From positions 186,001 to 250,000 of the forward strand of contig JACMNQ010000036.1 of NCBI GenBank assembly GCA_014378465.1: DNA of 64,000 nucleotides. The letters run 5' to 3'. The position numbers were made by a program, and so were the translations under genes. This DNA comes from Oligoflexia bacterium. Lineage in GTDB: Bacteria; Bdellovibrionota; UBA1018. Within the stretch, counting starts at the first letter, position 1. Every line of letters starts with the position of its first letter. Under the pieces are notes generated by a model. The model had not been told where the DNA came from. It did not search any database and saw only the letters and a list, made by a program, of their open reading frames with translations. Shown here in pieces: positions 1-64,000 of this stretch.

Positions 1-1836
1 GGAAGACTTCGGGTCGTGCTGACGGTTCCGGAATCTCTGCGTGCCAATCGTTCCGTCTTCCAGATCTTCGAACGCTCCCTGGCTGTCCCATCCACGAAAG
101 TCTTCGGATTGCCTGAAGCTCAGGTTCAAATGACGATCACTGGCCAGAGCGCGGAGTATCTCATCACGCTCCCGCAACAATTCACGTTCTGGTCACGTTT
201 GCGTTTTTCCTTCAGTCGCTTCTTCGCTCCGGCTGAACTGCTTTCCGAACTGGCCCATCAGCAGAAGCAGTTGAATGAACAGGAGGCCGGAGCCGTTCAA
301 AGCCGCGCGGATTTCCGAGCGGTCATCGAGCATGCTCCGGATGGAATCTTCATTCACAAGAGTGGCACCATCAGCTACGTGAACCCTCGCATGGCATCGT
401 ACCTCCGGTATGATGATCCAAGGGATCTCATTGGCATGCAGGTCCTTGACATCGTTCATCCGGATTCGCGCAAATTGGAGCAGGAACGCATGACTTCGTT
501 GATGACCGGCAGAACGGGGGTCAATCCCCCGCGTGAGATGGACTTTCTCCGGAAGGATTCAGAAACTTTTCACGGGGAAGCGGTGGCCCTGACCGTGACC
601 TGGGAAGGACAGCCCGCGATCGCGGTGACGGTTCGCGATCTGAGCGATCGCAAGAAGCTTCAGGCTCATCTCATGCTGAGTGACCGCATGATGGCGCTCG
701 GGGTTCTGGCGGCTGGTGTCGGCCACGAGATCAACAATCCACTCGGTTATGTCCTGCTCAATCTCGAAGCGCTGAAGAAGAATTTCGGTCCAGCCCTTTT
801 GACGGAGAATGCGCAGCACATCGCTGACATGGAAAAGGGGCTCAACCGCATTCGACTGATCGTGAAAGATCTGAAAGCGTTTTCCCGGGATTCCGATGAG
901 AATGCGAGAGTACAGGTCAATCTCCCGGCCGTACTTCAATCCGTCGTCAGCATGGCGCGAAAGGAAATCGAACTGCGTGCCCGACTCACGACGGAAATTC
1001 AGGATCTTCCTCCCGTTCTCGCGAGCGAGGCAAGGTTGGGGCAGGTCTTTCTCAATCTTCTGGTCAATGCCTCTCAATCCATCCGGCCTGGAAATGCGGC
1101 GATCCATGAGATCTCGGTACGAACTTCAGTGGTCCAGAAGGAATTCAGAAGTTTCGCGCTGGTGGAAGTTCAGGACACCGGTGTCGGCATGAGCGATGAA
1201 ACGAAGAAGAGGATCTTTGAGCCTTTCTTCACGACCAAGCCTGTGGGAGTGGGGACGGGACTGGGCCTCTCCATCTGCCATTCCATCATAGAAGGTTTCA
1301 GCGGCCAGATCGAATTTGAAAGCGAAGTCGGCAAAGGCACCTGTTTCAAGGTCTTTCTCCCGCTTTTTCAGGAAAAGTCGGTGAAAACGGCGGTCCCAGT
1401 CCCGGGTGCCGGGTCGCTTGGCTCGTCGGCAGTCACCTCCGCTTCGGCGACACGGGCACGTGGAAAAGTGCTGATCATTGACGACGATGCCGCACTGCTT
1501 GAAATGACGAAATTCTTCATCTCTGAGGATCATGAAGCGGTCGCACTGACGGATGCGCAGGATGCTCTGGATCTTCTGGCGAAAGGTCAGAAGTTCGACT
1601 GCATTCTCTGCGATCTCATGATGCCGACTCTCAATGGCATCCAGTTCTACCAGAAAGTGTCCGAGATTTCTCCCGAGCATCTCTCCCGGATCCTCTATGT
1701 GACGGGTGGCAGCTTCACTGAGGAAACTCATGCGTTTCTGAGAAAGCCTGAAATCCGGCATCTGGAAAAGCCTTTTGACACCTCTCATCTCAGGGAGCTG
1801 GTTCAGGAACAGGTGGCGAGAACCGCTCGTGAGTGA
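1..1836 (+). CDS. Hybrid PAS sensor histidine kinase with C-terminal receiver (5' end outside window)
   Basis: The frame is open from base 1; the first usable start inside the window is GTG at 16, but the protein probably begins further left. Numbering from that GTG, a PAS domain lies at about residues 95-215, a HisKA domain with H-box GHEINNP (His237) follows, then an HATPase domain with the G box GTGLGLSIC. A linker leads to a receiver domain (about 480-600) with the acidic pair in IIDDD, phospho-acceptor Asp533 in CDLMMP and a KPF lysine. The protein should autophosphorylate on His and pass the phosphate to its own receiver. No membrane segment is visible in the part seen. It ends 8 bp into the flavin monooxygenase remnant. 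Family assignment is secure; the signal is unknown. Confidence 0.9.
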   Translation, partial: GRLRVVLTVPESLRANRSVFQIFERSLAVPSTKVFGLPEAQVQMTITGQSAEYLITLPQQFTFWSRLRFSFSRFFAPAELLSELAHQQKQLNEQEAGAVQSRADFRAVIEHAPDGIFIHKSGTISYVNPRMASYLRYDDPRDLIGMQVLDIVHPDSRKLEQERMTSLMTGRTGVNPPREMDFLRKDSETFHGEAVALTVTWEGQPAIAVTVRDLSDRKKLQAHLMLSDRMMALGVLAAGVGHEINNPLGYVLLNLEALKKNFGPALLTENAQHIADMEKGLNRIRLIVKDLKAFSRDSDENARVQVNLPAVLQSVVSMARKEIELRARLTTEIQDLPPVLASEARLGQVFLNLLVNASQSIRPGNAAIHEISVRTSVVQKEFRSFALVEVQDTGVGMSDETKKRIFEPFFTTKPVGVGTGLGLSICHSIIEGFSGQIEFESEVGKGTCFKVFLPLFQEKSVKTAVPVPGAGSLGSSAVTSASATRARGKVLIIDDDAALLEMTKFFISEDHEAVALTDAQDALDLLAKGQKFDCILCDLMMPTLNGIQFYQKVSEISPEHLSRILYVTGGSFTEETHAFLRKPEIRHLEKPFDTSHLRELVQEQVARTARE

Positions 1837-2119
1837 AGCACTGGACGTGGCGATCATCGGATCAGGTTTCTCGGGACGCGGCATGGCGATCCAGTTGAAG
1901 AGGAGCGGTCGCGAAAATTTCAGGATATTCGAACGCGCGAGCGAAGTGGGTGGGGTCTGGCGTGACAATACTTGTCCCGGTTGCGAGTGTGATGAGGCCG
2001 AGCAGCTCTGGAAAGTCAGGACCACGGAGGGAGTCTGGAACGCCCGCGTTCTGGTCGCTGCCAATGGACCGCAGAGACCGCAATTCGGCTCTTTGGCCCC
2101 GGTCCATTCACGCTTTTAG
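1829..2119 (+). pseudogene. Baeyer-Villiger-type flavin monooxygenase, internally deleted remnant
   Basis: A GTG at 1829 overlaps the kinase stop and opens a 96-residue frame. Its N-terminus has the FAD-binding GSGFSG motif and the family hallmark GGVWRDNTCPGCECD. That block is joined directly to EAEQLWKVRTTEG and ARVLVAANGPQRP, which in full-length family members lie roughly 50-60 residues further on. The frame then ends after about 95 residues instead of about 490. So there is an in-frame internal deletion plus loss of the whole C-terminal two thirds, including the NADPH-binding and substrate domains. It cannot be a working monooxygenase. The following gene is an HSL-type esterase, a partner often found beside such monooxygenases, so the pair looks like a decayed operon. 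Confidence 0.7.
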
Positions 2120-2175
2120 AAAACGCGTGAGACCTTTCAGGGAAGTGAAATACGAACTGCCACAGGGAAAATTCA

Positions 2176-3300
2176 ATGAAAAATGAAATGAAAAGGGAGA
2201 ACAGGAATGAAAGTGTCAGACTGAGTCTGCGAGATGGGGTGGAGCGCCTTGCCGTCCGCTTGCTCATGAATCTTCCGGGCCCCGTTCAGATCCTGCTTTC
2301 GGGGCGCAAAGCCGTCGTGCATGAGAATAACACGCTTTCTCCCCAGCTGCAGCTCATGCTTGCGATGCGCGCCCGGAGAAAGAGGAAGCCGTTGTCCGAA
2401 ATTTCTCTGGAACAGGCGCGTCGGGGCTTGCTCCGGGATTCTCAAGTTCATGCCGCCAGACCGATTGCGGTGGGTGCTGTCAGTGATTTGCAGATTCCTG
2501 CCGCCCATGGCTTGATCACGGCTCGGCATTATTCACCCGCAGCCGCGGCTGGAAGTGGACCCGTGCCACTGCTGGTTTTCTTTCACGGAGGAGGCTTCGC
2601 TCTCTGTGATCTGGAGACGCACGATGCTCCCTGCCGCTACCTCTGTCAGAGAATGGGAATGCAGATTCTCTCGGTGGATTATCGACTCGCTCCGGAGTTC
2701 CCGTTTCCGGCGGCGCTCGAAGATGCCTTTACTTCCTGGGTGTGGGCGGAGAAGAACGCGATGAAACTGGGAGTTGATCCGGAACGAATCTCCATCGGCG
2801 GTGACAGCGCCGGAGCGAATCTGGCCGCAGTCGTCTGTCAGCTCGCCGCTGCCGAAGCGCAAAAGCTGCCTCTGGCGCAGCTTCTTTTCTATCCGGTGAC
2901 GGACCGGACTCGTCATTACGCTTCGATGGATCACTTTGCTGAAGGTTTTTTTCTCACTCGAGCGGACATTGAGTATTTCAAAGAGCTCTATGCTCCGGAG
3001 GCGAAGGTGCCAGACTTCAGACTGTTTCCTCTCATCGCGAAAAGTCTGTCGGGCCAGCCCCCGGCAGTCGTCGTGACCGCGGGCTTTGATCCTCTGCGCG
3101 ATGAGGGCGAAGCTTTTGCTGAAGCTCTCGGGAGAGCGGGTGTGCGAACGGATCTTCTTCGCCTTCCGTCCATGATCCACGGCTTCATGAACTTCATGGA
3201 AATCAGCAGCGAGTGCCGGGACGCCATGGCGAAATCAGCGGACCATTTCACCGCGCTCTGCACGGCCCTGGGAGCTTCAAACCGATCTTCAAATGCCTGA
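2176..3300 (+). CDS. Alpha/beta-hydrolase, hormone-sensitive-lipase family esterase
   Basis: This 374-residue protein has the HSL family signature. The oxyanion motif HGGGF lies at residues 137-141, the nucleophile Ser211 sits in GDSAG, the acid is in DPLRDEG and the catalytic His in HGFMNF near the C-terminus. An N-terminal extension of about 110 residues could form a cap. It should hydrolyse short- or medium-chain carboxyl esters in the cytoplasm; no signal peptide is seen. The ATG at 2176 follows AGGGAAA at a good distance. It lies just downstream of the flavin monooxygenase remnant; in other bacteria a Baeyer-Villiger enzyme makes an ester that such a lipase opens, but here the first enzyme is broken. 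Substrate unknown. Confidence 0.88.
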   Translation: MKNEMKRENRNESVRLSLRDGVERLAVRLLMNLPGPVQILLSGRKAVVHENNTLSPQLQLMLAMRARRKRKPLSEISLEQARRGLLRDSQVHAARPIAVGAVSDLQIPAAHGLITARHYSPAAAAGSGPVPLLVFFHGGGFALCDLETHDAPCRYLCQRMGMQILSVDYRLAPEFPFPAALEDAFTSWVWAEKNAMKLGVDPERISIGGDSAGANLAAVVCQLAAAEAQKLPLAQLLFYPVTDRTRHYASMDHFAEGFFLTRADIEYFKELYAPEAKVPDFRLFPLIAKSLSGQPPAVVVTAGFDPLRDEGEAFAEALGRAGVRTDLLRLPSMIHGFMNFMEISSECRDAMAKSADHFTALCTALGASNRSSNA

Positions 3301-3345
3301 AAAGTGGGCGGCTCTTGAACATCGCTTCGATGGTGGGCCTGGTCC

Positions 3346-3444
3346 ATGTATCTCAAACGCGCCGCGCCTTTCGGGGTTTTCGTGCCCCTTTTGCTTTTCG
3401 TGGCCGGACTCAAGCGAAAACAGCTTTCCCGTCCGATCGATTAA
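3346..3444 (+). pseudogene. Short ORF resembling a stranded signal peptide
   Basis: A 32-codon frame begins with two basic residues and a hydrophobic run (FGVFVPLLLFVAG), then becomes basic and stops at TAA. It sits directly before the RND permease, where the gene for a periplasmic adaptor (membrane fusion protein) is normally found. It may be what remains of that adaptor's signal peptide after a deletion. The only evidence is composition and position, and chance is a real alternative. Nothing else recognisable lies in 3301-3512. Confidence 0.2.
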
Positions 3445-3512
3445 AAATAATTAATGGCCCGGGCCGCGAGGAGAACTCGACCTCCGACCGCCCCCTTGTT
3501 ACGCTTGGGTCC

Positions 3513-6500
3513 GTGAATCTCATTGATCTATCGATTCGTCGGCCAGTGTTTGCCTGGGTTCTCATGTTCGCGCTGATTCTCTTTGGCGCCATCAGTCTCA
3601 ACAAGATGGGAATCAGTCAGATGCCTGACGTCGACTTTCCCATTCTCAACGTTTCGGTGAACTACGAGGGTGCGGCCCCGGAAGTGGTCGAAGCCGATAT
3701 CATCGATCCACTGGAGCAGCGCCTCCTCGCGATCGAAGGGATCAAGGAAATGCGCGCCAACGCCAGTCAGGGCGCCGGACGCATCACGCTTGAGTTCGAC
3801 ATCAATCGCAACATCGACGTCGCGCTCCAGGAAGTTCAGTCCGCGATCAGTCAGTACAAACTGCCTCCTGGTGTTGAACCCGCGATCATCAAGAAGCAGA
3901 ATCCGGAAGAGGATCCGATTCTGATCTTCACGGTCTACGGCGGCAAGGATGTGCGTGAGATGCTGAACTGGACGGATCTCAGTCTGCTCGATCAGTTGCG
4001 CTTTCTCCCGGGAGTGGGTGAAATCAGCATCGCCGGCTTCAGTGAGCGCAATCTGCGCGTCTGGTTCGAACCAAAAAAGCTCGCGCAGTACGATCTCACG
4101 ATCAGTGACGTCGTCCAGGCTCTGCGCACTCAGCACCTCGAGAGTGCGGCGGGTCAGTTCACCGAAGGCAAGAGAGAACTGCGGGCGCGCTGGCTCGGAG
4201 AAGCGTCCGAGGTGGGCGAAGTGGGCGATATTCTCATCTTGAAACGGGGTGGGGAGTCCGTTCACAATGCTGAGATCCGCATCAAGGATGTCGCGCGCGT
4301 TGAAGACGGCCTGACCGACATCAGGCGGGTCGCTCGCTACGAAGGCCAGCAGGCCATCGCGGTGACGGTGAAAAAACAGCGTGGGACCAATGAGGTGGAC
4401 GTCGCGCGGACGGTTCAGAATAAACTTGAAGAGCTGAAGACGAAGTTCCCGCAGGGCTATGGCTACCGGGTCAACGTTGACTTCACCCGGTCCACGAAAT
4501 CCACGGTGGACCTGACGCTGGAAAAACTCTGGGTTGCCGCCCTGATCACGATTCTGATCTGTTTTCTCTTTCTGGGCAGTCTGCCGGCTGCCATCAACAT
4601 TCTCTTCTCGATTCCGACTTCGATCGTCGGCACGTTCATCATCCTGAAGTTTTCAGGTTTCACGCTCAACCTTTTCACGCTGCTGGCTTTGACACTGTCC
4701 ATTTCGATCGTCGTTGATGATGCCATCATGCTTCTGGAAAACATTGTCAGGCATTACCGCATGGGCAAGGGCTCCGTGCGAGCGGCTTCTGAAGGATCCA
4801 AGGAAGTTCTCCCGGCTGCCGCCGCCGCCACGATGGCCGTGATCGCGATCTTTCTTCCAGTCGTCTTCATGGACGGCGTGATCGGAAAATTCTTCTTTCA
4901 GTTCGGAGTCACCATTTCAGCGGCAGTGCTGCTTTCGCTTCTGGAAGCGGTCACGATCACTCCGATGCGTGCCGCCGCTTTTCTGAGCTCTGAGCCGAAA
5001 GTCGGAAAATTTGAAGCTTTTCTTGACCACAAGTTTGAAGGAATCGCGGCGGGCTACCGCCGGATGCTGGCTGTCAGCCTTCGGTGGAAGGGGACGGTGG
5101 TTCTCTCGTCCCTGGTCCTGTTTGCCGTGTCCCTGCTTCTCGTCAGCAGACTCCGCCAGGAGTTCGTGCCTCCACAGGATCAGGACTTGATTCTGATCAG
5201 TGCTCAGACACCGCCGGGCGCATCGCTTGAAACCACCAATGAGGCTTCAAAGGAACTCGAAGCGATCGTCAGATCGATTCCAGAAGTCGAAAGCTTCATC
5301 GTCTCCGTCGGTTCGGGCGGTGGCGGAAGCCAGGGGACGCAGGTCAATCAGTTCACCATCCCCGCGCGCCTCATCCCGAAGGAGAAGCGCAAGCTCACGC
5401 ACATGGAAATCATGACAGTGATGCGCGGAAAGTTCAAGAAAGTGAAGAACTTGCGCGTCAGCATGCGTGACATCTCCTCTCGAAACCTCTCATCGGGGCG
5501 GCCCAATCCGCTCGCGATCAATCTCCGGGGGCCTGATCTGAATGTCCTGAACGAAAGGTCCCAGTTGTTGATCAAGCGTCTTGAAGAGGAAGGCATTGCA
5601 GTGGATCTGGATACGGATTACCGCACCGGAATTCCAGAGCTGATCATTCGACCCGATCGCAAGGCGATGGCGGCTCGTGGGGTGAGTGTCGACGCCGTGG
5701 GCGAAACGCTCTCGGCCGCAGTCGGGGGACTCAAACAGGGGCGCTACACGGCCAATGGCCGACGCTACGACATTCGCTTCAAGCTACCCGATGAATTCGT
5801 GCAGTCGGAAGCTGATGTCAACCGGATCCTCGTTCGAAACAATTCCGGCAATGTCCTGCCGCTGTCGGAGATCGTGAAGATCCATGAGGAGAAGACGCTT
5901 CAGTCGATTTCCCGCATCAATCGTCAACGCGCGATTTCCGTCTATGGCAATCTCGCGCCAGGGAAATCCCAGACCGTCGTGTTGGCCAGGGCCCAGACGA
6001 TAGCCAGGGAGATTCTTCCGCCAGGCTACACTTTTGCGCTCGAAGGTGCCTCCGCTGGATTCAGTGAAGCCTTCGCCAGTCTTTATGGAGCCCTCCTGAT
6101 CGGAATCCTGGTGGCGTATCTGATTCTCGCCGTGCAGTTCAATTCATTCATTCATCCCGTGGCAGTCCTGATGGCGTTGCCCTTCAGCGTGACTGGCGCC
6201 CTTCTGGCTCTCTGGGCGATGGGACAATCGCTCAATCTCTTTTCGTTCATCGGCTTGATCGTGCTCATGGGAATCGCGAAGAAGAATTCGATTCTTCTCG
6301 TCGAGTTCACGAATCAGGATCGTCACAAGAACGGCCAGACGAATGAAAAGACGAATGGAAAGGCGGATCGCAAACGGGTGGTGGAGTCACTCCTGAATGC
6401 CTGTCCGGTTCGACTTCGTCCGATCATCATGACTTCGGTGGCGACAGTGGCTGCGGCCACTCCTCTGGTTTTCGGCGGCGGTATGGGTTCAGAAGCTCGT

Positions 6501-6623
6501 CTGCCGATGGGACTGGCGATCATCGGCGGAACGATCGTTTCGACGATTCTGACTCTGTTCGTCGTGCCGGCGATCTACCTGGTGCTCTCACGGCTGGAGA
6601 GAAATCAGCCTGCTTTGAAATGA
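3513..6623 (+). CDS. RND-family efflux permease (HAE1/AcrB type)
   Basis: The protein starts at GTG 3513 (NLIDLSIRRPVF, the usual RND amino end) and is 1036 residues long, the normal family length. It has TM1, a large periplasmic loop, TM2-6, a second loop and TM8-12. The TM4 proton-relay aspartate pair is present in SIVVDDAIMLLEN, and the TM10 lysine in GIAKKNSILLVEF. It should be a homotrimeric inner-membrane pump driven by the proton gradient and work with a periplasmic adaptor and an outer-membrane channel. Neither partner is next to it, so they must be elsewhere or lost (see the short ORF before it). The long frame upstream of 3513 is not part of the family alignment. Substrates cannot be told from sequence. 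Confidence 0.93.
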   Translation: MNLIDLSIRRPVFAWVLMFALILFGAISLNKMGISQMPDVDFPILNVSVNYEGAAPEVVEADIIDPLEQRLLAIEGIKEMRANASQGAGRITLEFDINRNIDVALQEVQSAISQYKLPPGVEPAIIKKQNPEEDPILIFTVYGGKDVREMLNWTDLSLLDQLRFLPGVGEISIAGFSERNLRVWFEPKKLAQYDLTISDVVQALRTQHLESAAGQFTEGKRELRARWLGEASEVGEVGDILILKRGGESVHNAEIRIKDVARVEDGLTDIRRVARYEGQQAIAVTVKKQRGTNEVDVARTVQNKLEELKTKFPQGYGYRVNVDFTRSTKSTVDLTLEKLWVAALITILICFLFLGSLPAAINILFSIPTSIVGTFIILKFSGFTLNLFTLLALTLSISIVVDDAIMLLENIVRHYRMGKGSVRAASEGSKEVLPAAAAATMAVIAIFLPVVFMDGVIGKFFFQFGVTISAAVLLSLLEAVTITPMRAAAFLSSEPKVGKFEAFLDHKFEGIAAGYRRMLAVSLRWKGTVVLSSLVLFAVSLLLVSRLRQEFVPPQDQDLILISAQTPPGASLETTNEASKELEAIVRSIPEVESFIVSVGSGGGGSQGTQVNQFTIPARLIPKEKRKLTHMEIMTVMRGKFKKVKNLRVSMRDISSRNLSSGRPNPLAINLRGPDLNVLNERSQLLIKRLEEEGIAVDLDTDYRTGIPELIIRPDRKAMAARGVSVDAVGETLSAAVGGLKQGRYTANGRRYDIRFKLPDEFVQSEADVNRILVRNNSGNVLPLSEIVKIHEEKTLQSISRINRQRAISVYGNLAPGKSQTVVLARAQTIAREILPPGYTFALEGASAGFSEAFASLYGALLIGILVAYLILAVQFNSFIHPVAVLMALPFSVTGALLALWAMGQSLNLFSFIGLIVLMGIAKKNSILLVEFTNQDRHKNGQTNEKTNGKADRKRVVESLLNACPVRLRPIIMTSVATVAAATPLVFGGGMGSEARLPMGLAIIGGTIVSTILTLFVVPAIYLVLSRLERNQPALK

Positions 6624-6794
6624 GCTTCGAAGCTGACCCCTGGCGCTCCTCATGCATCTGGATTTTTATCACCGTAATGCACGCTTCATGAATCAGCAGC
6701 GCGTGATGATACGGACCAGCGCCGCGAACTCAGTTGCATTGTTTCCGGCGAGCATTCCGAGAGGGGCGTTGACCCCACAGAGCGCTCGAGCAGT

Positions 6795-7328
6795 TCACTT
6801 GCAGAGTCGAGCGAGAATGCGAGTCAGGTAGAGTTCATCGATCGCATCGAAGGCGGCGAGGCGATCACTGTCTGCATCCAGGACGCCCATGACCTTCCGG
6901 GTTTCGCCCTCGAAGTCAGGCTGAAGGTAGAAGGGGAGCACGATCTCGCTTTTAGAAGCGCTGCTGCAGGCAATGTGTCCGGGAAACTGATCGACATCAG
7001 GGACGATCAGCACCTTTTCCTGGGCCCAGGCCTGCCCACAGACACCCTTGCCGTGAGGGATGCGCGTGCAAGCGACCGGTCCTTGGAAGGGCCCCAGAAC
7101 CAGTTCGCCCTGCGAGGGAGTGGGACTCTTGGATTTGGCGAAAAGCGGCGTCTTCACCAGATAGAATCCCACCCAGAAAAATCCCATGCCCTGCTTCAAA
7201 GCTGCCGCGATGTTCGCGAGGTTCGCGATGAGATCACTTTCACCTTCGAGGAGGGCGAAGATCTGAGGGAGCAGGGCTTCGTAGGCTTCTTTCTTTCCGA
7301 GGCTCGGGGAGACTTGTATCGATTCCAT
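6795..7328 (-). CDS. msrC: Free methionine-(R)-sulfoxide reductase (GAF domain)
   Basis: A 177-residue single-GAF protein of the fRMsr (YebR/MsrC) family, which reduces free L-methionine-R-sulfoxide using active-site cysteines recycled by thioredoxin. The family's GFFWVGFYLV, ELVLGPFQG and PHGKGVCG motifs are present, as are the three cysteines in ACTRI, GVCG and IACSSAS. The frame extends 32 codons upstream, but family members begin at the MESIQV methionine (7328), so I chose that start; no strong ribosome site is seen. It converges on the RND gene across 171 bp that hold no recognisable gene. A cytoplasmic antioxidant repair role is expected. Confidence 0.9.
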   Translation of the reverse strand: MESIQVSPSLGKKEAYEALLPQIFALLEGESDLIANLANIAAALKQGMGFFWVGFYLVKTPLFAKSKSPTPSQGELVLGPFQGPVACTRIPHGKGVCGQAWAQEKVLIVPDVDQFPGHIACSSASKSEIVLPFYLQPDFEGETRKVMGVLDADSDRLAAFDAIDELYLTRILARLCK

Positions 7329-7447
7329 CCCGGCATACTGCCATGAGCAGATTTTGCCGTCAAAGGCGCAGTCAGAATCCTGACGGAAATTTTCGCTCGA
7401 TTGATTTTTTGACTCAGCTATCATCAGGAAGGGGGTGAAATCAAGGC

Positions 7448-9343
7448 ATGACGATCACGAACACGACTGAACTCAATTCTCACAAAGTCTCAAAACAGGC
7501 TTCCCAAAAATCTTGGAAGTGGATGAGTCTTTCCGCTGTGAGCGTGCTCCTCAGCATGACTTTGGGATGCGCGATGACCGCTGCTCCCCCTGAGTCCGGA
7601 CTTCATGCGGCAATGGATCAGACTTCCAAACGTCAGCTGGCGTCAGCTGAAGGCGATGGCGTCGCGGCGGAACCTGACGCCAACTCCTTCGAGCTGAATC
7701 CCGCCGAGTCGAAGGCCGACTTCGCAAGCGGTTCCTCACTTTCAGCCCCCAGTTCCTTTCGAAAGGATCCTCCTCGGTCCTGTGTCGCGATTCGCGGCAA
7801 CGGGGAGTTGATCATGGCTCACTTCAATTCTCTCGCGCATCTCGTGGAACACTATGGCCTCTACGACGGTCTGGCTGGGGGCAGCTCCGGCAGCGTCAGC
7901 ATTTTCATTTACGAGAGCATCATACAGAATCCGGCGCTCTGGGATTGTCCGAAGTGCACGAAGCAGGACACCGCACTTCGCGCTTCGCTTCTGCTCAAAA
8001 CCCTCTGGGCCTATTTTGATGTCGTCAGGAATTCCGAAGACGCCAAGGCGGTCTTTGACCTCGCGGGCGCAGTCGGAAAGTTGCAGAAGGACTTCAAGGC
8101 CAAGGGTCTGGCGAACAAGCTCAAGACTCCCGGCGATGCCTATGACGTGGCCAGGCGTCTCACCACTCTTCTCGAAGACTCCGAAATCACGGGACTCATC
8201 AATCCCGACATCCTCAAGATGCTCAAGCAGGTCACTGGACCTCAGCTGAAGCTTTATCAGGTCAAGGAAGTTCAGGCCGCAATTGCGACGTTTGGTCAGT
8301 TCAAGGCCGAAGACAAGAAGATCTTCTTCAGACCCGGTCTCATTTCCTTCTCCGTTCTCGCGGAACGTTTCGGTCGCGTGGGAAATTTTTACGCGGGCCG
8401 CGGCGGCTCCGGCCTGTATGATCACGCCGGGGTGAAGCACTTTCTCGACACCTGCGCTCCGGGCTCGATGGATCTTTCCTGGAGAGACCTGAAAACGAAG
8501 GAACCGAAGTGCGGCCAGGAAGCGTTTGACCTGATCCATGATTACCGCGCGAAACTGCTCGCCGCCGGGGGAAAAATCCCGAATTCCCGACTCAATGACA
8601 AAGTGGGAAAATACGCTCACATTCTGGTGGCCACGGGAATTCTCGAGAAGCCGGAAGCCGCGAAGTGGCGTGAAGGCCTGAAACGTTACCGTTCCAACGT
8701 GGGATTTGACGAGTATCAGTTCAAGGTCTTTGATCAGCTCCGGTTCGGCTACTGGGGTCAGGAATCGGATCTGGAGAAAGTCGCGATGAATCCAGAAGGC
8801 TTCACGGATCTCAAGACCAGCAAACGCCTGATGATGGCGGCTCCGGACTGGCACACCGCTTTGACCTATTCGGCCGCGGAACCTGGACTCGCACCCTTCA
8901 AGCCAATGGGCAGTACCGGCTGGGTCTCGGCCGCGGGCTGGACGGACCTTTCTCCGACTCTTGTTCTGAGAAACATGGGTTGCCAGAAAGTGACGTACAT
9001 CACTCGTCAGGGGGACTGTTCCCCGTTCGGCAGAGGCGTGGCGAAGAATATCGGCATGTCAGACTCCCAGGACCGACTCCTCTACAGTCTCGAAAATCCT
9101 CAGAGCTCCTACTCACAGTCCCTCAGGCAGGCGGACGGGGTCTGGTGCACGAACTGGAATACTTATCCCGTTCAGACCAACCTGAATGGCATGGATCTGG
9201 ACTCCTACGACTCTCCGATGGAATCGGACAAAGCTTTCAAAATGGTTGGATTCGCACCCTACCGGAAGTTGATGCGCTCGAAGCACCGTGGTTGTGGTGG
9301 CATGGCCCCGGTCGAGGCTGACAAGTATCCGGCCAGGAAGTGA
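7448..9343 (+). CDS. Large exported lipoprotein, divergent patatin-like phospholipase
   Basis: The product has 631 residues and a strong ribosome site (GGAAGGGGGTG) before ATG 7448. A hydrophobic signal (about residues 26-40) ends in LGC, giving a probable lipidated Cys41, although threonine at -3 is not canonical. After a low-complexity linker, residues 112-160 read CVAIRGNGE, then NSLAHLVEHYGLYDGLAGGSSGS. This matches the patatin start: glycine-rich oxyanion turn, helix, then nucleophile elbow GxSxG with Ser146. The patatin Asp motif (DG[AG]) is not clear; YDHAG at 326-330 is a guess. If right, it would be an outer-membrane or periplasmic lipolytic lipoprotein. The remainder (with CPKC and several other cysteines) is unfamiliar. 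The patatin assignment is inference from motif order. Confidence 0.6.
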   Translation: MTITNTTELNSHKVSKQASQKSWKWMSLSAVSVLLSMTLGCAMTAAPPESGLHAAMDQTSKRQLASAEGDGVAAEPDANSFELNPAESKADFASGSSLSAPSSFRKDPPRSCVAIRGNGELIMAHFNSLAHLVEHYGLYDGLAGGSSGSVSIFIYESIIQNPALWDCPKCTKQDTALRASLLLKTLWAYFDVVRNSEDAKAVFDLAGAVGKLQKDFKAKGLANKLKTPGDAYDVARRLTTLLEDSEITGLINPDILKMLKQVTGPQLKLYQVKEVQAAIATFGQFKAEDKKIFFRPGLISFSVLAERFGRVGNFYAGRGGSGLYDHAGVKHFLDTCAPGSMDLSWRDLKTKEPKCGQEAFDLIHDYRAKLLAAGGKIPNSRLNDKVGKYAHILVATGILEKPEAAKWREGLKRYRSNVGFDEYQFKVFDQLRFGYWGQESDLEKVAMNPEGFTDLKTSKRLMMAAPDWHTALTYSAAEPGLAPFKPMGSTGWVSAAGWTDLSPTLVLRNMGCQKVTYITRQGDCSPFGRGVAKNIGMSDSQDRLLYSLENPQSSYSQSLRQADGVWCTNWNTYPVQTNLNGMDLDSYDSPMESDKAFKMVGFAPYRKLMRSKHRGCGGMAPVEADKYPARK

Positions 9344-9477
9344 AATCAGTCCGCTGAGCGGGGGTTGCGCAAGAAGCGCCAGGGTGAGCGTGAGAAGCAT
9401 CTTGCCCCGGGGATCCTGGGGGGGGCATGGGTGGGTCAGGTTGACTTCGATGTCCCTGAAATGTATGTCTGAGCGCT

Positions 9478-10239
9478 ATGAAATTTGATCTGCTCCCTGG
9501 ACTCTTCCTGATTCTGGCCCTGTCCTCTCAAGTGGGAGTCGCAGCCGAACCGACGATTCTGATCTCTGACATCGATGACACCGCGAAAATCACCCACGTG
9601 CGAGACTCCACTGATGCGACTCGAAACGGCCTCTTCGGCCACGACTTTTTCGCGGGGATGGCCGACCTCTACCGCGCGATGCCGGTCAGTCGAACTCTCT
9701 ACCTGTCCGGATCTCCCACCCTGCTCAGGTCCAAGCTCGCAGGAGATCTCTTCGGCGGTGCCGGTTTTCCGCCGGGGGACCTGATTCTTCGTGGCAAGTT
9801 CGTTTTCGAAGACATCTACGCTTTCAAGTCACGCAACCTTCGCGATCTCGCGAAGAATCTTCAGGGCAAATTCATTCTGGTCGGGGATGACACCGAGTCG
9901 GATGCGGACGTGTTCTGTGACTTTGCGAAGGATTTTCCTGATCGCGTCGCCGCCGTTTACATCCATCGCCTCATGGGTGACCGTGAACCTCGCGGCTGTG
10001 AGCTGCAGTACTTTCTCCCGATCGAAATCGCCGTCGCTGAAGCCAAGGCTGGACGCCTGAACTCCCAGGGTGTCAAAGCGGCTGCTCAGGGCCTCCTGAA
10101 GGTCACTGACATGCACTTCTGGTTTCCTGCCTTTGCCGCGTGCCCGAGAAACTACCGATTGCCTTCCAACCAAGGTCCTCTGCGCCAGATCCTGGGCAAG
10201 ATCGAGACTCAGGCCTCCAACTACTGCACGAATCGTTGA
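9478..10239 (+). CDS. Exported App1-type phosphatase (DUF2183)
   Basis: A 253-residue protein with a cleavable signal peptide (hydrophobic LLPGLFLILALSS, cut after VAA). It shows the HAD-like signature ISDIDDTAKIT of the App1/DUF2183 phosphatidate phosphatase family at the start of the mature domain. LYLSGSP and ILVGDDTESDADVF supply motifs II and IV. Yeast App1 dephosphorylates phosphatidate; bacterial members are poorly characterised, so the substrate is unknown, but acidic phospholipids or other phosphoesters in the periplasm are likely. It lies between two other secreted-protein genes. The ATG at 9478 puts the signal peptide exactly at the amino end. Confidence 0.82.
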   Translation: MKFDLLPGLFLILALSSQVGVAAEPTILISDIDDTAKITHVRDSTDATRNGLFGHDFFAGMADLYRAMPVSRTLYLSGSPTLLRSKLAGDLFGGAGFPPGDLILRGKFVFEDIYAFKSRNLRDLAKNLQGKFILVGDDTESDADVFCDFAKDFPDRVAAVYIHRLMGDREPRGCELQYFLPIEIAVAEAKAGRLNSQGVKAAAQGLLKVTDMHFWFPAFAACPRNYRLPSNQGPLRQILGKIETQASNYCTNR

Positions 10240-10412
10240 TTCCCGCTGGCCCCTCTCGCGACACGCATTGTGAAGACTTTGTTCGGAAACTGCCTGGAAA
10301 TGTTCGGAAAGTTTAAGCATCAAGCCTGAAAGCGGCGTTTCCGGGGAAGGTCCAAACGCACACATTACGATAGCCGCGTTTTAATTGGATGATCTCAGCA
10401 GGGGTCTTTCAC

Positions 10413-11729
10413 ATGAAAACTGCAATCAGAAATTTTCGCCCGCATGCCAGCACTGTTCCCTTGCTCATGGTTCTAGCCGTGACGAGCGGTTGCTCCGTAT
10501 CCAAATATGCTTTCGTGACGGCCCCGAAGATCAGTCTTGCGATGAGTGCCCCGATCGCGAACACGACGACTGCACCGAGTGACAACACGACGAAAGTATT
10601 TCGGACTCTTCAGCCCGCGTTGGCCGTCCGAGGCGCGAGCTGTCTGAGCTGTCATGCCAATGTTCAGTCCAACATGATCACGGACTTCGGCTACGGTGAC
10701 TCCTTTTTCATGGAGCCGGGGGGTGGCGGCAACGCGAACGGGTCCATGTACTTCAATCACGGACTCACCTCCTGGCAGACCGCGCAGATCACCGGATCGC
10801 TCATCGTCCCGCAAGTGGACCTGAAACTTCCCGAACTCGCGAAGCAGGCCCGGACCGTGGATCCTCAAGGGCTGTCATCGTCCTTGAGTCTCGCGCAGTT
10901 TCTGCAGATGCCGGTGATCGCCGACCTCGACGGTAACAGGCGCAACGAACCTGCCATGACTGTCGGTGTGAACCCGACCGGTTCCGCACTCGAAGTGATT
11001 GAGAAAAAGTCGATCTACATCGGAGCACCCGCTGATGCCGACATCCTTTCACTGGCGCCGAGTCTTGCCGCTTCAGCTTCCGGCTTCGTGCAGGTCTCCA
11101 ACTCGCTCCCGGGCAGTCCCATGGTTTTGAAGAGCGCGGGTACCGGTTCGAAACTCTACCTTCGCAATGAAGCAGGTCCTCTGAATTGTTATGGCGATGT
11201 CGTCATCAAAGGAACGCTTTTTCTGAATGCACCGAACATCCAGACGGATGCTGCGGGATGCCGTCTTTACGTCGCAGGTTCCGTTTTCATCCAGGGCAAG
11301 ATCCTCTTGAATGGAAGCTCCACCAGCACTCACAACCTGCAGATCACCAGTTCCAAGGCGATCATGCTGGGCTTTGACAACACCAGTGTCGCCGAACGCC
11401 TCAACCTCGGTGGAGATCGCACCTGGCTTCTCCCGTATGCGTTCACCCGTGGCCCCGGCACCAACCGAGAGAAACACCAGGCGGTTCTGGATGATGCGCA
11501 CCTGATCGCGGATCTCGTGGATGGCGGTAACGTGACTCAGGACACGAATCACCTGCTTCTGAACGCCCCTCTCGTGCACAGTCGTTATGCGGGAAACTTC
11601 ACCGGAGCCGTGATTGGCGAGATCGTGCTCTTTCGCCTGGGACAATTCTCATTCAGATTTGATCCCGTGTTCGAGAAAGTGCCGGTTCTGCCCCTTCTGA
11701 ATGTCGACATTCTGAAGATCGTTGACTGA
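10413..11729 (+). CDS. Putative lipoprotein with CXXCH motif and beta-rich C-terminus
   Basis: The product has 438 residues. ATG 10413 is chosen because AGCAGGGG precedes it and a signal peptide starts there; the hydrophobic stretch LLMVLAVTSGC ends in a likely lipidated Cys27. A single CLSCH (Cys77-Cys80-His81) could bind a c-type heme. The second half (NCYGDVVIKGTLFLNAPNIQ, VAGSVFIQGKILLNGSS) has short alternating beta strands like bactofilin or other right-handed beta-helix proteins. I do not recognise a named family. It may be an envelope-anchored, possibly heme-binding protein. The gene at 19070 is another exported single-CXXCH protein in this window. Confidence 0.6.
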   Translation: MKTAIRNFRPHASTVPLLMVLAVTSGCSVSKYAFVTAPKISLAMSAPIANTTTAPSDNTTKVFRTLQPALAVRGASCLSCHANVQSNMITDFGYGDSFFMEPGGGGNANGSMYFNHGLTSWQTAQITGSLIVPQVDLKLPELAKQARTVDPQGLSSSLSLAQFLQMPVIADLDGNRRNEPAMTVGVNPTGSALEVIEKKSIYIGAPADADILSLAPSLAASASGFVQVSNSLPGSPMVLKSAGTGSKLYLRNEAGPLNCYGDVVIKGTLFLNAPNIQTDAAGCRLYVAGSVFIQGKILLNGSSTSTHNLQITSSKAIMLGFDNTSVAERLNLGGDRTWLLPYAFTRGPGTNREKHQAVLDDAHLIADLVDGGNVTQDTNHLLLNAPLVHSRYAGNFTGAVIGEIVLFRLGQFSFRFDPVFEKVPVLPLLNVDILKIVD

Positions 11730-11756
11730 GCGAGACGCCACGAGCTAATCGAGGGA

Positions 11757-12020
11757 ATGGCCAAAGTAAAAGACCCCCTGCACGGGATGACGCTTGAAAC
11801 GATTCTCAAGGAACTTGTGGAACACCACGGCTGGGAAGAAATGGGACGTCGTATCGAGATCAGGTGCTTCACCCATGAGCCCAGCCTCAAATCGAGTCTG
11901 ACGTTTCTTCGCAGAAATCCCTGGGCACGCACCCATGTTGAAACTCTGTACCTCGAGCTGCTGGCCGACCGCCAATCACAGCAGGGTGAAGCCGAGCGGG
12001 ACGGCACAGCTTCCGGATGA
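11757..12020 (+). CDS. VF530-family small DNA-binding protein (DUF2132)
   Basis: An 87-residue protein with the family pattern DPLHGMTLETILKELVEHHGW, then CF-----SLKSSLTFLRRNPWARTHVETLYL. The family prototype, Vibrio fischeri VF530, has a small alpha-helical fold reported to bind DNA; the cellular role is unknown. Only a 27-bp gap separates it from the preceding lipoprotein gene, but there is no functional link. The charged C-terminal tail beyond about residue 72 is variable in the family. It converges with the 5'-nucleotidase gene. Confidence 0.85.
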   Translation: MAKVKDPLHGMTLETILKELVEHHGWEEMGRRIEIRCFTHEPSLKSSLTFLRRNPWARTHVETLYLELLADRQSQQGEAERDGTASG

Positions 12021-12034
12021 GGGATGGATCCCCC

Positions 12035-13516
12035 TCAAAGGTCGTGCGGTAGAGTGCCACGAGGAGAGCGCAGGTAGGAGTAAGGGCTGACGCCGAGCAG
12101 ATTGGAAACCCGCGAAGTATAGATGTCCGCGTACCGTTCGAGCTGAAAGGCAAGGTAGCTCTTGTCATTTCCGGTTCGCATGAGAAGTCCCCAGCGTGGA
12201 TTGTAGAGTTCTGAATTCAGCTGGGCGAGCGGGCTGATCGTCCGGTCGAGCATGTCCAGGGCCGCCCGGACTCCGTCGTAGGACTTCTGCAGTTCTTCAG
12301 CGGACTGTGAAATTTCCGGTCCATAAATGGCTTTTTTGCGAAGGAGATTCAGCCGGATCTGGCAGGAAGTCTGTTCCAGGTTCTCCTTCTTCTGCATGAG
12401 TTTCTGCAGCTGCTTTTCCTGAACCTGAAAAGCGCGCACCGAGTGAAGTTCATCTTCGAGCTCGCGGATGATGAGTGCGGTTCTCCACCGGAGGACATCC
12501 TTGCTGACATGCACGTCGCCGAACATGTGATCTCCCACGTAGAGGATCTCATCACCGGAAATACCGAGGTACTTCTCCACCTGTTCGGCGCTTCCGCCGA
12601 GAAACACGGTCTTGTCCTTGAGTCCGGTCGTGCTGGGTTTCAAAAGCCCCTCTCCCGGATTGTCCGGATTGACCACTTCAAAGAAGGGAGAACTCTGCGT
12701 GAAGAAACTGGGCTTTCGGGCGCCCACGATGACCAGATCAAAGAGATCTCGCCAGGTCTTGCCCGCAGGCAGGTAGCGATCAAAGGCGTAGGACATCATG
12801 AAGCGCGTGTAGAACCATTCGGAGTTCGTGATCAGCAGGAGCTTCTTGCCGGAATGATGCTGATCGAGGAGGGTGAGGGGAGTTTCCTCATCCAGCACGA
12901 CATAGCGTTCCGGATGAGCCATGATCTCGGCTTTGAGCTGGCCCTCCATGTGCGTGGTGTCCAGCGTGTTGCGAACGCGCGCATAGAGACCGGCGTAACC
13001 GAGCACTTCAGGAATCTTGCGTTCATCCAGCAGGTCCACGAGCTGCGCGTACATGCAACCTTCAGAGAGCGAAAAGAACGTGTTGAGAAAGACCCAGCGC
13101 TTCGCAGCGAGATTGACGATGGTGCGCGAGTAGAGTTTTCGCTGCTCCTCATGTTCGATCGGCTGTGTGCCGTGATAGGCCTTCTTGATGAAACCAAAGC
13201 GATTGGCTTTCACGAGATTGCCGTTCTCCGTATCGATGACCAGCCCTCGGCAGACCAGGGTGGGGTCAAACTCGAGATGATCCACCGGCCAGCCCTGGGC
13301 CCGAAACACTTTCTTGGTGTAGTCGTAGGCCTTTCGTTCGAACTCCACTTCACGGTAGTGAATGAGCGTGTAGTCCATGTCGTAGCCGACCGCTTTGAGA
13401 GAGCGCATATTGATCGTGCGGTTGCAGTACACGCCCCTGTCGGTGGTGTTCCCGAGGGAAGGCGTGAAGAGAGCTTCGACGGAGGGGGTTGGCTGGGGTG
13501 CCAAAGGAGTGACCAT
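12035..13516 (-). CDS. HAD-superfamily 5'-nucleotidase (cytosolic NT5C2-like, HAD-IG)
   Basis: The product has 493 residues and resembles the HAD-IG family of purine 5'-nucleotidases. Motif I is GYDMDYTLIHY, with nucleophile Asp46 and general acid Asp48. LLLITNSEW gives motif II and ILYVGDHMFGDVHVSK gives motif IV. The family dephosphorylates IMP/GMP, which would feed the xanthine dehydrogenase route encoded further along, though nothing shows co-regulation. A coiled, charged helix follows (VQEKQLQKLMQKKENLEQ). The start at 13516 is preceded by GAGG. A 375-codon frame on the opposite strand is an artefact of this gene. Confidence 0.88.
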   Translation of the reverse strand: MVTPLAPQPTPSVEALFTPSLGNTTDRGVYCNRTINMRSLKAVGYDMDYTLIHYREVEFERKAYDYTKKVFRAQGWPVDHLEFDPTLVCRGLVIDTENGNLVKANRFGFIKKAYHGTQPIEHEEQRKLYSRTIVNLAAKRWVFLNTFFSLSEGCMYAQLVDLLDERKIPEVLGYAGLYARVRNTLDTTHMEGQLKAEIMAHPERYVVLDEETPLTLLDQHHSGKKLLLITNSEWFYTRFMMSYAFDRYLPAGKTWRDLFDLVIVGARKPSFFTQSSPFFEVVNPDNPGEGLLKPSTTGLKDKTVFLGGSAEQVEKYLGISGDEILYVGDHMFGDVHVSKDVLRWRTALIIRELEDELHSVRAFQVQEKQLQKLMQKKENLEQTSCQIRLNLLRKKAIYGPEISQSAEELQKSYDGVRAALDMLDRTISPLAQLNSELYNPRWGLLMRTGNDKSYLAFQLERYADIYTSRVSNLLGVSPYSYLRSPRGTLPHDL

Positions 13517-13605
13517 GCCTCAAGGCTAGCAGACCTCCGGATTGACGATGGAAGTCATTTTGAAAAATAGGTCGAAATCGTCAATTCGGGTTATCCTGAG
13601 AGGGC

Positions 13606-14628
13606 ATGAATTTCATCCGCAAAGAACTGACCGACGACGAACTGAAGGCCATCGGCAAAGAGATGGTCGAAGCCGTCAACATTCCCCTCTTCAATTCGCG
13701 CCCGAAACAGAAGATGGTGGTGTGGTGTTTTCACGCGCTCAAGGATCGAGGCTACGACCCCATCAACCTGGATGAGCCTCTGATGAGGATTCCCGAATTC
13801 TTCGCCAGGCGCACGGAAGCCAACCAGGTTGCGCTCGTGAGAAAGATGTTCGGCGTGCTGTGGGACCCGGATCTGGGAACGGCCCTCACGCTTCGCTACA
13901 AAAACGTCGAAGTGAGTGAAAATGAAGTTGAGGCCCTCACGGTGAGGTTGCTTGATCTGTTCGCAAGGGTGACGGAACTGGACGCTCTGGGGCTCACGCC
14001 TGACCCGATGAAAGAAGCCTTGCGCGCGCACTACCGCCTCGAACATTACCAGGATCCGGATGATTTTGACCTGGACCGCTTGTTTGACTGCCTCAAGCAG
14101 CAGGCCACGAAGCAGGCTTCCCAGATGACCATCACTTCCAAAGTGGCCAAAGAACGACTTCTGGCGTTTGAGACGATTCGCTCAGCGCTGCACCCCGAGC
14201 GCAAGGCCGCCATTCACGAATGGATCCTCACGCCGGGTGAAGTGGAGTGGCTCGAAGCCGTCGTCGCCGCTTCCGAACTCACGACTCCGAGAACCCAGCT
14301 TTCGCAGAATCCGGAAATCCTCAAGCCGTATGAAGGGGAGATCAAGATCTCTGAGAGTCTTCATTCTCCGGAAGTCATGAAGATTCAACACGCGACTCGC
14401 TCCTTCAACTCCCTGCTGAGTCAGTCCCTTGAGGGCGGCCAGAACCTGACGCCCGAAGCGGGGGAGCAGGTCAGAAGATTGATCTGCCAGTCCGTAAAAT
14501 CCCTGCTGGCCTCAGCGGTGGCCGAGTCCAAGCAATCTCCAGAAGCGGAAGAAAATTCGGGTGAAGAAGGTTCAGGCGGACAGGCTCACGAGGGCACTTC
14601 AGTTCCCGACGGCTCCGTGCTCAAATGA
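13606..14628 (+). CDS. Conserved-looking hypothetical protein, cytoplasmic
   Basis: A 340-residue soluble, mainly helical protein with no signal peptide or membrane segment. I do not recognise a family. GAGAGG stands right before ATG 13606, so the start is secure. The last 50 residues are acidic and low in complexity (EAEENSGEEGSGGQ), suggesting a disordered tail. It is transcribed divergently from the 5'-nucleotidase across 89 bp and overlaps by ATGA a possible small basic gene. Its codon use looks like that of its neighbours. Confidence 0.7.
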   Translation: MNFIRKELTDDELKAIGKEMVEAVNIPLFNSRPKQKMVVWCFHALKDRGYDPINLDEPLMRIPEFFARRTEANQVALVRKMFGVLWDPDLGTALTLRYKNVEVSENEVEALTVRLLDLFARVTELDALGLTPDPMKEALRAHYRLEHYQDPDDFDLDRLFDCLKQQATKQASQMTITSKVAKERLLAFETIRSALHPERKAAIHEWILTPGEVEWLEAVVAASELTTPRTQLSQNPEILKPYEGEIKISESLHSPEVMKIQHATRSFNSLLSQSLEGGQNLTPEAGEQVRRLICQSVKSLLASAVAESKQSPEAEENSGEEGSGGQAHEGTSVPDGSVLK

Positions 14629-14795
14629 GGTCAAAGAAGATCGTCAGAGGCGGCGCCAAAGGCGTGAAAAAAGCCGCGCAGAAGGTGGAAACCCGGATGG
14701 ACAAGAAGCTCAATGAAAAGTCCGATCAGATCCGCTTCGTCAGTTTCCGGTGGGGGATGCCCACTTCCATGAAGTCTTCACCTGAAGCGACGTAG
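14625..14795 (+). CDS. Possible small basic protein
   Basis: An ATG at 14625 overlaps the upstream stop (ATGA) and opens 56 codons. The first 35 are strongly basic (RSKKIVRGGAKGVKKAAQ, then MDKKLNEKSDQ), unlike random shadow sequence. The last 20 run antisense through the end of the GNAT gene. A real gene coupled to its neighbour, or a short read-through tail, are both possible. No homologue comes to mind. Confidence 0.3.
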   Translation: MRSKKIVRGGAKGVKKAAQKVETRMDKKLNEKSDQIRFVSFRWGMPTSMKSSPEAT

Positions 14796-15184
14796 CCCAG
14801 CCCCAGATAAAAAGGGACGGCATTCATCCGCGCACTGAGTTCCATCTCAGTGAAGCCCTCTCCGCGGGCGAAAACTTCCGAGAATGCGACGAGGAGTTTT
14901 CCCGCTCCAAGGCCCTGTGATGCGAAATCGACCGCGACCTGGCGCATCTTCAAAATGGATCTGGTCTTTGGTGTCAGGATCAGACAGCCGATGAGCTCAG
15001 GACAAAAGGCCCCGAAATGAAAGTCGCTCGATTCGCGTGCGAGTTCCTCTTCGCTGAAGGTGAGTCCGAGCGGTGTACGCAGGACTTTGGTGCGCAGCTC
15101 CACTTCAAGCGCGTGTTCATCCGAGCCGAATTGAATCGGTCTTACCGTGATCATTCCCGCAGTCGAGACGGCTTTTTCGCTCAT
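14726..15184 (-). CDS. GNAT-family N-acetyltransferase
   Basis: A 152-residue GNAT-fold protein. The acetyl-CoA loop is in KMRQVAVDFASQGLGAGKLLV (Q/RxxGxG/A), followed by the beta-bulge strand MELSARMNAVPFYLGLGYV, typical of the superfamily. I chose ATG 15184 because AGAGGA precedes it; the longer frame would overlap the kinase upstream. It lies 22 bp after the kinase gene, so the two are probably co-transcribed. The acetyl acceptor cannot be predicted. Confidence 0.82.
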   Translation of the reverse strand: MSEKAVSTAGMITVRPIQFGSDEHALEVELRTKVLRTPLGLTFSEEELARESSDFHFGAFCPELIGCLILTPKTRSILKMRQVAVDFASQGLGAGKLLVAFSEVFARGEGFTEMELSARMNAVPFYLGLGYVASGEDFMEVGIPHRKLTKRI

Positions 15185-15206
15185 CTTGTCCTCTTCACCG
15201 AAGTTG

Positions 15207-16340
15207 TCAGGAGCCCCGGGAAATGGTCGCAAGTCGGCAATCTTTCGGCAAAGTCAGTGTGAAAATCGTCCCCTTTTTTTGAGAACTTTCCACTTCGATT
15301 GTTCCACCGTGCGCCTGTGCCGCGCCTGAGACCAGAGTCAGCCCCAGTCCCCAGCCTTGGATGGAACTGGTTTCGGCGGATTTCGAGCGCCGGTACTTCT
15401 GAAAAAGAGTTGCCATCTCGTCCTTGAGAATCACATTTCCTTCGTTATGCACGGTCATTTTGACGTGACGATCAGTATCGATGACTGTTACCGTGATGCA
15501 CGCCTGGACATCTCCATATTTCACGGCATTGCTGACCAGATTCTCCAGTGCACGACGAACCAGATCGGAACTCCACCAGGTATGCAGATTCGAAGAGCCC
15601 AGGAGTTCAAATCGTTTTCCGTAAACTTCCGTCATTTCTTCGATGACGTGAAGTGCGATCTCCGCGGGACGGCAGTAGCTGATGTCAACCGGGAGACCTT
15701 GACCTGCCTGGATGCGTCCGGCATCCAGCAAGTTCTGAATCATGGAGTCCATTCGCTTCATGCTCTCAATGATGCGTTCTGCATTTTTAAGACATGCGTC
15801 CGAACTCCCTGGCTGCCTTCGAATCAACTCGGCGCTGGTTTGCGCTGCGCTGATCGGGCCTCTCAGGTCATGGGTCAGGGTTGCCGTGAACTGCTCCCTC
15901 GTGTCTCGCAGGATGCTGGAGAACTCCACGGCAGCATCATTGACGGCCTGCTCGATCAAATCGGTGATGATCTCACGTTCCTTGGCTGATAAAGACACTT
16001 TCTCCTCGAGGGTCTGAATGATGACCTGTCTCAGAATTCGGTATTCAAAAATGACTTCCTCAATGGAGTACCCTGTGGTGTTGGCGCGATCACTCCCATG
16101 CTCTTTGCCCACATGTTCCTTGTGAAGTGTGGTGTTCGCAATTTCCGTTGTGCTCTCTTTTCCCGCCTTGGCCAGCGCCTTGGCCAGCTGATCGAGGTGT
16201 TTCGGGAGCGAATCGCGCATGGACAGTGAAGCGATTCCATAGGTGGAAGCCACTTCCTCGCGGGCGCGCTTTTCCCAGCGCTCCATGATCGTCTTGCATT
16301 CACTCTTGAGGACTTCAGAGGCGGGGGTTGTCATGGTCAA
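15207..16340 (-). CDS. Sensor histidine kinase with RsbRD-type N-terminal domain
   Basis: A 377-residue soluble kinase. Residues 1-150 form a helical domain resembling RsbRD_N (seen in stressosome proteins and some kinases), with the SYGIA/LRDSLP and FEYRILRQVI patterns. The HisKA H-box is TLTHDLRGPIS, the N box NLVSNAVKYG and the G2 box GWGLGLTLV. No receiver gene lies next to it. It has a close paralogue 200 bp upstream (16543-17649), and the same kinase half appears at 33772-35639. The 202 bp between the two kinase genes hold no gene. Confidence 0.88.
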   Translation of the reverse strand: MTMTTPASEVLKSECKTIMERWEKRAREEVASTYGIASLSMRDSLPKHLDQLAKALAKAGKESTTEIANTTLHKEHVGKEHGSDRANTTGYSIEEVIFEYRILRQVIIQTLEEKVSLSAKEREIITDLIEQAVNDAAVEFSSILRDTREQFTATLTHDLRGPISAAQTSAELIRRQPGSSDACLKNAERIIESMKRMDSMIQNLLDAGRIQAGQGLPVDISYCRPAEIALHVIEEMTEVYGKRFELLGSSNLHTWWSSDLVRRALENLVSNAVKYGDVQACITVTVIDTDRHVKMTVHNEGNVILKDEMATLFQKYRRSKSAETSSIQGWGLGLTLVSGAAQAHGGTIEVESSQKKGTIFTLTLPKDCRLATISRGS

Positions 16341-16542
16341 GTACCTGAGACCAAGCTACCCTTGGCGGACAGGGTCAATCCAGCCCTATCACGGTCCAAA
16401 ATCCCGTGCGCATTTCGAGCGAGCGGCCAACGTGATTCTTCAATCCTTCCTGCTGCAATTTTCTTGAGCCATCGAAACTTTTGAAGTTGCGCTGCGTACT
16501 CGCCTCATTCTCGCGCTTCAAGAGCTCACGGGCCAATCGCAT

Positions 16543-17649
16543 TCATCCGCTCGGACGGGCGTCCCGCGGCAATTCAACCGTGAAGATCGTGCCTTTTTCT
16601 TCAGTGCTTTCAAGACTGACTTTTCCGTGATGGGCTTCAGTCAGTCCTTTGACCACGGTCAGGCCCAGGCCCCAACCCGGTTGCCCTTTTGCGGATTCGG
16701 CACGGCTGAATGCCTGAAACAGGGAAGCCTGTTCTTCCCGAGGAATGGGATTGCCCTGGTTGTGAACCGACAGCATGACCTGAGAAGGAGTCTGTTCAAT
16801 CGTGAGAGTGATCGGGGTGTCCGGGGCACCATACTTGGCAGCATTGGTGGCCAGGTTCTCAACCACGCGGTGAACCGCCGTCTTGCTCCAGAAGACAGGG
16901 GTGGGTGAATCCGCCACCACGACGAAGCGGTCTCCGTAAGTGATATTGAAGTCTTCTGCGATTTCACGGGTCATTGCGGCGAGATCGTATTCTTCGAAGA
17001 TCAGTGAAGCATGATTTCCGGCGCGGATGAGACTTGCGTCGAGGAGGTCGCGAATCATCGCGTCCAGACGGTCCATCCCCGCGGAGATCCTGGTTGCCGC
17101 TTTGCGACTCAGCTCCTGGTCGTCCGGGCGTCGAAGGATCATCTGAGCGTTGATCTTGGCGGAGGTGACAGGCCCTCTCATGTCATGGGTGAGGGCGGAG
17201 GCGAGTTTCTCCTGGAGTTCGCGCAGGGTATCACTGAACTGCGTGGCTGCATCGTTCACTGCCTGCTCAATGGCGCAGACGATGACTTCGCGTTCAATGG
17301 CTTTGAGGGGTCGCGTTTCTTCCATCACGTCACAGATCACCTGTCGCAGAATGTGATACTCAAAAATCATCTGATCCATCGTGTAGTCAAGATTCACCGC
17401 GCGTTCGCGACCATGTTTTCGCCCGATCCTCAGGCTTTCAGAGCGATCCCAGCGGATTTGAATTTCGGTGCGGTCAATCGTGGTGGAGAGGGCGTCGACG
17501 ATCTGCATGAGAAGCTCGGGGAGAGAATCGCGCAGCGCCAACGACTCGAGACGAAGTGCTGCGAGAACTTCTTCGTTCGCGCGAACCTCCCAGACTCTCA
17601 TGATTTGGTCAGATCTGAGCAGCAGCAGGTCAGAAGCGGAATCAGTCAT
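16543..17649 (-). CDS. Sensor histidine kinase, paralogue of the preceding one
   Basis: A 368-residue kinase with the same architecture: RsbRD_N-like helical input, H-box TLTHDMRGPVTS, 44 residues to MIRDLL, N box NLATNAAKYG and G2 GWGLGLTVV. I chose ATG 17649 (MTDSASD), which follows GGGTGAC. A GCTAATG...GCGTTATC element (17713-17731) lies about 65 bp before the start and resembles a Fur-family box. It and the 15207 kinase probably arose by tandem duplication. No cognate receiver is adjacent, so both may act through a distant or shared regulator. Confidence 0.88.
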   Translation of the reverse strand: MTDSASDLLLLRSDQIMRVWEVRANEEVLAALRLESLALRDSLPELLMQIVDALSTTIDRTEIQIRWDRSESLRIGRKHGRERAVNLDYTMDQMIFEYHILRQVICDVMEETRPLKAIEREVIVCAIEQAVNDAATQFSDTLRELQEKLASALTHDMRGPVTSAKINAQMILRRPDDQELSRKAATRISAGMDRLDAMIRDLLDASLIRAGNHASLIFEEYDLAAMTREIAEDFNITYGDRFVVVADSPTPVFWSKTAVHRVVENLATNAAKYGAPDTPITLTIEQTPSQVMLSVHNQGNPIPREEQASLFQAFSRAESAKGQPGWGLGLTVVKGLTEAHHGKVSLESTEEKGTIFTVELPRDARPSG

Positions 17650-17712
17650 AAAAGTCACCCACGGAAGCACTACCACGACGGGTGACGAAGTCAAAATGAC
17701 TCGGAGCAGCAG

Positions 17713-17731
17713 GCTAATGTTATGCGTTATC
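17713..17731. promoter_or_regulatory. Fur/Zur-like inverted repeat, copy 1
   Basis: GCTAATGTTATGCGTTATC matches the reverse complement of 37813-37831 at 17 of 19 positions. The core TAATGTTATGCGTTA is an imperfect palindrome, similar in layout to Fur-superfamily operators. It sits between the kinase start (17649) and the ldhA stop, where it could regulate the kinase. Confidence 0.35.
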
Positions 17732-17732
17732 T

Positions 17733-18743
17733 TTAGCCGATCGCTCCCCTTGCGTGGACTTCATTTTTGAGGTCCTGGCCCTGCTCAAAATTCCTCACGT
17801 TTTCAAGCGTGGTCTCCGCGATGTTGTGGAGCGCTTCGTGAGTGAGAAAAGCCTGGTGCGCGGTGATCAGTACATTCGGAAAAGTCATGAGGCGAGCGAG
17901 AACATCGTCTTTGAGTACGGATTCTGAAAGGTCTCGTGAAAAGATCGTCTCTTCTTCTTCGTACACATCGAGTCCGGCCGAGCCAAGTTCCTGGCACTTG
18001 AGCGCGTTGATCAGGGCCTGAGTGTCAATCAGGCCACCGCGTCCGGTATTGATGAGCATGGCGGTCTTTTTCATCTGCGAAAACGCGTTGGCATCGATCA
18101 GGTGCTGGGTGGTTGGGGAGAGCGGCAGGTGGAGTGTGATGATGTCAGAGTTTCGGTAGAGTTCTTCCAGAGAAACATACCGCACGCCGAGGCGTGCGAC
18201 GAGGGTCGAATCAGGAAAAGGATCATAGGCGAGAATCTCACAGCCGAAACCTTTGAGAATCGAGGCCATGACCGAACCGATTTTGCCAGTTCCGATGATG
18301 CCTACGGTCTTTCCGTGCATGTCAAAGCCCACCAGGCCTTCGAGTGAAAAATTCAGATCATGAATGCGTGCGGAAGCGCGGCAGAGCTTTCGATTGATGG
18401 CCATCATGAGTGCGACCGCGTGTTCCGCGACCGCATAGGGTGAGTAGGCGGGAACTCTCACCACGGTGATGCCGAGGGCCGATGCCACGGGCAGATCGAC
18501 ATGGTTGTATCCCGCGGAACGAAGCGCGATGAGTTTCACTCCACCGGCATGCAACTCACTCAGCACGGCGGCATTCAGCCGGTCATTGACGAAAGCGCAG
18601 ACTGCCGGGAAGCCGGCCGCAAGCTTCGCCGTCTCCTCATTCAATTTGGGTTCAAGAAACGTCAACTCTTGTCCAAAGCGAGCTTCGAGGGACTCGAAAA
18701 TGGGTCTTTCAAAACGATGAGTGTCAAAAAGGGCGATCTTCAT
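17733..18743 (-). CDS. ldhA: D-lactate dehydrogenase (2-hydroxyacid dehydrogenase family)
   Basis: A 336-residue NAD-dependent enzyme that interconverts pyruvate and D-lactate. It matches bacterial fermentative LdhA: LRSAGYNHVDL and YSPYAVAEHAVALMM in the catalytic domain, the Rossmann motif GIIGTGKIGSVMA, NTGRGGLIDT with the catalytic arginine, GLDVYEEEE with the glutamate, and ITAHQAFLTHEAL with the catalytic histidine. Length is normal and ATG 18743 fits the family start (MKIALFDT). It lies alone downstream of a region with a gene remnant. Confidence 0.9.
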   Translation of the reverse strand: MKIALFDTHRFERPIFESLEARFGQELTFLEPKLNEETAKLAAGFPAVCAFVNDRLNAAVLSELHAGGVKLIALRSAGYNHVDLPVASALGITVVRVPAYSPYAVAEHAVALMMAINRKLCRASARIHDLNFSLEGLVGFDMHGKTVGIIGTGKIGSVMASILKGFGCEILAYDPFPDSTLVARLGVRYVSLEELYRNSDIITLHLPLSPTTQHLIDANAFSQMKKTAMLINTGRGGLIDTQALINALKCQELGSAGLDVYEEEETIFSRDLSESVLKDDVLARLMTFPNVLITAHQAFLTHEALHNIAETTLENVRNFEQGQDLKNEVHARGAIG

Positions 18744-18883
18744 ACCTCTTCATATCCTGAGACCCTGCAATGACCCACTGAAAATGAAGTCGCCTCGATA
18801 TGGATTCATTTGAGATCAGGAAATTTGATTCAAAATTCGCTCGCGCCGATTCAATCAATGCAGGGTAAAAGCCAATGATTTGA

Positions 18884-19144
18884 GGTATCGGCCTCGGTCT
18901 GCTGTCCAGCTCCGCACACGCGGACGAGCCCGCGCAGTATCTTCCACGGAAAAATGAAGACTTCGCCTCCTATCAGGCCGCGAAGTCAGGCGACACCTCT
19001 GTACTGGCAAAGGAACTTGCGAAAGGTGCAAAGGGTGTGAAAATCAACGCTCAGGACTCGCGAAGTTGCTCACTTCAATCCCGGCTCGACTTGCACCGGA
19101 GAAACTGCCAGCTCGCGGAGAGCTTTCAGTTGTTCCTGAACTGA
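18884..19144 (+). pseudogene. Remnant of an exported-protein gene lacking its start
   Basis: After an in-frame TGA (18881) a frame opens with GIGLGLLSSSAHADEPAQY, which looks like the end of a signal peptide with an AHA-D cleavage site. It continues SYQAAKSGDTSVLAKELAKGAKG before running antisense through the 3' end of the next gene. An ATG-ATT lies just before the TGA, so a small change may have broken the start. No family recognised. It is the only thing I see in the 326-bp gap 18744-19069. Confidence 0.3.
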
Positions 19145-20338
19145 GTGAGGAATCGAAGTTCCAGCGCTTCCGGTGTAACCCAGATACACACTTTCCTCGT
19201 ACCGCTTGTAACAGGTTTCCGCCACGGGAGTGTGAGGGGCGCGCTTGACGCAGGTCTGGTAGTAGATTTCGTGCAGGTTGTAGAGATGAACCGGGTCCAG
19301 AACTTCGTACGAAGCTCCCAGAAGGAGAAGCGCTTCGTTGACGTGGGATCCGAGGGGATACTTCTGCAGGAGCTCATGAAGAACGGCCGAAGCTCTCAGG
19401 TAGTCGATGTCCGCTGAATGATCAGCCGGATATTTCTGCATTTCATGCGCCCCCGCGAACAGCTTGCGGGCTTCGGCGAAAAGTCCTTCTTCGCTGGTGG
19501 CGTGGTGAGGGAGCTCGCTCTTCCAATTCTCCACGGATTTTTTCCACTGAAGAGCGTCCTGCAGAATGAAGTACGGCGCGTTTTTTGAGCCCAGCACCTG
19601 GTTCACGAGAGACAGGGTGAGTTCCGGGTCGTTCTTGACTCGTACCGTGATCGCCAGGGCTGATTTCAGGGAGCGTTCCCATTCAAAGGTGGCGCGGGAC
19701 AGGGAGTTCGGGTCACCGATCAGTTTCCGATAGGTCGCAAGCGCCTGATCGTTCTGCCGAGTGGCCGCGTAAAAAGCTCCCATTTCAAAGGGGGTGAGAT
19801 CCGTTGAACTGGGAATCAGCGGAAGATTTTTGAAGCTTGGACCCGATCCGTTTCGAGTGTGACAGGCGATGCAGTAGCTCGAGATGTTCGAGAGGATGCT
19901 GCGTGCGTAAGGCCGCTGGCCGGCTTTCAAAGCTGAATACGCCTGATCCGCCTGATCCTTGAAAAGTCCGGAGACCAGCTTCAAGGTGGGGTCTGAATCA
20001 GGCGCAGTCATCTTCTTCTCATTGATGTCGTGCGCGAGGGTGGCCAGCTTCTTCGCGTTCCGGTCAATTCTCGCCTTGCTGGACGGATGATTGAAACGCT
20101 TTTCGCTGGTCACGTCGGTCATGATATCCACGAGAGTCACATAGAGTTCCTGCATCGATCGCTGCCAGGGAGGAGATTTCTTGAGCAGAGATGACGGAAT
20201 CGATTCTTCGGCGGCGGCAGGTCGAAGGGACCCTAGCTGCGACAGCGGCGCGAGGAGGCAGCTGAACAGGACGAAAAGTCCGAGTCGGGGTGCAAGTCTC
20301 AATTTCGGCATCTTCTTCGGCTTCGTCATCGCTTTCAT
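19070..20338 (-). CDS. Exported single-CXXCH (monoheme cytochrome-like) protein
   Basis: A 422-residue protein with a signal peptide (LGLFVLFSCLLAPL, cut near AAA-EES). In the first third, SYCIACHTRNGSGPSF holds one c-type heme motif in a helical, cytochrome-c'-like context. The rest is helical with TPR-like spacing and no further heme motif. I chose the methionine at 20338 because AAGGAG is well spaced from it. It lies 38 bp downstream of the CBS gene, so both probably share the sigma54-like promoter at 20831-20846. A periplasmic electron-transfer or redox-sensing role near the cbb3 locus is plausible but unproven. Confidence 0.72.
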   Translation of the reverse strand: MKAMTKPKKMPKLRLAPRLGLFVLFSCLLAPLSQLGSLRPAAAEESIPSSLLKKSPPWQRSMQELYVTLVDIMTDVTSEKRFNHPSSKARIDRNAKKLATLAHDINEKKMTAPDSDPTLKLVSGLFKDQADQAYSALKAGQRPYARSILSNISSYCIACHTRNGSGPSFKNLPLIPSSTDLTPFEMGAFYAATRQNDQALATYRKLIGDPNSLSRATFEWERSLKSALAITVRVKNDPELTLSLVNQVLGSKNAPYFILQDALQWKKSVENWKSELPHHATSEEGLFAEARKLFAGAHEMQKYPADHSADIDYLRASAVLHELLQKYPLGSHVNEALLLLGASYEVLDPVHLYNLHEIYYQTCVKRAPHTPVAETCYKRYEESVYLGYTGSAGTSIPHSVQEQLKALRELAVSPVQVEPGLK

Positions 20339-20376
20339 CTGGTTCATCTCCTTCATATGGCGTGTGTCCCGGACTT

Positions 20377-20790
20377 TCAGGCGGTGTTGGAGCGGTAATG
20401 CTCATGCATCATTTCACCCAGCACGCGAAGTCCGTCCGTCGCCGTGAAGATTCCCACGATTTTTCCGTTCTCCTGCTGAATGACGGCGCAGCCGTATTTA
20501 TGTTCAGCCATCTCGAGCACGACATGATCGAGTGGAGTCTGAGGAGTCGCGGTGTAGGGGTTCAAAGTCATCACTCCGTTGACCGTGAGTTCAGCGGAAT
20601 TCTCAAAGCCGCAGGCGAGCTTGATGTCCCGATCCGTGAGCACGCCGACCAACATGCCATTTTCCTGAACGGGGAGGTGACGAATGTCGAACTCTCTCAT
20701 CAGCTCCAGAGCTTTGCGGATGGATGTGGTTCGCTCCACCGTATGAGGCATCGCGGACATGTACTTGTCGACTTTCGGAAGCTGTTTCAT
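20377..20790 (-). CDS. CBS-domain pair protein
   Basis: A 137-residue protein with two CBS motifs (YMSAMPHTVERTTSIRKALELM...GVLTDRD and VMTLNPYTATPQTPLDHVVLEM...VGIFTATD). Such stand-alone Bateman modules bind adenine nucleotides and sense energy state. ATG 20790 follows AGGAGAAACC, a strong ribosome site; the frame upstream is not part of the family. It is divergent from the eRF1-like gene, and the 264 bp between them hold two sigma54-like promoters and a split inverted repeat. Downstream on the same strand is the CXXCH protein. Confidence 0.9.
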   Translation of the reverse strand: MKQLPKVDKYMSAMPHTVERTTSIRKALELMREFDIRHLPVQENGMLVGVLTDRDIKLACGFENSAELTVNGVMTLNPYTATPQTPLDHVVLEMAEHKYGCAVIQQENGKIVGIFTATDGLRVLGEMMHEHYRSNTA

Positions 20791-20830
20791 GGTTTCTCCT
20801 GAGTGATTTTGTGGGTGCGCCCAGTAGAGA

Positions 20831-20846
20831 GCAGGATTCGAGCCAC
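20831..20846 (-). promoter_or_regulatory. Sigma54-like promoter of the CBS gene
   Basis: On the minus strand TGGCTCGAATCCTGCT matches TGGCACG-N4-TTGCW with two mismatches, and the essential GG-N10-GC spacing is exact. Transcription would begin near 20820, about 30 nt before the CBS start codon. Confidence 0.55.
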
Positions 20847-20950
20847 GCCGCTCCATCACGAAGCGGCGGGCGAGAAGAGCGATCTTGCAGGACTATTCAC
20901 GCAGTTCAGTGCTGAGCAGGGTCGCCGCTGGAATCGGGAACTTTTCGCTT

Positions 20951-20988
20951 TGGGACAAAAGTTCCCGCCGACCGTTCGTTTTGTCCCA
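20951..20988. promoter_or_regulatory. Split inverted repeat, candidate activator (UAS) site
   Basis: TGGGACAAAA at 20951-20960 and its exact complement TTTTGTCCCA at 20979-20988 are separated by 18 bp. Each half contains TGGGACAA, close to the arms of the palindromes at 21461 and 33180. If each half marks one 17-bp site, their centres are 21 bp apart, two helical turns. It lies between two divergent sigma54-like promoters. Confidence 0.55.
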
Positions 20989-21010
20989 CGGCTTTGCGTC
21001 TTTTTGGGCG

Positions 21011-21026
21011 TGGCTCGGGCGTTGCA
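21011..21026 (+). promoter_or_regulatory. Sigma54-like promoter of the eRF1-like gene
   Basis: TGGCTCGGGCGTTGCA matches the sigma54 consensus TGGCACG-N4-TTGCW with one mismatch and exact GG-N10-GC spacing. Start of transcription is expected near 21037, 18 nt before the ATG. Confidence 0.65.
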
Positions 21027-21054
21027 GCGACTTCCGAGTTGGAGAAAATTTTTT

Positions 21055-21417
21055 ATGCCCGCATTTGTAGTCTGGATCGATCGTCATGAAGCCTTGTTGT
21101 ATCAGTTCTCCCAGACCAAGATGGAACACCGGATCTTCAAGGCCGAAAACGGCTCGGAAATTTCAAGTGAGAGCGGGCACTCTCAGCAGCGGCGGAATTT
21201 TCATTCCACTCTGGCTTCGGAGCTGCAGGGTGCAGCGAAGATCCTGATTCTGGGGCCCGGAGTCGCGAAACATCACTTTCAGAATCATCTGGCCGAACAG
21301 CACCCGCTTCTTGCGAAGCGCGTGGTGGGTTGTGAGAGCCTTGAAAAAGCCACCGATTCTCTGGTGGCCGCCATGGCCCGGAGATTTTTCAAAGTGGGAA
21401 TGACCTCACCCGCCTGA
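21055..21417 (+). CDS. eRF1-domain-like small protein (translational-machinery-protein family)
   Basis: A 120-residue protein beginning MPAFVVWIDRHEALLYQFS. It contains ILILGPGVAKHHFQNHL and KRVVGCESLEKATDSLVAAMARRFF, the pattern of small bacterial proteins related to domain 3 of eukaryotic release factor 1 / Pelota. These are often annotated translational machinery protein and are found in stress-induced gene sets. ATG 21055 follows GGAGAAAA, and the longer frame upstream is not supported. A sigma54-like promoter lies just before it. The biochemical role is unknown; ribosome- or stress-related function is only suggested by the fold. Confidence 0.65.
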   Translation: MPAFVVWIDRHEALLYQFSQTKMEHRIFKAENGSEISSESGHSQQRRNFHSTLASELQGAAKILILGPGVAKHHFQNHLAEQHPLLAKRVVGCESLEKATDSLVAAMARRFFKVGMTSPA

Positions 21418-21460
21418 GTCAGAATCCCGCAGGACGATCTGGGACTAAATGGCGAAACCG

Positions 21461-21477
21461 TGTGACAAATTGTCTCA
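21461..21477. promoter_or_regulatory. 17-bp palindrome upstream of ccoI (candidate UAS)
   Basis: TGTGACAAATTGTCTCA differs at one position from the perfect palindrome at 33180-33196. It lies in the 129-bp gap before ccoI. A weak GG-N10-GC match (TGGTATATCGCGTGCT, 21517-21532) follows at a distance typical for NtrC-type activators. Confidence 0.6.
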
Positions 21478-21522
21478 CGTGGATTTGCAGGTCCTCGAAA
21501 TCATGGCGACTTTTCATGGTAT

Positions 21523-21548
21523 ATCGCGTGCTATTCACAGCACGCGAT
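21523..21548 (+). promoter_or_regulatory. Hairpin overlapping the ccoI start codon
   Basis: ATCGCGTGCT and AGCACGCGAT form a perfect 10-bp stem around a 6-nt loop, and the last two bases are the A and T of the ccoI ATG. As RNA it could hide the start codon; as DNA it could be a repressor site. No separate Shine-Dalgarno sequence is visible. Confidence 0.45.
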
Positions 21549-24036
21549 GCTCACTTCCTTGAAACCACACCACGCGCATTCATCCCGGGCACTCCTGTGC
21601 ATTCACTGTGGCAATCCTCTGACGGTCCACGCTTTGGCACAAACGCGGGCCGCTCCCTTCTGCTGCAACGGATGCGAGACGGTCTATCACTGGATTCAGA
21701 ATCAGGGGCTCGGAAGATACTATGAGCTGAAATCCACTGGGCGCGCGTTGCGAAAGGGTCTGGCAGGGCCTGAGAATTCCGACGGTCAAGCGCATCTGGA
21801 TGATCCTGATTTTCTCACCCTCTACGCCTGGAATCCCGAAGGTGACTCGTCGGGAGTTCGCTCGATGGAATTTTACCTCGAGGGGGTTCACTGCGCGGCG
21901 TGCGTGTGGTTGACTGAGAAGCTGCCGGAACTGGTGGACCAGGTGCAGTTGGCGCGGCTCAATCTCGGCACTTCGATCGCCACCGTCACGATCACTTCGA
22001 AAGGCTCATTTGCCGCAGTCGCCGACCAACTCCAGAAGATGGGGTACCGTGTTCATCCCGTGAAGAGGGGAGAGAAGACGGATCTTCTCAAGAAGGAGAA
22101 CCGTCTGCTGCTGATCCGTCTGGGTACGGCCGGGGCATGCGCCGGGAACATCATGTTGCTGGCAGTTTCTCTGTACGGGGGTGCCTCAGGACTGCTGGCA
22201 GAACGCTTTCGCTGGATCAGTTTCCTTCTCTACCTGCCGGTCCTTCTCTTCAGTGCGGTTCCCTTTTACCGAAGTGCCTGGTCGGCACTCACGGCGCGGA
22301 CGGCGTCCATCGATATCCCCGTGGTCTTCGGTATCCTGCTGGGGTCGGCCGTCAGCGTGATCAATCTGGCGACGGGCCATGACGAAGTCTATTTTGATTC
22401 TCTGGCGTCACTCGTTTTTCTTCTGCTCTCGACCCGTTACCTGATCCGCAGGATCCAGCAGTCAGCGATGCAGTCCTCGAATCTGCTTTCCTTTCTGACT
22501 CCGCAGCGTGCGCGCCGGTACAGTCCCGTCAAGGGTGAATTTGACTCCGTTCCAATCGATCAGATCCGCCCGGGCGACCGACTGAAGATCCTGGCGGGAG
22601 AATGCATACCGGTGGACGGAAGAGTCCTCATGGGAACGAGCTCCCTCAACTGCGCCCTGCTCTCCGGGGAGTCTCTGCCCGTACGCATGACGAAAGGTCA
22701 GATCGTCTTCGCCGGCACGATGAATCTTGAAGCTCCGCTGGAGATCGAAGTGACCCAGTCCGGATCAAAGACTCGACTGGGAAGAATTCTTCAGTCGATG
22801 GAACAGATCCTTGAAACCCGCGCTCCGATCACGCTTTTCACGGACCGGGTGTCGAAGATCTTCGTGGTTGCGGTCCTGATCCTTTCGGCTCTGACGTTTC
22901 TCTTTCTCGGCTTCACCCAGGGTGGAGGGAGCTGGCACGAAGGAGTGAGTCGTGCGCTGGCGATCGCGATCGTCACTTGTCCCTGCACCTTCGCGCTCGC
23001 CACCCCGCTGGTTCTGAGTCTGACTCTGGGGCGGCTGGCTCGCGCCGGCATCGTCGTCAAAGGCCCGGATGTCCTGGAGAGGCTGACTCAGGTCGATTCC
23101 GTGTTTCTTGACAAGACGGGTACCTTGACCCGCGGGATACCGACGGTCATGAAATGGCGTTTCGCCCAGTCGGCAGCAAGCGAAGGAACGACCGATCAGG
23201 TGGAAATCAAGGCGGCCGTGCTCGCATTGGAGTCGCAGTCCGCCCACCCCATTGCCCGTGCACTCTGTCAATCCTTGCGAGCCGAAGGGATCACTACCCA
23301 GGTTCCGCACGTGACGGACTTCCGTGAGACGCTCGGCAAAGGAGTGCAGGGAAGCGTGGGCGGTGACCAGTATCAGGTGGGACGTTCGACTGAGGACAGT
23401 TCCAGGACAAAGAGTGCACCGAGGCAGGGCTTTGAGGTGCTCATCCAACGAAACGGGAAAGTCGTCGGCGAAGTGAGATTCGGAGACGAGCTTCGTCCAG
23501 AATCAGCGGCGGCCCTGGCCCGATTGAGAACGCTCGGTCTCGAACTCTGGATCCTGTCGGGTGATCACGCCGCATCCGTGAGAAGCGTGGCTCGTGCACT
23601 CGGAATCTGCAGAAAGCGTTGTCTGAGTCAGATGGGACCCGAGGAAAAGAACCGGGTGATCCGGCAGCATCCTCGCGCGCTCATGGTCGGCGACGGCGCG
23701 AACGATGCACTTGCGCTCGCGGGCGCCCATGTGAGTGTGGCCGTTCACAGTGGTGTCGAGATCAGCCTGCGTGCCGCCGATATTCACCTGAAGACGCCGG
23801 GCGTCCAGTCGATCGCGGCACTGATGGTGATTTCACGGGAAACTCTTCGGGTGATTCGCCGAAATTTCGCCTTCTCGATCCTCTACAACGGGCTTGCCGG
23901 CGCCGCGGCTCTCGCCGGCAAGATCGATCCTCTGTTTGCGGCAGTGTTGATGCCGATCAGCGCACTGACGGTCTTTCTCGCCTCCATGGCCGGGACGCGG
24001 AAGATGAGATCGGCCTTTGCGGAGTTGAACTCATGA
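21547..24036 (+). CDS. ccoI: Copper P1B-type ATPase for cbb3 oxidase assembly
   Basis: An 829-residue CcoI/FixI-type ATPase that exports copper across the inner membrane for the CuB site of cbb3 oxidase. It has the N-terminal cysteine cluster (CIHCG, FCCNGCETVY) that marks this clade, and an HMA domain with GVHCAACV. These are followed by eight membrane helices, the CPC motif in TCPCTFALATP, the phosphorylation motif DKTGT and the hinge GDGANDALAL. It begins the operon ccoI-ccoS-ccoNO-ccoQ-ccoP-ccoG. The ATG at 21547 is the only start that keeps the first cysteine cluster; it lies in a hairpin, and the palindrome at 21461 is upstream. Confidence 0.93.
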   Translation: MLTSLKPHHAHSSRALLCIHCGNPLTVHALAQTRAAPFCCNGCETVYHWIQNQGLGRYYELKSTGRALRKGLAGPENSDGQAHLDDPDFLTLYAWNPEGDSSGVRSMEFYLEGVHCAACVWLTEKLPELVDQVQLARLNLGTSIATVTITSKGSFAAVADQLQKMGYRVHPVKRGEKTDLLKKENRLLLIRLGTAGACAGNIMLLAVSLYGGASGLLAERFRWISFLLYLPVLLFSAVPFYRSAWSALTARTASIDIPVVFGILLGSAVSVINLATGHDEVYFDSLASLVFLLLSTRYLIRRIQQSAMQSSNLLSFLTPQRARRYSPVKGEFDSVPIDQIRPGDRLKILAGECIPVDGRVLMGTSSLNCALLSGESLPVRMTKGQIVFAGTMNLEAPLEIEVTQSGSKTRLGRILQSMEQILETRAPITLFTDRVSKIFVVAVLILSALTFLFLGFTQGGGSWHEGVSRALAIAIVTCPCTFALATPLVLSLTLGRLARAGIVVKGPDVLERLTQVDSVFLDKTGTLTRGIPTVMKWRFAQSAASEGTTDQVEIKAAVLALESQSAHPIARALCQSLRAEGITTQVPHVTDFRETLGKGVQGSVGGDQYQVGRSTEDSSRTKSAPRQGFEVLIQRNGKVVGEVRFGDELRPESAAALARLRTLGLELWILSGDHAASVRSVARALGICRKRCLSQMGPEEKNRVIRQHPRALMVGDGANDALALAGAHVSVAVHSGVEISLRAADIHLKTPGVQSIAALMVISRETLRVIRRNFAFSILYNGLAGAAALAGKIDPLFAAVLMPISALTVFLASMAGTRKMRSAFAELNS

Positions 24037-24221
24037 GCATCATTTACGTTCTTCTCCCCATTGCGCTGTTTCTGGGCTTTGGCTTTCTCGCACTCTTCAT
24101 CAGGATGAGCGCCGATGGCCAGTATGAAGACCTTGAAACCCCTGCGTATCGAATTCTGATCGACGACGAAAAGATCACCTCTGAAAATCAACTTGAAAAA
24201 GGAAGCATCCATGTCAGCTGA
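24033..24221 (+). CDS. ccoS: cbb3 oxidase maturation protein CcoS
   Basis: A 62-residue protein with one membrane helix (IIYVLLPIALFLGFGFLALFI) followed by RMSADGQYEDLETPAYRILID, the CcoS hallmark (DGQYxDLxxPAxRML). It is needed for insertion of heme and copper into CcoN. ATG overlaps the ccoI stop (ATGA), and its own end overlaps the ccoNO start by 11 bp, so translation is coupled. The tail after RILID is longer than minimal. Confidence 0.9.
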   Translation: MSIIYVLLPIALFLGFGFLALFIRMSADGQYEDLETPAYRILIDDEKITSENQLEKGSIHVS

Positions 24222-26388
24222 GCAATCAGGTTCTTCAACCGCCGTCGAAACACCTGCCTCGGGAGTGATGGAGCGCTTCTCCTACGACGACCGGATCGTG
24301 AGGCAGTTCATCCTCGCGACTCTGGTCTGGGGCTTCGTGGCCCTTCTCCTCGGAGTCTTCATCGCTTCGCAGCTTGCGGATTGGCGACTGAATTTCGGGA
24401 TCTCCTGGCTGACTTTCGGCAGAATGCGGCCCCTGCACACGAACGCAGCCGTTTTCGCGTTTGCCGGCAACGGGATCTTCGCGGGCATCTATTATTCCAT
24501 GCAGCGGCTCCTCAAGACTCGCATGTATTCCGATCTCCTGAGCAAGATCCATTTCTGGGGCTGGCAGGCCATCATCGTCTCGGCTGCCATCACGCTGCCG
24601 CTCGGCTTCACGATCGGAAAGGAATACGCGGAACTCGAGTGGCCGATCAGCATCGCGATCACGGTCATCTGGGTGGTCTTCGCGGTCAATTTCTTTCAGA
24701 CCATCTTCAAGCGGCGCGAGCGGCACATCTATGTCGCCATCTGGTTTTACATCGCGACCGTCATCACCGTCGCGCTCCTTCACATCATCAACACGATCCA
24801 GGTTCCCGTCTCGCTGTGGAAAAGTTATCCCATCTATGCCGGCGTACAAGATGCGCTCGTCCAGTGGTGGTATGGCCACAACGCGGTCGCCTTCGTGCTC
24901 ACGACCCCGTTTCTGGGACTGATGTACTATTTTCTGCCCAAGGCGGCTGAAAAGCCGGTTTACAGCTACCGTCTTTCGATCATCCATTTCTGGTCGCTGG
25001 TCTTCATCTACATCTGGGCCGGACCTCATCATCTGCTCTACACGGCTTTGCCTGATTGGGCGCAAACGCTCGGCATGGTTTTCAGCATCATGCTCTGGGC
25101 TCCGAGCTGGGGCGGGATGATCAATGGTCTGCTCACGCTTCGTGGAGCATGGCACCGCGTGCGAACCGAGCCGATTCTGAAATTTTTCGTGGCAGGTCTC
25201 ACTTTTTACGGGATGGCGACTTTTGAAGGGCCCCTGCTCTCGATCAAATCCGTGAGCGGAATCGCGCATTACACGGACTGGATCATCGCTCACGTCCACG
25301 GCGGCACTCTGGGTTGGAACGGCTTCATCATTTTCGCGATGGTCTACTGGATGGTGCCGCGCCTCTGGAAGACCGAGCTCTACAGTGTTCGACTCGCGAA
25401 TGTGCATTTCTGGACCGGGTTTCTGGGAACGCTCGTCTACATCATCTCGATGTGGGTGGCCGGCATCACGCAGGGTCTCATGTGGCGCGCAGTGGACGGT
25501 ACGGGTCGACTGGTCTATCCGGATTTTCTTGAAACCGTGCTGAAGATCGTCCCTCTCTACTATGTGCGCGCGATCGGGGGCGGACTCTACCTCGTCGGTT
25601 TCGTGATCATGCTCTACAACATCTACAAAACGGTTCGGTCGGCGCCCGCTGACCTGAAGGATGATGTGGTCTCCGCGCCACGCCTGACTCGAAACACGAT
25701 CGAAAATCTGGGCAAGACTCCGCACCGGATGCTCGAGGGTCTGCCCGTGGTGTTCTCAGTGCTCACTCTGGTCGCGGTGGGTGTAGGAACGATGATCGAA
25801 ATCGTGCCCACTTTTCTCGCTGCTGACTATGTTGAAGCCAATCCGCTTCTGAAGCCTTACACGGGGCTCCAGCTTCATGGACGCGACCTCTATGTTCGCG
25901 AGGGCTGTTACCTCTGTCACTCCCAGATGATTCGTCCGATTCCATCCGAAACCCTCCGCTATGGGGAGTATTCACGAGCTCAGGAGTCGATGTACGATCG
26001 TCCTTTTCAGTGGGGCTCCAAACGAACGGGTCCGGATCTGGCACGAGTCGGTGGAAAGTACCCTGACCTCTGGCATTACCGTCACATGATGGATCCGCGC
26101 GAAGTGAGCCCGGGCTCCATCATGCCGGCGTACCCGTGGATGTACCGGGACAAGACCGATTTCGCGATCATTCAGAAAAAACTGAAAGTCATGAAGTCAC
26201 TGGGAGTTCCGTACACGGAAGTCGAAGTCAGGTTCGCCGAACAGCAGGCGAGGGAAGAGGCGAAACTCATCGCCGATCAACTGGTCGCTCAGGGGGCTCC
26301 GAAGGGAACCGAGGAAAAGGAAATCATCGCGCTCATCGCCTACCTCCAGCGCATGGGACAGGATTTCAAGAAGGGGCTGATCCAATGA
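24211..26388 (+). CDS. ccoNO: cbb3 cytochrome c oxidase, fused subunits I and II (CcoN-CcoO)
   Basis: A 725-residue fusion. Residues 1 to about 475 are CcoN, with histidine ligands in RPLHTNAAVFAF, QWWYGHNAVAF, WAGPHHLLYT and IAHVHGGTLGWNG. After a linker (APRLTRNTIENLGKTPHRMLEG) comes CcoO: a membrane anchor, then REGCYLCHSQMIRP with the heme c site and the usual TGPDLARVGGKYPD block. It reduces O2 to water with high affinity and pumps protons. ATG 24211 follows AAGGAAG. Fused CcoNO is known in some lineages, including Bacteroidota and some predatory bacteria, so it is a lineage marker rather than a novelty. Confidence 0.95.
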   Translation: MSAEQSGSSTAVETPASGVMERFSYDDRIVRQFILATLVWGFVALLLGVFIASQLADWRLNFGISWLTFGRMRPLHTNAAVFAFAGNGIFAGIYYSMQRLLKTRMYSDLLSKIHFWGWQAIIVSAAITLPLGFTIGKEYAELEWPISIAITVIWVVFAVNFFQTIFKRRERHIYVAIWFYIATVITVALLHIINTIQVPVSLWKSYPIYAGVQDALVQWWYGHNAVAFVLTTPFLGLMYYFLPKAAEKPVYSYRLSIIHFWSLVFIYIWAGPHHLLYTALPDWAQTLGMVFSIMLWAPSWGGMINGLLTLRGAWHRVRTEPILKFFVAGLTFYGMATFEGPLLSIKSVSGIAHYTDWIIAHVHGGTLGWNGFIIFAMVYWMVPRLWKTELYSVRLANVHFWTGFLGTLVYIISMWVAGITQGLMWRAVDGTGRLVYPDFLETVLKIVPLYYVRAIGGGLYLVGFVIMLYNIYKTVRSAPADLKDDVVSAPRLTRNTIENLGKTPHRMLEGLPVVFSVLTLVAVGVGTMIEIVPTFLAADYVEANPLLKPYTGLQLHGRDLYVREGCYLCHSQMIRPIPSETLRYGEYSRAQESMYDRPFQWGSKRTGPDLARVGGKYPDLWHYRHMMDPREVSPGSIMPAYPWMYRDKTDFAIIQKKLKVMKSLGVPYTEVEVRFAEQQAREEAKLIADQLVAQGAPKGTEEKEIIALIAYLQRMGQDFKKGLIQ

Positions 26389-26570
26389 TTCAAAGAGTGT
26401 TGGCTTCGTATCACCTCCAGGGGTTGACCTGCGTGGGACTCCTGCTTTTTCTCACCGTGTTCGTGGCTGCACTGGGCTGGGTGTTTCGCCGAGGGAGCGG
26501 AACCTTCTACGGCAAGCTTCAGGAACTGCCGCTTCGAGATCTTGAAACATTGAACCCTGGAGGTCGCTGA
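26385..26570 (+). CDS. ccoQ: cbb3 oxidase subunit CcoQ
   Basis: A 61-residue single-span membrane protein (GLTCVGLLLFLTVFVAALGWVFRRG) in the CcoQ position, with an ATGA overlap with ccoNO. CcoQ stabilises the CcoN-CcoP interaction. Sequence conservation is low in the family, so the call rests on position, size and topology. Confidence 0.8.
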   Translation: MIQRVLASYHLQGLTCVGLLLFLTVFVAALGWVFRRGSGTFYGKLQELPLRDLETLNPGGR

Positions 26571-26572
26571 AC

Positions 26573-27190
26573 ATGTCAAAATCCGACGATAACGATCCAA
26601 ACCGGAAGAAATCAACTCAGGACTCGCTCGAGTCGCAGCCCCATCATCTGGCCGGGCATACCTATGACGGAATCGACGAACTCGATAATGCGTTGCCCAG
26701 GTGGTGGATCAATCTCTTTTACATCACCATCGTTTTTTCTCTCGGCTATTTCTCCTATTACGTCATGGGCGATGGACCCACGCTCGTCAGAGAGTGGGAG
26801 ATCGACAGGGGCGAGCAGGAAATCGCGCAGCTCTCGAAGCCCGCGGGCCTGAAGTCCGTCACTGAAGATGAACTGAAACTGGTGCTCAAGGATTCGACGC
26901 GAAAACTCGCGGGGCAGGCGATCTATCAGTCCAAGTGTATCTCCTGTCATGGAGCGCATGGCGAAGGGGGCATCGGTCCGAATCTGACGGATGACCACTG
27001 GATTCACGGTGGAAAGATGACGAACCTCGTGAAGATGGTGACGGTCGGAGTTCTGGACAAAGGCATGCCTCCGTGGGGGACGATCCTGAAGCAGAACGAA
27101 ATCCACTCGGTCGTCGCTTATGTCAAATCACTTCGCGGAACCCATCCCGCCGGTGCAAAGGCACCTCAGGGAGACCTGGTCGAACAATGA
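26573..27190 (+). CDS. ccoP: cbb3 oxidase subunit III, monoheme CcoP
   Basis: A 205-residue protein. The N-terminal HTYDGIDELDNALPRWWINLFYITIVF is the CcoP signature just before its membrane helix. A c-type cytochrome domain follows with one heme site, KCISCHGAHGEGGIGPNL, and the distal methionine in DKGMPPWG. Proteobacterial CcoP usually carries two hemes in about 290-310 residues; here one cytochrome domain is absent. It passes electrons from periplasmic donors to CcoO/CcoN. It lies 2 bp after ccoQ and has an ATGA overlap with ccoG. Confidence 0.93.
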   Translation: MSKSDDNDPNRKKSTQDSLESQPHHLAGHTYDGIDELDNALPRWWINLFYITIVFSLGYFSYYVMGDGPTLVREWEIDRGEQEIAQLSKPAGLKSVTEDELKLVLKDSTRKLAGQAIYQSKCISCHGAHGEGGIGPNLTDDHWIHGGKMTNLVKMVTVGVLDKGMPPWGTILKQNEIHSVVAYVKSLRGTHPAGAKAPQGDLVEQ

Positions 27191-28656
27191 AGGAACTTCC
27201 CCTGGACCGCATCGCGACCGCCGACCGGAAGGGCAACCGCATCTACCTCTATCCTGTCAGCGTGAAGGGGTATTATCGGAAGCTGAGGTCACAGCTCGGC
27301 CTCATTCTGATCGTGATTTTCCTGGCCATGCCCTGGCTCAGGATCGGTGGACACCAGGCGATTCTTCTGGACGTTCCCAGGCGCCGGTTCGCGATTCTCG
27401 GGCTCACTTTCTGGGCGCACGATGCTCCGCTGCTCGTCTTCGTTTTTGGCGGACTTCTGATTCTGCTGGGACTGGTCACGGCGATCTGGGGAAGAGTGTG
27501 GTGCGGCTGGGCCTGTCCTCAGACCGTTTTCGTGGACCGCGTGTTCCGGAAGATCGAAGAATGGATCGAAGGAGATTCTCTCACGAGAAAAAAACTGGAT
27601 CTGTCGCCCTGGTCCTTTCAAAAGGTCCTGAAAAAGTCCGAGAAGTGGTTTGCGTTCACGCTGTGCGCGCTCGTCATCAGTCACAGCTTTCTGGCTTACT
27701 TCGTGGGCACGGACACTCTGGCACTGATGATTCGCCGTGCGCCTCTTGAGAATCCCGCGTCGTTTCTGGTCATGGCCGGCGTCACTGCGGCCCTTCTCTT
27801 TGACTTCGGCTGGTTCAGGGAACAGTTCTGCACGCTGCTCTGTCCGTACGGAAGATTTCAGTCGGTTCTCATGGATGACGAATCACAGGTCGTGGCTTAT
27901 GATCTGAAGCGAGGCGAACCTCGAAGAGGACTGGCTCAGTCGAGCGAGAATGCCGGAGACTGCGTCAACTGCTACCGCTGTGTGCAGGTCTGTCCGACGG
28001 GCATCGATATTCGCAGGGGGGTGCAACTCGAGTGCATTGCCTGCACCGCCTGCATGGGCGCCTGCGATGACGTGATGGCGCGAATGGACAAACCTCTGGG
28101 GCTCATTCGTTACGGAACCCAGGCCACCACCGAGGGAACGGAAGCGGACGTGAAGTCCGGCGTGAGAGCTGTCGCCGGGGCGGGCCGAAGGAATGCGTGG
28201 CCCATGCGTCCCAGACCGCTTCTCTCTCTGGGGCTTCTGCTGGCCTGTGTCGCCGGCCTGACTTTGACGGTGCTGAAGCGCGTGCCCGTCGAACTCACTT
28301 TGATCCGAGCGGTGGATGCTCCTTACCAGGTCGTGTCCGGTCTGAATGGAGAAGCGGAAGTGATCAATCACTTCAAGATGGACTTGAGAAATCAGACCTT
28401 TTTTCAACAGTCCCTTTCTTTTGCCGTGACTTCAGAGCTCGAGGCGAAGGGAGTGCGTCTTGTCGTATCCAATCATCTGCCCTCCCTTCCCGCAGGGGAG
28501 TCTGAGCGCGCTGATCTCTTCGTGCGCTTTCCAAAAAGTCTGCTCTCTTCCGGACATTCCAGAATTTTCATTCAGATTCGGTCTGATCCGCTGGTCTTTC
28601 CTGAAAAAACTCACACGCTTCACCAGGAGGTCATCCTTGTCGGCCCCTTTCTTTGA
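27187..28656 (+). CDS. ccoG: cbb3 oxidase accessory ferredoxin CcoG
   Basis: A 489-residue FixG/RdxA-family membrane protein. It has several helices, WCGWACPQTVF and CTLLCPYGRFQ cysteine motifs, and a double [4Fe-4S] domain (CVNCYRCVQVCPTGID, CIACTACMGACD). A C-terminal Ig-like periplasmic domain follows. CcoG helps reduce copper for delivery to cbb3 oxidase. ATG 27187 overlaps the ccoP stop. Length and motif order are as usual. Confidence 0.93.
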   Translation: MKELPLDRIATADRKGNRIYLYPVSVKGYYRKLRSQLGLILIVIFLAMPWLRIGGHQAILLDVPRRRFAILGLTFWAHDAPLLVFVFGGLLILLGLVTAIWGRVWCGWACPQTVFVDRVFRKIEEWIEGDSLTRKKLDLSPWSFQKVLKKSEKWFAFTLCALVISHSFLAYFVGTDTLALMIRRAPLENPASFLVMAGVTAALLFDFGWFREQFCTLLCPYGRFQSVLMDDESQVVAYDLKRGEPRRGLAQSSENAGDCVNCYRCVQVCPTGIDIRRGVQLECIACTACMGACDDVMARMDKPLGLIRYGTQATTEGTEADVKSGVRAVAGAGRRNAWPMRPRPLLSLGLLLACVAGLTLTVLKRVPVELTLIRAVDAPYQVVSGLNGEAEVINHFKMDLRNQTFFQQSLSFAVTSELEAKGVRLVVSNHLPSLPAGESERADLFVRFPKSLLSSGHSRIFIQIRSDPLVFPEKTHTLHQEVILVGPFL

Positions 28657-29383
28657 ACCTTATTTTGAAATTTTTTCAGCTTCGGCCAAAGTCATTCCGC
28701 TTGCCGTGCTTGGCGCAAGCCTGCTCGGTAGCGGTCATTGCGTTGCCATGTGCGGCGGGCTGGTATCCATGGTCGCGAAAACTCCTCGAGCGACCGCTTC
28801 CTACCATCTCGCGAGACTGACCGGCTACTGCGTCCTCGGTGCGCTCGCGGGATTCGTGGGTCAGAAGGTACTCCAGCCATCCCATTTCGCGCTGATTCCC
28901 TGGATCGCGACTCTCTCGATGGCTCTGATGTTCATTCTGCTGGGAGTTCGGACGTGGAGTGGCAAACCCCCGCACGTCTTTCGAATGTCCTCCAGACTCT
29001 TCAATCCGATTTCGAGATTCCTCGGAAGAGGACCTGCAGCGACGGGATTCCTCTCCGCGCTGCTGCCTTGCGGCTGGCTTCATACTTTCGTCCTGGGTGC
29101 CGTGGCCACGCAGTCGCCGATTCTTGGCGCAACCTATCTGTTCCTGTTCTGGCTCGGGACGTTGCCCGCACTGGGTTTTGCAGGAGTCCTCATCAACCGG
29201 ATTTTCGCCCCCATTCGGCAGAGTGCCCCAAGGCTCTCTGCAGTCATCCTGATCACGGTCGGACTCGCCAGCATCGGGATGAAAATGATGCCTGCTCTTT
29301 CGAGTGCCAGATCACCTGGAGGAGCGGCGGGAGAGCCGCAGGAAGCGAGCTGCCATCACGGTGGAATGGGTATCGCCAAATGA
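28637..29383 (+). CDS. TauE/SafE-family (COG2836) membrane protein of the cco operon
   Basis: A 248-residue protein with about six membrane helices and the conserved GSGHCVAMCGGLV motif of the COG2836 group, found beside cbb3 genes and linked to metal supply or oxidase assembly. I placed the start at TTG 28637 because AGGAGG lies six bases before it; no ATG fits. The start overlaps ccoG by 20 bp. The tail ends with HHGGMGIAK, a possible metal-binding end. This is probably the last structural gene of the operon. Confidence 0.85.
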   Translation: MSAPFFEPYFEIFSASAKVIPLAVLGASLLGSGHCVAMCGGLVSMVAKTPRATASYHLARLTGYCVLGALAGFVGQKVLQPSHFALIPWIATLSMALMFILLGVRTWSGKPPHVFRMSSRLFNPISRFLGRGPAATGFLSALLPCGWLHTFVLGAVATQSPILGATYLFLFWLGTLPALGFAGVLINRIFAPIRQSAPRLSAVILITVGLASIGMKMMPALSSARSPGGAAGEPQEASCHHGGMGIAK

Positions 29384-29444
29384 GAGTCAGAGCCCACCCA
29401 GGGGTGTTTAGCTGTAGTAGTGCCCCGGAATTTCAGGTAAATCC

Positions 29445-31055
29445 ATGAGCCAGATGGTTAAAAAGGGGCTTTCAGAATCCGGAGCACACCAGCCTCCCAC
29501 GCTCGAATCGACCACACGTGAACTCGAACACGTTCGCTTTGCACTGGATCAATCGGCCATTCTGGCGGCGACGGACCGCGCGGGCCGGATCATTCACGTC
29601 AATGACAAGTTTTGCGAAATCTCCAAGTACGCACGGGAAGAACTCATCGGTGAAAACCATCGACTGATCAGTTCAGGCCATCACGATCTGAAGTTTTTTG
29701 AAGTGATGTGGAAGACCATTTCCGGAGGTCAGATCTGGGAAGGCGAAATCAAGAATCGCGCGAAGGACGGAACGCACTACTGGGTCAATACCACGATCGT
29801 CCCCTTTCTGGACGCGAAGGGCTCCCCTTATCAGTACGTGGCCATCCGGTACGATATCACGCAGAGAAAAGCCGCTGAACAGCAGCTGAGAATCTATGCT
29901 GATCGACTGGAGATCAAGAATCTTCAGCTTCAGGAATTCGCGACCATTGCCGCGCACGACGCCGTTCAGCGCACGGAGACGCTCGAGACTCTCAGAAAAA
30001 GTGAAGAAACGCTTCGAAGCCTTTTTGACGCGACTTTCGAAGGAATCGTGGTTCATGATCTGGACGGAAACATCCGGGATGTGAATGAAGCTGCGGCCAA
30101 GATTTTCGACTGCACTCGATCTGAAATGCTCGGTACTTCGATTCTGCGCTACTTTGACAACGGGGATCCGGAACGTTCCCTGGAAACCGAAGGCAGACGC
30201 AAAGACGGGACGACCGTCTGTGTCGAAGTCCGGAGCAAGCCCTATGTCTATCAGGGTGAGTCGGTCAGGCTCATCACCATCTGGGATATCTCCAGTCGAA
30301 AGGAGCTCGAAGCGCAGATCCTCATGCAGGATCGTCTCGCATCAGTCGGGCTGCTTGCATCAAGCCTCGCGCACGAGATCGGCACCCCCCTTGGAGTGAT
30401 CCGCGGTCGAGCTGAGTACCTCGGGATCCAGACCCGGAATGATCCCAAGATCCAGAAGAACGTCGATGTGATCATCTCGCAGATCGACCGGGTTTCCAAA
30501 CTGATCCGGTCGCTCCTGAATCTCGCGCGCGGCGAGCAGATCCGAAGTGCGGATGAGATCCACCTCAATCTGATTGTTTCTGAAGTGATCGAAGTCATGG
30601 GCCACGAACTGAAAAAAGGCCAGATCGAGATCAGAAACGAAGTTCCCACCGACTCCGTGCTCAAAGTGAACGCGGAAGCGGGCCCACTTCACCAGGTGCT
30701 TCTGAATCTTCTGGTCAATTCAGTTCATGCGATCGGTACCGCGACGAAGCAGGGTCGGACGAGTGGCCATTTCATTCGTGTGTCCGCCCGGGACCAGGGG
30801 GAGCAGTGGGCCCTGCGAATTGAAGATACGGGCTGCGGAATTTCCTCGGAAAACATGCGCAACCTCTTCAAGCCTTTCTTCACCACCAAGGACATCGGAG
30901 TCGGGACCGGCCTCGGGCTCGCGACCTGTTACCGCATCGTCGAGACCTGGGGCGGATCCATCCAGGCCCACAGTGAAGAAGGCAGCGGCACCGTCTTTCA
31001 GATTTTACTGCCCAAGGCGCGAGTTGCGCCCGCAGGCATCACGGGTTCCGTTTGA
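29445..31055 (+). CDS. PAS-PAS sensor histidine kinase next to cbb3 genes
   Basis: A 536-residue soluble kinase. PAS1 (about 25-150) is of the type with SGHHDLKFFEVMWKTI, WEGEIKNRAKDGTHYWV and QYVAIRYDIT. PAS2 covers about 185-285. The HisKA motif is SSLAHEIGTPLG (His310), with N box LLNLLVNSVHAIG and G boxes DTGCGIS and GTGLGLATC. It is an NtrB-like kinase, and its partner is surely the NtrC-type regulator that starts 20 bp later. With no membrane segment it would sense an internal signal, perhaps redox or oxygen, given the operon in front of it. The N-terminal start (ATG 29445) follows AGG weakly. Confidence 0.9.
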   Translation: MSQMVKKGLSESGAHQPPTLESTTRELEHVRFALDQSAILAATDRAGRIIHVNDKFCEISKYAREELIGENHRLISSGHHDLKFFEVMWKTISGGQIWEGEIKNRAKDGTHYWVNTTIVPFLDAKGSPYQYVAIRYDITQRKAAEQQLRIYADRLEIKNLQLQEFATIAAHDAVQRTETLETLRKSEETLRSLFDATFEGIVVHDLDGNIRDVNEAAAKIFDCTRSEMLGTSILRYFDNGDPERSLETEGRRKDGTTVCVEVRSKPYVYQGESVRLITIWDISSRKELEAQILMQDRLASVGLLASSLAHEIGTPLGVIRGRAEYLGIQTRNDPKIQKNVDVIISQIDRVSKLIRSLLNLARGEQIRSADEIHLNLIVSEVIEVMGHELKKGQIEIRNEVPTDSVLKVNAEAGPLHQVLLNLLVNSVHAIGTATKQGRTSGHFIRVSARDQGEQWALRIEDTGCGISSENMRNLFKPFFTTKDIGVGTGLGLATCYRIVETWGGSIQAHSEEGSGTVFQILLPKARVAPAGITGSV

Positions 31056-31075
31056 GGGGCCAGGGAGTATGACTT

Positions 31076-32572
31076 TTGATCAAAGAGCATAAGGATCCAA
31101 CCGGTAGAGTGGTCGTGGTCGATGATGACAGCGAGATGCGTTCCCTGCTTGAGGACTACCTCGGCAATGAAGGTTATCTGGTGACCAGTTTTTCTCTGGC
31201 CACGGATGCGCTGGCAGCACTCGGAGTCGGAGGGAGTCTTGCCGCTGAGAGTGCGGCGGGTGATCTGGACCTGATCATTTCGGACATCAAGATGCCGGTG
31301 ATGGACGGCCTGGAATTCACGAAACAGCTCCAGACGGTGAGACCGGAAATCCCGATCATTCTGATCACCGCATTCGGGAGCATTGAAACGGCGATCGAAG
31401 CGATGCAGCGTGGCGCTTTTCATTACGTCGTCAAGCCGTTCAAACTGGCCGAGATGTCGGTAAACGTTCAGCGAGCGCTCGAAAACCGTAAACTTCAGCG
31501 CGACAACACGGCACTCAGACAGGAAGTCAAACGCTCCTGGGGCCTCGGCAACGTGATCGGCAAGAGCCCAGGCATGAAAGCCGTCTTTGAACTCGTGAGC
31601 CGCGTCGCTCCGGCAACCGCCAATATCCTCGTCATGGGTGAGAGTGGCACCGGCAAGGAGATGGTGGCCCGCGCGATTCATGACAGCGGACCTCGCGCAC
31701 GAAAATCATTTGTCGCCATCAACTGCACGGCCATACCGGAGAGTCTGCTCGAGTCCGAACTCTTTGGTCACGCGAAAGGTTCCTTCACCGGAGCGATTCA
31801 GCGCAAGCGAGGCCTGTTTGAAGAAGCCGAAGGCGGCACTCTGTTTCTGGACGAGATCGGAGACATGAACGTCGCGTTGCAGTCCAAACTCCTGCGTGTG
31901 ATTCAGGAAAGAAAAGTCCGCGCCGTCGGAGAAAACATCGCTCGGGATGTCGATGTCAGAATCATCGCGGCCACGCACAAGGATCTGAAAGTCGCGATTC
32001 GTGAAGGCGTGTTTCGAGAGGATCTTTTCTACCGCCTGAGCGTGATCCCGATCGTGGTGCCGCCACTTCGTCAGAGGAGTGAAGACATTCCGCTTCTGGC
32101 CGAACATTTCCTGAAGAAATATTCCGCCGCGAACAATCTGAGAGTCAAGGGCTTCACCAAGCGGGCCATGCTGAAGCTCATGGGAATGAAGTGGGAAGGC
32201 AATGTTCGGGAACTGGAGAACGTCATCGAACGGGCGGTGGTGCTCTGTGATGCAAGCTTGATTGACGAAACGGACATTCCCACGCCGGAAGCTCAGAATG
32301 CGGAGAGTTTCTTCATCAACGCGGCGGGAGACTTTCCGACCATCGCGCAGATCGAAGAGCGCTATATCAGGCTCATCATGGAAAAGACGGCCGGCCGAAA
32401 GGACAAAGCGGCCCAGATTCTGGGCATCAACCGCCGGACACTCTATCGCAAACAGAACGACTACGGCCTGATTCCGAAAGATTCGTCGCCCGAAGAAGAG
32501 TTGAAAGAAGAAGAGTTGAAAGAAGAACATTTGGGAGAAGAGTTGGCAGGACATGAATCCCACGAAGAGTAG
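31076..32572 (+). CDS. NtrC-family sigma54-dependent response regulator
   Basis: The product has 498 residues. A receiver domain (VVVVDDDSEM, phosphorylated Asp in IISDIKMP near residue 70, KPF) is followed by an AAA+ domain with Walker A GESGTGKE, the sigma54-contact loop GSFTGA, Walker B GGTLFLDEIGD and the arginine finger region. The C-terminal Fis-type helix-turn-helix includes KAAQILGINRRTLYRK. The start is probably TTG 31076, downstream of AGGGAG; a nearby ATG is out of frame. The end is an acidic tail made by 15-bp repeats (32495-32539). It should activate sigma54 promoters when phosphorylated by the preceding kinase; candidate targets with TGNGACAA sites lie in this window. Confidence 0.93.
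   Translation: MIKEHKDPTGRVVVVDDDSEMRSLLEDYLGNEGYLVTSFSLATDALAALGVGGSLAAESAAGDLDLIISDIKMPVMDGLEFTKQLQTVRPEIPIILITAFGSIETAIEAMQRGAFHYVVKPFKLAEMSVNVQRALENRKLQRDNTALRQEVKRSWGLGNVIGKSPGMKAVFELVSRVAPATANILVMGESGTGKEMVARAIHDSGPRARKSFVAINCTAIPESLLESELFGHAKGSFTGAIQRKRGLFEEAEGGTLFLDEIGDMNVALQSKLLRVIQERKVRAVGENIARDVDVRIIAATHKDLKVAIREGVFREDLFYRLSVIPIVVPPLRQRSEDIPLLAEHFLKKYSAANNLRVKGFTKRAMLKLMGMKWEGNVRELENVIERAVVLCDASLIDETDIPTPEAQNAESFFINAAGDFPTIAQIEERYIRLIMEKTAGRKDKAAQILGINRRTLYRKQNDYGLIPKDSSPEEELKEEELKEEHLGEELAGHESHEE
32495..32539 (+). repeat. 15-bp tandem repeat at the 3' end of the NtrC-type gene
   Basis: GAAGAGTTGAAAGAA occurs twice in a row (32495-32524) and a degenerate third unit follows (to 32539). 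It encodes EELKE-like acidic repeats in the tail of the regulator, after the DNA-binding domain, and probably varies by slippage. Confidence 0.7.
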
Positions 32573-32649
32573 TTCGGTTGACCGAGCCGCCTCGGGACCC
32601 TCCCTGGTCCAGGGGCAAAGGCGCAGCAGTGCGGTGGAACTCAGGCGGT

Positions 32650-33066
32650 TCACATGATGCGACTGACGGACTGACCGTTGGCCGACCGAATAGAGATCAG
32701 ACGGTCCTGTTTCTTCATCGCCTTGATCGGCAAAACACTGATCTCGTCATCTTTCGCGTAAATGACTTCGACCGACTCGGGGAACATGCAGGTGACGCTG
32801 TAAGTGCCGGAAACATTCAGCACTGCAGAACTCGAAGGCGCGTCCTCATCAACCAGGGCGCCGTTGATGTAGGTAGAGGTGGAGTCTTCAGCGGAAACGC
32901 CGGAGCTTCTCTTCACCTGGAGTGAACTGAACCGGAAGTATTCTCCGTTCGGTGCCTGAACGGAAACGGGATACTCTCCTTCGTGGAGAATTCCGATGCT
33001 CACGGTGGTCGTCCAGGGCACCGGGGTATCCTGACAGTCATGGGTTTGAGTATTACTGCCAGTCAC
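32650..33066 (-). CDS. Small beta-rich protein of unknown function, probable sigma54 target
   Basis: A 138-residue protein without a signal peptide or membrane segment. I do not recognise it. Patterns such as GILHEGEYPVSVQAPNGEYFRFSS and VLNVSGTYSVTCMFPESVEVIYA suggest a beta sandwich. I chose GTG 33066 because GAAGAGGAAA stands just before it and a sigma54-like promoter at 33103-33118 would start transcription near 33092. The longer frame (to 33174) would run through that promoter and a strong hairpin. It converges with the NtrC-type regulator gene. Confidence 0.55.
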   Translation of the reverse strand: MTGSNTQTHDCQDTPVPWTTTVSIGILHEGEYPVSVQAPNGEYFRFSSLQVKRSSGVSAEDSTSTYINGALVDEDAPSSSAVLNVSGTYSVTCMFPESVEVIYAKDDEISVLPIKAMKKQDRLISIRSANGQSVSRIM

Positions 33067-33083
33067 TTTCCTCTTCGGACGTT

Positions 33084-33118
33084 TGGTCCACACCTTGGCC
33101 TGAGCAAGGTGTGGACCA
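33084..33118. repeat. Long inverted repeat (14-bp stem)
   Basis: TGGTCCACACCTTG and CAAGGTGTGGACCA are exact complements with a 7-nt loop. There is no T-tract on either side, so a terminator is doubtful. The right arm contains the minus-strand sigma54-like motif, which would thus lie in a cruciform-prone or regulator-binding element. Confidence 0.6.
33103..33118 (-). promoter_or_regulatory. Sigma54-like promoter of the 32650-33066 gene
   Basis: Minus-strand TGGTCCACACCTTGCT has an exact -12 TTGCT and GG-N10-GC spacing; the -24 part keeps TGG and one more consensus base. Start near 33092 leaves a short leader with GAAGAGGAAA before GTG 33066. The palindrome at 33180 is upstream. Confidence 0.45.
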
Positions 33119-33179
33119 GCATCAAGAGCGCGCGCTGAAACGTCCGTTCTTGAAAAACAGCTTTTTTCTGTCACGCGGG

Positions 33180-33196
33180 TGAGACAAATTGTCTCA
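33180..33196. promoter_or_regulatory. Perfect 17-bp palindrome (candidate UAS)
   Basis: TGAGACAAATTGTCTCA has two exact 8-bp arms around one base and is 16/17 identical to 21461-21477. It lies about 96 bp upstream of the predicted start of the 33066 gene. The 131 bp from here to 33327 show no convincing gene. Confidence 0.65.
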
Positions 33197-33327
33197 GAGT
33201 GCGCCCATGGACAATGAGCATCTGTCTGCCTTGAAGGACCGATCCCTCTGCCAGATGGAGCCGGGCCCGTCTGGCCTCGGAGCTGAAGCTGCTTCTCAAG
33301 GGCTATCTCGTCTGAGGGGAAGGGTCC

Positions 33328-33768
33328 TCAGGGATTGGACCGACCCGAGTGGATGCAGTTCCTGTGATGAGTGTGCTCAACCGCTGAGGTGAGTGCCTGT
33401 TCCAGAATGTCCAGATCGATCGGTTTGCCCATCAGAGTTGCGCAGCAATCCTCGCTCAAGGCGATCTGTTCCTGGGGAACGAGATGGGAGTTCGCTGAAA
33501 TGAAAATCACGGGAATGTGCAGGTTCTGACTGCGACACCAGTGAAGCAGCTCAATCCCATTGAGTCTCGGCATCTGAAAGTCAGTCAGGATCACGTCAAT
33601 CTTTTCCGCCTTCAGTATTTTGATGGCTTCGACTCCATCCATCGCGGTCAGGTTGGCCAGCCCAAGGTAATTCAGATAATGACGGAGACTCTCCCGAATG
33701 CCGGTGTCGTCTTCCACGATCAAGACCTTCTTGAAGTTTTTTGAGAAGTCTACAGTGCTTGCGTTCAT
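33328..33768 (-). CDS. Single-domain response regulator (CheY-like)
   Basis: A 146-residue receiver with the acidic pocket Asp20/Asp21 in VEDD, phospho-acceptor Asp63 in LTDFQMP, a serine switch in FISANS and the lysine in GKPIDL. A 20-residue tail (EHTHHRNCIHSG) follows. There is no output domain. It begins 3 bp after the stop of the kinase C-terminal part and is probably its partner. It would act by protein contact or as a phosphate shuttle. Confidence 0.88.
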   Translation of the reverse strand: MNASTVDFSKNFKKVLIVEDDTGIRESLRHYLNYLGLANLTAMDGVEAIKILKAEKIDVILTDFQMPRLNGIELLHWCRSQNLHIPVIFISANSHLVPQEQIALSEDCCATLMGKPIDLDILEQALTSAVEHTHHRNCIHSGRSNP

Positions 33769-33771
33769 GAT

Positions 33772-34290
33772 TCAGCTCCTCGAATCCCGGGGCAGTCTGA
33801 CCCGGAAAGTTGTGCCGTTTTCCAAACTGCTCTCGACGTGAACGGTTCCTCGGTGGGCATCCGTGATTCCTTTCACGAGGGTGAGTCCGATGCCCCAGCC
33901 TTTCTGGCCGCCGTTCATTGCCGAAACCGTGCGTCGGTAGGGATCAAACAGAGTTTTCAGATCTTCAGGGGGGATCGCCGGGCCGTGATTGTGAACGGAA
34001 AGTTCCGCGCCCTGCGCATCCTGTTCCAGTCGAAGGATGATCGAAGTGTTCGTATGGCCGTACTTCACAGCATTTACGGCCAGATTTTCGATCACGCGCG
34101 TGAGCCCCGCGCAGTCCCAGAAGCCTTGCACTGTTCCTGACTGATTCCGCAGTTCAAAGCGGGGACCGTGAAAGCGCGTCAGGTCCGTGAGAGTGGATTG
34201 CACGACCTTGTCGAGCTGGCAGGGTTGGATCGCGAGCGGAATACCTTCACCGGCCTTGATCCGGTTGGCATCCAGAAGATCGCGGATCAT
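33772..34290 (-). CDS. Split sensor kinase, C-terminal part (half HisKA plus ATPase domain)
   Basis: A 172-residue frame starts at an ATG that overlaps the stop of the upstream kinase frame (ATGA). It begins MIRDLLDANRIKAG, the second helix of HisKA in its paralogues, and contains the N box NLAVNAVKYG, a G1-like region and GWGIGLTLV. By itself it lacks the phosphorylated histidine. It is either the downstream half of a frameshifted gene or a separately translated ATPase module that works with the upstream protein. Confidence 0.75.
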   Translation of the reverse strand: MIRDLLDANRIKAGEGIPLAIQPCQLDKVVQSTLTDLTRFHGPRFELRNQSGTVQGFWDCAGLTRVIENLAVNAVKYGHTNTSIILRLEQDAQGAELSVHNHGPAIPPEDLKTLFDPYRRTVSAMNGGQKGWGIGLTLVKGITDAHRGTVHVESSLENGTTFRVRLPRDSRS

Positions 34291-35639
34291 CTGATCGGCT
34301 CGGCAAGGCTCTTCACGGCAGAAGGAACTCCGTTGATCTTCAGGATCAATTGGCCGGCTAGTTTTGCGGAGGTCAGGGGTGTGCGCATGTCGTGGGTCAG
34401 GGCCGCGACGAATTTCTCGCGCATTTCACGCTCCACTTTCAAATCCTGCACTGCCGCCGTGAGTTCTTCGCCGGTTTCGCGGATCTCCTGAATGTCCGTG
34501 CAAGTGCCCATCCAGCGAATGATCTGGCCGGAGTCCTCCCGCACGGGAAGTGCGCGGCCCAGAGTCCATCGGTGGTTTCCGGAATGGTGCCGCAGGCGGT
34601 ATTCAATCTCGTAAGGGTCTCCCGTGCTCAGGCTGTGCCTCCAGGCTTTCCAGGCACGATCCCGGTCGTTGGGATGAAACATCTGATTCCAACCTTCGCC
34701 GTCTGTGGACCCGGGCGGCACGCCAGTGAATGCATACCAACGATCATTGTAGAAATCGTGGTACCCATCCGGGAGAGTTGACCAGACCATCTGCGGAATC
34801 GCGTTCGTGATCGTCAGCAGTTTCGCTCCGCTCTCTTTCAGTCTCGCTTCAGAAAATTTTCTTTCCGTGATATCCTGTGCAATTCCGGTCGCCCTAAAAG
34901 CCCGTCCCTCGGAGTTCATGACCGGAAACGAATTGTCCTGAATCCAGCGAATGGAACCATCTTCAAAAAGAAGACGGTATTCAACCTGAGACGACTTGCC
35001 TCTGTTCTGAAAACTCATCGCTTCGAGGAGGCGGTCACGATCTTCAGGGTGGACTCGCTCGAGGAAAGATTGGGGATCCGAATAGACTGATTCAATGGAT
35101 CGCTTCCAGATCCTTTCATAAGATGGACTGACATAGGAGATCTGAGAAGGATCCAAGTCCATGACGTGAACCACATGATCGGTGAGGTTCTCCGAGACCT
35201 GGCGAAATCTTTCCTCGCTCTCATGGAGTCGTCGTCGATCGGTCACCTGCTGAGTCACGTCGTAGATGAGAACCTGCACGCCTTGGATCTGTTCGTCATC
35301 GTCTTGATATGGATAAAGACCCAGATCCACCCAGAGTTCATGGATTTTTCCGAACTCATCCACCCGCTTCACCGGAAGCTCCCGGCCCACGTAAGGAGTT
35401 CCGGTTTCGTGAACCTGATCAAGCAACGGAAGGTAATGACCGAGTTCTTCCGGGGTGAAAACCTCCCGGGCGCGTTTACCGACCACGCTTCGACTGAAGA
35501 ATTTTTCGTAAGCGGGATTTGCCATCAGGAAACGATGTTCGCTGCCGATCAGGACGCAGGTGGGAGTGGGCAGCTGCATGAAAAAATCATGCAGTCTTTT
35601 TCGTTCTCGTTCGGTGCTGGCCTGCGAAACGATGATCAT
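34287..35639 (-). CDS. Split sensor kinase, N-terminal part (three PAS-type domains plus H-box)
   Basis: About 450 residues with three PAS/PAC units (about 20-130, 145-260 and 270-390) and the H-box VAALTHDMRTPLTS. The frame then stops after VKSLAEPIR, in the middle of the HisKA hairpin. Two intact paralogues in the window have 44 residues from THD to M-I-R/Q, whereas only about 36 remain here, and the frame is lost; a deletion of about 25 bp explains both. The start is uncertain: a GTG at 35678 or ATG 35639, neither with a clear ribosome site. PAS1 is of the FFMQLPTPTCVLIGSEHRFL type. Confidence 0.75.
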   Translation of the reverse strand: MIIVSQASTERERKRLHDFFMQLPTPTCVLIGSEHRFLMANPAYEKFFSRSVVGKRAREVFTPEELGHYLPLLDQVHETGTPYVGRELPVKRVDEFGKIHELWVDLGLYPYQDDDEQIQGVQVLIYDVTQQVTDRRRLHESEERFRQVSENLTDHVVHVMDLDPSQISYVSPSYERIWKRSIESVYSDPQSFLERVHPEDRDRLLEAMSFQNRGKSSQVEYRLLFEDGSIRWIQDNSFPVMNSEGRAFRATGIAQDITERKFSEARLKESGAKLLTITNAIPQMVWSTLPDGYHDFYNDRWYAFTGVPPGSTDGEGWNQMFHPNDRDRAWKAWRHSLSTGDPYEIEYRLRHHSGNHRWTLGRALPVREDSGQIIRWMGTCTDIQEIRETGEELTAAVQDLKVEREMREKFVAALTHDMRTPLTSAKLAGQLILKINGVPSAVKSLAEPIR

Positions 35640-35771
35640 TGAAGGGGGAGTAACAAAAGCACTGGGGTCAATCAACACGTTCTGTCAACGAGGCCGTGAA
35701 CGGCTTGGGTGTGAACATGAGGGTGCCGTAGATCAAATTTTGTCTCGGTTCATGCGTGTGGATGCAATTAT

Positions 35772-36281
35772 CTACAAAAGGAAACGCGGGCAGTTCCTCA
35801 CCAGAGCATCGAGAACGCCCTGGTGCAACCTGGAGTAGAAGGGCTGTTCGTAATGATGAAGAACCACCGGGATTTCAAGAGTTCGGTCTGGATTGATCAC
35901 TTCGAGTTCGGGCTCTTGCGCCACGAGGTGCCTCGGGAGCACGGCTTTTCCCCAGCCCAGGCGCACTCCATCCATCAGGCTGTAGATATCGTCCAGATAC
36001 CGCCTCTGAAGTCGCGCCGCAGATTTCTTGCGGAGATACCTGACGGTAGTGTCGTCATTTTCATCATGATCGAGGTAAATATCAGCCCCGCCATACCCGC
36101 TCTTCTGGACCAGCACATTAGGTGCCCTCGACACCTTCATGCGCAATTTCTCTGCTGCAGGGAAGAATACGGATCTCGAGGCTCGGTCGCACCGACTTTC
36201 GCGGCGTGAAGTTGCTTTTGCCGTGTCAAAATCGACACCTTGAGTGACTGCGGCAAGAGCGTAGAATGGAATGATGAGCAC
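35772..36281 (-). pseudogene. LysR-type regulator remnant (effector domain only)
   Basis: The last 100 residues (YLDHDENDDTTVRYL, RRYLDDIYSLMDGVRLGWGKAVLPRHLV, IPVVLHHYEQPFYSRLHQ) match the second half of a LysR effector-binding domain. The DNA-binding helix-turn-helix and the first effector subdomain are absent; the roughly 60 residues before do not fit the family. A normal LysR protein has about 300 residues. So this is a 5'-truncated gene, probably not functional as a regulator. It is divergent to, and overlaps by a few bases, the next gene. Confidence 0.65.
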
Positions 36282-36723
36282 CTACTCGGTTCTGAATGTT
36301 CTTCGTTTTGCAGCGGTTGCCGCGGTCTTGATGGCTGCTCCCGGACCGCTCCACGCTGAAGAACTGGACGGTGCTTCTCAGGAAGCGCTCACAAAGACTC
36401 AGCACCTTCTTCAAGATTCCGTGCTGCGAAGCCAGGAACTGGGCCGCAGTGCCGAGGGGAAGGAAGTCGGGCGACAGGTTGAATCGATTTCGGGCAATGC
36501 CGCCAATCAGGACGAGATGTACCGGGTGTCGGGTAAAGTTCTTGAGGATATCGCTCGCACTTCAGATGGAGATGCAGAGAAGATGAAGCGGTTGACCGCT
36601 GCCGGAAAGGACGATCCCGAATCCTTCTTCGATGGCCTGAGCGAAGAAAGTCGCAGAGCGATTCGAAGTCTTGCCGGAAAAATCTCAGAGTCCCCGGCCG
36701 CAGGCAATTCGGGAAAGAAGTGA
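36274..36723 (+). CDS. Exported hypothetical protein
   Basis: A 149-residue protein with a signal peptide (VLRFAAVAAVLMAAPGPLHA, cleavage before EEL). The mature part is charged and helical (KTQHLLQDSVLRSQELG, DEMYRVSGKVLEDIAR) with no cysteines or known domain. ATG 36274 follows GGA, and an adjacent ATG at 36271 is equally possible. A 12-bp tandem repeat begins six bases after the stop. Function unknown. Confidence 0.65.
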   Translation: MSTYSVLNVLRFAAVAAVLMAAPGPLHAEELDGASQEALTKTQHLLQDSVLRSQELGRSAEGKEVGRQVESISGNAANQDEMYRVSGKVLEDIARTSDGDAEKMKRLTAAGKDDPESFFDGLSEESRRAIRSLAGKISESPAAGNSGKK

Positions 36724-36729
36724 GCTTCG

Positions 36730-36777
36730 TTCACTCTTCAGTTCACTCTTCAGTTCACTCTTCAGTTCACTCTTCAG
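36730..36777. repeat. 12-bp tandem repeat, four perfect copies
   Basis: TTCACTCTTCAG is repeated exactly four times head to tail, followed by TTC. It lies between two convergent genes and its right end reaches the last codons of the 36767 gene. Perfect identity suggests recent slippage, hence a variable-number locus. Confidence 0.9.
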
Positions 36778-37792
36778 TTCCCGGCAGAAGTTTTTCAATT
36801 TTCTTTCGGGCTTCCTTGGCGGCATCGGCGGCGTCGGCAGCGAGTCGATCGAGTTCCAGGTAAGCGTCCGGGTCCGCAAGTCGTTCGCGATGAGTCAGGT
36901 GCGCATTCTCGGACGCAGCGAAGGCAAGGGCGGCGGCAAGGGTTGTGGTTTCCATCGCCGTCTTCAGTTCGGCCTGGATCTCTGATGAAAGCACCGAGGA
37001 GAGCTCCGCTTCCGATTCGAGATACTGCTGGGCTTTTTGAACCGCGATTTCGGCTTTCTGTGCCTGGTCAAGGGATTCAGAAGAACCGAAGGACGGGGCG
37101 ATCGCACGGCATTCCGTGACTTTCAAGGCAGGCGAGAAGAGGGGCGTGAGGAAAGCGACGACGGTTTGCAGCTTTGGCGCCTTATTCAGACCGGAGGCTC
37201 CTCTTTTTTTCACGTAGGTTCCGGAATTTCCATTCACGCACAGAAGGTCACCCTGCTTCCACATCTGGCCTGCGAAGCGCACGTCATGCAGATCCTCGGA
37301 GATGAGCACATGCTTCGAAAGAAAATCCACTCCTGGAGCGGGGCCCGTGTTGGCAAAAGTGAGAGTGTGACCGGTGATGGTGTAGGTGTGGGATGAGGAT
37401 TCCCTGAAGAGGTCAGCGAGTCCGGCGGCATCCACGATTCCGGTTTCCTCTTTCACCCGACGGAGTGAGTGCTTCAGACTCTTGATGAGACCTTGTGACG
37501 ACCGAAAGAGCCGACTGAGCTTGCTCACATCGGGACGGACAAGGCGTGGTTCCATCACTTCCGGAAAAGTGGTCTCCACTTGAGTGGCATCGAGGGCCAC
37601 ATCGTAAAGCAGAGGAGTGCCTTGAGGACGAATGAGTTTGATGACCGCACTCCCCACTCCAACTGTCTGGGGACGAACCCGGTAAACTTCAAGAGGAGAG
37701 TTCTGGCCTGCGAAAAGAGGATTCGCGACTGTGAGCGACACTGTGAAAATGCCGAGGATTCGAACACCAGCCGAAAGTTGAAATCGAGTCAT
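36767..37792 (-). CDS. Exported hypothetical protein with helical C-terminus
   Basis: A 341-residue protein with a signal peptide (VRILGIFTVSLTVANPLFA, cut before GQN). The middle is beta-rich with two cysteines (LLCVNGNSG, VTECRAI). The last 110 residues are a long helix rich in Ala and Glu (AQKAEIAVQKAQQYLESEAEL, AADAADAAKEARKKIEKLL), likely a coiled coil. ATG 37792 follows GGGG and the signal peptide begins there. A Fur-like palindrome (37813-37831) lies about 20 bp upstream. I do not know the family. Confidence 0.68.
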   Translation of the reverse strand: MTRFQLSAGVRILGIFTVSLTVANPLFAGQNSPLEVYRVRPQTVGVGSAVIKLIRPQGTPLLYDVALDATQVETTFPEVMEPRLVRPDVSKLSRLFRSSQGLIKSLKHSLRRVKEETGIVDAAGLADLFRESSSHTYTITGHTLTFANTGPAPGVDFLSKHVLISEDLHDVRFAGQMWKQGDLLCVNGNSGTYVKKRGASGLNKAPKLQTVVAFLTPLFSPALKVTECRAIAPSFGSSESLDQAQKAEIAVQKAQQYLESEAELSSVLSSEIQAELKTAMETTTLAAALAFAASENAHLTHRERLADPDAYLELDRLAADAADAAKEARKKIEKLLPGTEE

Positions 37793-37812
37793 GAGAGCCC
37801 CTTTGTGAACGA

Positions 37813-37831
37813 GATAACGCATAGCATTATC
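37813..37831. promoter_or_regulatory. Fur/Zur-like inverted repeat, copy 2
   Basis: GATAACGCATAGCATTATC is a palindrome with one mismatch per arm (GATAAYGC-N3-GCRTTATC). It resembles the layout of the Fur box GATAATGATAATCATTATC and is 17/19 identical to the element at 17713. It covers the likely promoter of the 37792 gene. Confidence 0.45.
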
Positions 37832-37868
37832 ATTGTCAAGGGGCGGTTGGTTGAGTAGAGGGGGCAAC

Positions 37869-38708
37869 TCAAGTCTTGGACGGCGCTTCGTGGGGGGATT
37901 GCTTTTTTTTACGCTGATCTCGGACCTGGAGGAGTTCGGCTGCCACACTGATGGCGATCTCGGAGGGATCGTTGCTTCCAAGAGGGAGGCCGATGGGACA
38001 ACGCAGTTGACTGATGCTCGCTTCTGGAATTCCCGCAGCTTTCAGGTCTGCCCGGATCTTGATCGCTTTCACGTCGCTGCCGATCGAGCCCAGGTAAATC
38101 GGGTCTGGAAATTTCTTCAGAATTGCAGTGAGAATCGGCATGTCTGAACCATGACCTTGAGTCATGACCACGACGAAAGTGCGAGGGTCGAGCTTTTCGA
38201 CGTATTGAGCGGGTTCAGGAAGACAGAGCGCTTTGATTCTGATCGCTGCGCCCGACTGCGGAAGTTTTTCGATCCATTCGGGCCGCGGATCAATCACGGT
38301 CACGCTGCAGTCGAGTGTGCTCAAAGTGCGCGAGACTGCCTGGGCCACGTGTCCTGCGCCGAATACGACGATGTTCCAGCTCTCGCGGTGGTGCACTTCA
38401 AAGACATAAGTGACTTCGCCCCCGCAGGTCATGCCGATGTCTGTCTGAAGATTCCACGTGACCGCGAAAGCGGGGGGGCGTTCAACTCCGCGATTCGGAA
38501 GTTCACTCAGCAGTTTCTTCGAGTCCTCGATCACTCGGGCTTCGACTTTGCCGCCTCCGACCGTGCCCCAGCGGAGTCCGTTTTCGGTGACGATCGCCTT
38601 CGCTCCCGGATCCTGAGGCGCATGACCCCGTGAAGCGATCATCGTGATGACGACGAAGGGCACTGCGCTTTCGTCGAGCGCGGAGGCTATGGACCAGAAG
38701 TCTTTCAT
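37869..38708 (-). CDS. xdhC: Xanthine dehydrogenase accessory protein XdhC
   Basis: A 279-residue protein. The N-terminal XdhC domain includes VVITMIASRGHAPQDPGAK and GTVGGGKVEA, and the C-terminal Rossmann domain has VVFGAGHVAQAVSRTL, VVVMTQGHGSDMPIL and YLGSIGSDVKA. XdhC binds the molybdenum cofactor, promotes its sulfuration and delivers it to XdhB. The start overlaps the xdhB stop (ATGA), so it is the last gene of xdhA-xdhB-xdhC. The lysine-rich tail is not conserved. Confidence 0.93.
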   Translation of the reverse strand: MKDFWSIASALDESAVPFVVITMIASRGHAPQDPGAKAIVTENGLRWGTVGGGKVEARVIEDSKKLLSELPNRGVERPPAFAVTWNLQTDIGMTCGGEVTYVFEVHHRESWNIVVFGAGHVAQAVSRTLSTLDCSVTVIDPRPEWIEKLPQSGAAIRIKALCLPEPAQYVEKLDPRTFVVVMTQGHGSDMPILTAILKKFPDPIYLGSIGSDVKAIKIRADLKAAGIPEASISQLRCPIGLPLGSNDPSEIAISVAAELLQVRDQRKKKQSPHEAPSKT

Positions 38709-41179
38709 GGCGCGGATGATTTCCCAGAAGGTGCCAGGCGAGCGAATTTTTCCGGCATGAGTGCGCGAAGAACTTCCTCCTGCGTGGCCGGGAGTTCCAT
38801 GCGCGGGTAATGTTCCTTGTACTCAGGCAAGCCCTTGAGGGCATCATGAATCGCGGTCCAGACGCTGAGAGAGAGCAGCAGGGGAGGTTCCCCCACGGCT
38901 TTCGTTCCCCTGAGATTCGCGAAATTGCGATCGTTGGCGAGGAGCTCGATCTTGAAATCGCGAGGAGTGTCCTGAATGCTCGGAATCTTGTACGTGCTCG
39001 GTGAATAAGCGAGAAGAGCCCCGTCCTTGTTGTAATGAAGCTTCTCTGTCGTGACCCAGCCCATGCCCTGAATGAAAGCACCGGTGACCTGCCCGAGATC
39101 CAGCGCTTCGTTGACCGGGCGGCCAAGATCCATGAGAATGTCCACGCTGAGCACTTTGACTTCGCCGGTGTCGAGATCCACTGAAACTTCGGAGGTCGCG
39201 GCGCCTTGCGTGAAGTACATGAACGCGTCGCCGCGACCCGTGAGCTTGTTGAACGAAAGACCCGGAATCCGGTAGTGGGCGTAGTCCGAAAGGGAGATCC
39301 GGTGGTGGTACGCTTCGTTGACGAGCGCCGCGAAACTGACCTGCTTCGGGTTCGAAGGGTCATCGAGATTCGGGCAGAGGACCATGCCGTCCTTGAAGGT
39401 GACGCCGTGGTAACTGGCAATGCCTGTTTCCCAGATCGCGTCGGCATTGGGGTCATTCACCTTGTCCTTTTCAAAGCCTTCGATCGAAACTTCGATCTCA
39501 GGTTCGGTCCCGAGTCCAGCGGTGTGGCGTGCCCAGCGACTCTCCGGAATCTTGAGAACCTGGATCGCCAGCTCGCTCAGGCGAGCCTTGATCTTGCGAA
39601 CGGCCAGCACGGCAGCCGCGCCATTGAGATCCGTACCGCTCGACGCCGCCGTCGGAGAAGTGTTCGCATTTTTGTCCGTGGCAGTCGCCATCATGCGCAC
39701 TTCATCGCGCGAAATCCCGAGTTCCTGGGCGACCAGCTCTGAAATTCGCGCATTCACTCCCTGGCCCATCTCGGTGGCGCCCGTGGAAACCTGAACACTC
39801 CCATCGCGGTGAATGATGACCAGTGCATTGGCCTGGTTCAAAAACCGGGTAGTGAAGGAAATCCCGAACTTGACGGCCGTCAGCGAAATTCCGCGCAGGA
39901 GGCGAGATGAACCGCTCAGCGCTTTGGCATTCTGCTTCTGAATGCGCGCGCGGCGAGCTTTGTACTGAGAACTCGTTTCAAGCCTCTCGAAAAGCTCAGG
40001 GAGGCAGTTGTTTTCGACCTTCTGACCGTAGTGAGTGATGTCGCGGCCGCCGATCGCCGTGTAGCAGTTGAGCTTTCGGATCTCGAGCGGGTCTTTCCCC
40101 AGGGCGTGCGCGATTTCTTCGATGATGCGCTCGATGGTCGCGACTCCTTTCGGTCCCCCGAAGCCGCGAAATGCCGTATGCGGATGGTAGTGGGTGCGAC
40201 AGACCTGTCCGACCACTCGCATGTGCGGGATGAAATACGCATTGTCACTGTGAAGCATCGCGCGTTCCATGATCGAAGTCGAAAGATCGGCGTAAGCGCC
40301 GCCATCTGAGAAAAGCTCGACGTCGAGTGCGACAATCTTTCCCTCGTCGTCGAAGCCGACGCGGTACTGATTTTCAAACGGATTGCGTTTGCCCGTCATG
40401 ATCATGTCATCATCCTTGGTCAGGATGAGTCGAGCCGGACGGTTGAGTTTCTGCGCGACGAGGGCCGCATAGGCCGCAATCGGTGCGGCCTGGGACTCTT
40501 TGCCCCCAAAACCGCCGCCCATGCGTTTCACGATGCAGACGACGTCCCGGTAAGGGAGTCCCAGACCGTGAGCGACCACATGTTGAGTTTCAGTCGGGTG
40601 CTGAGAAGAAGAATGAACTTCGATCTGTCCATCTTCCTTTGGATAGGCGATCGCCGCCTGACTCTCGAGGTAGAAGTGATCGGCTCCGCGGATGATGATG
40701 TTGCCCTGGAGCTGATGGGGAGCGGATTTCAGCGCGGTTTCGACGTTGCCGCGTTCGATCTTGCGCGAGCCCGCGATGAACGACTGGGCCGCCTTGGCCT
40801 GATCGATGCTCAAAATGGCGGGGAGCGCTTCGTAAGCCACTCGGATGAGGGAGCGGGCCACGCGCGCGGAATCGCGCGTTTCAGCCGCGATGAGCGCGAT
40901 CGCTTCGCCGACGAAATTGACTTCCTGATCCGCGAGCAGGGGTTGATCCTTGAAGATGGTGCCCCAGAGATTATGGTGAAAGTCCTTTGCCGTATAGATC
41001 CCGAGCACTCCCGGGTGCTTCAGCGCCCGACCCAGCTCGATGTCCCGGATGCGGGCATGGGCCTGTCTGCTGAACAGCACTTCGACGAAAACTTCACCCC
41101 GCAGCGCTGGGCGATCATCGATGAATTCACTCAGACCTCGGACATGATTGTGAGCGGAATCGTGAGGAAGAGTGCTCAT
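38705..41179 (-). CDS. xdhB: Xanthine dehydrogenase, molybdopterin-binding subunit
   Basis: An 824-residue XdhB. RMGGGFGGKES, the arginine motif TAFRGFGGPKG, GATEMGQGVNAR and the catalytic glutamate in GTKAVGEPPLLLS are all present, as in bacterial and eukaryotic xanthine dehydrogenases. It hydroxylates hypoxanthine and xanthine to urate at the Mo centre. It overlaps xdhA by ATGA. Length is normal. Confidence 0.95.
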   Translation of the reverse strand: MSTLPHDSAHNHVRGLSEFIDDRPALRGEVFVEVLFSRQAHARIRDIELGRALKHPGVLGIYTAKDFHHNLWGTIFKDQPLLADQEVNFVGEAIALIAAETRDSARVARSLIRVAYEALPAILSIDQAKAAQSFIAGSRKIERGNVETALKSAPHQLQGNIIIRGADHFYLESQAAIAYPKEDGQIEVHSSSQHPTETQHVVAHGLGLPYRDVVCIVKRMGGGFGGKESQAAPIAAYAALVAQKLNRPARLILTKDDDMIMTGKRNPFENQYRVGFDDEGKIVALDVELFSDGGAYADLSTSIMERAMLHSDNAYFIPHMRVVGQVCRTHYHPHTAFRGFGGPKGVATIERIIEEIAHALGKDPLEIRKLNCYTAIGGRDITHYGQKVENNCLPELFERLETSSQYKARRARIQKQNAKALSGSSRLLRGISLTAVKFGISFTTRFLNQANALVIIHRDGSVQVSTGATEMGQGVNARISELVAQELGISRDEVRMMATATDKNANTSPTAASSGTDLNGAAAVLAVRKIKARLSELAIQVLKIPESRWARHTAGLGTEPEIEVSIEGFEKDKVNDPNADAIWETGIASYHGVTFKDGMVLCPNLDDPSNPKQVSFAALVNEAYHHRISLSDYAHYRIPGLSFNKLTGRGDAFMYFTQGAATSEVSVDLDTGEVKVLSVDILMDLGRPVNEALDLGQVTGAFIQGMGWVTTEKLHYNKDGALLAYSPSTYKIPSIQDTPRDFKIELLANDRNFANLRGTKAVGEPPLLLSLSVWTAIHDALKGLPEYKEHYPRMELPATQEEVLRALMPEKFARLAPSGKSSAP

Positions 41180-42672
41180 TGCAGCACTCCCTGCTCGCGA
41201 AAGAATTTCAGAAAGAGATTTTCCACCAGGACTCGGCGGAAGGCCGAGGTGCCACGCAGATCAGAAAGGGGCTGCATTTCGGAGTGAAGAATTTCGACAA
41301 CTTCATTGAGTCGCATGGAATTCGGATCTGATTTCAAAGTCAGGCCCTTCAACGCGGCCTCTGTTCTCGGCAGTCGCAGTGTCGTGGGGCCGACTCCGCC
41401 CAACGCGATTCGGACTTCCCTGATCTTCGTTTTCTTCGCATCGGACCAGGTGATTCGAAACGCCGCGTTCACGCCGGAGATGTCGAGGTCCTTGCGCTGT
41501 GAAACCTTGTAAAGAGCCAGACTTTCGGTTTTCTTCGGTAGGTCAAACTCAATCGCACTGATGAACTCACCCGGCTTGAGAGCGGTTTTACGGTAACCGA
41601 GGTAGAACTTCTCAATGGGGATCGAGCGCTTGCCCCGGGGTCCCGCCACGATGATCGTGGCCTGGGCGATCAGCAGGAAGGGAGGGGTATCCGCGATCGG
41701 CGAACCATTGCTGACATTGCCGCTGAGGGTGGCGAGGTTCTTGATCTGCGGCGAAGCGAAGAGGTCAAGAAATTTCGCGAATTCAGGGATTTTGTCCTTC
41801 AGAAAATGCCGAAGTTCCGAGAGGGTCACTCGCGAGCCCACAGTCATCCGCGTGGGACTGAGCTTCTTGACGTCGTAAAGTTCAGGGATCAGGTGAAGGC
41901 TGAGAAGCTTGGAAAGGCGAATTTTGCCCTTGTTGTGAACCACTCCCAGATCCGTGGCGGCGCCGATGAGTCGCGCGTCCGGCTGACGCCTGAGAAAGGC
42001 GGCTGCGTCTTTCAAAGTCGTGGGCGCGAAGAAGGAGAAATGTTCATTCTGAAATTTCACGGGATCTTTCAGCACCTTCTTGAGTTCACGTTCCTGAGCG
42101 AGAGAATAGAACTGATCTTTGACGGATGCGCATTTCGAGAGATCAATCGCGACTGCGGCATCGATGATCGGTTGGTATCCCGTGCAGCGACAGAGATTGC
42201 CGGTGAGGCAGTTCTTCGCTTCACGTGGGGTACAGCGAGCCCCCTTTTTCACACCGTCACAGAGTTTCTTTTCGACGAGGCCAGTGAGAGCCATGACGAA
42301 GCCTGGGGTGCAGAAGCCGCACTGACTCCCGTGCGAACTGACCATCGCCTGTTGAACAGGCGTGAGGCCAGCGGTTTGGCTCGCTAAAGCTTCGACCGTC
42401 ACGAGGCTTGAGCCGTCCATCTGGGCGACGGTGGTGATGCAGGAATTGATGGGCAGGTAAATGTTTCGCGCGGCCTGCGGGAGATTTTTTGAGGAGGCCA
42501 TCGGGCGGAGTCTCAGAACGGAACAAGCTCCGCAATCTCCTTCGGCACACACGACTTTGGTTCCCACAAGACCCCGTTCATAGCGGAGGTAATCGGAGAG
42601 CATCAGTCCAGCGTGCTCGGGCCCAACTTCTTGACGCTTTCCGTTAAGATAAAAGAGGACAGTTTTGCGCAT
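41176..42672 (-). CDS. xdhA: Xanthine dehydrogenase, FeS/FAD subunit
   Basis: A 498-residue XdhA. The first [2Fe-2S] cluster is in VCAEGDCGACSV with Cys78 (C42, C47, C50, C78), and the second is in SQCGFCTPGFV and CRCTGYQPI. The FAD domain follows (ATDLGVVHNK, TLSGNVSNGSPIADTPP). It carries electrons from the Mo centre to NAD+ or another acceptor. ATG 42672 gives the usual MRKTVLFYLNGK start; the 19 codons before it are not conserved. It is divergent from the urate oxidase gene across 80 bp with an imperfect TGATTATCTTATCA palindrome (42678-42691). Confidence 0.94.
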   Translation of the reverse strand: MRKTVLFYLNGKRQEVGPEHAGLMLSDYLRYERGLVGTKVVCAEGDCGACSVLRLRPMASSKNLPQAARNIYLPINSCITTVAQMDGSSLVTVEALASQTAGLTPVQQAMVSSHGSQCGFCTPGFVMALTGLVEKKLCDGVKKGARCTPREAKNCLTGNLCRCTGYQPIIDAAVAIDLSKCASVKDQFYSLAQERELKKVLKDPVKFQNEHFSFFAPTTLKDAAAFLRRQPDARLIGAATDLGVVHNKGKIRLSKLLSLHLIPELYDVKKLSPTRMTVGSRVTLSELRHFLKDKIPEFAKFLDLFASPQIKNLATLSGNVSNGSPIADTPPFLLIAQATIIVAGPRGKRSIPIEKFYLGYRKTALKPGEFISAIEFDLPKKTESLALYKVSQRKDLDISGVNAAFRITWSDAKKTKIREVRIALGGVGPTTLRLPRTEAALKGLTLKSDPNSMRLNEVVEILHSEMQPLSDLRGTSAFRRVLVENLFLKFFREQGVLQ

Positions 42673-42677
42673 GTTTT

Positions 42678-42691
42678 TGATTATCTTATCA
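42678..42691. promoter_or_regulatory. Imperfect palindrome between xdhA and the urate oxidase gene
   Basis: TGATTATCTTATCA has TGAT/ATCA ends and lies just before the xdhA start in the 80-bp divergent promoter region of the purine genes. It could bind a regulator of both directions, but it is short and AT-rich, so chance is possible. Confidence 0.25.
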
Positions 42692-42752
42692 GAGTGAAAA
42701 TGCCAATTCTTTCTCCTGTAATTCCACAAGCATCTAGGCTAATCAAAATCGG

Positions 42753-44408
42753 GTGAATCAAGACATTTTAGACTGGATCCTCCTGCTCGGACGTTGGCTG
42801 CATATCACCGTGGCGGTGGCGTGGATCGGCACTTCGATCTTCTTCATGTGGCTGGATCGAACTCTCGAATTCAACGGAGCTTCTCAGAAGCCCGGTCATG
42901 TCGGCGAGCTCTGGATGGTGCATGGCGGCGGTTTCTACCACGTCGAGAAACTGCTGATGGGTCCGACGAAAGTTCCCGAATACCTGCACTGGTTCAAATG
43001 GGAATCTTATTGGACCTGGATGAGTGGCGCTTTTCTCCTGGCACTCATTTTCTATACGGGGGGCGGAACCTTCCTGCTCGACTCCACGGTATCCGGAATC
43101 AATTTCTGGCAGGCCGCGGGCATCGGCATCGGGTCCATTCTGATTTCCTGGCTCTTTTATGATTTCGTCTGGGAGCGCGAGCTCACTCGCAGGACTCCGT
43201 GGATCGGTCATTTTCTCACGCTTGCCTGGCTGGCCGGCATGTCCTATTTTCTCTGTCACACGCTGAGCGGTCGCGCGGCTTACATCCACATCGGTGCGAT
43301 GCTGGGCAGCTGGATGACCGCAAACGTCTTTCTCCGGATCATTCCCCGTCAGATCAAGATGGTGGAAGCTTCCAAAAAAGGGGAGCCCGTCAATCAGGAG
43401 TGGGGCAAGAATGCCAAGAATCGCTCCACTCACAACACCTACTTCACGCTTCCCGTGATCTTCCTCATGATCAGCAATCATTTTCCGGCGACTTACGGTC
43501 ATCCCCTGAACTGGGTGATTCTGCTCGTGATCAGTGCCGCCGGCGCGGCCATCCGTGAATTTTTCGTCGTACGAGTGAAGAAGCCCACGCGGGCCTGGAG
43601 ATTCGCCGCAGTGGGGATTTCTCTGATTCTGGGCGTGATTCTTTTCACGCGTCCAGGCAACGGCGTGGTTGCGGCGTACTCGCACGACGCTGTATTACCC
43701 GTTGCAGCCATCGGCTCGACTTCCGTCCTCCCCGCGGCAGCTTCTCCTCCGGGTCCTCCGGGAAAAGCGTCCAGTGGAATTCATGGAAGCGTCCGCTTCG
43801 AAGGAGACGCACCTGCCCCCGAAAAACTGCAGATGCCACCGGATTGCAAGAATCCGGACGGCGGCGATTCGTATTCCAATCAGATTCAGATCAAGGATGG
43901 AATGATCAAGAACGTCCTCGTGCGTGTCACGAAAGGGTTTGAAGGCAAAACCTTCACGGATATCCCGAGTGAGACAGTTGTGCTGGATCAGCGGGGTTGC
44001 CTCTATGTCCCTCGGGTCGTGGCAGCTCGAGTGGGGCAGAAAGTCGAATTTCTGAACAGTGATTCGACGATCCACAACGTGAGAATGATTTCCAAAAATA
44101 ACCCCGAGTTCAACGAAATCACCCCGAAGAAGAATGACCGCATCACCAAGATCTTCGCTCAGCCCGAGCTTTTCATGCAGAGCCGCTGCAACGTGCATCC
44201 GTGGATGGGCGCCTACATTGCCGTGATGGATCACCCTTATTTCGGCGTGAGTGATGCGAATGGCGAATTCGTCATTCCCGCCTTGCCGCCGGGAAAGTAC
44301 ACTTTCGAGGCCTGGCATGAAGTTTTTGGCAAACAGACCCAGGTGGTGGACATCCAGGGCGCAGGAATCGTGGAGTTGCGATTCACCTTCAAGAAGCAGG
44401 GGCAGTGA
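42753..44408 (+). CDS. PuuD-type membrane urate oxidase fused to a cupredoxin domain
   Basis: A 551-residue protein. Residues 1 to about 305 are the eight-helix urate hydroxylase membrane domain (PuuD/DUF989: LLLGRWLHITVAVAWIGTSIFFMWLD, HGGGFYHVEK, FKWESYWTW, NTYFTLPVIFLMISNHFP). In described PuuD a C-terminal cytochrome c follows, but here there is no CXXCH. Instead, residues 350-500 form a plastocyanin-like domain with probable type-1 copper ligands His441 (STIHNV), Cys479, His482 and Met485 (CNVHPWM). A small carboxypeptidase-regulatory-like beta domain ends the protein. Urate would be oxidised to 5-hydroxyisourate with electrons leaving by copper. GTG start at 42753; the next gene starts 4 bp after the stop. 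Confidence 0.85.
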   Translation: MNQDILDWILLLGRWLHITVAVAWIGTSIFFMWLDRTLEFNGASQKPGHVGELWMVHGGGFYHVEKLLMGPTKVPEYLHWFKWESYWTWMSGAFLLALIFYTGGGTFLLDSTVSGINFWQAAGIGIGSILISWLFYDFVWERELTRRTPWIGHFLTLAWLAGMSYFLCHTLSGRAAYIHIGAMLGSWMTANVFLRIIPRQIKMVEASKKGEPVNQEWGKNAKNRSTHNTYFTLPVIFLMISNHFPATYGHPLNWVILLVISAAGAAIREFFVVRVKKPTRAWRFAAVGISLILGVILFTRPGNGVVAAYSHDAVLPVAAIGSTSVLPAAASPPGPPGKASSGIHGSVRFEGDAPAPEKLQMPPDCKNPDGGDSYSNQIQIKDGMIKNVLVRVTKGFEGKTFTDIPSETVVLDQRGCLYVPRVVAARVGQKVEFLNSDSTIHNVRMISKNNPEFNEITPKKNDRITKIFAQPELFMQSRCNVHPWMGAYIAVMDHPYFGVSDANGEFVIPALPPGKYTFEAWHEVFGKQTQVVDIQGAGIVELRFTFKKQGQ

Positions 44409-44412
44409 GACC

Positions 44413-44766
44413 ATGATCAGCACGCATATTCTGGATACGAGTGCTGGCAGTCCTGCCGAGGGAGTCGCAGTCCGACTTGAAATTCAAAGTGGGGCCGCCG
44501 CACCCGTTTCTTCACTGAACAGTTCAGCCTGGACCGAAGTCAGTTCGGGCGTCACGAACGCCGATGGTCGCTTCGTGTTTGCGGATTCCGGCGCTGCGGG
44601 AACCTACCGGATCCATTTCGAAGTTCAGCCTTATTTCGTGCACCAGAAGAAAGAAGCCTTCTTTCCAACCGTATCCGTGGTCTTCCGGGTTGAAAACACG
44701 CAGCGCAAGTATCATGTGCCGCTGCTTCTGAATCCGTACGGCTATTCAACCTACCGAGGGAGCTGA
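44413..44766 (+). CDS. 5-Hydroxyisourate hydrolase (transthyretin-like)
   Basis: A 117-residue HIUase, which hydrolyses 5-hydroxyisourate to OHCU. It begins STHILDTSAGSPAEGVAVRLEI and ends with the diagnostic C-terminal YRGS. HHFEVQPYF-type sequence is represented by IHFEVQPYFV, and HVPLLLNPYGYSTYRGS is typical. No signal peptide, so it acts in the cytoplasm. It lies 4 bp after the urate oxidase gene and 3 bp before the large fusion gene. It is the second step of the urate pathway. Confidence 0.95.
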   Translation: MISTHILDTSAGSPAEGVAVRLEIQSGAAAPVSSLNSSAWTEVSSGVTNADGRFVFADSGAAGTYRIHFEVQPYFVHQKKEAFFPTVSVVFRVENTQRKYHVPLLLNPYGYSTYRGS

Positions 44767-44769
44767 GTT

Positions 44770-47700
44770 TTGGAAATCCGTTATTACAAAGACTATGTTT
44801 CTCAAGCTCTTCTGAATCATCTCAAAGCGGAGAGCCGCGAGGTTGCGGGCGTACCGGGCCTCCGTCAGGTCGGTGACAACGGCAAGGGCTCTGGAGCGAG
44901 TGAACTGGAGACCCCAGCCGCTCTGGCTTTTCTCTGTCAGCTTCACGACCTTGTCCAGGTGGAACTGAATCGCCTTCTTGAGCAGAGGATCATCGATCGT
45001 AAGTTCATTGATGAGAGAACTCACGCATCTTGCGAACTGAATCGGCTCCTCAAGACTGATTTCCTGAATCCTCGCTATGAGACGGTCATCGGCCAGGTGG
45101 ATGGTCGAGGCCGCAAGGTCGTGGGACCCGTCACTGACTTCTACTGCAGACCCGGCGGGGGAGCGCCCGTGGCTCCCATCCCTGACTACCTTGAGGGGCC
45201 CCACGTCACGCTGTTTGGTCCTCCGGACGATGCCAAGCTTTCGATCAATGCGATGAATGCGTTTCATCGCAAACTCAAGGATGAACCTGCCATCGTGGCC
45301 GAGTTGCTCTCAGGCGAATCGACTCAGTTTTCTCCCCAGTTTTCTCCGATGTGGGGCGCCGACGACGAAGATTCCAAAACTCCCTTGCGAAGAGATCTCG
45401 TCGCTGCCGGCGAAAATCTGGCGGGCTGCTTTGACGGCACGCTGTCGTTCACGGACGCGAAGTCAGGAAAAGCTTACGGGCTGGAGGCCTCGCGTCTCGC
45501 TCTTCCGATCAAACGCTTTCCGGGCCTGGCTCTCCCTTGCCTGTTTTTTCTGTACCAGGATCAGCCGCTGCCGCTGCACCTCTATGACTTTGCGCTCCAC
45601 TTGTTCAGGAACTGGAGCAATCCGCGAGCGCTCGTTTTTTATGTGCCCAAGCTCGAGAATGAAGAAGAAGCCCGCTATATCCGCCTGATGATGGAGTCGG
45701 CCGAGACGCTGATCCAGAAACTGCATCCGGAATACCGGCTCGGCACCATCCGTCTCATGGTCGTGCTCGAGAACCCGCGCGCGATTTTCAGAGTCAACGA
45801 GATCATGGATGAACTTCATCCCTATTTCGTGGGAGCCTCACTCGGCTGGCATGATTATCTGGCGTCTACCGCACGGCTTTTCAAGGAAGACGCGAATTAC
45901 CGGATCCCGGTCAAAGCGGATCCCGACATCGTCATCAAATACATCAAGGCTTCTCATGATCTCCTGGCCGAAGTGGTCGGATCACGGGGCGGCATCAAGG
46001 TGGGAGGAATGTACGGCATCCTTCCGATGGGAACTGATATCAAGGGAGATTCATTTCAAGTCACGATCCGTGGCTTCATCAAGGACGTCATCACGCAGCT
46101 CAAGCGTGATCTGACGGGCTTCTGGGTCGCGCATCCGGATTTCGTCCGGATCGGCATGGCGCTCGTGCAGGCCTGGAAGCTCAACCTTGCCGGAGACGGC
46201 TCGAAACTCACCACGCTCGTCACCGCCTTGCTTGACGGGAAGTACCACGGCGACATCCTGAACTTCATTTCGGGACCTGACCTCATCGGGCTGGACCGTG
46301 CTGACCCGCTTTACGCACGAGCCCTTCTGGTTGCGGACATGAAGGAGTCCAGTTGGATCGCGAACAATCATCCGAATGAAATTCGCTACAACATCTTTCA
46401 GTCCCTGCAGTACCTTGCCGACTGGTTGACCGGAAATGGGTGTGTGGCGTTGCCTGCCCAGCTTGACGGCGTAGCGGTTCGCGTGATGGATGATCTGGCG
46501 ACTGCCGAGCGATCGCGCTGGGAAGTCTGGCATGAGCTGCACCATGGACGATTCAGTGTCGAAGAATTCCTGAAGATCGCACACGAGGAGTATCACTTCA
46601 TTCAGAAGGACCTCTCGGATTCGAAGAAGATCGTGCAGGTCAAATGGACGGAGAAGACGGCCAGGTGGTATCCCATCGCGCTGAATCTCATGATTGAACT
46701 CATGACTCGGCCCACGCCACCGGAATTCGCGACCGAACTTCTGCTGCCCTTCACCGTGGATTCGATCCGCAATGCGCCGGATCCCTGGAAGGCGATCCGC
46801 GCTCTGGAACCGGAAAAATATCAGACTTCGCCCTACGTCGAGCGGTTCGTGAAGTATTTTGCCATCTGTGGGAGTCGTTCCTTCGCCCAGGCGATGGCGA
46901 AGAATGCAGTCCCGGGTCGCAAGCTGGCCGAAAAGATCATTCGTGAATTCACAGTGGAGCAGGTCAACGAAGCGGCAGGATTTCATGGTGATATCGGCGA
47001 GAGTCGAAAGACCCTGGATGCGCTCGCATCACATGAGCAGGCTCTCGTCCTGCAGGAAAGTGAAGCGGTTCGCCTGGAGCTCCTGACTCTCGGAGAAGAA
47101 TACCGATCGCGCTTTGGCATGAAATTTCTGATTTCGGCGCAGGGAAAGTCAGCTTCGGATATCCTGAGCGCTCTCAAGTCTCGGTTTTTAAACACGCCCG
47201 CGCAAGAACTCGACCGTGCGCGAAGCGCCCTTTGGGAAATCACATCGAAGCGACTGACGGCTCCTGGAACAGTGGATCTTGCTGATACGCTGGAGGAGTT
47301 GCGCAAGAAGCACCAGATCGTTGGAGCGACCGTGACTTTGAGCACGCCTGTGCCGGCGAGCGCAGCCGCCCCGGAGGCGGTGGGGCAGTCTTCACTGCAG
47401 ACCTTCGGTCTGGGTGAAGCGATTCGCGGTGAAACTCCCGTTCAGGAAACGACGCTTTTTCAAATTGCCTCGCTCAGCAAGACCTTCGCAGTCTGCTTTG
47501 CGATTGAGTACTTCAAGAAGGCCAAAATTTCACCTTCGACTTCGGTCAATGCACTTCTGGCAAAGACTTCGACGCCGTTTCGTCTCCAGTCCCTGGACCT
47601 GAAGCACCCCGAGTGGGCGGAACAGGTGACGCTTCTTCATCTCATGAGTCACGGCGCCCTGAACATGCACTATGTGAAAGGTGTTCCTGCTTCGAAGAAG

Positions 47701-49608
47701 ATGCCGAGAGTGGGCGAGCTCCTCCTTGATGGCAAGTCTCATGGCTATGATCCGGTTGGAGTGCTGCACGCACCCGGCACGGTCTTTCAATACTCGGGAG
47801 GAGGCTTTCTCGTCCTCGAGCATTTGATTGAAAGTCTCGAAAACCGTCGCATCCAGGAAGTGACCGCGCCGTTCTTTCAGGAGCTGGGACTGTCCCACTT
47901 CACATTCGAGCAAGCCTCGCAACCCGGACGTGACTACGCGGCTGGCTACTCGGTCGCGGGAGAAATGACGCAGGACTCTCGATTGATGTTCCCCGCCTTT
48001 GCAGCGGGCGCGATGTCGACTTCGGAGGACGTGGCAGTTTTTCTGAACCGGATGACTGTCGCCTACAGCGAACTGCGCTCGCGTGCGCCGCTTTCTCATT
48101 ACACTGCCGTTCAGATGTTTCACGGACCGACCCAGGGGGATCAGGGCTGCCGTAAATTCATGGGAGTGACGCGCGGCCTGGGGCTTTTCATCGCCGAAGC
48201 GGGAAAGAATCGCCTGGCTCTTCATCAGGGCGCCAATGAGGGTTACCGCTGCCTTTACGTTCATTGCTTCAAAGGTCCCGATGCGGGCATGGGCTTTGTC
48301 CTGCTCTGCAGTGGGGAACTCAACGGCGTGCTGTTCATCGCGGAAGCCGCGCAGGCGATCCTGAAAACGTTTCAGATGGAAGGCATTGATCCTGAGCGCT
48401 TCCAGAAAACGTTTCTGGCTTCGCAGGTTGCAGCCGAGGAAATCGTCAATACGGGCTATAAAGAGCTCATTTTCTCCGCTTTCGAAAGGGACCGGGCGGA
48501 AGAGATCGTGATTCAGGGTCAACTCGATCCAAGAGCGAAATTCAATCGCGCGGTGGGCGCAAGAGTTCTCGAAGTCACGAATGAGCGCTTTGCTCGCGTC
48601 GAAAATCTTCTGTCTGATCATCTCCCGGTCTTCGACCCGGAACTTTTTGGTCGCCAGGGCAAGATCATGGACAGCTGGGAAAGTGTTCGTCACAATCCGC
48701 TGGACCGGGATGTGCTGGTCTTTGAACTCAGGCAACCTTCAAAGATTCAGTACGTTTCCTTCTCCACGCAGTTTCATCTGGGCAACCATCCCCAGTCCGT
48801 GAAAGTTGAAGCGTCTGAATCCCTGGATGCGCCCTCGGGCGGAGCTGATCAGGCACACTGGTCAGTCCTGGTTCCGCAAACTGCGCTCGAAGGACATTCT
48901 TTGACGGAAGTGCGCAGTGAAAAGACTGATACCGTTTTTCGATTTGTTCGCGTTTCCATGTTTCCGGACGGCGGCCTTTCCAGGCTGGGTCTCTTTGACG
49001 AGAGTCTTCCGGTAGCTGAGCAGGCGTGTTTTCAGCCACATGCGGAGGCAAAAAGCGTCGCGTTTGCTGAAAAGATTCCGCACTCCTTGAAACCTCTCGC
49101 TCCGCACTACGAAGCGGGTCCTGAAGAGATCGAGAAGAACTGGCAGTCGGTTCCGGCGGGAAGCGAAATGGATGTCGCCTGCAGTGCCTTTGGAGGGAAG
49201 ATCGTTCGAGCCTCCAATGAGCACTACAGTCCCGCCACGCAGATCATCTCGCCTTATCCTCCGATTCACATGTTTGATGGGATGGAGTCGGCCAGGAGCC
49301 GGATTTCCGGGCACTTTGAAGATGTCGTGGTGGAGTTTCTCAGGCCGTCCGTGATTTCAAGAATAGAAGTGGACTTCAGTTTTTTCGTGAACAACAATCC
49401 GCTGGAGCTGAGTCTCGAAGGCGGCACGAGGGCTGCCGACGGTTCCGAAGTGTGGAAGCCTCTGGTTTCGCGCACCCCGGTGAAAGCCTACGCCGGCAAT
49501 GCGATTGAGTTCGTGATTTCAAGTCCTGAGAAGTTCACGCTCCTTCGCGCGGTGGTTCATCCAGATGGCGGGATCAATCGCTTGCGGGTGTATTCGCGGA
49601 ACTACTGA
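44770..49608 (+). CDS. Four-domain purine/glyoxylate enzyme: malate synthase-OHCU decarboxylase-serine hydrolase-allantoicase
   Basis: One uninterrupted 1612-residue frame from TTG 44770 (GAGGGAG lies before it). Residues 1 to about 690 are a divergent malate synthase: FYVPKLENEEEAR, Mg ligands Glu334 (VVLENPRAIF) and Asp362 (GWHDYL) 28 apart, GGMYGILP, WVAHPDF, and base candidate Asp575 in VMDDLATAERSR; the RPRG motif is not obvious. Residues ~690-845 are OHCU decarboxylase (FHGDIGE with His739, Glu756 in SHEQ, FGMKFLISAQGKSASDIL). Residues ~850-1245 are a class-C beta-lactamase-like serine hydrolase (Ser901-x-x-Lys904, Tyr1008 in YSGGG, LHQGANEGY). Residues ~1265-1612 are two allantoicase repeats (MDSWESVRH; HLGNHPQSV). 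It would link ureide breakdown to malate. Confidence 0.88.
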   Translation: MEIRYYKDYVSQALLNHLKAESREVAGVPGLRQVGDNGKGSGASELETPAALAFLCQLHDLVQVELNRLLEQRIIDRKFIDERTHASCELNRLLKTDFLNPRYETVIGQVDGRGRKVVGPVTDFYCRPGGGAPVAPIPDYLEGPHVTLFGPPDDAKLSINAMNAFHRKLKDEPAIVAELLSGESTQFSPQFSPMWGADDEDSKTPLRRDLVAAGENLAGCFDGTLSFTDAKSGKAYGLEASRLALPIKRFPGLALPCLFFLYQDQPLPLHLYDFALHLFRNWSNPRALVFYVPKLENEEEARYIRLMMESAETLIQKLHPEYRLGTIRLMVVLENPRAIFRVNEIMDELHPYFVGASLGWHDYLASTARLFKEDANYRIPVKADPDIVIKYIKASHDLLAEVVGSRGGIKVGGMYGILPMGTDIKGDSFQVTIRGFIKDVITQLKRDLTGFWVAHPDFVRIGMALVQAWKLNLAGDGSKLTTLVTALLDGKYHGDILNFISGPDLIGLDRADPLYARALLVADMKESSWIANNHPNEIRYNIFQSLQYLADWLTGNGCVALPAQLDGVAVRVMDDLATAERSRWEVWHELHHGRFSVEEFLKIAHEEYHFIQKDLSDSKKIVQVKWTEKTARWYPIALNLMIELMTRPTPPEFATELLLPFTVDSIRNAPDPWKAIRALEPEKYQTSPYVERFVKYFAICGSRSFAQAMAKNAVPGRKLAEKIIREFTVEQVNEAAGFHGDIGESRKTLDALASHEQALVLQESEAVRLELLTLGEEYRSRFGMKFLISAQGKSASDILSALKSRFLNTPAQELDRARSALWEITSKRLTAPGTVDLADTLEELRKKHQIVGATVTLSTPVPASAAAPEAVGQSSLQTFGLGEAIRGETPVQETTLFQIASLSKTFAVCFAIEYFKKAKISPSTSVNALLAKTSTPFRLQSLDLKHPEWAEQVTLLHLMSHGALNMHYVKGVPASKKMPRVGELLLDGKSHGYDPVGVLHAPGTVFQYSGGGFLVLEHLIESLENRRIQEVTAPFFQELGLSHFTFEQASQPGRDYAAGYSVAGEMTQDSRLMFPAFAAGAMSTSEDVAVFLNRMTVAYSELRSRAPLSHYTAVQMFHGPTQGDQGCRKFMGVTRGLGLFIAEAGKNRLALHQGANEGYRCLYVHCFKGPDAGMGFVLLCSGELNGVLFIAEAAQAILKTFQMEGIDPERFQKTFLASQVAAEEIVNTGYKELIFSAFERDRAEEIVIQGQLDPRAKFNRAVGARVLEVTNERFARVENLLSDHLPVFDPELFGRQGKIMDSWESVRHNPLDRDVLVFELRQPSKIQYVSFSTQFHLGNHPQSVKVEASESLDAPSGGADQAHWSVLVPQTALEGHSLTEVRSEKTDTVFRFVRVSMFPDGGLSRLGLFDESLPVAEQACFQPHAEAKSVAFAEKIPHSLKPLAPHYEAGPEEIEKNWQSVPAGSEMDVACSAFGGKIVRASNEHYSPATQIISPYPPIHMFDGMESARSRISGHFEDVVVEFLRPSVISRIEVDFSFFVNNNPLELSLEGGTRAADGSEVWKPLVSRTPVKAYAGNAIEFVISSPEKFTLLRAVVHPDGGINRLRVYSRNY

Positions 49609-49705
49609 CGCTGAACCGCGAGATGGATGAAAAGGGCGAGGCCGCTTGCCCTGTTTCACTTTGGTCTTGCCATCGGACTGCTTTCTCTCGGATGATCAGG
49701 CCGTC

Positions 49706-50287
49706 ATGACAGAACCCGTCAGTACCGTCAGTTCATTCAAAAGCGCCTGGGAAGTTCTCCTGCTTTTTCTGATTCCCATCGGAGGAGGCATTCCCGGTGG
49801 TGTTTTGCTGGCTAAAAGCCGCAACCTCAGTTGGCAAGTGATGACGGTGCTTTATTTCATTTCGGATGTGATCCTCGCTTTTCTGTTTGAGCCCATCATG
49901 TTGCTTGCGGTCCGGATTGGAAAACGCTCCCCGGGATTCGGCCGTTTTCTGCAGGCGCTCAGGGCGTCGACGAAAAAATCCACTGCCCACTATGGCAGCA
50001 GCATGGGACCGCTCGCGCTCATTCTTGTGGCGTTTGGTGTGGATCCGATGACGGGACGAGCGATCGCGGCGGCATCCGGGCATGGTTTCCTCACGGGTTG
50101 GATGCTGGCGATCACCGGGGACATGATGTACTTCTCTCTCCTCATGGTCTCGACACTTTTTCTCAATAACATCCTGGGCGACGGAACCTGGACCACGGTG
50201 ATCATTCTCGCGGTCATGATGATTGTTCCCATGCTCGTTCGAAAATTTCGCGAGCGCTCCCGTGTCGCGGTTCCTGAAGCGCTCTGA
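49706..50287 (+). CDS. Multi-spanning membrane protein of unknown family
   Basis: A 193-residue protein with about five hydrophobic segments (LLLFLIPIGGGIPGGVLLA, MTVLYFISDVILAFLFEPIMLLA, MGPLALILVAFGV, GWMLAITGDMMYFSLLMVSTLF, VIILAVMMIVPMLV). The IPIGGGIPGG turn and AAASGHGFLTGW are distinctive, but I cannot name the family. ATG 49706 is chosen because the 20 residues upstream are not hydrophobic or conserved in style. It lies about 100 bp after the purine fusion gene on the same strand; a transport role for a pathway compound is possible but not supported by sequence. Confidence 0.65.
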   Translation: MTEPVSTVSSFKSAWEVLLLFLIPIGGGIPGGVLLAKSRNLSWQVMTVLYFISDVILAFLFEPIMLLAVRIGKRSPGFGRFLQALRASTKKSTAHYGSSMGPLALILVAFGVDPMTGRAIAAASGHGFLTGWMLAITGDMMYFSLLMVSTLFLNNILGDGTWTTVIILAVMMIVPMLVRKFRERSRVAVPEAL

Positions 50288-50474
50288 AGGAATCGTTCTG
50301 TGGTGTTCGCACTCCCTGGGACGATTTTCTTCGTGGATCAAAAGACTGAAAGCAGCGTGATCAATGAAACTGGAGTCATTCTCGACTGGCTCAAAATGAC
50401 TTCCAGATGAAACGCAGGGCTTTGGCGTCAATGGATTTTAGAGTGCCCACCACGCACATCAGCGTGACGTCGCC

Positions 50475-50496
50475 CCGGAATGGCGGGACATTCCGG
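50475..50496. repeat. Inverted repeat in intergenic region
   Basis: CCGGAATG and CATTCCGG form an 8-bp stem with a 6-nt loop (GCGGGA). It lies in 50288-50538 between convergent genes and may act as a terminator without a T-tract. Nothing else is seen in that 251-bp stretch. Confidence 0.4.
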
Positions 50497-50538
50497 CACT
50501 ACCGCCTCCGGCAATGAACTCCCAGCTGTGAAAAGTGA

Positions 50539-50724
50539 TCAGCTTTCGCCCGCGTCCTGCAACTGGTCTTGGAGTTCTTCTTGAAGCGCGGTGATCTGTC
50601 TGACGAGCTCTTCCCATTCGTCTTTTTCAGCCTGCGTGAGTTCACGCTGACCGGCGATGGCCTGAAGTTTTCTATCGCGTTTCATGAGTTCGAGCATCTT
50701 GGGATGACTTGTGGAATTCTGCAT
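50539..50724 (-). CDS. Small charged coiled-coil protein
   Basis: A 61-residue protein starting MQNSTSHPKMLELMKRDRKL. GGAGAAGG stands before ATG 50724, so it is probably real. The body (QAEKDEWEELVRQITALQEELQDQLQ) is a heptad-like helix. No family or function recognised. The 178 bp beyond its start hold no gene. Confidence 0.6.
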   Translation of the reverse strand: MQNSTSHPKMLELMKRDRKLQAIAGQRELTQAEKDEWEELVRQITALQEELQDQLQDAGES

Positions 50725-50947
50725 GGCCTTCTCCGGATGATTCTGGGGTTGATGAGAAAGCACTAGCATCCCGCACAGGGGTATCGAAGCCTAAAGTCTC
50801 CCAGCAGTGCGGAGTCAAATTGCAGAAGGGGGTCCTTCCGAGGCCACCACTGATTCTGATCCAACGCGCACTCAGTTTCGATGGAAGTGAATGCCGCAAA
50901 TCAAGCTATCCAAAAGCGGCAATCAAGAAAGCGGCATGAAGTGGCGA

Positions 50948-51169
50948 CTATTTTTTTGGCACAAGTTTCCGAAGGACCGAACCTTGATGAACGGCGACGT
51001 GATCCGTTTTGTCGCTTTTGATCATAGAGTAGGGGGTTTCTCGACTTGCGTGTCGAACGTAGCCTTTGACTCTGAGGCTGCTCGTGAGTTTCCTCGTGAT
51101 CCTCCCTCGAACGCGGCCCGCCTCTGAATTCCAGGACACGTGATCGCCGACTTTGTAAGTTTTCGTCAT
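50948..51169 (-). CDS. DUF2945/HVA1-type TUDOR-like small protein
   Basis: A 73-residue protein with KTYKVGDHVSWNSEAGRVRGRITRK, VRHASRETPYSMIKSDKTDHVAVHQGSVLRKL. This is the pattern of the hypervirulence-associated TUDOR-domain (DUF2945) family of small beta-barrel proteins, widespread in bacteria and fungi; function unknown. ATG 51169 is 5 bp after the stop of the upstream small gene, so the two are co-transcribed. The ribosome site is weak. Confidence 0.82.
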   Translation of the reverse strand: MTKTYKVGDHVSWNSEAGRVRGRITRKLTSSLRVKGYVRHASRETPYSMIKSDKTDHVAVHQGSVLRKLVPKK

Positions 51170-51173
51170 GTTG

Positions 51174-51449
51174 CTACAATCGCCATCCCGGAGCATCGCT
51201 GGCTGGAAATGACTCCCAAGAAGCCTCATCAACGGCGTCACCGTGACTTGAGATCAGGGTTTGAGGAACAGTCTCCTTCGGTGAATTTTCAGTCTTCTCG
51301 CGGATTGAGCGACCGACAGGAGCAGACTCATGATTTTTCATCCAATGCATGACAAGCAACACCGATGCTGAAGTGGCCAGGGTCAGGAGCAGGCGAGTAA
51401 TCCGATCCGCGTGGATGTGCATAGATGAATTCAAAGGAGCAAAATTCAT
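51174..51449 (-). CDS. Small membrane-anchored protein with C-terminal FPASD motif
   Basis: A 91-residue protein with one hydrophobic helix (ITRLLLTLATSASVLLVMHW) and a C-terminal DEASWESFPASDAPGW. A motif close to DEAxxESFPASDPP occurs at the ends of many small uncharacterised bacterial proteins. GGGGA precedes ATG 51449. It forms an operon with the DUF2945 gene. The motif may be a protein-interaction tail; function unknown. The 208 bp from 51450 to 51657 contain a G9 run and no gene. Confidence 0.65.
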   Translation of the reverse strand: MNFAPLNSSMHIHADRITRLLLTLATSASVLLVMHWMKNHESAPVGRSIREKTENSPKETVPQTLISSHGDAVDEASWESFPASDAPGWRL

Positions 51450-51657
51450 TCCCCAAGGTTTGAAAATGAATATTGATCCAAACGGTCGTGGCGATGTTCA
51501 CCCCTCACGCGAACAGCGGGCTTCTCATTGACTTCAGCTCGTGACGAATTGCGGGGGGGGGGTGCGTCCAGACCGGGAGCAATCGAGCTCGCTGGCTCCG
51601 TTACGTACAAAAACAAACGAGGGTGAAGCGTGGTCGCCCGCAAAGCGGCGTGAGATT

Positions 51658-51852
51658 CTATTTTCCAGCCTGGTGAATGAAAACTTTGAAAAAAGTCAGC
51701 GTCGAAATGATGCTGCACACCCAGAGCCCGACGAAGATTCCCGTCTCATGCGGATTCGCAGTGGGAAAGACGTTGAACCAGAAGGCGTTGGACAACAGGA
51801 ATGACAGAAATGCCCCCACCAGAAAACAAGACTCCCAGGCTTTGAACATCAC
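51658..51852 (-). CDS. Small two-helix membrane protein
   Basis: A 64-residue protein with two hydrophobic helices (CFLVGAFLSFLLSNAFWFNV and TGIFVGLWVCSIISTLTFFKVFI). GAGGAGAAA precedes ATG 51852, supporting translation. It is 22 bp downstream of another tiny membrane gene, likely one transcript. No family recognised. Confidence 0.65.
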   Translation of the reverse strand: MMFKAWESCFLVGAFLSFLLSNAFWFNVFPTANPHETGIFVGLWVCSIISTLTFFKVFIHQAGK

Positions 51853-51874
51853 TTTCTCCTCGTTTGTATCTTCA

Positions 51875-51997
51875 TCATTGGCCCTTCTTCGGGTTCATGA
51901 CCTTCGAAACCTCACGCAGCACGAGCAAGATGCCGGTCGCGCAGATCGCACAGATGAAAAGGCCCAAAGCCATCAATTGATTATTGTCATTGAGCAT
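51875..51997 (-). CDS. Very small single-span membrane protein (40 aa)
   Basis: A 40-codon gene with start ATG 51997 and GGAGGAG nine bases before it. It encodes LMALGLFICAICATGILLVL as a membrane helix followed by a basic end (REVSKVMNPKKGQ). The strong ribosome site, hydrophobic pattern and position just before another small membrane gene support it. Too short for family assignment. Confidence 0.6.
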   Translation of the reverse strand: MLNDNNQLMALGLFICAICATGILLVLREVSKVMNPKKGQ

Positions 51998-52272
51998 CGC
52001 GCCACACTCCTCCAGCGCACTCGGGCAGTCAATGTCCAAATGTTCCTACCGGCCCATTCGGCCAACGATCGAGCGCGCCTTTCAGCAGAAAATTCTTGAA
52101 GGATCTCAGAAGCCGCTCAATTGGCCCGCGAGGCGCTGTTTGAATACTTCATGGCGTTAGACAGAACATTGACGGGTCACGTTCAAGAAAAGTTCATGGC
52201 ATTCCCACTCTGGAGCTGCCCCAGCCATAGCTGCCCATGTCAGCTCATGATATTTCAACCTCGGGGGTGGCG

Positions 52273-53514
52273 ATGCGAAGCTTGTATTGGGTCCGAACTG
52301 ATCTCAGGTTGGTAGACAATCTCAGCTTGATTCAGTTTTGCGAAAGCAGCGCTGAAGGGATGATCGTCTGGTGTCCATCTTCGAGTTATTCACGTTCAGG
52401 TCTCCACCGGAAAACGTTTACCGACGAGTGCGTTGACGCTTTCTCCAGGAGCGTCGCCTTGCACGGGCAATTTTTAAATCTGGGGAAATTGAGTTTTCGG
52501 GACGAACTGCCACGGTGGGTGGAAGAACATGAGATTGAATGCGTCTATTACACACGCGAGTTCGCTTGCGAAGAAATCGAAGAAGAAAGACAGGTCCTCG
52601 ATTGGTGTGGTTTGAAGAAGATACGCGTGGTCGCCTTGGATCAAGGGACGCTCATCGCTGAGTCCGACCTGCCTTTTTCTCTGTCGAAAATGCCCTTCAT
52701 TTTCACCGATTTCAGAAAGAAAGTTGAATATAGCCTGCGGATCCGGGCACCCCAACCTGCTCCTCTTCTCTGGCCTCGCCCGATTGTTGCGGATTCAGCA
52801 AGAGCGGTGGTTTTGCCCGTGAGTCCTGAAAAATCGCAGTCCAGCGGAGAGGAGGCTGCGTGGAACAGGCTCGATCACTACTTCTGGAAATCCGAGGCCG
52901 TCAGGACCTACAAAGAGACACGGAACGGGATGCTCAAAGACGATGATTCGACTCGCTTCTCGCCTTTTCTCAACCAGGGTTGTCTGTCCGCGCGTTCAGT
53001 CCATGACGAGCTGAAAAAATACGAAAGGATGCACTCGGCGAATGAATCCACTTACTGGGTGATTTTTGAACTGCTCTGGCGAGATTATTTCAAATTTCTG
53101 TCTCGCAAGCATGGCAAACTCATTTTCAAGGAAACGGGACTGCTGACAACTCCTCTCAGAAGAGGACGCGCTGATCCTGAAGTTTTCAGGAATTGGTGCG
53201 CGGGCTTGACAGAAGACCCCTTCATCAATGCGAACATGCGTGAATTGAACCTCACCGGACGAATGTCAAACCGGGGGCGCCAGAATGTGGCGAGTTACCT
53301 GATCCACCGGCTGCAGCTCCCCTGGACCTGGGGCGCCGCTTATTTAGAAGAGCAGCTCATCGACTATGATCCGGATCTCAACTGGGGAAATTGGTTGTAT
53401 TTATCAGGGAGAGGTACGGACCCTCGCGCTCGGGAGTTCAATCCCAGGCGGCAGGCCGAAATGTATGACCCTGGATCCCTGTATCAAATGAAATGGAATG
53501 GTAAAATCTCGTGA
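52273..53514 (+). CDS. DASH-type cryptochrome/photolyase
   Basis: A 413-residue protein of the cryptochrome/photolyase superfamily: RSLYWVRTDLRLVDN at the start of the Rossmann domain, then the FAD domain with YWVIFELLWRDYFKFL, INANMRELNLTGRMSNRGRQNVASYL, DPDLNWGNWLYLSGRGTDPRAREFNP. The GxGxDPR end is typical of CRY-DASH, which repairs cyclobutane dimers in single-stranded DNA using light. ATG 52273 follows GGGGGTGG. Upstream (51998-52272) I see no gene. It overlaps the next gene by GTGA. Confidence 0.9.
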   Translation: MRSLYWVRTDLRLVDNLSLIQFCESSAEGMIVWCPSSSYSRSGLHRKTFTDECVDAFSRSVALHGQFLNLGKLSFRDELPRWVEEHEIECVYYTREFACEEIEEERQVLDWCGLKKIRVVALDQGTLIAESDLPFSLSKMPFIFTDFRKKVEYSLRIRAPQPAPLLWPRPIVADSARAVVLPVSPEKSQSSGEEAAWNRLDHYFWKSEAVRTYKETRNGMLKDDDSTRFSPFLNQGCLSARSVHDELKKYERMHSANESTYWVIFELLWRDYFKFLSRKHGKLIFKETGLLTTPLRRGRADPEVFRNWCAGLTEDPFINANMRELNLTGRMSNRGRQNVASYLIHRLQLPWTWGAAYLEEQLIDYDPDLNWGNWLYLSGRGTDPRAREFNPRRQAEMYDPGSLYQMKWNGKIS

Positions 53515-53957
53515 GAAGCGCTGATCAACGGACATCTGTAAAAAAAGAAAATCTTCCCAAAAAAATCTGTCTTTCCTGCAGCCGACCTTTCACCTGGAGA
53601 AAAAAGTGGGAAAAGGTCTGGGATGAAGTGAAGTACTGCAGCAAACGTTGCAAGGGCGAGAAATCAAGTGGGGAGGCCGCGCCTCAGGTTTTGAGCGAAG
53701 AAGATCAGGACCGGATCATTCGGATGGCCTGGGAGGATCGTACCCCCTTTGATGCCATTCTCACTCAATTTGGCTTGAAGGAGAGCGAGACCATTGAAGT
53801 CATGAGGCGGTCTCTTGCCCCCGCTCGTTTCCGGGCCTGGAGAAAACGAGTGCATGAAAACGGAAAACTGAAAGATCGAGAAGCCCGAAATTTTGACGTG
53901 GGCGTCTTCAAGTCAAGCATGCAACGAACGGACGGGAGCACTAAAAAGCAGAAATGA
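53511..53957 (+). CDS. DUF2256-DUF2805 fusion protein
   Basis: A 148-residue fusion. Residues 15-50 are the DUF2256 zinc-ribbon-like motif (CLSCSRPFTWRKKWEKVWDEVKYCSKRC, four cysteines). Residues 65-115 are the TIGR03643/DUF2805 motif (DRIIRMAWEDRTPFDAILTQFGLKESETIEVMRR...FRAWRKRV). Both domains are often found beside cryptochrome or photolyase genes, usually as separate proteins. GTG 53511 overlaps the cryptochrome stop, so it is translationally coupled. It probably assists the cryptochrome or binds nucleic acid; experimental data are lacking. Confidence 0.85.
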   Translation: MRSADQRTSVKKENLPKKICLSCSRPFTWRKKWEKVWDEVKYCSKRCKGEKSSGEAAPQVLSEEDQDRIIRMAWEDRTPFDAILTQFGLKESETIEVMRRSLAPARFRAWRKRVHENGKLKDREARNFDVGVFKSSMQRTDGSTKKQK

Positions 53958-53993
53958 ACTTGCGATGAGTGAGGGGACTCGCCGGCGGGGCCA

Positions 53994-54380
53994 TCAGTAG
54001 CTCGTCAGCAAGTCTCTCGTCAAAAGCAGAAGAGCGGTGCTGAGGATCAAAACGCCGATGGCAGGCAGATCCTTGATCAGCGGATCCTTGATTTTCAGAT
54101 GCATCAAAATGGCTCCGATCATCAGAATACTGACCAGGAGAGCGACTTTGGGAACGACCACCGGATACCAGATCCCGGCAATCAGGAGAATCGCCGCCGC
54201 CAGCTTCAGGAAGCCGATGACATAGGTGAAGTTTGCAGGGAGTCCGTAAGCGACGAATTCCTCTTTCATCGACTTCGCCTGGCCTCCTCGAAACGATGTT
54301 GCCTTGTGATAACGAAGCAGCCAGACATTGATCAGGCCGAGAGAAATGATGATCTGTAGAGTCACGGTCACGATGGTCAT
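53994..54380 (-). CDS. DoxX-like membrane protein
   Basis: A 128-residue protein with four hydrophobic helices. The DoxX-like patterns are IISLGLINVWLLRYHKA, EEFVAYGLPANFTYVIGFLKLAAAILLIAGIWYP and AILMHLKIKDPLIKDLPAIGVLIL. GAGGTGACC precedes ATG 54380. Family members are small membrane proteins of mostly unknown function. It is divergent from another DoxX-like gene (54450) across 69 bp. Confidence 0.75.
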   Translation of the reverse strand: MTIVTVTLQIIISLGLINVWLLRYHKATSFRGGQAKSMKEEFVAYGLPANFTYVIGFLKLAAAILLIAGIWYPVVVPKVALLVSILMIGAILMHLKIKDPLIKDLPAIGVLILSTALLLLTRDLLTSY

Positions 54381-54449
54381 GGTCACCTCGGTCCTGTTCG
54401 TAGCCTGATTTCACTTCTGACCCTACATATTTTATGCTTGAGTGAATGC

Positions 54450-54800
54450 ATGCTGTCTTATTTGCAGATTGCTCAGTACTTTTCGAGCCTGGCCTTTCTC
54501 TTTTTTGGGATCAGCTGTTTGCTTTCGAAGAGGATGGTGCTTGAATTTCAACGCTACGGGCTGAGTCGGTTCCGGATGCTCGTGGGGGTCCTGCAGCTTC
54601 TGGGGAGCGCAGGATTGGTGATCGATGAAAGGATTCCGTGGGTCGCCTTGGTCTCCGCGTGTGGCTTGGCGTTACTGATGTTCCTGGGGGTGGTGGTCAG
54701 GGTCATCATTCGTGACTCATTTTACGCTCTCCTGCCTGCTCTTCTCCTGTCGATCCTCAATTTTTACATTCTGGTCGGTTTGATCTCGCACCCGTCTTGA
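54450..54800 (+). CDS. DoxX-like membrane protein
   Basis: A 116-residue, four-helix protein (YFSSLAFLFFGISCLLS, FQRYGLSRFRMLVGVLQLLGSAGLVI, VALVSACGLALLMFLGVVVRV, ALLPALLLSILNFYILVGL), similar in plan to DoxX/DUF proteins like its divergent neighbour. ATG 54450 is preferred; a TTG four codons upstream is possible. Its 3' end overlaps crtZ on the other strand by 84 bp. Confidence 0.65.
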   Translation: MLSYLQIAQYFSSLAFLFFGISCLLSKRMVLEFQRYGLSRFRMLVGVLQLLGSAGLVIDERIPWVALVSACGLALLMFLGVVVRVIIRDSFYALLPALLLSILNFYILVGLISHPS

Positions 54801-55259
54801 TGCTGAAAATGGAGTCGCGGGCAGGTGCATATCAAGCCGCGGTTTCCGGAAGAGAAGAAATCCATAGGGCTCCTGCCCCTTTTTTGATGAGCTTTGGTGG
54901 TGCTTTCGGTGGGATTGTCGGAGCTGCCCCAGGATCTTCAGCAAAGGTTCAAAGGGGCTGAATCTCCTGTGAGTCATCATGTCGTGAAAAAGAAAATAGA
55001 GCATTCCATAGAGGGCCACTCCCATGGAGATTCCCAGAACCGGCGATTGAAGTCCCTGGCGTGAACCCACGAAGATTCCGAGACAGGCAAGGGATCCGAA
55101 AAACAGGCTGAAGCTGTCATTCAGTTCCAGTCTTCCTTTGCGTGGCAGGTGATGAGAGCGGTGAATGAACCAGAGAAGGCCGTGAAACACGTATCGATGC
55201 ACAAGGTAGGAAAAGATCTCCATTCCCGTCAGTCCAATAGCGATGAATGGAAAAATCAT
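54717..55259 (-). CDS. crtZ: Beta-carotene hydroxylase CrtZ-type
   Basis: A 180-residue di-iron membrane hydroxylase. The histidine motifs HRYVFHG, HRSHHLPRKGRLELND, HDMMTHRRF and HRKHH match bacterial CrtZ, which adds 3-hydroxyl groups to beta-ionone rings. Several helices lie between the motifs. It overlaps crtW by ATGA; the two form an operon. The last 35 residues are polar and reach into the convergent DoxX-like gene. Confidence 0.87.
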   Translation of the reverse strand: MIFPFIAIGLTGMEIFSYLVHRYVFHGLLWFIHRSHHLPRKGRLELNDSFSLFFGSLACLGIFVGSRQGLQSPVLGISMGVALYGMLYFLFHDMMTHRRFSPFEPLLKILGQLRQSHRKHHQSSSKKGQEPYGFLLFRKPRLDMHLPATPFSASRRVRDQTDQNVKIEDRQEKSRQESVK

Positions 55260-55954
55260 CTGTCACGCGTTCGTGGAAGACCCCACCAGGGGACATGGGG
55301 ATAGCGGTGGTGCTCAAGATGGTAGCCACTGAAATGATAACAGGTGAGAAACGATATCGTTTTTGAGAATCTCAAACTTCGTGCTTTGTTCTCATCTGCA
55401 TAGCCGCCTTTCTCTCGGTGCGGAAGGTAAGTCCCGAAGTAAAAAAGCTGAAGCGTGCTTGCAAAAGAGGGGAGTACCCAGAACGCGTAAACGTTGACAG
55501 GAGAAACACCCCAGCCATGGATCGGGATCTGGGCAGCTAAAACGATGACTGCAAACTGAGCAAATGAAACATAGTGGGTGACGAAGTTCCAATACCAGTG
55601 CCAGAAGCCGGGTTGGCCAGAATGAAAATCCGGGTCCCGCTGCGAGGCGGGTGCGCGGTGGTGAAGGAAGTGTTCTGTTTTCAACTTCGAAAAAGGAAAT
55701 AGCGCGTAGAAAAGGACTGCCACAGTTCCAATCGCGTTGTTCAGTTTGCGGTTGGAAGGATCAAGTGTGCCATGCATCGCGTCGTGAGCAGTGATGAAAA
55801 GCCCCGTGAAAAGAAAAGCTGAAGCGATGACGAGGAAAACGGATTCGATGGGACGACTGCTCGGGTGGGGGCCAAAAACACCGCGTATGAAGCAGAAAAG
55901 CCATGCTCCGATGATGCCCAGTGCAATCCAGACTCCGCTCCTTTTTGAGTGCAT
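55256..55954 (-). CDS. crtW: Beta-carotene 4-ketolase CrtW-type
   Basis: A 232-residue fatty-acid-desaturase-fold enzyme. HDAMHGTL, HFLHHRAPASQRDPDFH and the C-terminal FSGYHLEHHRYPHVPWWGLP are characteristic of CrtW, which introduces the 4-keto group on beta rings (echinenone, canthaxanthin). ATG 55954 or a TTG two codons earlier may be the start; AGGGA lies upstream. Its product ring is the type used by antenna carotenoids of xanthorhodopsin. It is divergent from cruF. Confidence 0.9.
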   Translation of the reverse strand: MHSKRSGVWIALGIIGAWLFCFIRGVFGPHPSSRPIESVFLVIASAFLFTGLFITAHDAMHGTLDPSNRKLNNAIGTVAVLFYALFPFSKLKTEHFLHHRAPASQRDPDFHSGQPGFWHWYWNFVTHYVSFAQFAVIVLAAQIPIHGWGVSPVNVYAFWVLPSFASTLQLFYFGTYLPHREKGGYADENKARSLRFSKTISFLTCYHFSGYHLEHHRYPHVPWWGLPRTRDR

Positions 55955-56066
55955 GAGCAAATGATATCCCTGTTGAAGCCAGTTTTGTCTAAAAAAATGC
56001 GCCGCTTCAGCATTCCGCCAAAATTCCTTCTAAGGGGGGGGCACATTCTATGCTATCCGATGAACC

Positions 56067-56894
56067 ATGCGGAGTCGTCCCGAAAACATTCTTCTGACCT
56101 TTTTGATTGTGATCAATGCAGTCTCGATTTTTGGGTTTGCAACTTTTGGGCTCCATCCCGAACTCCTGTCACGTTGGCCCTGGAGTGTCTCGATTTTCGC
56201 AGTCAGCTATCCGCTGTTTGCGCGTCTTCAGATTCTCGTCGCGTTTGCTTCGCTTGCAGTCGCACTGTCAAGTGTATCCCGCTGGCGTTGGTGGGTTTCG
56301 TTCGCAGTCCTCTTTTCACTCAGTGCTGCAAGTGAACTTCTCGGCACGACTTATGGGATCCCGTTTGGGCGGTATGAGTACACTGAGTTTCTGGGGCCGG
56401 CAATTCTTGGACGTGTGCCTTGGCTGATCCCCCTGAGCTGGTTTTTCATGGCAGTCCCTTCCTATCGCCTGGCGCAGTTGGCGGTCGGTGAACAGTCATT
56501 CGCCTGGCTTCGGGTGGTTGTCGGATCTCTTTTACTCTTGTCCTGGGATATCACTTTGGATCCGGCCATGAGTCATCTGTCCCCCTTCTGGCGGTGGGAA
56601 AACCCCGGCGCCTACTATGGAATTCCGGCACGTAATCTTTTGGGTTGGTTTGTGACGGGGCTGGTGTTGATCAGCGTGCTGGAGTCGAAGTTTTCTCGGG
56701 TCTGGCTCTCAAAAGTTTCGTCGAAATTTCTTGTCTCTTTTTATCTCGCCAATCTTGTTCTCCCAGTCGGGATGTGTGTGGCGGCAGGTCTCTGGTTGCC
56801 GGTTGCCATCACGAGCGGAGTGGCAGCTGCGCTGGGGTTTGCAATCTACCTCGCGCTTCGCAGGGAGCTGAATGTGTCCTTCGCAAAGAGCTGA
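56067..56894 (+). CDS. cruF: CruF-like carotenoid hydratase (DUF422)
   Basis: A 275-residue membrane protein with about eight helices. It matches the carotenoid 1,2-hydratase/DUF422 family: EYTEFLGPAILGRVPWLIPLSWF, SWDITLDPAMSHLSPFWRWENPGAYYGIPARNLLGWFVTG. CruF adds water to the psi end of gamma-carotene-type carotenoids to form a 1'-hydroxyl for glycosylation; related enzymes act on C50 carotenoids. The 112 bp before it separate it from crtW and contain a G8 run. It is followed after 9 bp by the acyltransferase gene. Confidence 0.85.
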   Translation: MRSRPENILLTFLIVINAVSIFGFATFGLHPELLSRWPWSVSIFAVSYPLFARLQILVAFASLAVALSSVSRWRWWVSFAVLFSLSAASELLGTTYGIPFGRYEYTEFLGPAILGRVPWLIPLSWFFMAVPSYRLAQLAVGEQSFAWLRVVVGSLLLLSWDITLDPAMSHLSPFWRWENPGAYYGIPARNLLGWFVTGLVLISVLESKFSRVWLSKVSSKFLVSFYLANLVLPVGMCVAAGLWLPVAITSGVAAALGFAIYLALRRELNVSFAKS

Positions 56895-56903
56895 CGCCTT
56901 GAA

Positions 56904-57584
56904 ATGACTGAGCTCCCCAAGATTCATGCGGTCTTTCTACGCGTATTTTTGTTTTGGACCCGCTTCTATCGCTGGCTTCAGGTTGACCAGGTTTGGGTTC
57001 ACCGTGAACTGCCTGATTTTGAAACATTTTCCAGACGCCCTGTCTTGTGGGTCGCCAATCACGTCAGCGGCTGGGACGGATTGATTCTTCAGCTTCTCAG
57101 CTTCAAGTTTTTACCGGGTCACCGCTTCTACGCAGTCATGGCTGCACCCGGGTGGCGCGAGAACCGCTGGCTTCAGGCCGTCGGAACCATTCCGATGGAC
57201 GCGCAAAAACCCATGACCATTCGATCAACCTTTCGATTGTTGACGCGTTCTTCTCAAACTGCAAAGGCGCCGCTCTCGATCGCTTACTTTCCGCAAGGCA
57301 GGATCTGGCCGAGCACTCGGCGTCCTCTTGGATTTGAAAGGGGCATCGAGGTTCTCATGCGTCAGCATCTGGCGCAGGAGGGAGCGGTGGTCATTCCGGT
57401 CGCCTTTCACTGGGAACCCACGACTTCACTGCGTCCTCAGCTTTTCGTCCGCATGGGCAAGCCGATGGATCGGGCTCTGTCTTTCAAGGAGCTCGAAGGA
57501 ATGACCGAAGCTTTGATTGACTCGGTCCTTTGCGATCGCCATCTCTGCGGCGAAAGGGTCTCAAGCGATTGGCAGCCTTTGTGA
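56904..57584 (+). CDS. PlsC-type acyltransferase of the carotenoid operon
   Basis: A 226-residue acyltransferase with block I NHVSGWD (NHx4D), block II-like GTIPMDAQKP and block III FPQGRIWPS of the lysophosphatidate acyltransferase superfamily. Between a CruF-like hydratase and a CruG-like glycosyltransferase, its likely job is to acylate the sugar of a carotenoid glycoside, or a phospholipid role; the first is inferred from context. The next gene starts at GTG 57581 inside its stop. Confidence 0.8.
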   Translation: MTELPKIHAVFLRVFLFWTRFYRWLQVDQVWVHRELPDFETFSRRPVLWVANHVSGWDGLILQLLSFKFLPGHRFYAVMAAPGWRENRWLQAVGTIPMDAQKPMTIRSTFRLLTRSSQTAKAPLSIAYFPQGRIWPSTRRPLGFERGIEVLMRQHLAQEGAVVIPVAFHWEPTTSLRPQLFVRMGKPMDRALSFKELEGMTEALIDSVLCDRHLCGERVSSDWQPL

Positions 57585-58708
57585 ATGGGTTGAGTGGAGC
57601 GTTGGTCCTGATCACGACGGCTCCGGCCTTGATGAGTCTGTTCAACCTGCTTACGGCTCCACGCTTGAGTTCAAAAGCCGGGGGTGAGTTGCAGCACTCT
57701 GCAACCTTGAGTGTTTTGATCCCGGTGCGAAACGAAAAGGCAAATCTTCTGGAAACTCTGCCGGCACTGAGGAGAGCTTTTGACCGGATGGACTTTTTGG
57801 AGAGTCAGTGCGAGATCGTCTTTCTGGATGATGGCTCAACGGACTCAAGTGATGAGGCGATCAGAAGGGCCGGCTTCAAAGTGATCCCAGGAAAACCTTT
57901 GCCCGCGGGCTGGACCGGGAAGAACTGGGCTTGCCACCAGCTTTCACTTCAGGCAACGAAAACTCATCTGCTCTTCATGGATGCTGACGTCAAGCCAGGA
58001 CCTGAGGCTCTGCGCGATACGCTCCGCCAGTTCAAGTCTGGAAAACTTTCGGCCCTCACTGCGCTTCCGGGACAGCGCATGGGATCGCTGTCTGAGTTTC
58101 TGGTCATCCCTTGGGTCATGCACCTTTCCATTTTGGGAAGTCTGCCCTTGGCTTTGGCCTCAAGGTTCGGCTTTGAATCCCAAGCGCTTGGGAACGGTCA
58201 GTGGATCGCTTTTTCTCGGAAGACTTATGAGCGGATCGGGGGTCATGCCGCCGTCAAAGCAAGCTGGCTCGAAGATATGCAGATGGCTCGACTTGCAGTG
58301 CGGAGTGGAGGGGTCCTGCAGGTATTTCTGGGCGCTTCAGAGCTGGAGGTGCGAATGTACCGGGACTCCGAACAACTGCGGCAAGGTTTTGGGAAGAATC
58401 TTTACCTTCTGACCGGTCAGAGTCTGTTGGCAAGCGCAAGCCTGGGAGTCCTGATCCTTTCCGCAGGATGGAGTCCTTTCTTCCTGTTGGCGCTCGGAAA
58501 GATCGAATTGGCCCTGATCTCTCTTGCAGCGGTCGGGATCTGGAGGGCTGCCGCAGCTCGAGCCTTTGGGCTGGGGCTTGGGCATTTTCTTGGGCAATGG
58601 TTTTTGGGTCATGCCTTGGGCTCACTGGCAGTCGTGCGACTTCTTTTTCTCTCCGTTCTGGACCACCGATTGAAGCGAGCTCGCTGGAAGGGGAGGGCGC
58701 TGCCGTGA
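57581..58708 (+). CDS. cruG: CruG-like family 2 glycosyltransferase
   Basis: A 375-residue membrane-associated GT2. Motifs are TLSVLIPVRNE, IVFLDDGSTD, PAGWTGKNWACHQ, LFMDADV and the late WLEDMQMAR, with hydrophobic helices at the N-terminus (ALVLITTAPALMSLF) and the C-terminus. PxGWxGKxWACxx is typical of CruG and related carotenoid glycosyltransferases. It should transfer a sugar to the 1'-hydroxyl made by CruF. GTG 57581 overlaps the acyltransferase stop (GTGA). Confidence 0.83.
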   Translation: MNGLSGALVLITTAPALMSLFNLLTAPRLSSKAGGELQHSATLSVLIPVRNEKANLLETLPALRRAFDRMDFLESQCEIVFLDDGSTDSSDEAIRRAGFKVIPGKPLPAGWTGKNWACHQLSLQATKTHLLFMDADVKPGPEALRDTLRQFKSGKLSALTALPGQRMGSLSEFLVIPWVMHLSILGSLPLALASRFGFESQALGNGQWIAFSRKTYERIGGHAAVKASWLEDMQMARLAVRSGGVLQVFLGASELEVRMYRDSEQLRQGFGKNLYLLTGQSLLASASLGVLILSAGWSPFFLLALGKIELALISLAAVGIWRAAAARAFGLGLGHFLGQWFLGHALGSLAVVRLLFLSVLDHRLKRARWKGRALP

Positions 58709-58735
58709 GTGGGATGTGGATACACCCGAGTGAGT

Positions 58736-59662
58736 TCAAGTATTTTTGGGTACTGTCAGTTTTTCAAATTGATTATGGATGGCGAGAATGGCGACGCCAA
58801 ACGCCACTGCCAGGACCAGGACCAGAGTACTGACCACGCCTGCGACTCCGAAGGACAGTTTGATCAGGATCGTGGATATGATGAATCCTGAATTTCTCAT
58901 GATCTTGCTGAATTTATCCGTATGAAAAAGCGAGAAGAGCAGAAGCAGGACATCGACCAGAATGAGCACCGTGAAAAATTCATCGAAGAAGATCTTGTTG
59001 ATATCCTTGACAGACCCGACCACCGGGGCCAATGCAAAGAAAGTTTCATTTGCCCAACTGATCAGGCTGTAAAGTGCCAGACCAAAAAACAGAGGCATCA
59101 GGCAGGCTGCGATGACCTGTTTCTGGCGAATGAACTTTTGAGTCACCAGTGAAGGAAGAGTTGGGGAAGCATCGCTTTTCATTTCTTTGACGATTTCGCG
59201 TTGATTCAGTCGATAGAAGGTCAAAATCAGAAGAAAGAGCACCAGAGTGGCTACCAGATCGTAAGTGAACTGAACGTCAGAACTCACTTTGAACCAGTCC
59301 TGCGTGAACACCAATCCAGAGAGATCCTTGAATACTTTTCTGATCACGATCAAGGTGAGAATCTCGTACTGCTTTGCGATGTAAGTGCTGGTGGACTGGG
59401 GGAGGTGGTAGACCAGCAGATAAACTTCGTAGATCAGGATGAATGAGAAGGGCGTGTAAATCGCCGAAATCGGATTGCTCAGGAGTCTTGACGGGTGCGC
59501 AAGTTGAACAATCCCCCATTCAACGAGCATGATCAGACCCAGATGAAGCACGAAGCTGACCATCGCGACCACCAGAATGATCTTTTCACTGCGGTCTTTG
59601 ATTTTTTCGGAGAGCAGATGGGAGTAGATTGCGTCAAACAGTTTTCCGGAGCGATTGGTCAT
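58736..59662 (-). CDS. Uncharacterised multi-spanning membrane protein between carotenoid and rhodopsin genes
   Basis: A 308-residue protein with about seven hydrophobic helices (IILVVAMVSFVLHLGLIMLV, LIYEVYLLVYHLP, YDLVATLVLFLLILTFY, QVIAACLMPLFFGLALYSLI, FFTVLILVDVLLLLFSLF, VSTLVLVLAVAFGVAILAI) and charged loops. I cannot assign a family. It is divergent from the rhodopsin gene across 208 bp. Its place in the light island hints at a role with rhodopsin or membrane energetics, but that is only position. Confidence 0.7.
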   Translation of the reverse strand: MTNRSGKLFDAIYSHLLSEKIKDRSEKIILVVAMVSFVLHLGLIMLVEWGIVQLAHPSRLLSNPISAIYTPFSFILIYEVYLLVYHLPQSTSTYIAKQYEILTLIVIRKVFKDLSGLVFTQDWFKVSSDVQFTYDLVATLVLFLLILTFYRLNQREIVKEMKSDASPTLPSLVTQKFIRQKQVIAACLMPLFFGLALYSLISWANETFFALAPVVGSVKDINKIFFDEFFTVLILVDVLLLLFSLFHTDKFSKIMRNSGFIISTILIKLSFGVAGVVSTLVLVLAVAFGVAILAIHNQFEKLTVPKNT

Positions 59663-59803
59663 GATCCTGCACTACCACTTTTGACTGAAATTTGTTTTTC
59701 AAAAGATGTCCTGCGATTGGCCTGTTTCTGGCTTCCTTCCTGGTCTGTCAATGAAAGGACTAACTTCGGGGCTTTTTCGGATTTATCCGGGACTTTTTAA
59801 GTT

Positions 59804-59832
59804 GAGCTGTGTTAACGACAATCAGACAGCTC
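59804..59832. promoter_or_regulatory. Inverted repeat upstream of the rhodopsin gene
   Basis: GAGCTGT and ACAGCTC are 7-bp complementary arms 15 bp apart, 39-67 bp before the rhodopsin start. A regulator site or a leader hairpin are possible. The AT-rich 208 bp between 59663 and 59870 hold no gene. Confidence 0.3.
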
Positions 59833-59870
59833 TGTGGTTATACAAATCTTTCACTAAAGGGAAACCAATC

Positions 59871-60641
59871 ATGCTTGAATTGAGTTCTGGCCAATACTTC
59901 ACTGTTTACAATGTCCTCTCATTCACGATTGCGTCCATGTTCGGCGCGTTCATTTTCTTTCTGGGTGCAAGGAGTCAGGTGGGTGAAAAATATCGACCTG
60001 CCCTTTTGATCTCGGCCGTAGTGGTCGCAATTGCCGGCTATCATTACTTTCGAATCTTTGACAGCTGGACCCATGCTTACGCTCTTGCAGACGGCGGGAT
60101 TTACAAGGCTACGGGAGCGGTATTCAATGATGCCTATCGTTATGTCGATTGGCTGCTCACCGTGCCTCTCCTTTTGATTGAATTGGTCGCAGTGCTCGCC
60201 CTCGCCAAGAGCGACCGCGAGGGTCTTTTCGGAAAGCTCGCGATTGCGGCATTCCTGATGATCGCCCTGGGATACCCGGGAGAGATCGCCTCAGACATGA
60301 CCACACGGGCGATCTGGGGAGCGCTGAGTACGGTTCCCTTCGTCTACATTCTGTACATTCTCTGGGGCAAGCTGGGCAAGGCCATGGATGCGCAGACACC
60401 CCAAGTGCGAGTGCTTCTGAGAAATATCCGCCTTCTCCTCATTGCGACATGGGGTTTTTACCCAATCACGTACATGCTGCCGATGTTTGGGATCCCGCCA
60501 CAGTCCTCGGTCGTGGGCATTCAGGTCGGTTACGCGATCTCTGACGTTTTGGCCAAAGCCTTCTACGGTGTCATGATTTACTGGATTGCCCGCGCCAAGT
60601 CTGAAGCGGATGGTTCACTTCCGGCGGGCTCTGCTCACTGA
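59871..60641 (+). CDS. Xanthorhodopsin-like light-driven proton pump
   Basis: A 256-residue seven-helix microbial rhodopsin. Helix C reads RYVDWLLTVPLLLIEL, giving proton acceptor Asp93, Thr97 and donor Glu104 (the DTE set of outward proton pumps); Leu101 at the tuning site suggests green absorption. His58 in GYHYFRI pairs with the acceptor. Retinal Lys229 is in SDVLAKAFYG. The helix D-E region GYPGEIASD...IWGALSTVPFVY resembles xanthorhodopsin and Gloeobacter rhodopsin, with Gly150 as a candidate for the opening that admits a keto-carotenoid ring. ATG 59871 follows AAAGGGAAA. blh for retinal synthesis is convergent downstream. Confidence 0.94.
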   Translation: MLELSSGQYFTVYNVLSFTIASMFGAFIFFLGARSQVGEKYRPALLISAVVVAIAGYHYFRIFDSWTHAYALADGGIYKATGAVFNDAYRYVDWLLTVPLLLIELVAVLALAKSDREGLFGKLAIAAFLMIALGYPGEIASDMTTRAIWGALSTVPFVYILYILWGKLGKAMDAQTPQVRVLLRNIRLLLIATWGFYPITYMLPMFGIPPQSSVVGIQVGYAISDVLAKAFYGVMIYWIARAKSEADGSLPAGSAH

Positions 60642-60667
60642 AGGGTCCCCCGATACTGGATTGAAAT

Positions 60668-61573
60668 TCAGAGGCCCGACTCGTCCACTGGACGAGTCGG
60701 GCTTTTTCTTGTTCGGTAGAACCGCTTCATCACCTGGGCATGTGAAAGAGTGAGGGCACCCAGCGAAACAAAGAGGATCGACCAGAGTGAATCACGCTCG
60801 CCCCTGGCTAGGGTCACAGAAGCCAGCAGAGCCACCCCCAACCAGGCCAGGACTGTGAAAGGGATGCTTTTTTTCAGGTACTGCCTGATGCTCCAGCCTT
60901 TCGCCTGCATCTGATGAGTGACGGAGTCCCAAGCGTGCCAGAAGACAAAGAAGCACAGAAAGCCCGGCAGAAGCGGCAGTCTCGCCAGCGCCAGCAGAAG
61001 AATCAGAGTTCTCACGACTGCTTTCGGGCGGTTCTTGCTCTGGAGGCCTGCGGCAATCAGCCCGCAAGTACCCAGAGTGGCAGCCCACAGTCGAGGAGAA
61101 TCAATGGAGAGTCCGCTCGGAAAGCCCATTTTTTCTAGAATGACCAGTGTCTCGCTCCAGTGAAATAGCGGTGAGAAGAGTGAGGCACAGAGCCCCCAAA
61201 TCCAGGCCGCGCACCGAAGCAGGCGTGCTGAGCGGAGCGTTCTTCTGTCTTCATGAATAAATTCACATTCTCCGAAGTGTTCCGCCGATAGCGCCATGAA
61301 GACCAGGAGAGCTGCGAAAGGGGTCCAGTGCCACAGGAGCAGAAACAGTGCGATTTGCAGAAGATAATTGGCGTAGAATTTCACAGGTGACGATTTGGCC
61401 TGTGGATCCCACTCGTGATCAACGGCCCCGTGAGCCATGCCGATGCTGAGAAGTCCCAGGAGGGGAAGAGCCCACTGCGCCAATCCTGTGAAGACTGCGC
61501 TGATGAGCACGGCGGGGAGGAAAGGAAACGACTGAAGTTCAAGCCTTTGAAAGTTTACGCGCATCAGTGTCAT
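60668..61573 (-). CDS. blh: Beta-carotene 15,15'-dioxygenase (Brp/Blh family)
   Basis: A 301-residue membrane enzyme that cleaves beta-carotene to two retinal molecules. Conserved histidine motifs GMAHGAVDHEW, SAEHFGECEF, FWHAWDSVTHQM and LSHAQVMKRFYR match Blh. It supplies the chromophore of the adjacent rhodopsin. A GGAAGGGTG stretch precedes ATG 61573; another ATG at 61564 is possible. Its 3' end shares the terminator hairpin with the rhodopsin gene. Confidence 0.9.
   Translation of the reverse strand: MTLMRVNFQRLELQSFPFLPAVLISAVFTGLAQWALPLLGLLSIGMAHGAVDHEWDPQAKSSPVKFYANYLLQIALFLLLWHWTPFAALLVFMALSAEHFGECEFIHEDRRTLRSARLLRCAAWIWGLCASLFSPLFHWSETLVILEKMGFPSGLSIDSPRLWAATLGTCGLIAAGLQSKNRPKAVVRTLILLLALARLPLLPGFLCFFVFWHAWDSVTHQMQAKGWSIRQYLKKSIPFTVLAWLGVALLASVTLARGERDSLWSILFVSLGALTLSHAQVMKRFYRTRKSPTRPVDESGL
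60674..60709 (+). terminator. Rho-independent terminator of the rhodopsin gene
   Basis: GCCCGACTCGTCC and GGACGAGTCGGGC form a 13-bp perfect stem with a 3-nt loop, followed by TTTTTCTT. It lies 33 bp after the rhodopsin stop, inside the last codons of blh on the other strand. Confidence 0.93.
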
Positions 61574-61683
61574 CACCCTTCCCGATCTTGAATAAAGCAA
61601 TGGCTCAGGTGTTGAGCGGAGTCAACCTCTGAGCCATGTGCTTAAACCGGGGTGAGGAAAATGAATCCTCAGTTCCGCCTCAA

Positions 61684-62109
61684 TTACATCTTGGGCATGA
61701 TCACGGTATCAATGACGTGGATGACGCCGTTGGTGCAGTGAATGTCGGCTGTGGTCACGGTGGCTCCGTTCACTTTCACGCCGTGAGTTCCGTCAACATG
61801 CAGGGCTTCGCCCTGAACTGAAGCCGGGTTTGCAGTCTTGCCAATCACGTCTGATGACAACACTTTGCCGGAGGTCACGTGGAACTTGAGGATCGAAGCG
61901 AGTTTTGCCTTGTTTTCTGGCTTGATCAAATTCTCAACGGTACCTGCTGGGAGCTTTGCGAACGCAGCATCGCTTGGTGCGAAGACGGTAAATGGGCCTG
62001 CGCCCTTGAGCGTATCCACGAGTCCTGCAGCCTTGACAGCTGCCACGAGAGTTTTGAAAGATCCGGCTGCCACTGCGGTATCGACGATATCATGGGTAGT
62101 ATTTGACAT
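61684..62109 (-). CDS. Fasciclin-domain protein
   Basis: A 141-residue FAS1 domain protein: [48 protein letters not shown] (H1 box), [11 protein letters not shown], and [13 protein letters not shown] (H2 box). No signal peptide is seen, which is common in short bacterial FAS1 proteins. AGGAG precedes ATG 62109. FAS1 proteins mediate adhesion, but single-domain bacterial versions have no clear role and appear in stress and light-related loci. A small inverted repeat lies just upstream. Confidence 0.92.
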
Positions 62110-62132
62110 GGAGTCTCCTGTTTTCGGTTCAA

Positions 62133-62150
62133 GACTTCTCTATTGAAGTC
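62133..62150. promoter_or_regulatory. Inverted repeat upstream of the fasciclin gene
   Basis: GACTTC-TCTATT-GAAGTC is a 6-bp inverted repeat 24 bp before the start codon; it may be an operator or leader hairpin. The rest of the 431-bp gap 62110-62540 is AT-rich, with no gene that I can support. Confidence 0.3.
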
Positions 62151-62540
62151 AGTTGAGCAGTAGAGCTTTCACTTTCTCCCGTCAATGGATGAACACTCTT
62201 TTTTAAACTGCCGCAAAGCGTATCGATACAGATGTCATACAGAGCGAAAGAAATCTGAAAATGCGAACTTTGTAGAAGGTTTGGGCAATCAGTAAATTTA
62301 TACTGTGGAATTTTACATCCTGAATTTTGCCTGCACTCAATTCGGAATCACCGCCGTCAAAAAATACTGCGGTCCGTATTCAAACTTGCCATAGAAAAGT
62401 TTAACCGGTCTCACGAGCGGCACGCGGCTTCTTGACTGAGGTTTTGTCTACCTTCGAATGGAGGGAGTGTTCGCTGACGATTGACAGCACTGACATTCGT
62501 AGTTTAATAGTCAATAAACTTCAAAACGGAGCTGGTAGAC

Positions 62541-63836
62541 ATGATTTTTCCGCGCTTTTTCTTCGTCACTGGGTCTGCATTCATGATCTTCAGTGCGTTG
62601 GTTTTAGTCCTCTGGCCCAATGTGACTTTCGCGACGGACGGAATCAATCTGCTGGCTTCTTCGGCGCGAGGTCAGGCGCGAGCCGGTGCGACCACTGCAG
62701 TCCAGAGTTCCCCGAGTGATTCTTTTCTTGGAAATCCGTCGCTGATCCATATTGCCTCGGAAAATGAAACGGAACTTGAAGTTTCAGTGTCGGGACTTTT
62801 TTTGGACGTCAGTTCCAAAAACAGTCAAGCAGTTCCCTTCGGAGGGACCGGACAGAGTCTCGCGAGCGACAAAAAATTTGTTCTGATTCCAACACTCGGG
62901 GTCGTGCACGCCTTTTCTGAGCGGCTCTCCATCGGGACCGGAATGGTAGCTGAGGCAGGACTCGCCTCAGACCACCGAGGGCGCACTGAGTTGCTCGAGC
63001 TGAAGCCGGAACTCTCCGTGGCGAAGGTTCCGGTGGCGATCTCCTACGCGACGAGCTTCGGAAATCTGGGGGCAGCCCCGATGTTGGGCCTTGCTCGCTA
63101 CTCCACGAACTCATCCCAGAAGATCGGGTCTCCGTCTCAGTCCGATCGACCCTTGAAAACGGCGCTGGGTTTCGGCATCTCGCTTGGAGCCTCACGTGAG
63201 TTCGGGACGCACTCAGTGGGTTTGGGTTGGAAGTCAAAATCGAAGTTTCGGTTGAAGGAATTCGCGGATCTCGACGCGTACGGACCCTTCTCAAATCCCG
63301 ATCTGGACACTTTGGAGCTGGAGTCGCCTTCCCAGTGGAACATCGGCTATGCTTACCGGGGGCTTGAGGATTGGATCTTTTTTCTGGACCTGAAGCGGGT
63401 GGAGTGGGCGAATGCAAAGGCCTTCAAAGAGTTTGGATGGAAGAACCAGTGGGTGGCTGCACTTGCTCTGGAGCGAACGCTGGGGCGTTTTTCCGCGCGA
63501 TGCGGGTTCAATCTCTCAACGCCGGTCTACCGCTCGGAAACGGCGAGAGTCGCGACCGGTGTGACCGATATTCAGGGCCACTCGGTCTATCAATCGAATC
63601 TCGACTTCTTCAATGTGGTCGGTTATCCGGCCATCCTCACTCGCACGGCCACAGTGGGAGGAAGTTTTGAATGGGGTGAGGCAGACGCGAGGAAGTCCGC
63701 CATTGACCTCGCTTTGCTTCACAGCTTCAAGGAAACGATCTCCAGAAGTGGCACCGGTGCTTTTGGATTACCTTACTCTTATGAAACTGAAATTCAGTTC
63801 ACCAACGTAGTTGCAAGTTACCGAACCCGCTTTTGA
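62541..63836 (+). CDS. FadL/OmpP1-family outer-membrane protein
   Basis: A 431-residue protein with a signal peptide (VTGSAFMIFSALVLVLWPNVTFA, cut before TDG). It has amphipathic beta strands and ends in Phe (VVASYRTRF), as outer-membrane barrels do. The N-terminal GINLLASSARGQARAGATTAVQSSPSDSFLGNPS is the FadL-type hatch pattern. FadL homologues take up long-chain fatty acids or hydrophobic compounds. GGAGCTGG precedes ATG 62541. Substrate unknown. Confidence 0.82.
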   Translation: MIFPRFFFVTGSAFMIFSALVLVLWPNVTFATDGINLLASSARGQARAGATTAVQSSPSDSFLGNPSLIHIASENETELEVSVSGLFLDVSSKNSQAVPFGGTGQSLASDKKFVLIPTLGVVHAFSERLSIGTGMVAEAGLASDHRGRTELLELKPELSVAKVPVAISYATSFGNLGAAPMLGLARYSTNSSQKIGSPSQSDRPLKTALGFGISLGASREFGTHSVGLGWKSKSKFRLKEFADLDAYGPFSNPDLDTLELESPSQWNIGYAYRGLEDWIFFLDLKRVEWANAKAFKEFGWKNQWVAALALERTLGRFSARCGFNLSTPVYRSETARVATGVTDIQGHSVYQSNLDFFNVVGYPAILTRTATVGGSFEWGEADARKSAIDLALLHSFKETISRSGTGAFGLPYSYETEIQFTNVVASYRTRF

Positions 63837-63844
63837 GCGGGTTC
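63823..63844 (+). terminator. Hairpin at the end of the FadL-family gene
   Basis: GAACCCGCT and AGCGGGTTC form a 9-bp stem around TTTG, spanning the stop codon. There is no T-tract after it, so its strength as a terminator is uncertain. Confidence 0.45.
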
Positions 63845-63944
63845 ACGGCGCTTGATCTTCACAGTCGCTGCTCGCTCGCTTTATTTCGTGGACCCTTTCA
63901 TGCAGGGTTGTCTTCCGATGCATGGAGATTCTGGGCCACTCTCA

Positions 63945-64000
63945 ATGGAAAGCGCGAATAAAAAGACGGTTCTGGACCGAGCGATCGGGAAGTTTGAGCG
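63945..64000 (+). CDS. Start of an unidentified gene (cut by right edge)
   Basis: An ATG at 63945 opens a frame MESANKKTVLDRAIGKFE that runs off the window; the frame is also open from an ATG at 63900. Too short to identify. It could be the amino end of a soluble protein. Confidence 0.3.
   Translation, partial: MESANKKTVLDRAIGKFE

Follow-up and report, generated by a model that had tools for sequence, protein, structure and literature searches.

Which protein opens the hydantoin ring of allantoin in a genome that encodes the enzymes on either side of this step? The question is raised by positions 37869-49608 of the window, a 64,000-nucleotide stretch of DNA from an Oligoflexia bacterium (Bdellovibrionota), where purine-breakdown genes for XdhABC, urate oxidase, HIUase and one large fusion protein lie together. 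The textbook enzyme for this step, allantoinase, is known in two unrelated forms, AllB and PuuE; among the Bdellovibrionota are predators, which take up nucleic acids from their prey. The first-pass annotation had described a purine-to-malate gene set here, and Pfam confirmed every assignment, with the correction that the xdh genes are on the strand opposite to the urate oxidase gene and divergent from it. The features are:

37869..38708, minus strand: XdhC, accessory protein (Pfam)
38705..41179, minus strand: XdhB, xanthine dehydrogenase molybdopterin subunit (Pfam)
41176..42729, minus strand: XdhA, xanthine dehydrogenase FeS/FAD subunit (Pfam)
42753..44408, plus strand: PuuD-type membrane urate oxidase, extended at the C-terminus (PF06181, 355 bits)
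about 44413..44766, plus strand: HIUase, 5-hydroxyisourate hydrolase (PF00576, 116.8 bits; start inferred from the match)
44770..49608, plus strand: four-enzyme fusion, 1612 aa (Pfam; recurring architecture)
44770..46836, plus strand: domain 1, malate-synthase-like (Pfam; motif alignment; TIGR01344, 141.8 bits)
46837..47265, plus strand: domain 2, OHCU decarboxylase (PF09349, 73.8 bits; column conservation)
47266..48435, plus strand: domain 3, beta-lactamase-fold serine hydrolase, proposed allantoinase (PF00144, 83.3 bits; predicted fold; motif invariance)
48487..49605, plus strand: domain 4, allantoicase, two repeats (PF03561, 175.7 bits, two stretches; own-genome matches)

The fusion joins malate synthase, OHCU decarboxylase, serine hydrolase (PF00144) and two allantoicase repeats in this order, with Pfam spans at residues 253-465 (MS_TIM-barrel), 536-647 (MS_C), 719-829 (OHCU_decarbox) and 883-1185 (PF00144), and the two Allantoicase matches from residue 1263. 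In domain 1, R249, E334, D362 and D574/D575 align with the malate synthase A residues in RPRGW, IET, RWDY and MEDAATAE, and the catalytic Arg, the Mg-ligand Glu/Asp and the base Asp of malate synthase are retained in the alignment. Its score falls below the malate synthase A equivalog cut-off (TIGR01344, 141.8 vs 594.5 bits); judging from its sequence, domain 1 is a divergent member of the malate synthases. An ordinary second malate synthase (C76) is encoded elsewhere in the same genome. In domain 2, H739 of FHGDIGE is invariant by column conservation. On inspection, the N-terminus of the fusion has no evident signal peptide, and the protein should therefore be cytoplasmic.

We searched the genome from which the window comes (4.04 Mb, 94.5% complete) for the enzymes that the locus appeared to lack. 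No protein in this genome exceeded the cut-off for AllB (TIGR03178, 357.85 bits), the top match, at 229 bits, being a dihydroorotase, and none was found for PuuE (TIGR03212, cut-off 424.6 bits). Likewise, the ureidoglycolate lyase AllA (PF04115) had no match in the whole genome. Only four Amidohydro_1 proteins are encoded (5'-deoxyadenosine deaminase, dihydroorotase, adenine deaminase and HutI), and all were ruled out as allantoinase by NCBIfam and gene neighbourhood, the dihydroorotase gene (PyrC) adjoining pyrB and carA.

The fusion architecture is present at 80 named loci in Bdellovibrionota and Planctomycetota, and it also occurs in another 12 genomes from the class. Given the full-length fusion in independent assemblies and phyla, chance or an assembly artefact was ruled out. 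To compare the two forms of the pathway we used 80 genomes, 26 with a free OHCU decarboxylase and 54 of the 64 with the fusion, the other 10 being for the most part those of lowest completeness. An allantoinase is encoded in 26/26 of the free-pathway genomes of the phylum (22 AllB, three contig-cut AllB and one PuuE), whereas AllB and PuuE were each above cut-off in 0/54 of its fusion genomes. AllB was also above cut-off in none of 23 additional fusion genomes, Planctomycetota included, and PuuE in none of the 13 genomes of a smaller set; PuuE did exceed its cut-off in one control genome and in the free-pathway genome G169. These 54 and 23 fusion genomes rule out an allantoinase missed through an incomplete MAG. 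Three extra AllB-like matches in class relatives proved to be D-hydantoinase/dihydropyrimidinase rather than allantoinase, and an amidohydrolase beside PuuD in three relatives was guanine deaminase-like. Both pathway types occur within three families of the phylum, and one genus has both, G038 with the free pathway and AllB and G039 with the fusion and without AllB.

The free clusters are ordered AllB-allantoicase-OHCU decarboxylase-HIUase-DUF6986, and by comparison with this order the fusion therefore carries the serine-hydrolase domain in exchange for AllB. In terms of gene content, it is the free set with domain 3 for AllB and malate synthase for DUF6986, a one-for-one swap. Beyond HIUase, urate oxidase and Xdh, no conserved gene was detected at the fusion loci, where other ORFs occur at no more than 13 of the 80; a conserved unknown neighbour was thus ruled out as the source of the missing step. 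Phylogenetically, allantoicases from the fusions and free allantoicases fall into two distinct clades. The fusion is therefore a single module that arose once, and the genome counts, though strong evidence, are not independent of one another.

The first-pass annotation had recognized a serine hydrolase with SxxK, YSG and HxG motifs in domain 3, and this identification is borne out by the PF00144 profile (83.3 bits against a gathering score of 27) and by S901-L-S-K904, Y1008-S-G1010 and H1152-Q-G1154 (fusion numbering). Further segments are H961xALNxH967YV and H1152QGxN. S901, K904, Y1008 and H1152 are invariant among homologues, including loci found without using these motifs, and the catalytic residues do not vary across the two phyla; the active serine is never lost. 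An AlphaFold2 model of the domain (pLDDT 94, pTM 0.94) retrieved beta-lactamase-fold matches with Foldseek (E about 1e-19) and aligned with Z 32-36 over about 310-344 residues in VIA-align, the best matches being an esterase, LACTB, a D-amino acid amidase and a DD-peptidase. Domain 3 did not reach the cut-off of the NCBIfam class C beta-lactamase model (38.8 vs 415 bits), and the class C YxN and KTG motifs were not found in it; YSG and HQG occur instead in all homologues.

We consider it probable that domain 3 is a covalent-serine, metal-free allantoinase and a non-orthologous replacement of AllB, as PuuE was. This reading draws on the perfect association of AllB/PuuE loss with the presence of the fusion, the one-to-one swap for AllB, the invariant catalytic S, K, Y and H, and the lack of any other gene common to the fusion loci that could supply the step. 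It also draws on the position of the domain between OHCU decarboxylase and allantoicase, which is the position of allantoinase in the pathway, and on the precedent of PuuE, an unrelated allantoinase for which recruitment from the polysaccharide deacetylases has been described (Ramazzina 2008, cited in PMC9863593). The two findings by which the first-pass annotation thought its proposal might fall did not appear: no standard allantoinase or lyase was found in the genome, and the active serine is kept.

As their sequences show, Xdh forms urate, PuuD converts it to 5-hydroxyisourate and HIUase turns this into OHCU. Within the fusion, besides the serine hydrolase, the sequence shows an OHCU decarboxylase, which produces (S)-allantoin, an allantoicase, which splits allantoate into ureidoglycolate and urea, and a malate synthase, which condenses glyoxylate with acetyl-CoA to malate. 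By analogy with the attack of class C beta-lactamases on the carbonyl of the beta-lactam, S901 of domain 3 would be activated by K904 and Y1008 and add to the hydantoin-ring carbonyl of allantoin, opening the ring to an acyl-enzyme. H1152 would stand where class C enzymes have the KTG lysine, and water would then release allantoate to the adjoining allantoicase domain. With the serine hydrolase as allantoinase, the fused-enzyme locus quite likely specifies a complete urate-to-malate pathway.

Ureidoglycolate is the other substrate that had been suggested for domain 3; the domain would then be a lyase or amidohydrolase, and some unrecognised enzyme would open allantoin. PF04115 was absent from every fusion genome tested, with no match in the 54, and the ureido amide could be cleaved by a serine hydrolase. 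However, lack of the lyase is not confined to fusion genomes, since 23/26 free-pathway genomes are without it as well, whereas allantoinase absence does follow the fusion; domain 3 precedes allantoicase in pathway order, no second conserved gene near the fusion could supply the allantoinase, and ureidoglycolate decays spontaneously (PMC3793230). Among the free-pathway relatives, ureidoglycolate lyase and the malate-synthase-like DUF6986 gene are mutually exclusive, which makes the malate synthase domain a better candidate for the ureidoglycolate step than the serine hydrolase. Single DUF6986 proteins match MS_TIM-barrel weakly, and when the profiles of DUF6986 and of the malate synthase in the fusion were compared, the match had a probability of 8%. 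The ureidoglycolate half of the original suggestion now seems unlikely, and the allantoin half is strengthened by 26/26 against 0/54 and by the invariant residues.

The step might instead be carried out by an unrecognised allantoinase elsewhere in the fusion genomes. It could be a moonlighting cyclic amidohydrolase, either dihydroorotase, present in fusion genomes, or a dihydropyrimidinase/hydantoinase, a D-hydantoinase-type enzyme being present in some; cyclic amidohydrolases and allantoinase have a common mechanism (PMC9863593), and domain 3 would then have another role. AllB-like cyclic amidohydrolases below cut-off (E<=1e-70) occur in 16/54 fusion genomes and could open hydantoin rings there; three of them were identified as dihydropyrimidinases, and that of G019 has dihydroorotase length and score. 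Since 38/54 lack any at this level, the window genome has none besides its pyrB- and carA-linked PyrC, and free-pathway genomes with such enzymes retain AllB, we regard this explanation as improbable. The versatility of the fold, reflected in its diverse best matches, would also fit a different substrate (for instance, an OHCU/allantoin side product or a stereoisomer) or a role in regulation or assembly, with the pathway stopping at allantoin or leaking slowly past it. We give this little credence: allantoicase and malate synthase downstream in the same polypeptide would be left without substrate supply, and residues invariant over two phyla do not fit a purely structural role. Finally, the resemblance of its sequence to those of class C beta-lactamases and DD-peptidases might suggest a cell-wall or antibiotic-related hydrolase joined to purine enzymes by chance, but the sub-threshold class C score, the replaced motifs, the expected cytoplasmic location and the retention of the same fusion wherever it is found make this extremely improbable.

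If domain 3 is an allantoinase, the penicillin-binding/beta-lactamase fold would be a third type of this enzyme and a fold that opens the hydantoin ring; fusion-bearing genomes would have been scored as allantoinase-less, and purine use by Bdellovibrionota and Planctomycetota misread. Ureidoglycolate may decay unaided, or be broken down by the allantoicase or the malate synthase domain. More tentatively, the fusion might be a self-contained OHCU-to-malate line that combines an acyl-enzyme allantoinase with a malate synthase drawing glyoxylate directly from ureidoglycolate. Classical allantoinase and ureidoglycolate lyase would then both be dispensable, and DUF6986 would correspond, as a separate protein, to the malate synthase domain. 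For studies of how unstable intermediates (OHCU, ureidoglycolate) are channelled, the fusion provides a natural multi-enzyme system.

Among open-licence papers, we found no report of the fusion, of DUF6986 or of a beta-lactamase-fold or serine-hydrolase allantoinase. AllB shares with domain 3 the proposed reaction (allantoin to allantoate) and the place in the pathway, and its gene is present where the fusion is absent; however, AllB is a binuclear-metal cyclic amidohydrolase, unrelated in fold and chemistry to a beta-lactamase-fold serine hydrolase. PuuE is likewise an unrelated hydrolase recruited as allantoinase within a purine cluster, but it is a free protein of NodB-type fold, whereas domain 3 has a third fold and lies inside a fusion. 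The PF00144 hydrolases (R61 DD-peptidase, LACTB, IS11 esterase, D-amino acid amidase) resemble domain 3 in fold and in SxxK and Tyr motifs, and the acyl-enzyme route of this family and of class C beta-lactamases is presumed to be the same; domain 3 differs in its YSG/HQG motifs, its family-specific HxALNxHYV segment and its fusion to purine enzymes, at about 20% identity. Closest in context are the free AllB-allantoicase-OHCU decarboxylase-HIUase-DUF6986 clusters, which belong to the same phylum and pathway and have corresponding domains or genes, but consist of separate proteins with a metal-type AllB and DUF6986 where the fusion has a serine hydrolase and a malate synthase domain.

Pfam domain assignment bore out the gene content and coordinates reported by the first-pass annotation for the purine island of the window (contig C2:186001-250000 of a 4.04-Mb genome, 94.5% complete), which comprises:

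XdhC, XdhB and XdhA, minus strand
PuuD-type urate oxidase, HIUase and a 1612-residue fusion, plus strand
fusion aa 253-465 (TIM barrel) and 536-647 (C-terminal domain), plus strand: malate synthase (domain 1)
fusion aa 719-829, plus strand: OHCU decarboxylase
fusion aa 883-1185, plus strand: PF00144 beta-lactamase domain (domain 3)
fusion from aa 1263, plus strand: two allantoicase repeats

All four enzyme domains of the fusion lie in one reading frame, and its gene (start 44770) abuts that of HIUase (end 44766). The C-terminal part of the urate oxidase (43770-44408) shows, by eye, an apparent cupredoxin pattern (H...C-x-x-H-x-x-M) where other PuuD proteins have a cytochrome c; this tail is common to most Bdellovibrionota homologues. 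Elsewhere in the window, a bacteriorhodopsin-like gene (PF01036) adjoining a beta-carotene 15,15'-dioxygenase gene (PF15461; 59706-61600) and a carotenoid biosynthesis gene (56067-56894) probably form a light-driven pump island.

The same annotation had noted the lack of allantoinase and ureidoglycolate lyase and proposed that the serine-hydrolase domain may act on allantoin or ureidoglycolate, unless standard genes for these steps lay elsewhere or close homologues had lost the active serine. The serine is kept (see below), and a genome-wide search found no such genes: neither ureidoglycolate lyase (PF04115) nor a PuuE homologue was detected in the 4.04 Mb, and the only four Amidohydro_1 proteins fall to other NCBIfam families (5'-deoxyadenosine deaminase, dihydroorotase, adenine deaminase and imidazolonepropionase), which argues against their being allantoinases. 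The dihydroorotase gene adjoins pyrB and carA.

Across the phylum, OHCU decarboxylase is present in 93 of 369 genomes: 26 encode it as a short stand-alone protein or in a small fusion (“free” genomes), 64 within the long fusion (“fused” genomes), and three give weak partial matches, which were excluded. We compared all 26 free genomes with 54 fused ones (80 in total). AllB scored above its cut-off in 22/26 free vs. 0/54 fused genomes; three further free genomes (G343, G179, G055) have an AllB truncated at a contig edge, and one (G169) has PuuE above its cut-off. Thus, an allantoinase is found in 26/26 free vs. 0/54 fused genomes, although the Fisher p-values (~1e-21 for raw genomes, ~1e-10 by genus) overstate the case because the fused and free allantoicases each group in a clade of their own (a single change, support 100/100), so the fusion is one module, passed on by spread or by descent. 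Families f1, f9 and f11 each contain both types, and one genus (g15) holds a free genome with AllB (G038) and a fused one without it (G039). A search for AllB only, in 23 further whole genomes from named fusion loci (Planctomycetota included), gave no match above cut-off.

The free genomes mostly group AllB, allantoicase, OHCU decarboxylase and HIUase in one contiguous cluster, and in 21 of the 26 a DUF6986 protein with weak malate synthase/HpcH similarity adjoins HIUase. Neither AllB, DUF6986 nor ureidoglycolate lyase was found in the fusion neighbourhoods (90 loci). Matching the free cluster to the fusion therefore leaves AllB opposite domain 3, which sits between the OHCU decarboxylase, which makes allantoin, and the allantoicase, which consumes allantoate. 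We found no gene conserved around the fusion other than HIUase, urate oxidase and xanthine dehydrogenase, so a co-inherited neighbour does not explain the allantoinase pattern. Some free clusters carry other fusions, AllB with OHCU decarboxylase (G178, G179) and PuuD with AllB (G045), at L165:7877-9730, L189 and L159:1338-3965.

While the 26/26 vs. 0/54 distribution favors allantoin as the substrate of domain 3, the ureidoglycolate half of the proposal fared poorly, as PF04115 occurs in only 3/26 free genomes. These three lack DUF6986 beside the cluster; 21 others show the reverse, with DUF6986 present and PF04115 absent. The ureidoglycolate lyase gap is less telling than the allantoinase gap; ureidoglycolate breaks down on its own, giving glyoxylate and urea (PMC3793230). 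A better candidate for any enzymatic ureidoglycolate step is the malate-synthase-type partner rather than the serine hydrolase. Domain 1 lies far from the malate synthase equivalog (141.8 of 594.5 bits) but keeps the malate synthase residues that serve in catalysis (Arg), as Mg ligands (Glu and Asp) and as the base (Asp), making conversion of glyoxylate to malate plausible. DUF6986 (PF22484), a family annotated without function, has malate synthase-like motifs (VETT, GTYDY, DDAATGQG) and may be a glyoxylate- or ureidoglycolate-consuming enzyme. Examples beside HIUase, among others, are:

L161:9716-11059
L163:6477-7808
L164:1-1341
L166:6679-8025
L169:10657-12039

A search of 58 genomes of the class turned up the fusion in 12 others, either complete or truncated by a contig end (52-60% identity); there it shares an operon with PuuD and HIUase, and xdhABC is often close by. 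When the domain-3 alignment, with two of its motifs, was run against 84,980 named genomes, it yielded 80 loci, with the four domains in identical order in essentially all those on long enough contigs. In the resulting tree they fall in Bdellovibrionota/Bacteriovoracaceae and Planctomycetota, some submitter names being apparently misassigned, and none is a free-standing close relative of domain 3. A frameshift or stop splits the fusion in a few loci (L107:7519-12127/L178 and L119:7436-12043), in one case inside the OHCU decarboxylase and in the other inside domain 3; these are either natural splits or assembly errors. In some Planctomycetota (L070:6121-7032, L078:5957-6844) a different conserved ORF beside HIUase replaces PuuD and looks, by eye, like a cofactor-free uricase, so the fusion apparently pairs with urate oxidases of unrelated kinds. 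In several relatives PuuD has as its neighbour an amidohydrolase that resembles guanine deaminase but scores below the equivalog cut-off (L032:13528-14847, L038:4473-5810, L040:13520-14857); it extends the island upstream to guanine.

S901xxK904, Y1008-S-G and H1152-Q-G-x-N are kept in all domain-3 homologues, including those found via full-length similarity or the OHCU family, the only sets unbiased for motif conservation. An HxALNxHYV segment is family-specific, relatives such as Flp having a shorter loop there. The AlphaFold2 model is of high confidence (pLDDT 94, pTM 0.94) and has a beta-lactamase fold, best matched at Z 32-36 and about 20% identity by IS11 esterase, a Pyrococcus PBP homologue, LACTB, ClbP, D-amino acid amidase, R61 DD-peptidase and AmpC; both score and motif rule out a class C beta-lactamase. 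Modelled together, OHCU decarboxylase, domain 3 and allantoicase likewise gave a confident prediction (pLDDT 90.8, pTM 0.90).

In the mechanism we propose, K904 and Y1008 would deprotonate S901, which would attack the hydantoin carbonyl at the C-N bond that allantoinases hydrolyse, giving a ring-opened acyl-enzyme from which water would free allantoate. Beta-lactam-opening chemistry would thus be moved to a five-membered ring, with no need for a metal. Our literature search, limited to open-licence papers, found no paper on this fusion. Of the two unrelated allantoinases already described, AllB belongs to the binuclear metal amidohydrolases (PMC9863593), and PuuE arose by recruitment of a polysaccharide deacetylase (Ramazzina 2008, as cited in PMC9863593). 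Domain 3 differs in class from both and, judged by the order of the genes, the conserved residues and the comparison of genomes, would be an allantoinase of a third recruitment.

Follow-up and report, generated by a model that had tools for sequence, protein, structure and literature searches.

A four-domain fusion of malate synthase, OHCU decarboxylase, a serine hydrolase and allantoicase in Bdellovibrionota and Planctomycetota: a candidate multi-enzyme of the late ureide pathway

A single open reading frame in the window (the whole stretch of 64,000 nucleotides analysed here) encodes a 1612-residue protein in which malate synthase (MS), OHCU decarboxylase, a serine hydrolase of the beta-lactamase/DD-peptidase fold (BL) and two allantoicase repeats follow one another. 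Judging from its sequence and from gene content, we consider it rather likely that this protein is a multi-enzyme of the late ureide pathway, leading from OHCU to malate, with BL as the allantoinase. What is new is that four enzymes are joined in one protein, how this protein is distributed, and the predicted serine-type allantoinase; each domain by itself belongs to a recognised family.

Results

Architecture of the fusion

The frame runs uninterrupted from a TTG codon at 44770 to a stop at 49608, with a GAGG sequence about 10 nt 5' of the start (Table 1). The Pfam profiles for MS, OHCU decarboxylase, beta-lactamase and allantoicase all matched the protein, every domain listed scoring above its gathering cut-off; together with the open frame, this confirms the 1612-residue, four-domain fusion that a sequence-only reading of this DNA had proposed, with these profiles as a check. 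AlphaFold (AF2) modelled both halves of the protein with high confidence (pLDDT 88.7 for residues 2-845 and 92.3 for the other half).

Table 1. Features of the fusion gene and its neighbourhood in the window.
Feature	Position	Strand	Remarks
XdhC maturation factor	37869..38708	-	by xanthine dehydrogenase genes, divergent
Xanthine dehydrogenase, molybdopterin subunit	38705..41179	-	divergent
Xanthine dehydrogenase, FeS/FAD subunit	41176..42729	-	divergent
PuuD-type membrane urate oxidase (PF06181)	42753..44408	+	C-terminal blue-copper-like module
5-Hydroxyisourate hydrolase (HIUase, PF00576)	44413..44766	+	stop 3 bases before fusion start
Fusion ORF	44770..49608	+	MS, OHCU decarboxylase, BL, allantoicase repeats 1 and 2; 1612 aa, TTG start
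Malate synthase A-like region	44770..46749	+	residues 1-660; R249, E334, D362, D575
OHCU decarboxylase domain	46840..47265	+	residues ~691-832; H739, E756, Q757
Beta-lactamase/DD-peptidase-fold serine hydrolase (BL)	47305..48534	+	residues ~846-1255; candidate allantoinase
Two allantoicase repeats	48556..49599	+	residues ~1263-1415 and ~1456-1610

In the MS region, Pfam MS_TIM-barrel covers residues 253-465 (E 3.8e-19) and MS_C residues 536-647 (E 2.3e-9), with PF01274 and PF20659 scores of 69.1 and 38.2 bits against gathering cut-offs of 26.4 and 23.1, and the best PDB match found by Foldseek for the model of residues 2-845 was malate synthase A (3cv2_B, TMt 0.83). When aligned with E. coli malate synthase A (3cuz, residue numbers counted from the alignment), R249 corresponds to Arg166, and E334, D362 and D575 to E250, D278 and D447; these four residues (catalytic Arg, Mg-binding Glu and Asp, base Asp) are invariant in the family alignment (49/49). 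The ADxEDS motif, common to malate synthase A, is retained, and the active-site motif GxNxGRWDY is altered to GASLGWHDY. The domain shares with malate synthase A (3cuz, 3cv2) the fold and the four catalytic residues, but shows 23% identity and a changed glyoxylate-site motif, and it stands in a protein with a long N-terminal region and fused downstream domains.

The OHCU decarboxylase domain was matched by Pfam OHCU_decarbox over residues 719-829 (E 2.8e-20; PF09349 score 73.8 against 24 bits), and its catalytic H739, E756 and Q757 are found in all 47 aligned sequences. The allantoicase profile (PF03561) matched two repeats (E 7.2e-52; 175.7 against 27 bits over two stretches), with many positions conserved in the family alignment; the best PDB matches of this region were 1o59 and 1sg3, and Foldseek returned yeast allantoicase. 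The scores of MS, OHCU decarboxylase (UraD) and allantoicase lie below the respective equivalog cut-offs of NCBI (TIGR01344, malate synthase A, 136.4 vs 594.5; TIGR03180, equivalog domain, 70.7 vs 139.4; TIGR02961, 198.3 vs 277.9). Their sequences are thus those of diverged members of the three families, and altered substrates are possible.

As for BL, the Beta-lactamase profile (PF00144) matched residues 883-1185 (E 5.8e-22; 78.7 against 27 bits), Foldseek placed the region in the DD-peptidase/LACTB/esterase family, in agreement with the PF00144 fold; among solved structures, those closest to it are of peptidases, esterases and beta-lactamases. The domain carries the motifs S901xxK904, Y1008-S-G and H1152-Q-G, as well as R1160; S901, K904, S1009, H1152, N1156 and R1160 are present in 44/44 sequences of the family alignment and Y1008 in 42/44. 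All the residues that the sequence-only reading had singled out across the protein (E334, D362, D575, H739/E756 and the SxxK residues S901/K904) proved to be present and invariant. What BL has in common with the PF00144 family (class C beta-lactamase, DD-peptidase, LACTB, D-amino acid amidase) is the fold and the SxxK, YxG and HxG motifs; it differs in forming an inner part of what is presumably a cytosolic protein, in its purine-pathway context and in having its own motifs LNxHYVxG and HQGAN(D/E)GxR. A role as antibiotic-resistance beta-lactamase was discarded, the domain being far under every NCBIfam cut-off shown (33.8 vs 415 for NF033085, class C beta-lactamase). By sequence, BL is unrelated to every known allantoinase, and neither an AllB (cyclic amidohydrolase) nor a PuuE profile is among the Pfam and NCBIfam matches listed for the fusion, so that BL, if an allantoinase, would be a non-orthologous one.

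Distribution and genomic context

A scan of GTDB genomes yielded 69 loci, and further loci came from a second genome search. The same domain order is present in 55 proteins with an open frame longer than 1350 residues (52 without near-copies), whose pairwise identity goes down to 44%. Besides a few bins labelled otherwise, the carriers belong to Bdellovibrionota and Planctomycetota; in the tree of the fusion one planctomycete group is nested beside bdellovibrionotan groups, and the protein of the window branches near Bdellovibrionota. A BL-allantoicase profile matched in 96/369 genomes of the phylum sample, which overlaps the GTDB-derived one, most of them having the fusion and the rest a separate allantoicase only; the fusion genomes are phylogenetically correlated and many are draft MAGs. 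Searching plasmids with the fusion as query returned partial matches only, the best being ordinary malate synthases and none covering 80% of the query. The open-access literature searched contained no account of the fusion, in line with the sequence-only reading, to which no such fusion was known.

The fusion belongs to an operon in which it follows the genes for PuuD and HIUase, with the xanthine dehydrogenase and XdhC genes divergently oriented. HIUase was present in 42 of the 45 fusion loci, and PuuD in 26. The blue-copper-like module of the PuuD protein in the window (H441 region 'HNVR' ... 'C-N-V-H-P-W-M') gave weak plastocyanin/pseudoazurin matches; this form is conserved in around 25 fusion loci, and several other PuuD proteins have a CxxCH haem motif in its place, a form carried by six other loci. 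One open frame of 875 aa in another locus (L114, 1338-3962) contains the urate oxidase PuuD together with the allantoinase AllB.

Absence of canonical allantoinases

One locus from the family of the window (L111, genome G025) contains separate adjacent genes for PuuD, AllB, allantoicase, UraD, HIUase and ureidoglycolate lyase. This canonical cluster and the fusion locus have the pathway and an overlapping operon in common, but in the former the genes are separate and the allantoinase is a cyclic amidohydrolase, whereas the fusion takes the place of AllB, allantoicase and UraD: UraD and allantoicase are both part of it, MS and BL come in addition, and it is accompanied by neither AllB nor a lyase gene. 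The same contrast was seen on a larger scale. AllB scored above cut-off in 22/25 genomes of the phylum sample with separate allantoicase (in the other three, AllB was cut by a contig end in two and one genome is 67% complete) and in none of the 68 intact-fusion genomes (Fisher p 2e-18, the genomes being phylogenetically correlated). Counted by genus, the figures were 0/23 for the fusion and 14/16 for separate allantoicase (p 8e-9), and the contrast held within two genera, g20 (G030 vs G033) and g16 (G032 vs G029). No PuuE above cut-off was found in the 50 fusion or split genomes. Sub-threshold TIGR03178 hits were rejected as true allantoinases, since the highest-scoring ones, on inspection, turned out to be dihydroorotase or dihydropyrimidinase; the one in the genome of the window is a dihydroorotase within the pyr operon. 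In one locus (L004, ~19809-20987) a dihydropyrimidinase-like gene was observed on the downstream side of the fusion, at a distance of about 5 kb.

BL follows OHCU decarboxylase and precedes allantoicase, the place at which allantoinase acts in the pathway, and if it has this activity the order of these three domains is that of the reactions. Elimination and position therefore make BL, to which the sequence-only reading had assigned no function, the best allantoinase candidate; without an allantoinase the chain would be incomplete. The complementarity in gene content points to BL being probably a serine-type, non-orthologous allantoinase.

A different situation was found in genus g82 (L055, L056, L065), with MS and BL-allantoicase as split genes. 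Canonical genes are also present in this genus: an AllB-UraD fusion plus HIUase in 2/3 genomes (AllB cut by the contig end in one of them), a standalone allantoicase in at least two genomes and ureidoglycolate lyase in the third. In the split BL copies YSG has become FSG, with loss of the catalytic Tyr, H967 is lost and HQG is changed to HHA. Since BL-allantoicase coexists there with AllB, it may be doing something else in these bacteria. Two g82 loci (L153, 9876-11726; L100, 2-1270) show AllB fused to UraD and followed by HIUase, and the split genes have as neighbours (L055, 12086-13883; L056, 12053-13867) those for an allantoicase-like protein with a single repeat and for a class V aminotransferase similar to glyoxylate aminotransferases.

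Relation to the glyoxylate cycle

Among 33 fusion genomes with completeness of at least 90%, isocitrate lyase was found in 12, and exactly those 12 have a separate, ordinary malate synthase; the other 21 have neither isocitrate lyase nor any malate synthase besides that of the fusion. This co-occurrence led us to reject a place for the fusion MS in the glyoxylate cycle, independently of which the domain is therefore maintained, and its glyoxylate would thus most plausibly derive from ureidoglycolate. The use of ureide-derived glyoxylate by MS, put forward in the sequence-only reading, hence gains independent support. The step from ureidoglycolate to glyoxylate had been passed over in that reading; no dedicated ureidoglycolate lyase turned up in intact-fusion genomes, and this enzyme is rare (3/25) even where allantoicase is a separate gene, so that replacement of this lyase by BL was dismissed as an explanation of the gene-content pattern.

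Discussion

Proposed pathway and alternative explanations

In the scheme that we favour, xanthine dehydrogenase, PuuD and HIUase would act upstream, converting xanthine to OHCU, which the OHCU decarboxylase domain would turn into S-allantoin. BL would then open the hydantoin ring to give allantoate, through an acyl-enzyme on S901 and probably without a metal, and the allantoicase repeats would release urea and ureidoglycolate. Allantoicase is also able to act on ureidoglycolate, and the breakdown of the latter to urea and glyoxylate may take place at the allantoicase site or be spontaneous. Finally, MS would condense glyoxylate with acetyl-CoA to yield malate, possibly with some channelling between domains. 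A more ambitious version, which we hold tentatively and would put at somewhat under even chances, is that BL is a metal-independent, serine-type allantoinase and the first to belong to neither the cyclic-amidohydrolase nor the PuuE family, within a polypeptide carrying four enzymes from OHCU to malate, and that the MS or the allantoicase site doubles as ureidoglycolate lyase.

The protein could be thought to be an artefact, i.e. neighbouring genes read through, or frames joined by chance, by a frameshift or by a sequencing error, the latter having been named in the sequence-only reading as a ground for discarding the fusion. Two frames do appear in three loci (L041, L045, L029), where they may reflect frameshifts in the MAGs or true splits; nevertheless, the homologue search proposed in that reading returned more than 50 intact relatives with identical domain order, from independent assemblies and with 44-63% identity, which already refutes this explanation and leaves it virtually no probability. 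It is also improbable, although more worthy of consideration, that the MS-like domain carries out another glyoxylate-related reaction, such as that of ureidoglycolate lyase or a coupled lyase-condensation, instead of that of malate synthase. The invariant changed motif GASLGWHDYLAST where GxNxGRWDYIF is expected, the TIGR01344 score (136 vs 594, far under the cut-off), the lack of ureidoglycolate lyase in intact-fusion genomes and the persistence of the domain in genomes without the glyoxylate cycle would fit such a role, yet the four catalytic residues aligned with the E. coli enzyme are all invariant, the entire malate synthase A fold is predicted (TMt 0.83) and ADxEDS is preserved.

The alternative with most weight, even if we regard it as unlikely, accepts the route from ureides to malate but assigns the opening of allantoin to an enzyme that is unrecognised or moonlights, such as the cyclic-amidohydrolase relatives dihydroorotase or dihydropyrimidinase, with BL acting on another amide, for instance ureidoglycolate, or being structural. 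The presence of both AllB and BL-allantoicase in g82 is in its favour, although the BL copies there have altered active-site motifs. Dihydropyrimidinase, a hydantoin-opening relative, does occur in some fusion genomes, but that of the window has only the dihydroorotase of its pyr operon. BL-fold enzymes have broad specificities, and ureidoglycolate lyase is absent along with AllB; however, it is the loss of AllB that tracks the fusion, the lyase being missing from most separate-allantoicase genomes too, and the near-invariance of the serine-hydrolase motifs argues against a purely structural role.

If BL is the allantoinase of the pathway, a classical reaction would have gained a new class of enzyme, and urate breakdown in genomes without any known allantoinase would be accounted for. 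The fusion as a whole would be a multi-enzyme not described before, spanning the lower urate pathway and leading into central metabolism, as well as a natural template for moving a toxic aldehyde, glyoxylate, into malate, and proteins that profile searches would call just malate synthase, allantoicase or beta-lactamase would have to be re-annotated. The two phyla bearing it include predatory bacteria, whose prey is rich in nucleic acids.

Comparison with known systems

A malate synthase in urate or allantoin breakdown has precedents: MLS completes urate breakdown in Nephromyces (PMC6320678) and a role in this process has been suggested for it in zebrafish (PMC8919083). According to PMC3646786 and references therein, yeast has in DAL7 a malate synthase that deals with the glyoxylate from allantoin and is linked genetically to the allantoinase, the allantoicase and the ureidoglycolate hydrolase/lyase; the DAL cluster thus resembles the fusion in having a dedicated malate synthase, but there the proteins are separate, the Dal1 allantoinase is of the classical family and no serine hydrolase is described. 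Physical association of pathway enzymes is also known from the same paper, which cites an amphibian allantoinase-allantoicase complex. The allantoicase-ureidoglycolate hydrolase fusion of basidiomycetes likewise joins consecutive ureide enzymes, allantoicase among them, but as described there it has two activities and a separate DAL1 allantoinase, with no malate synthase, OHCU decarboxylase or BL. Finally, the plant HIU hydrolase-OHCU decarboxylase fusion (PMC3646786) links the decarboxylase to a pathway neighbour, as here, whereas in the window HIUase has a gene of its own next to the fusion, in which the decarboxylase is joined to the downstream steps instead.
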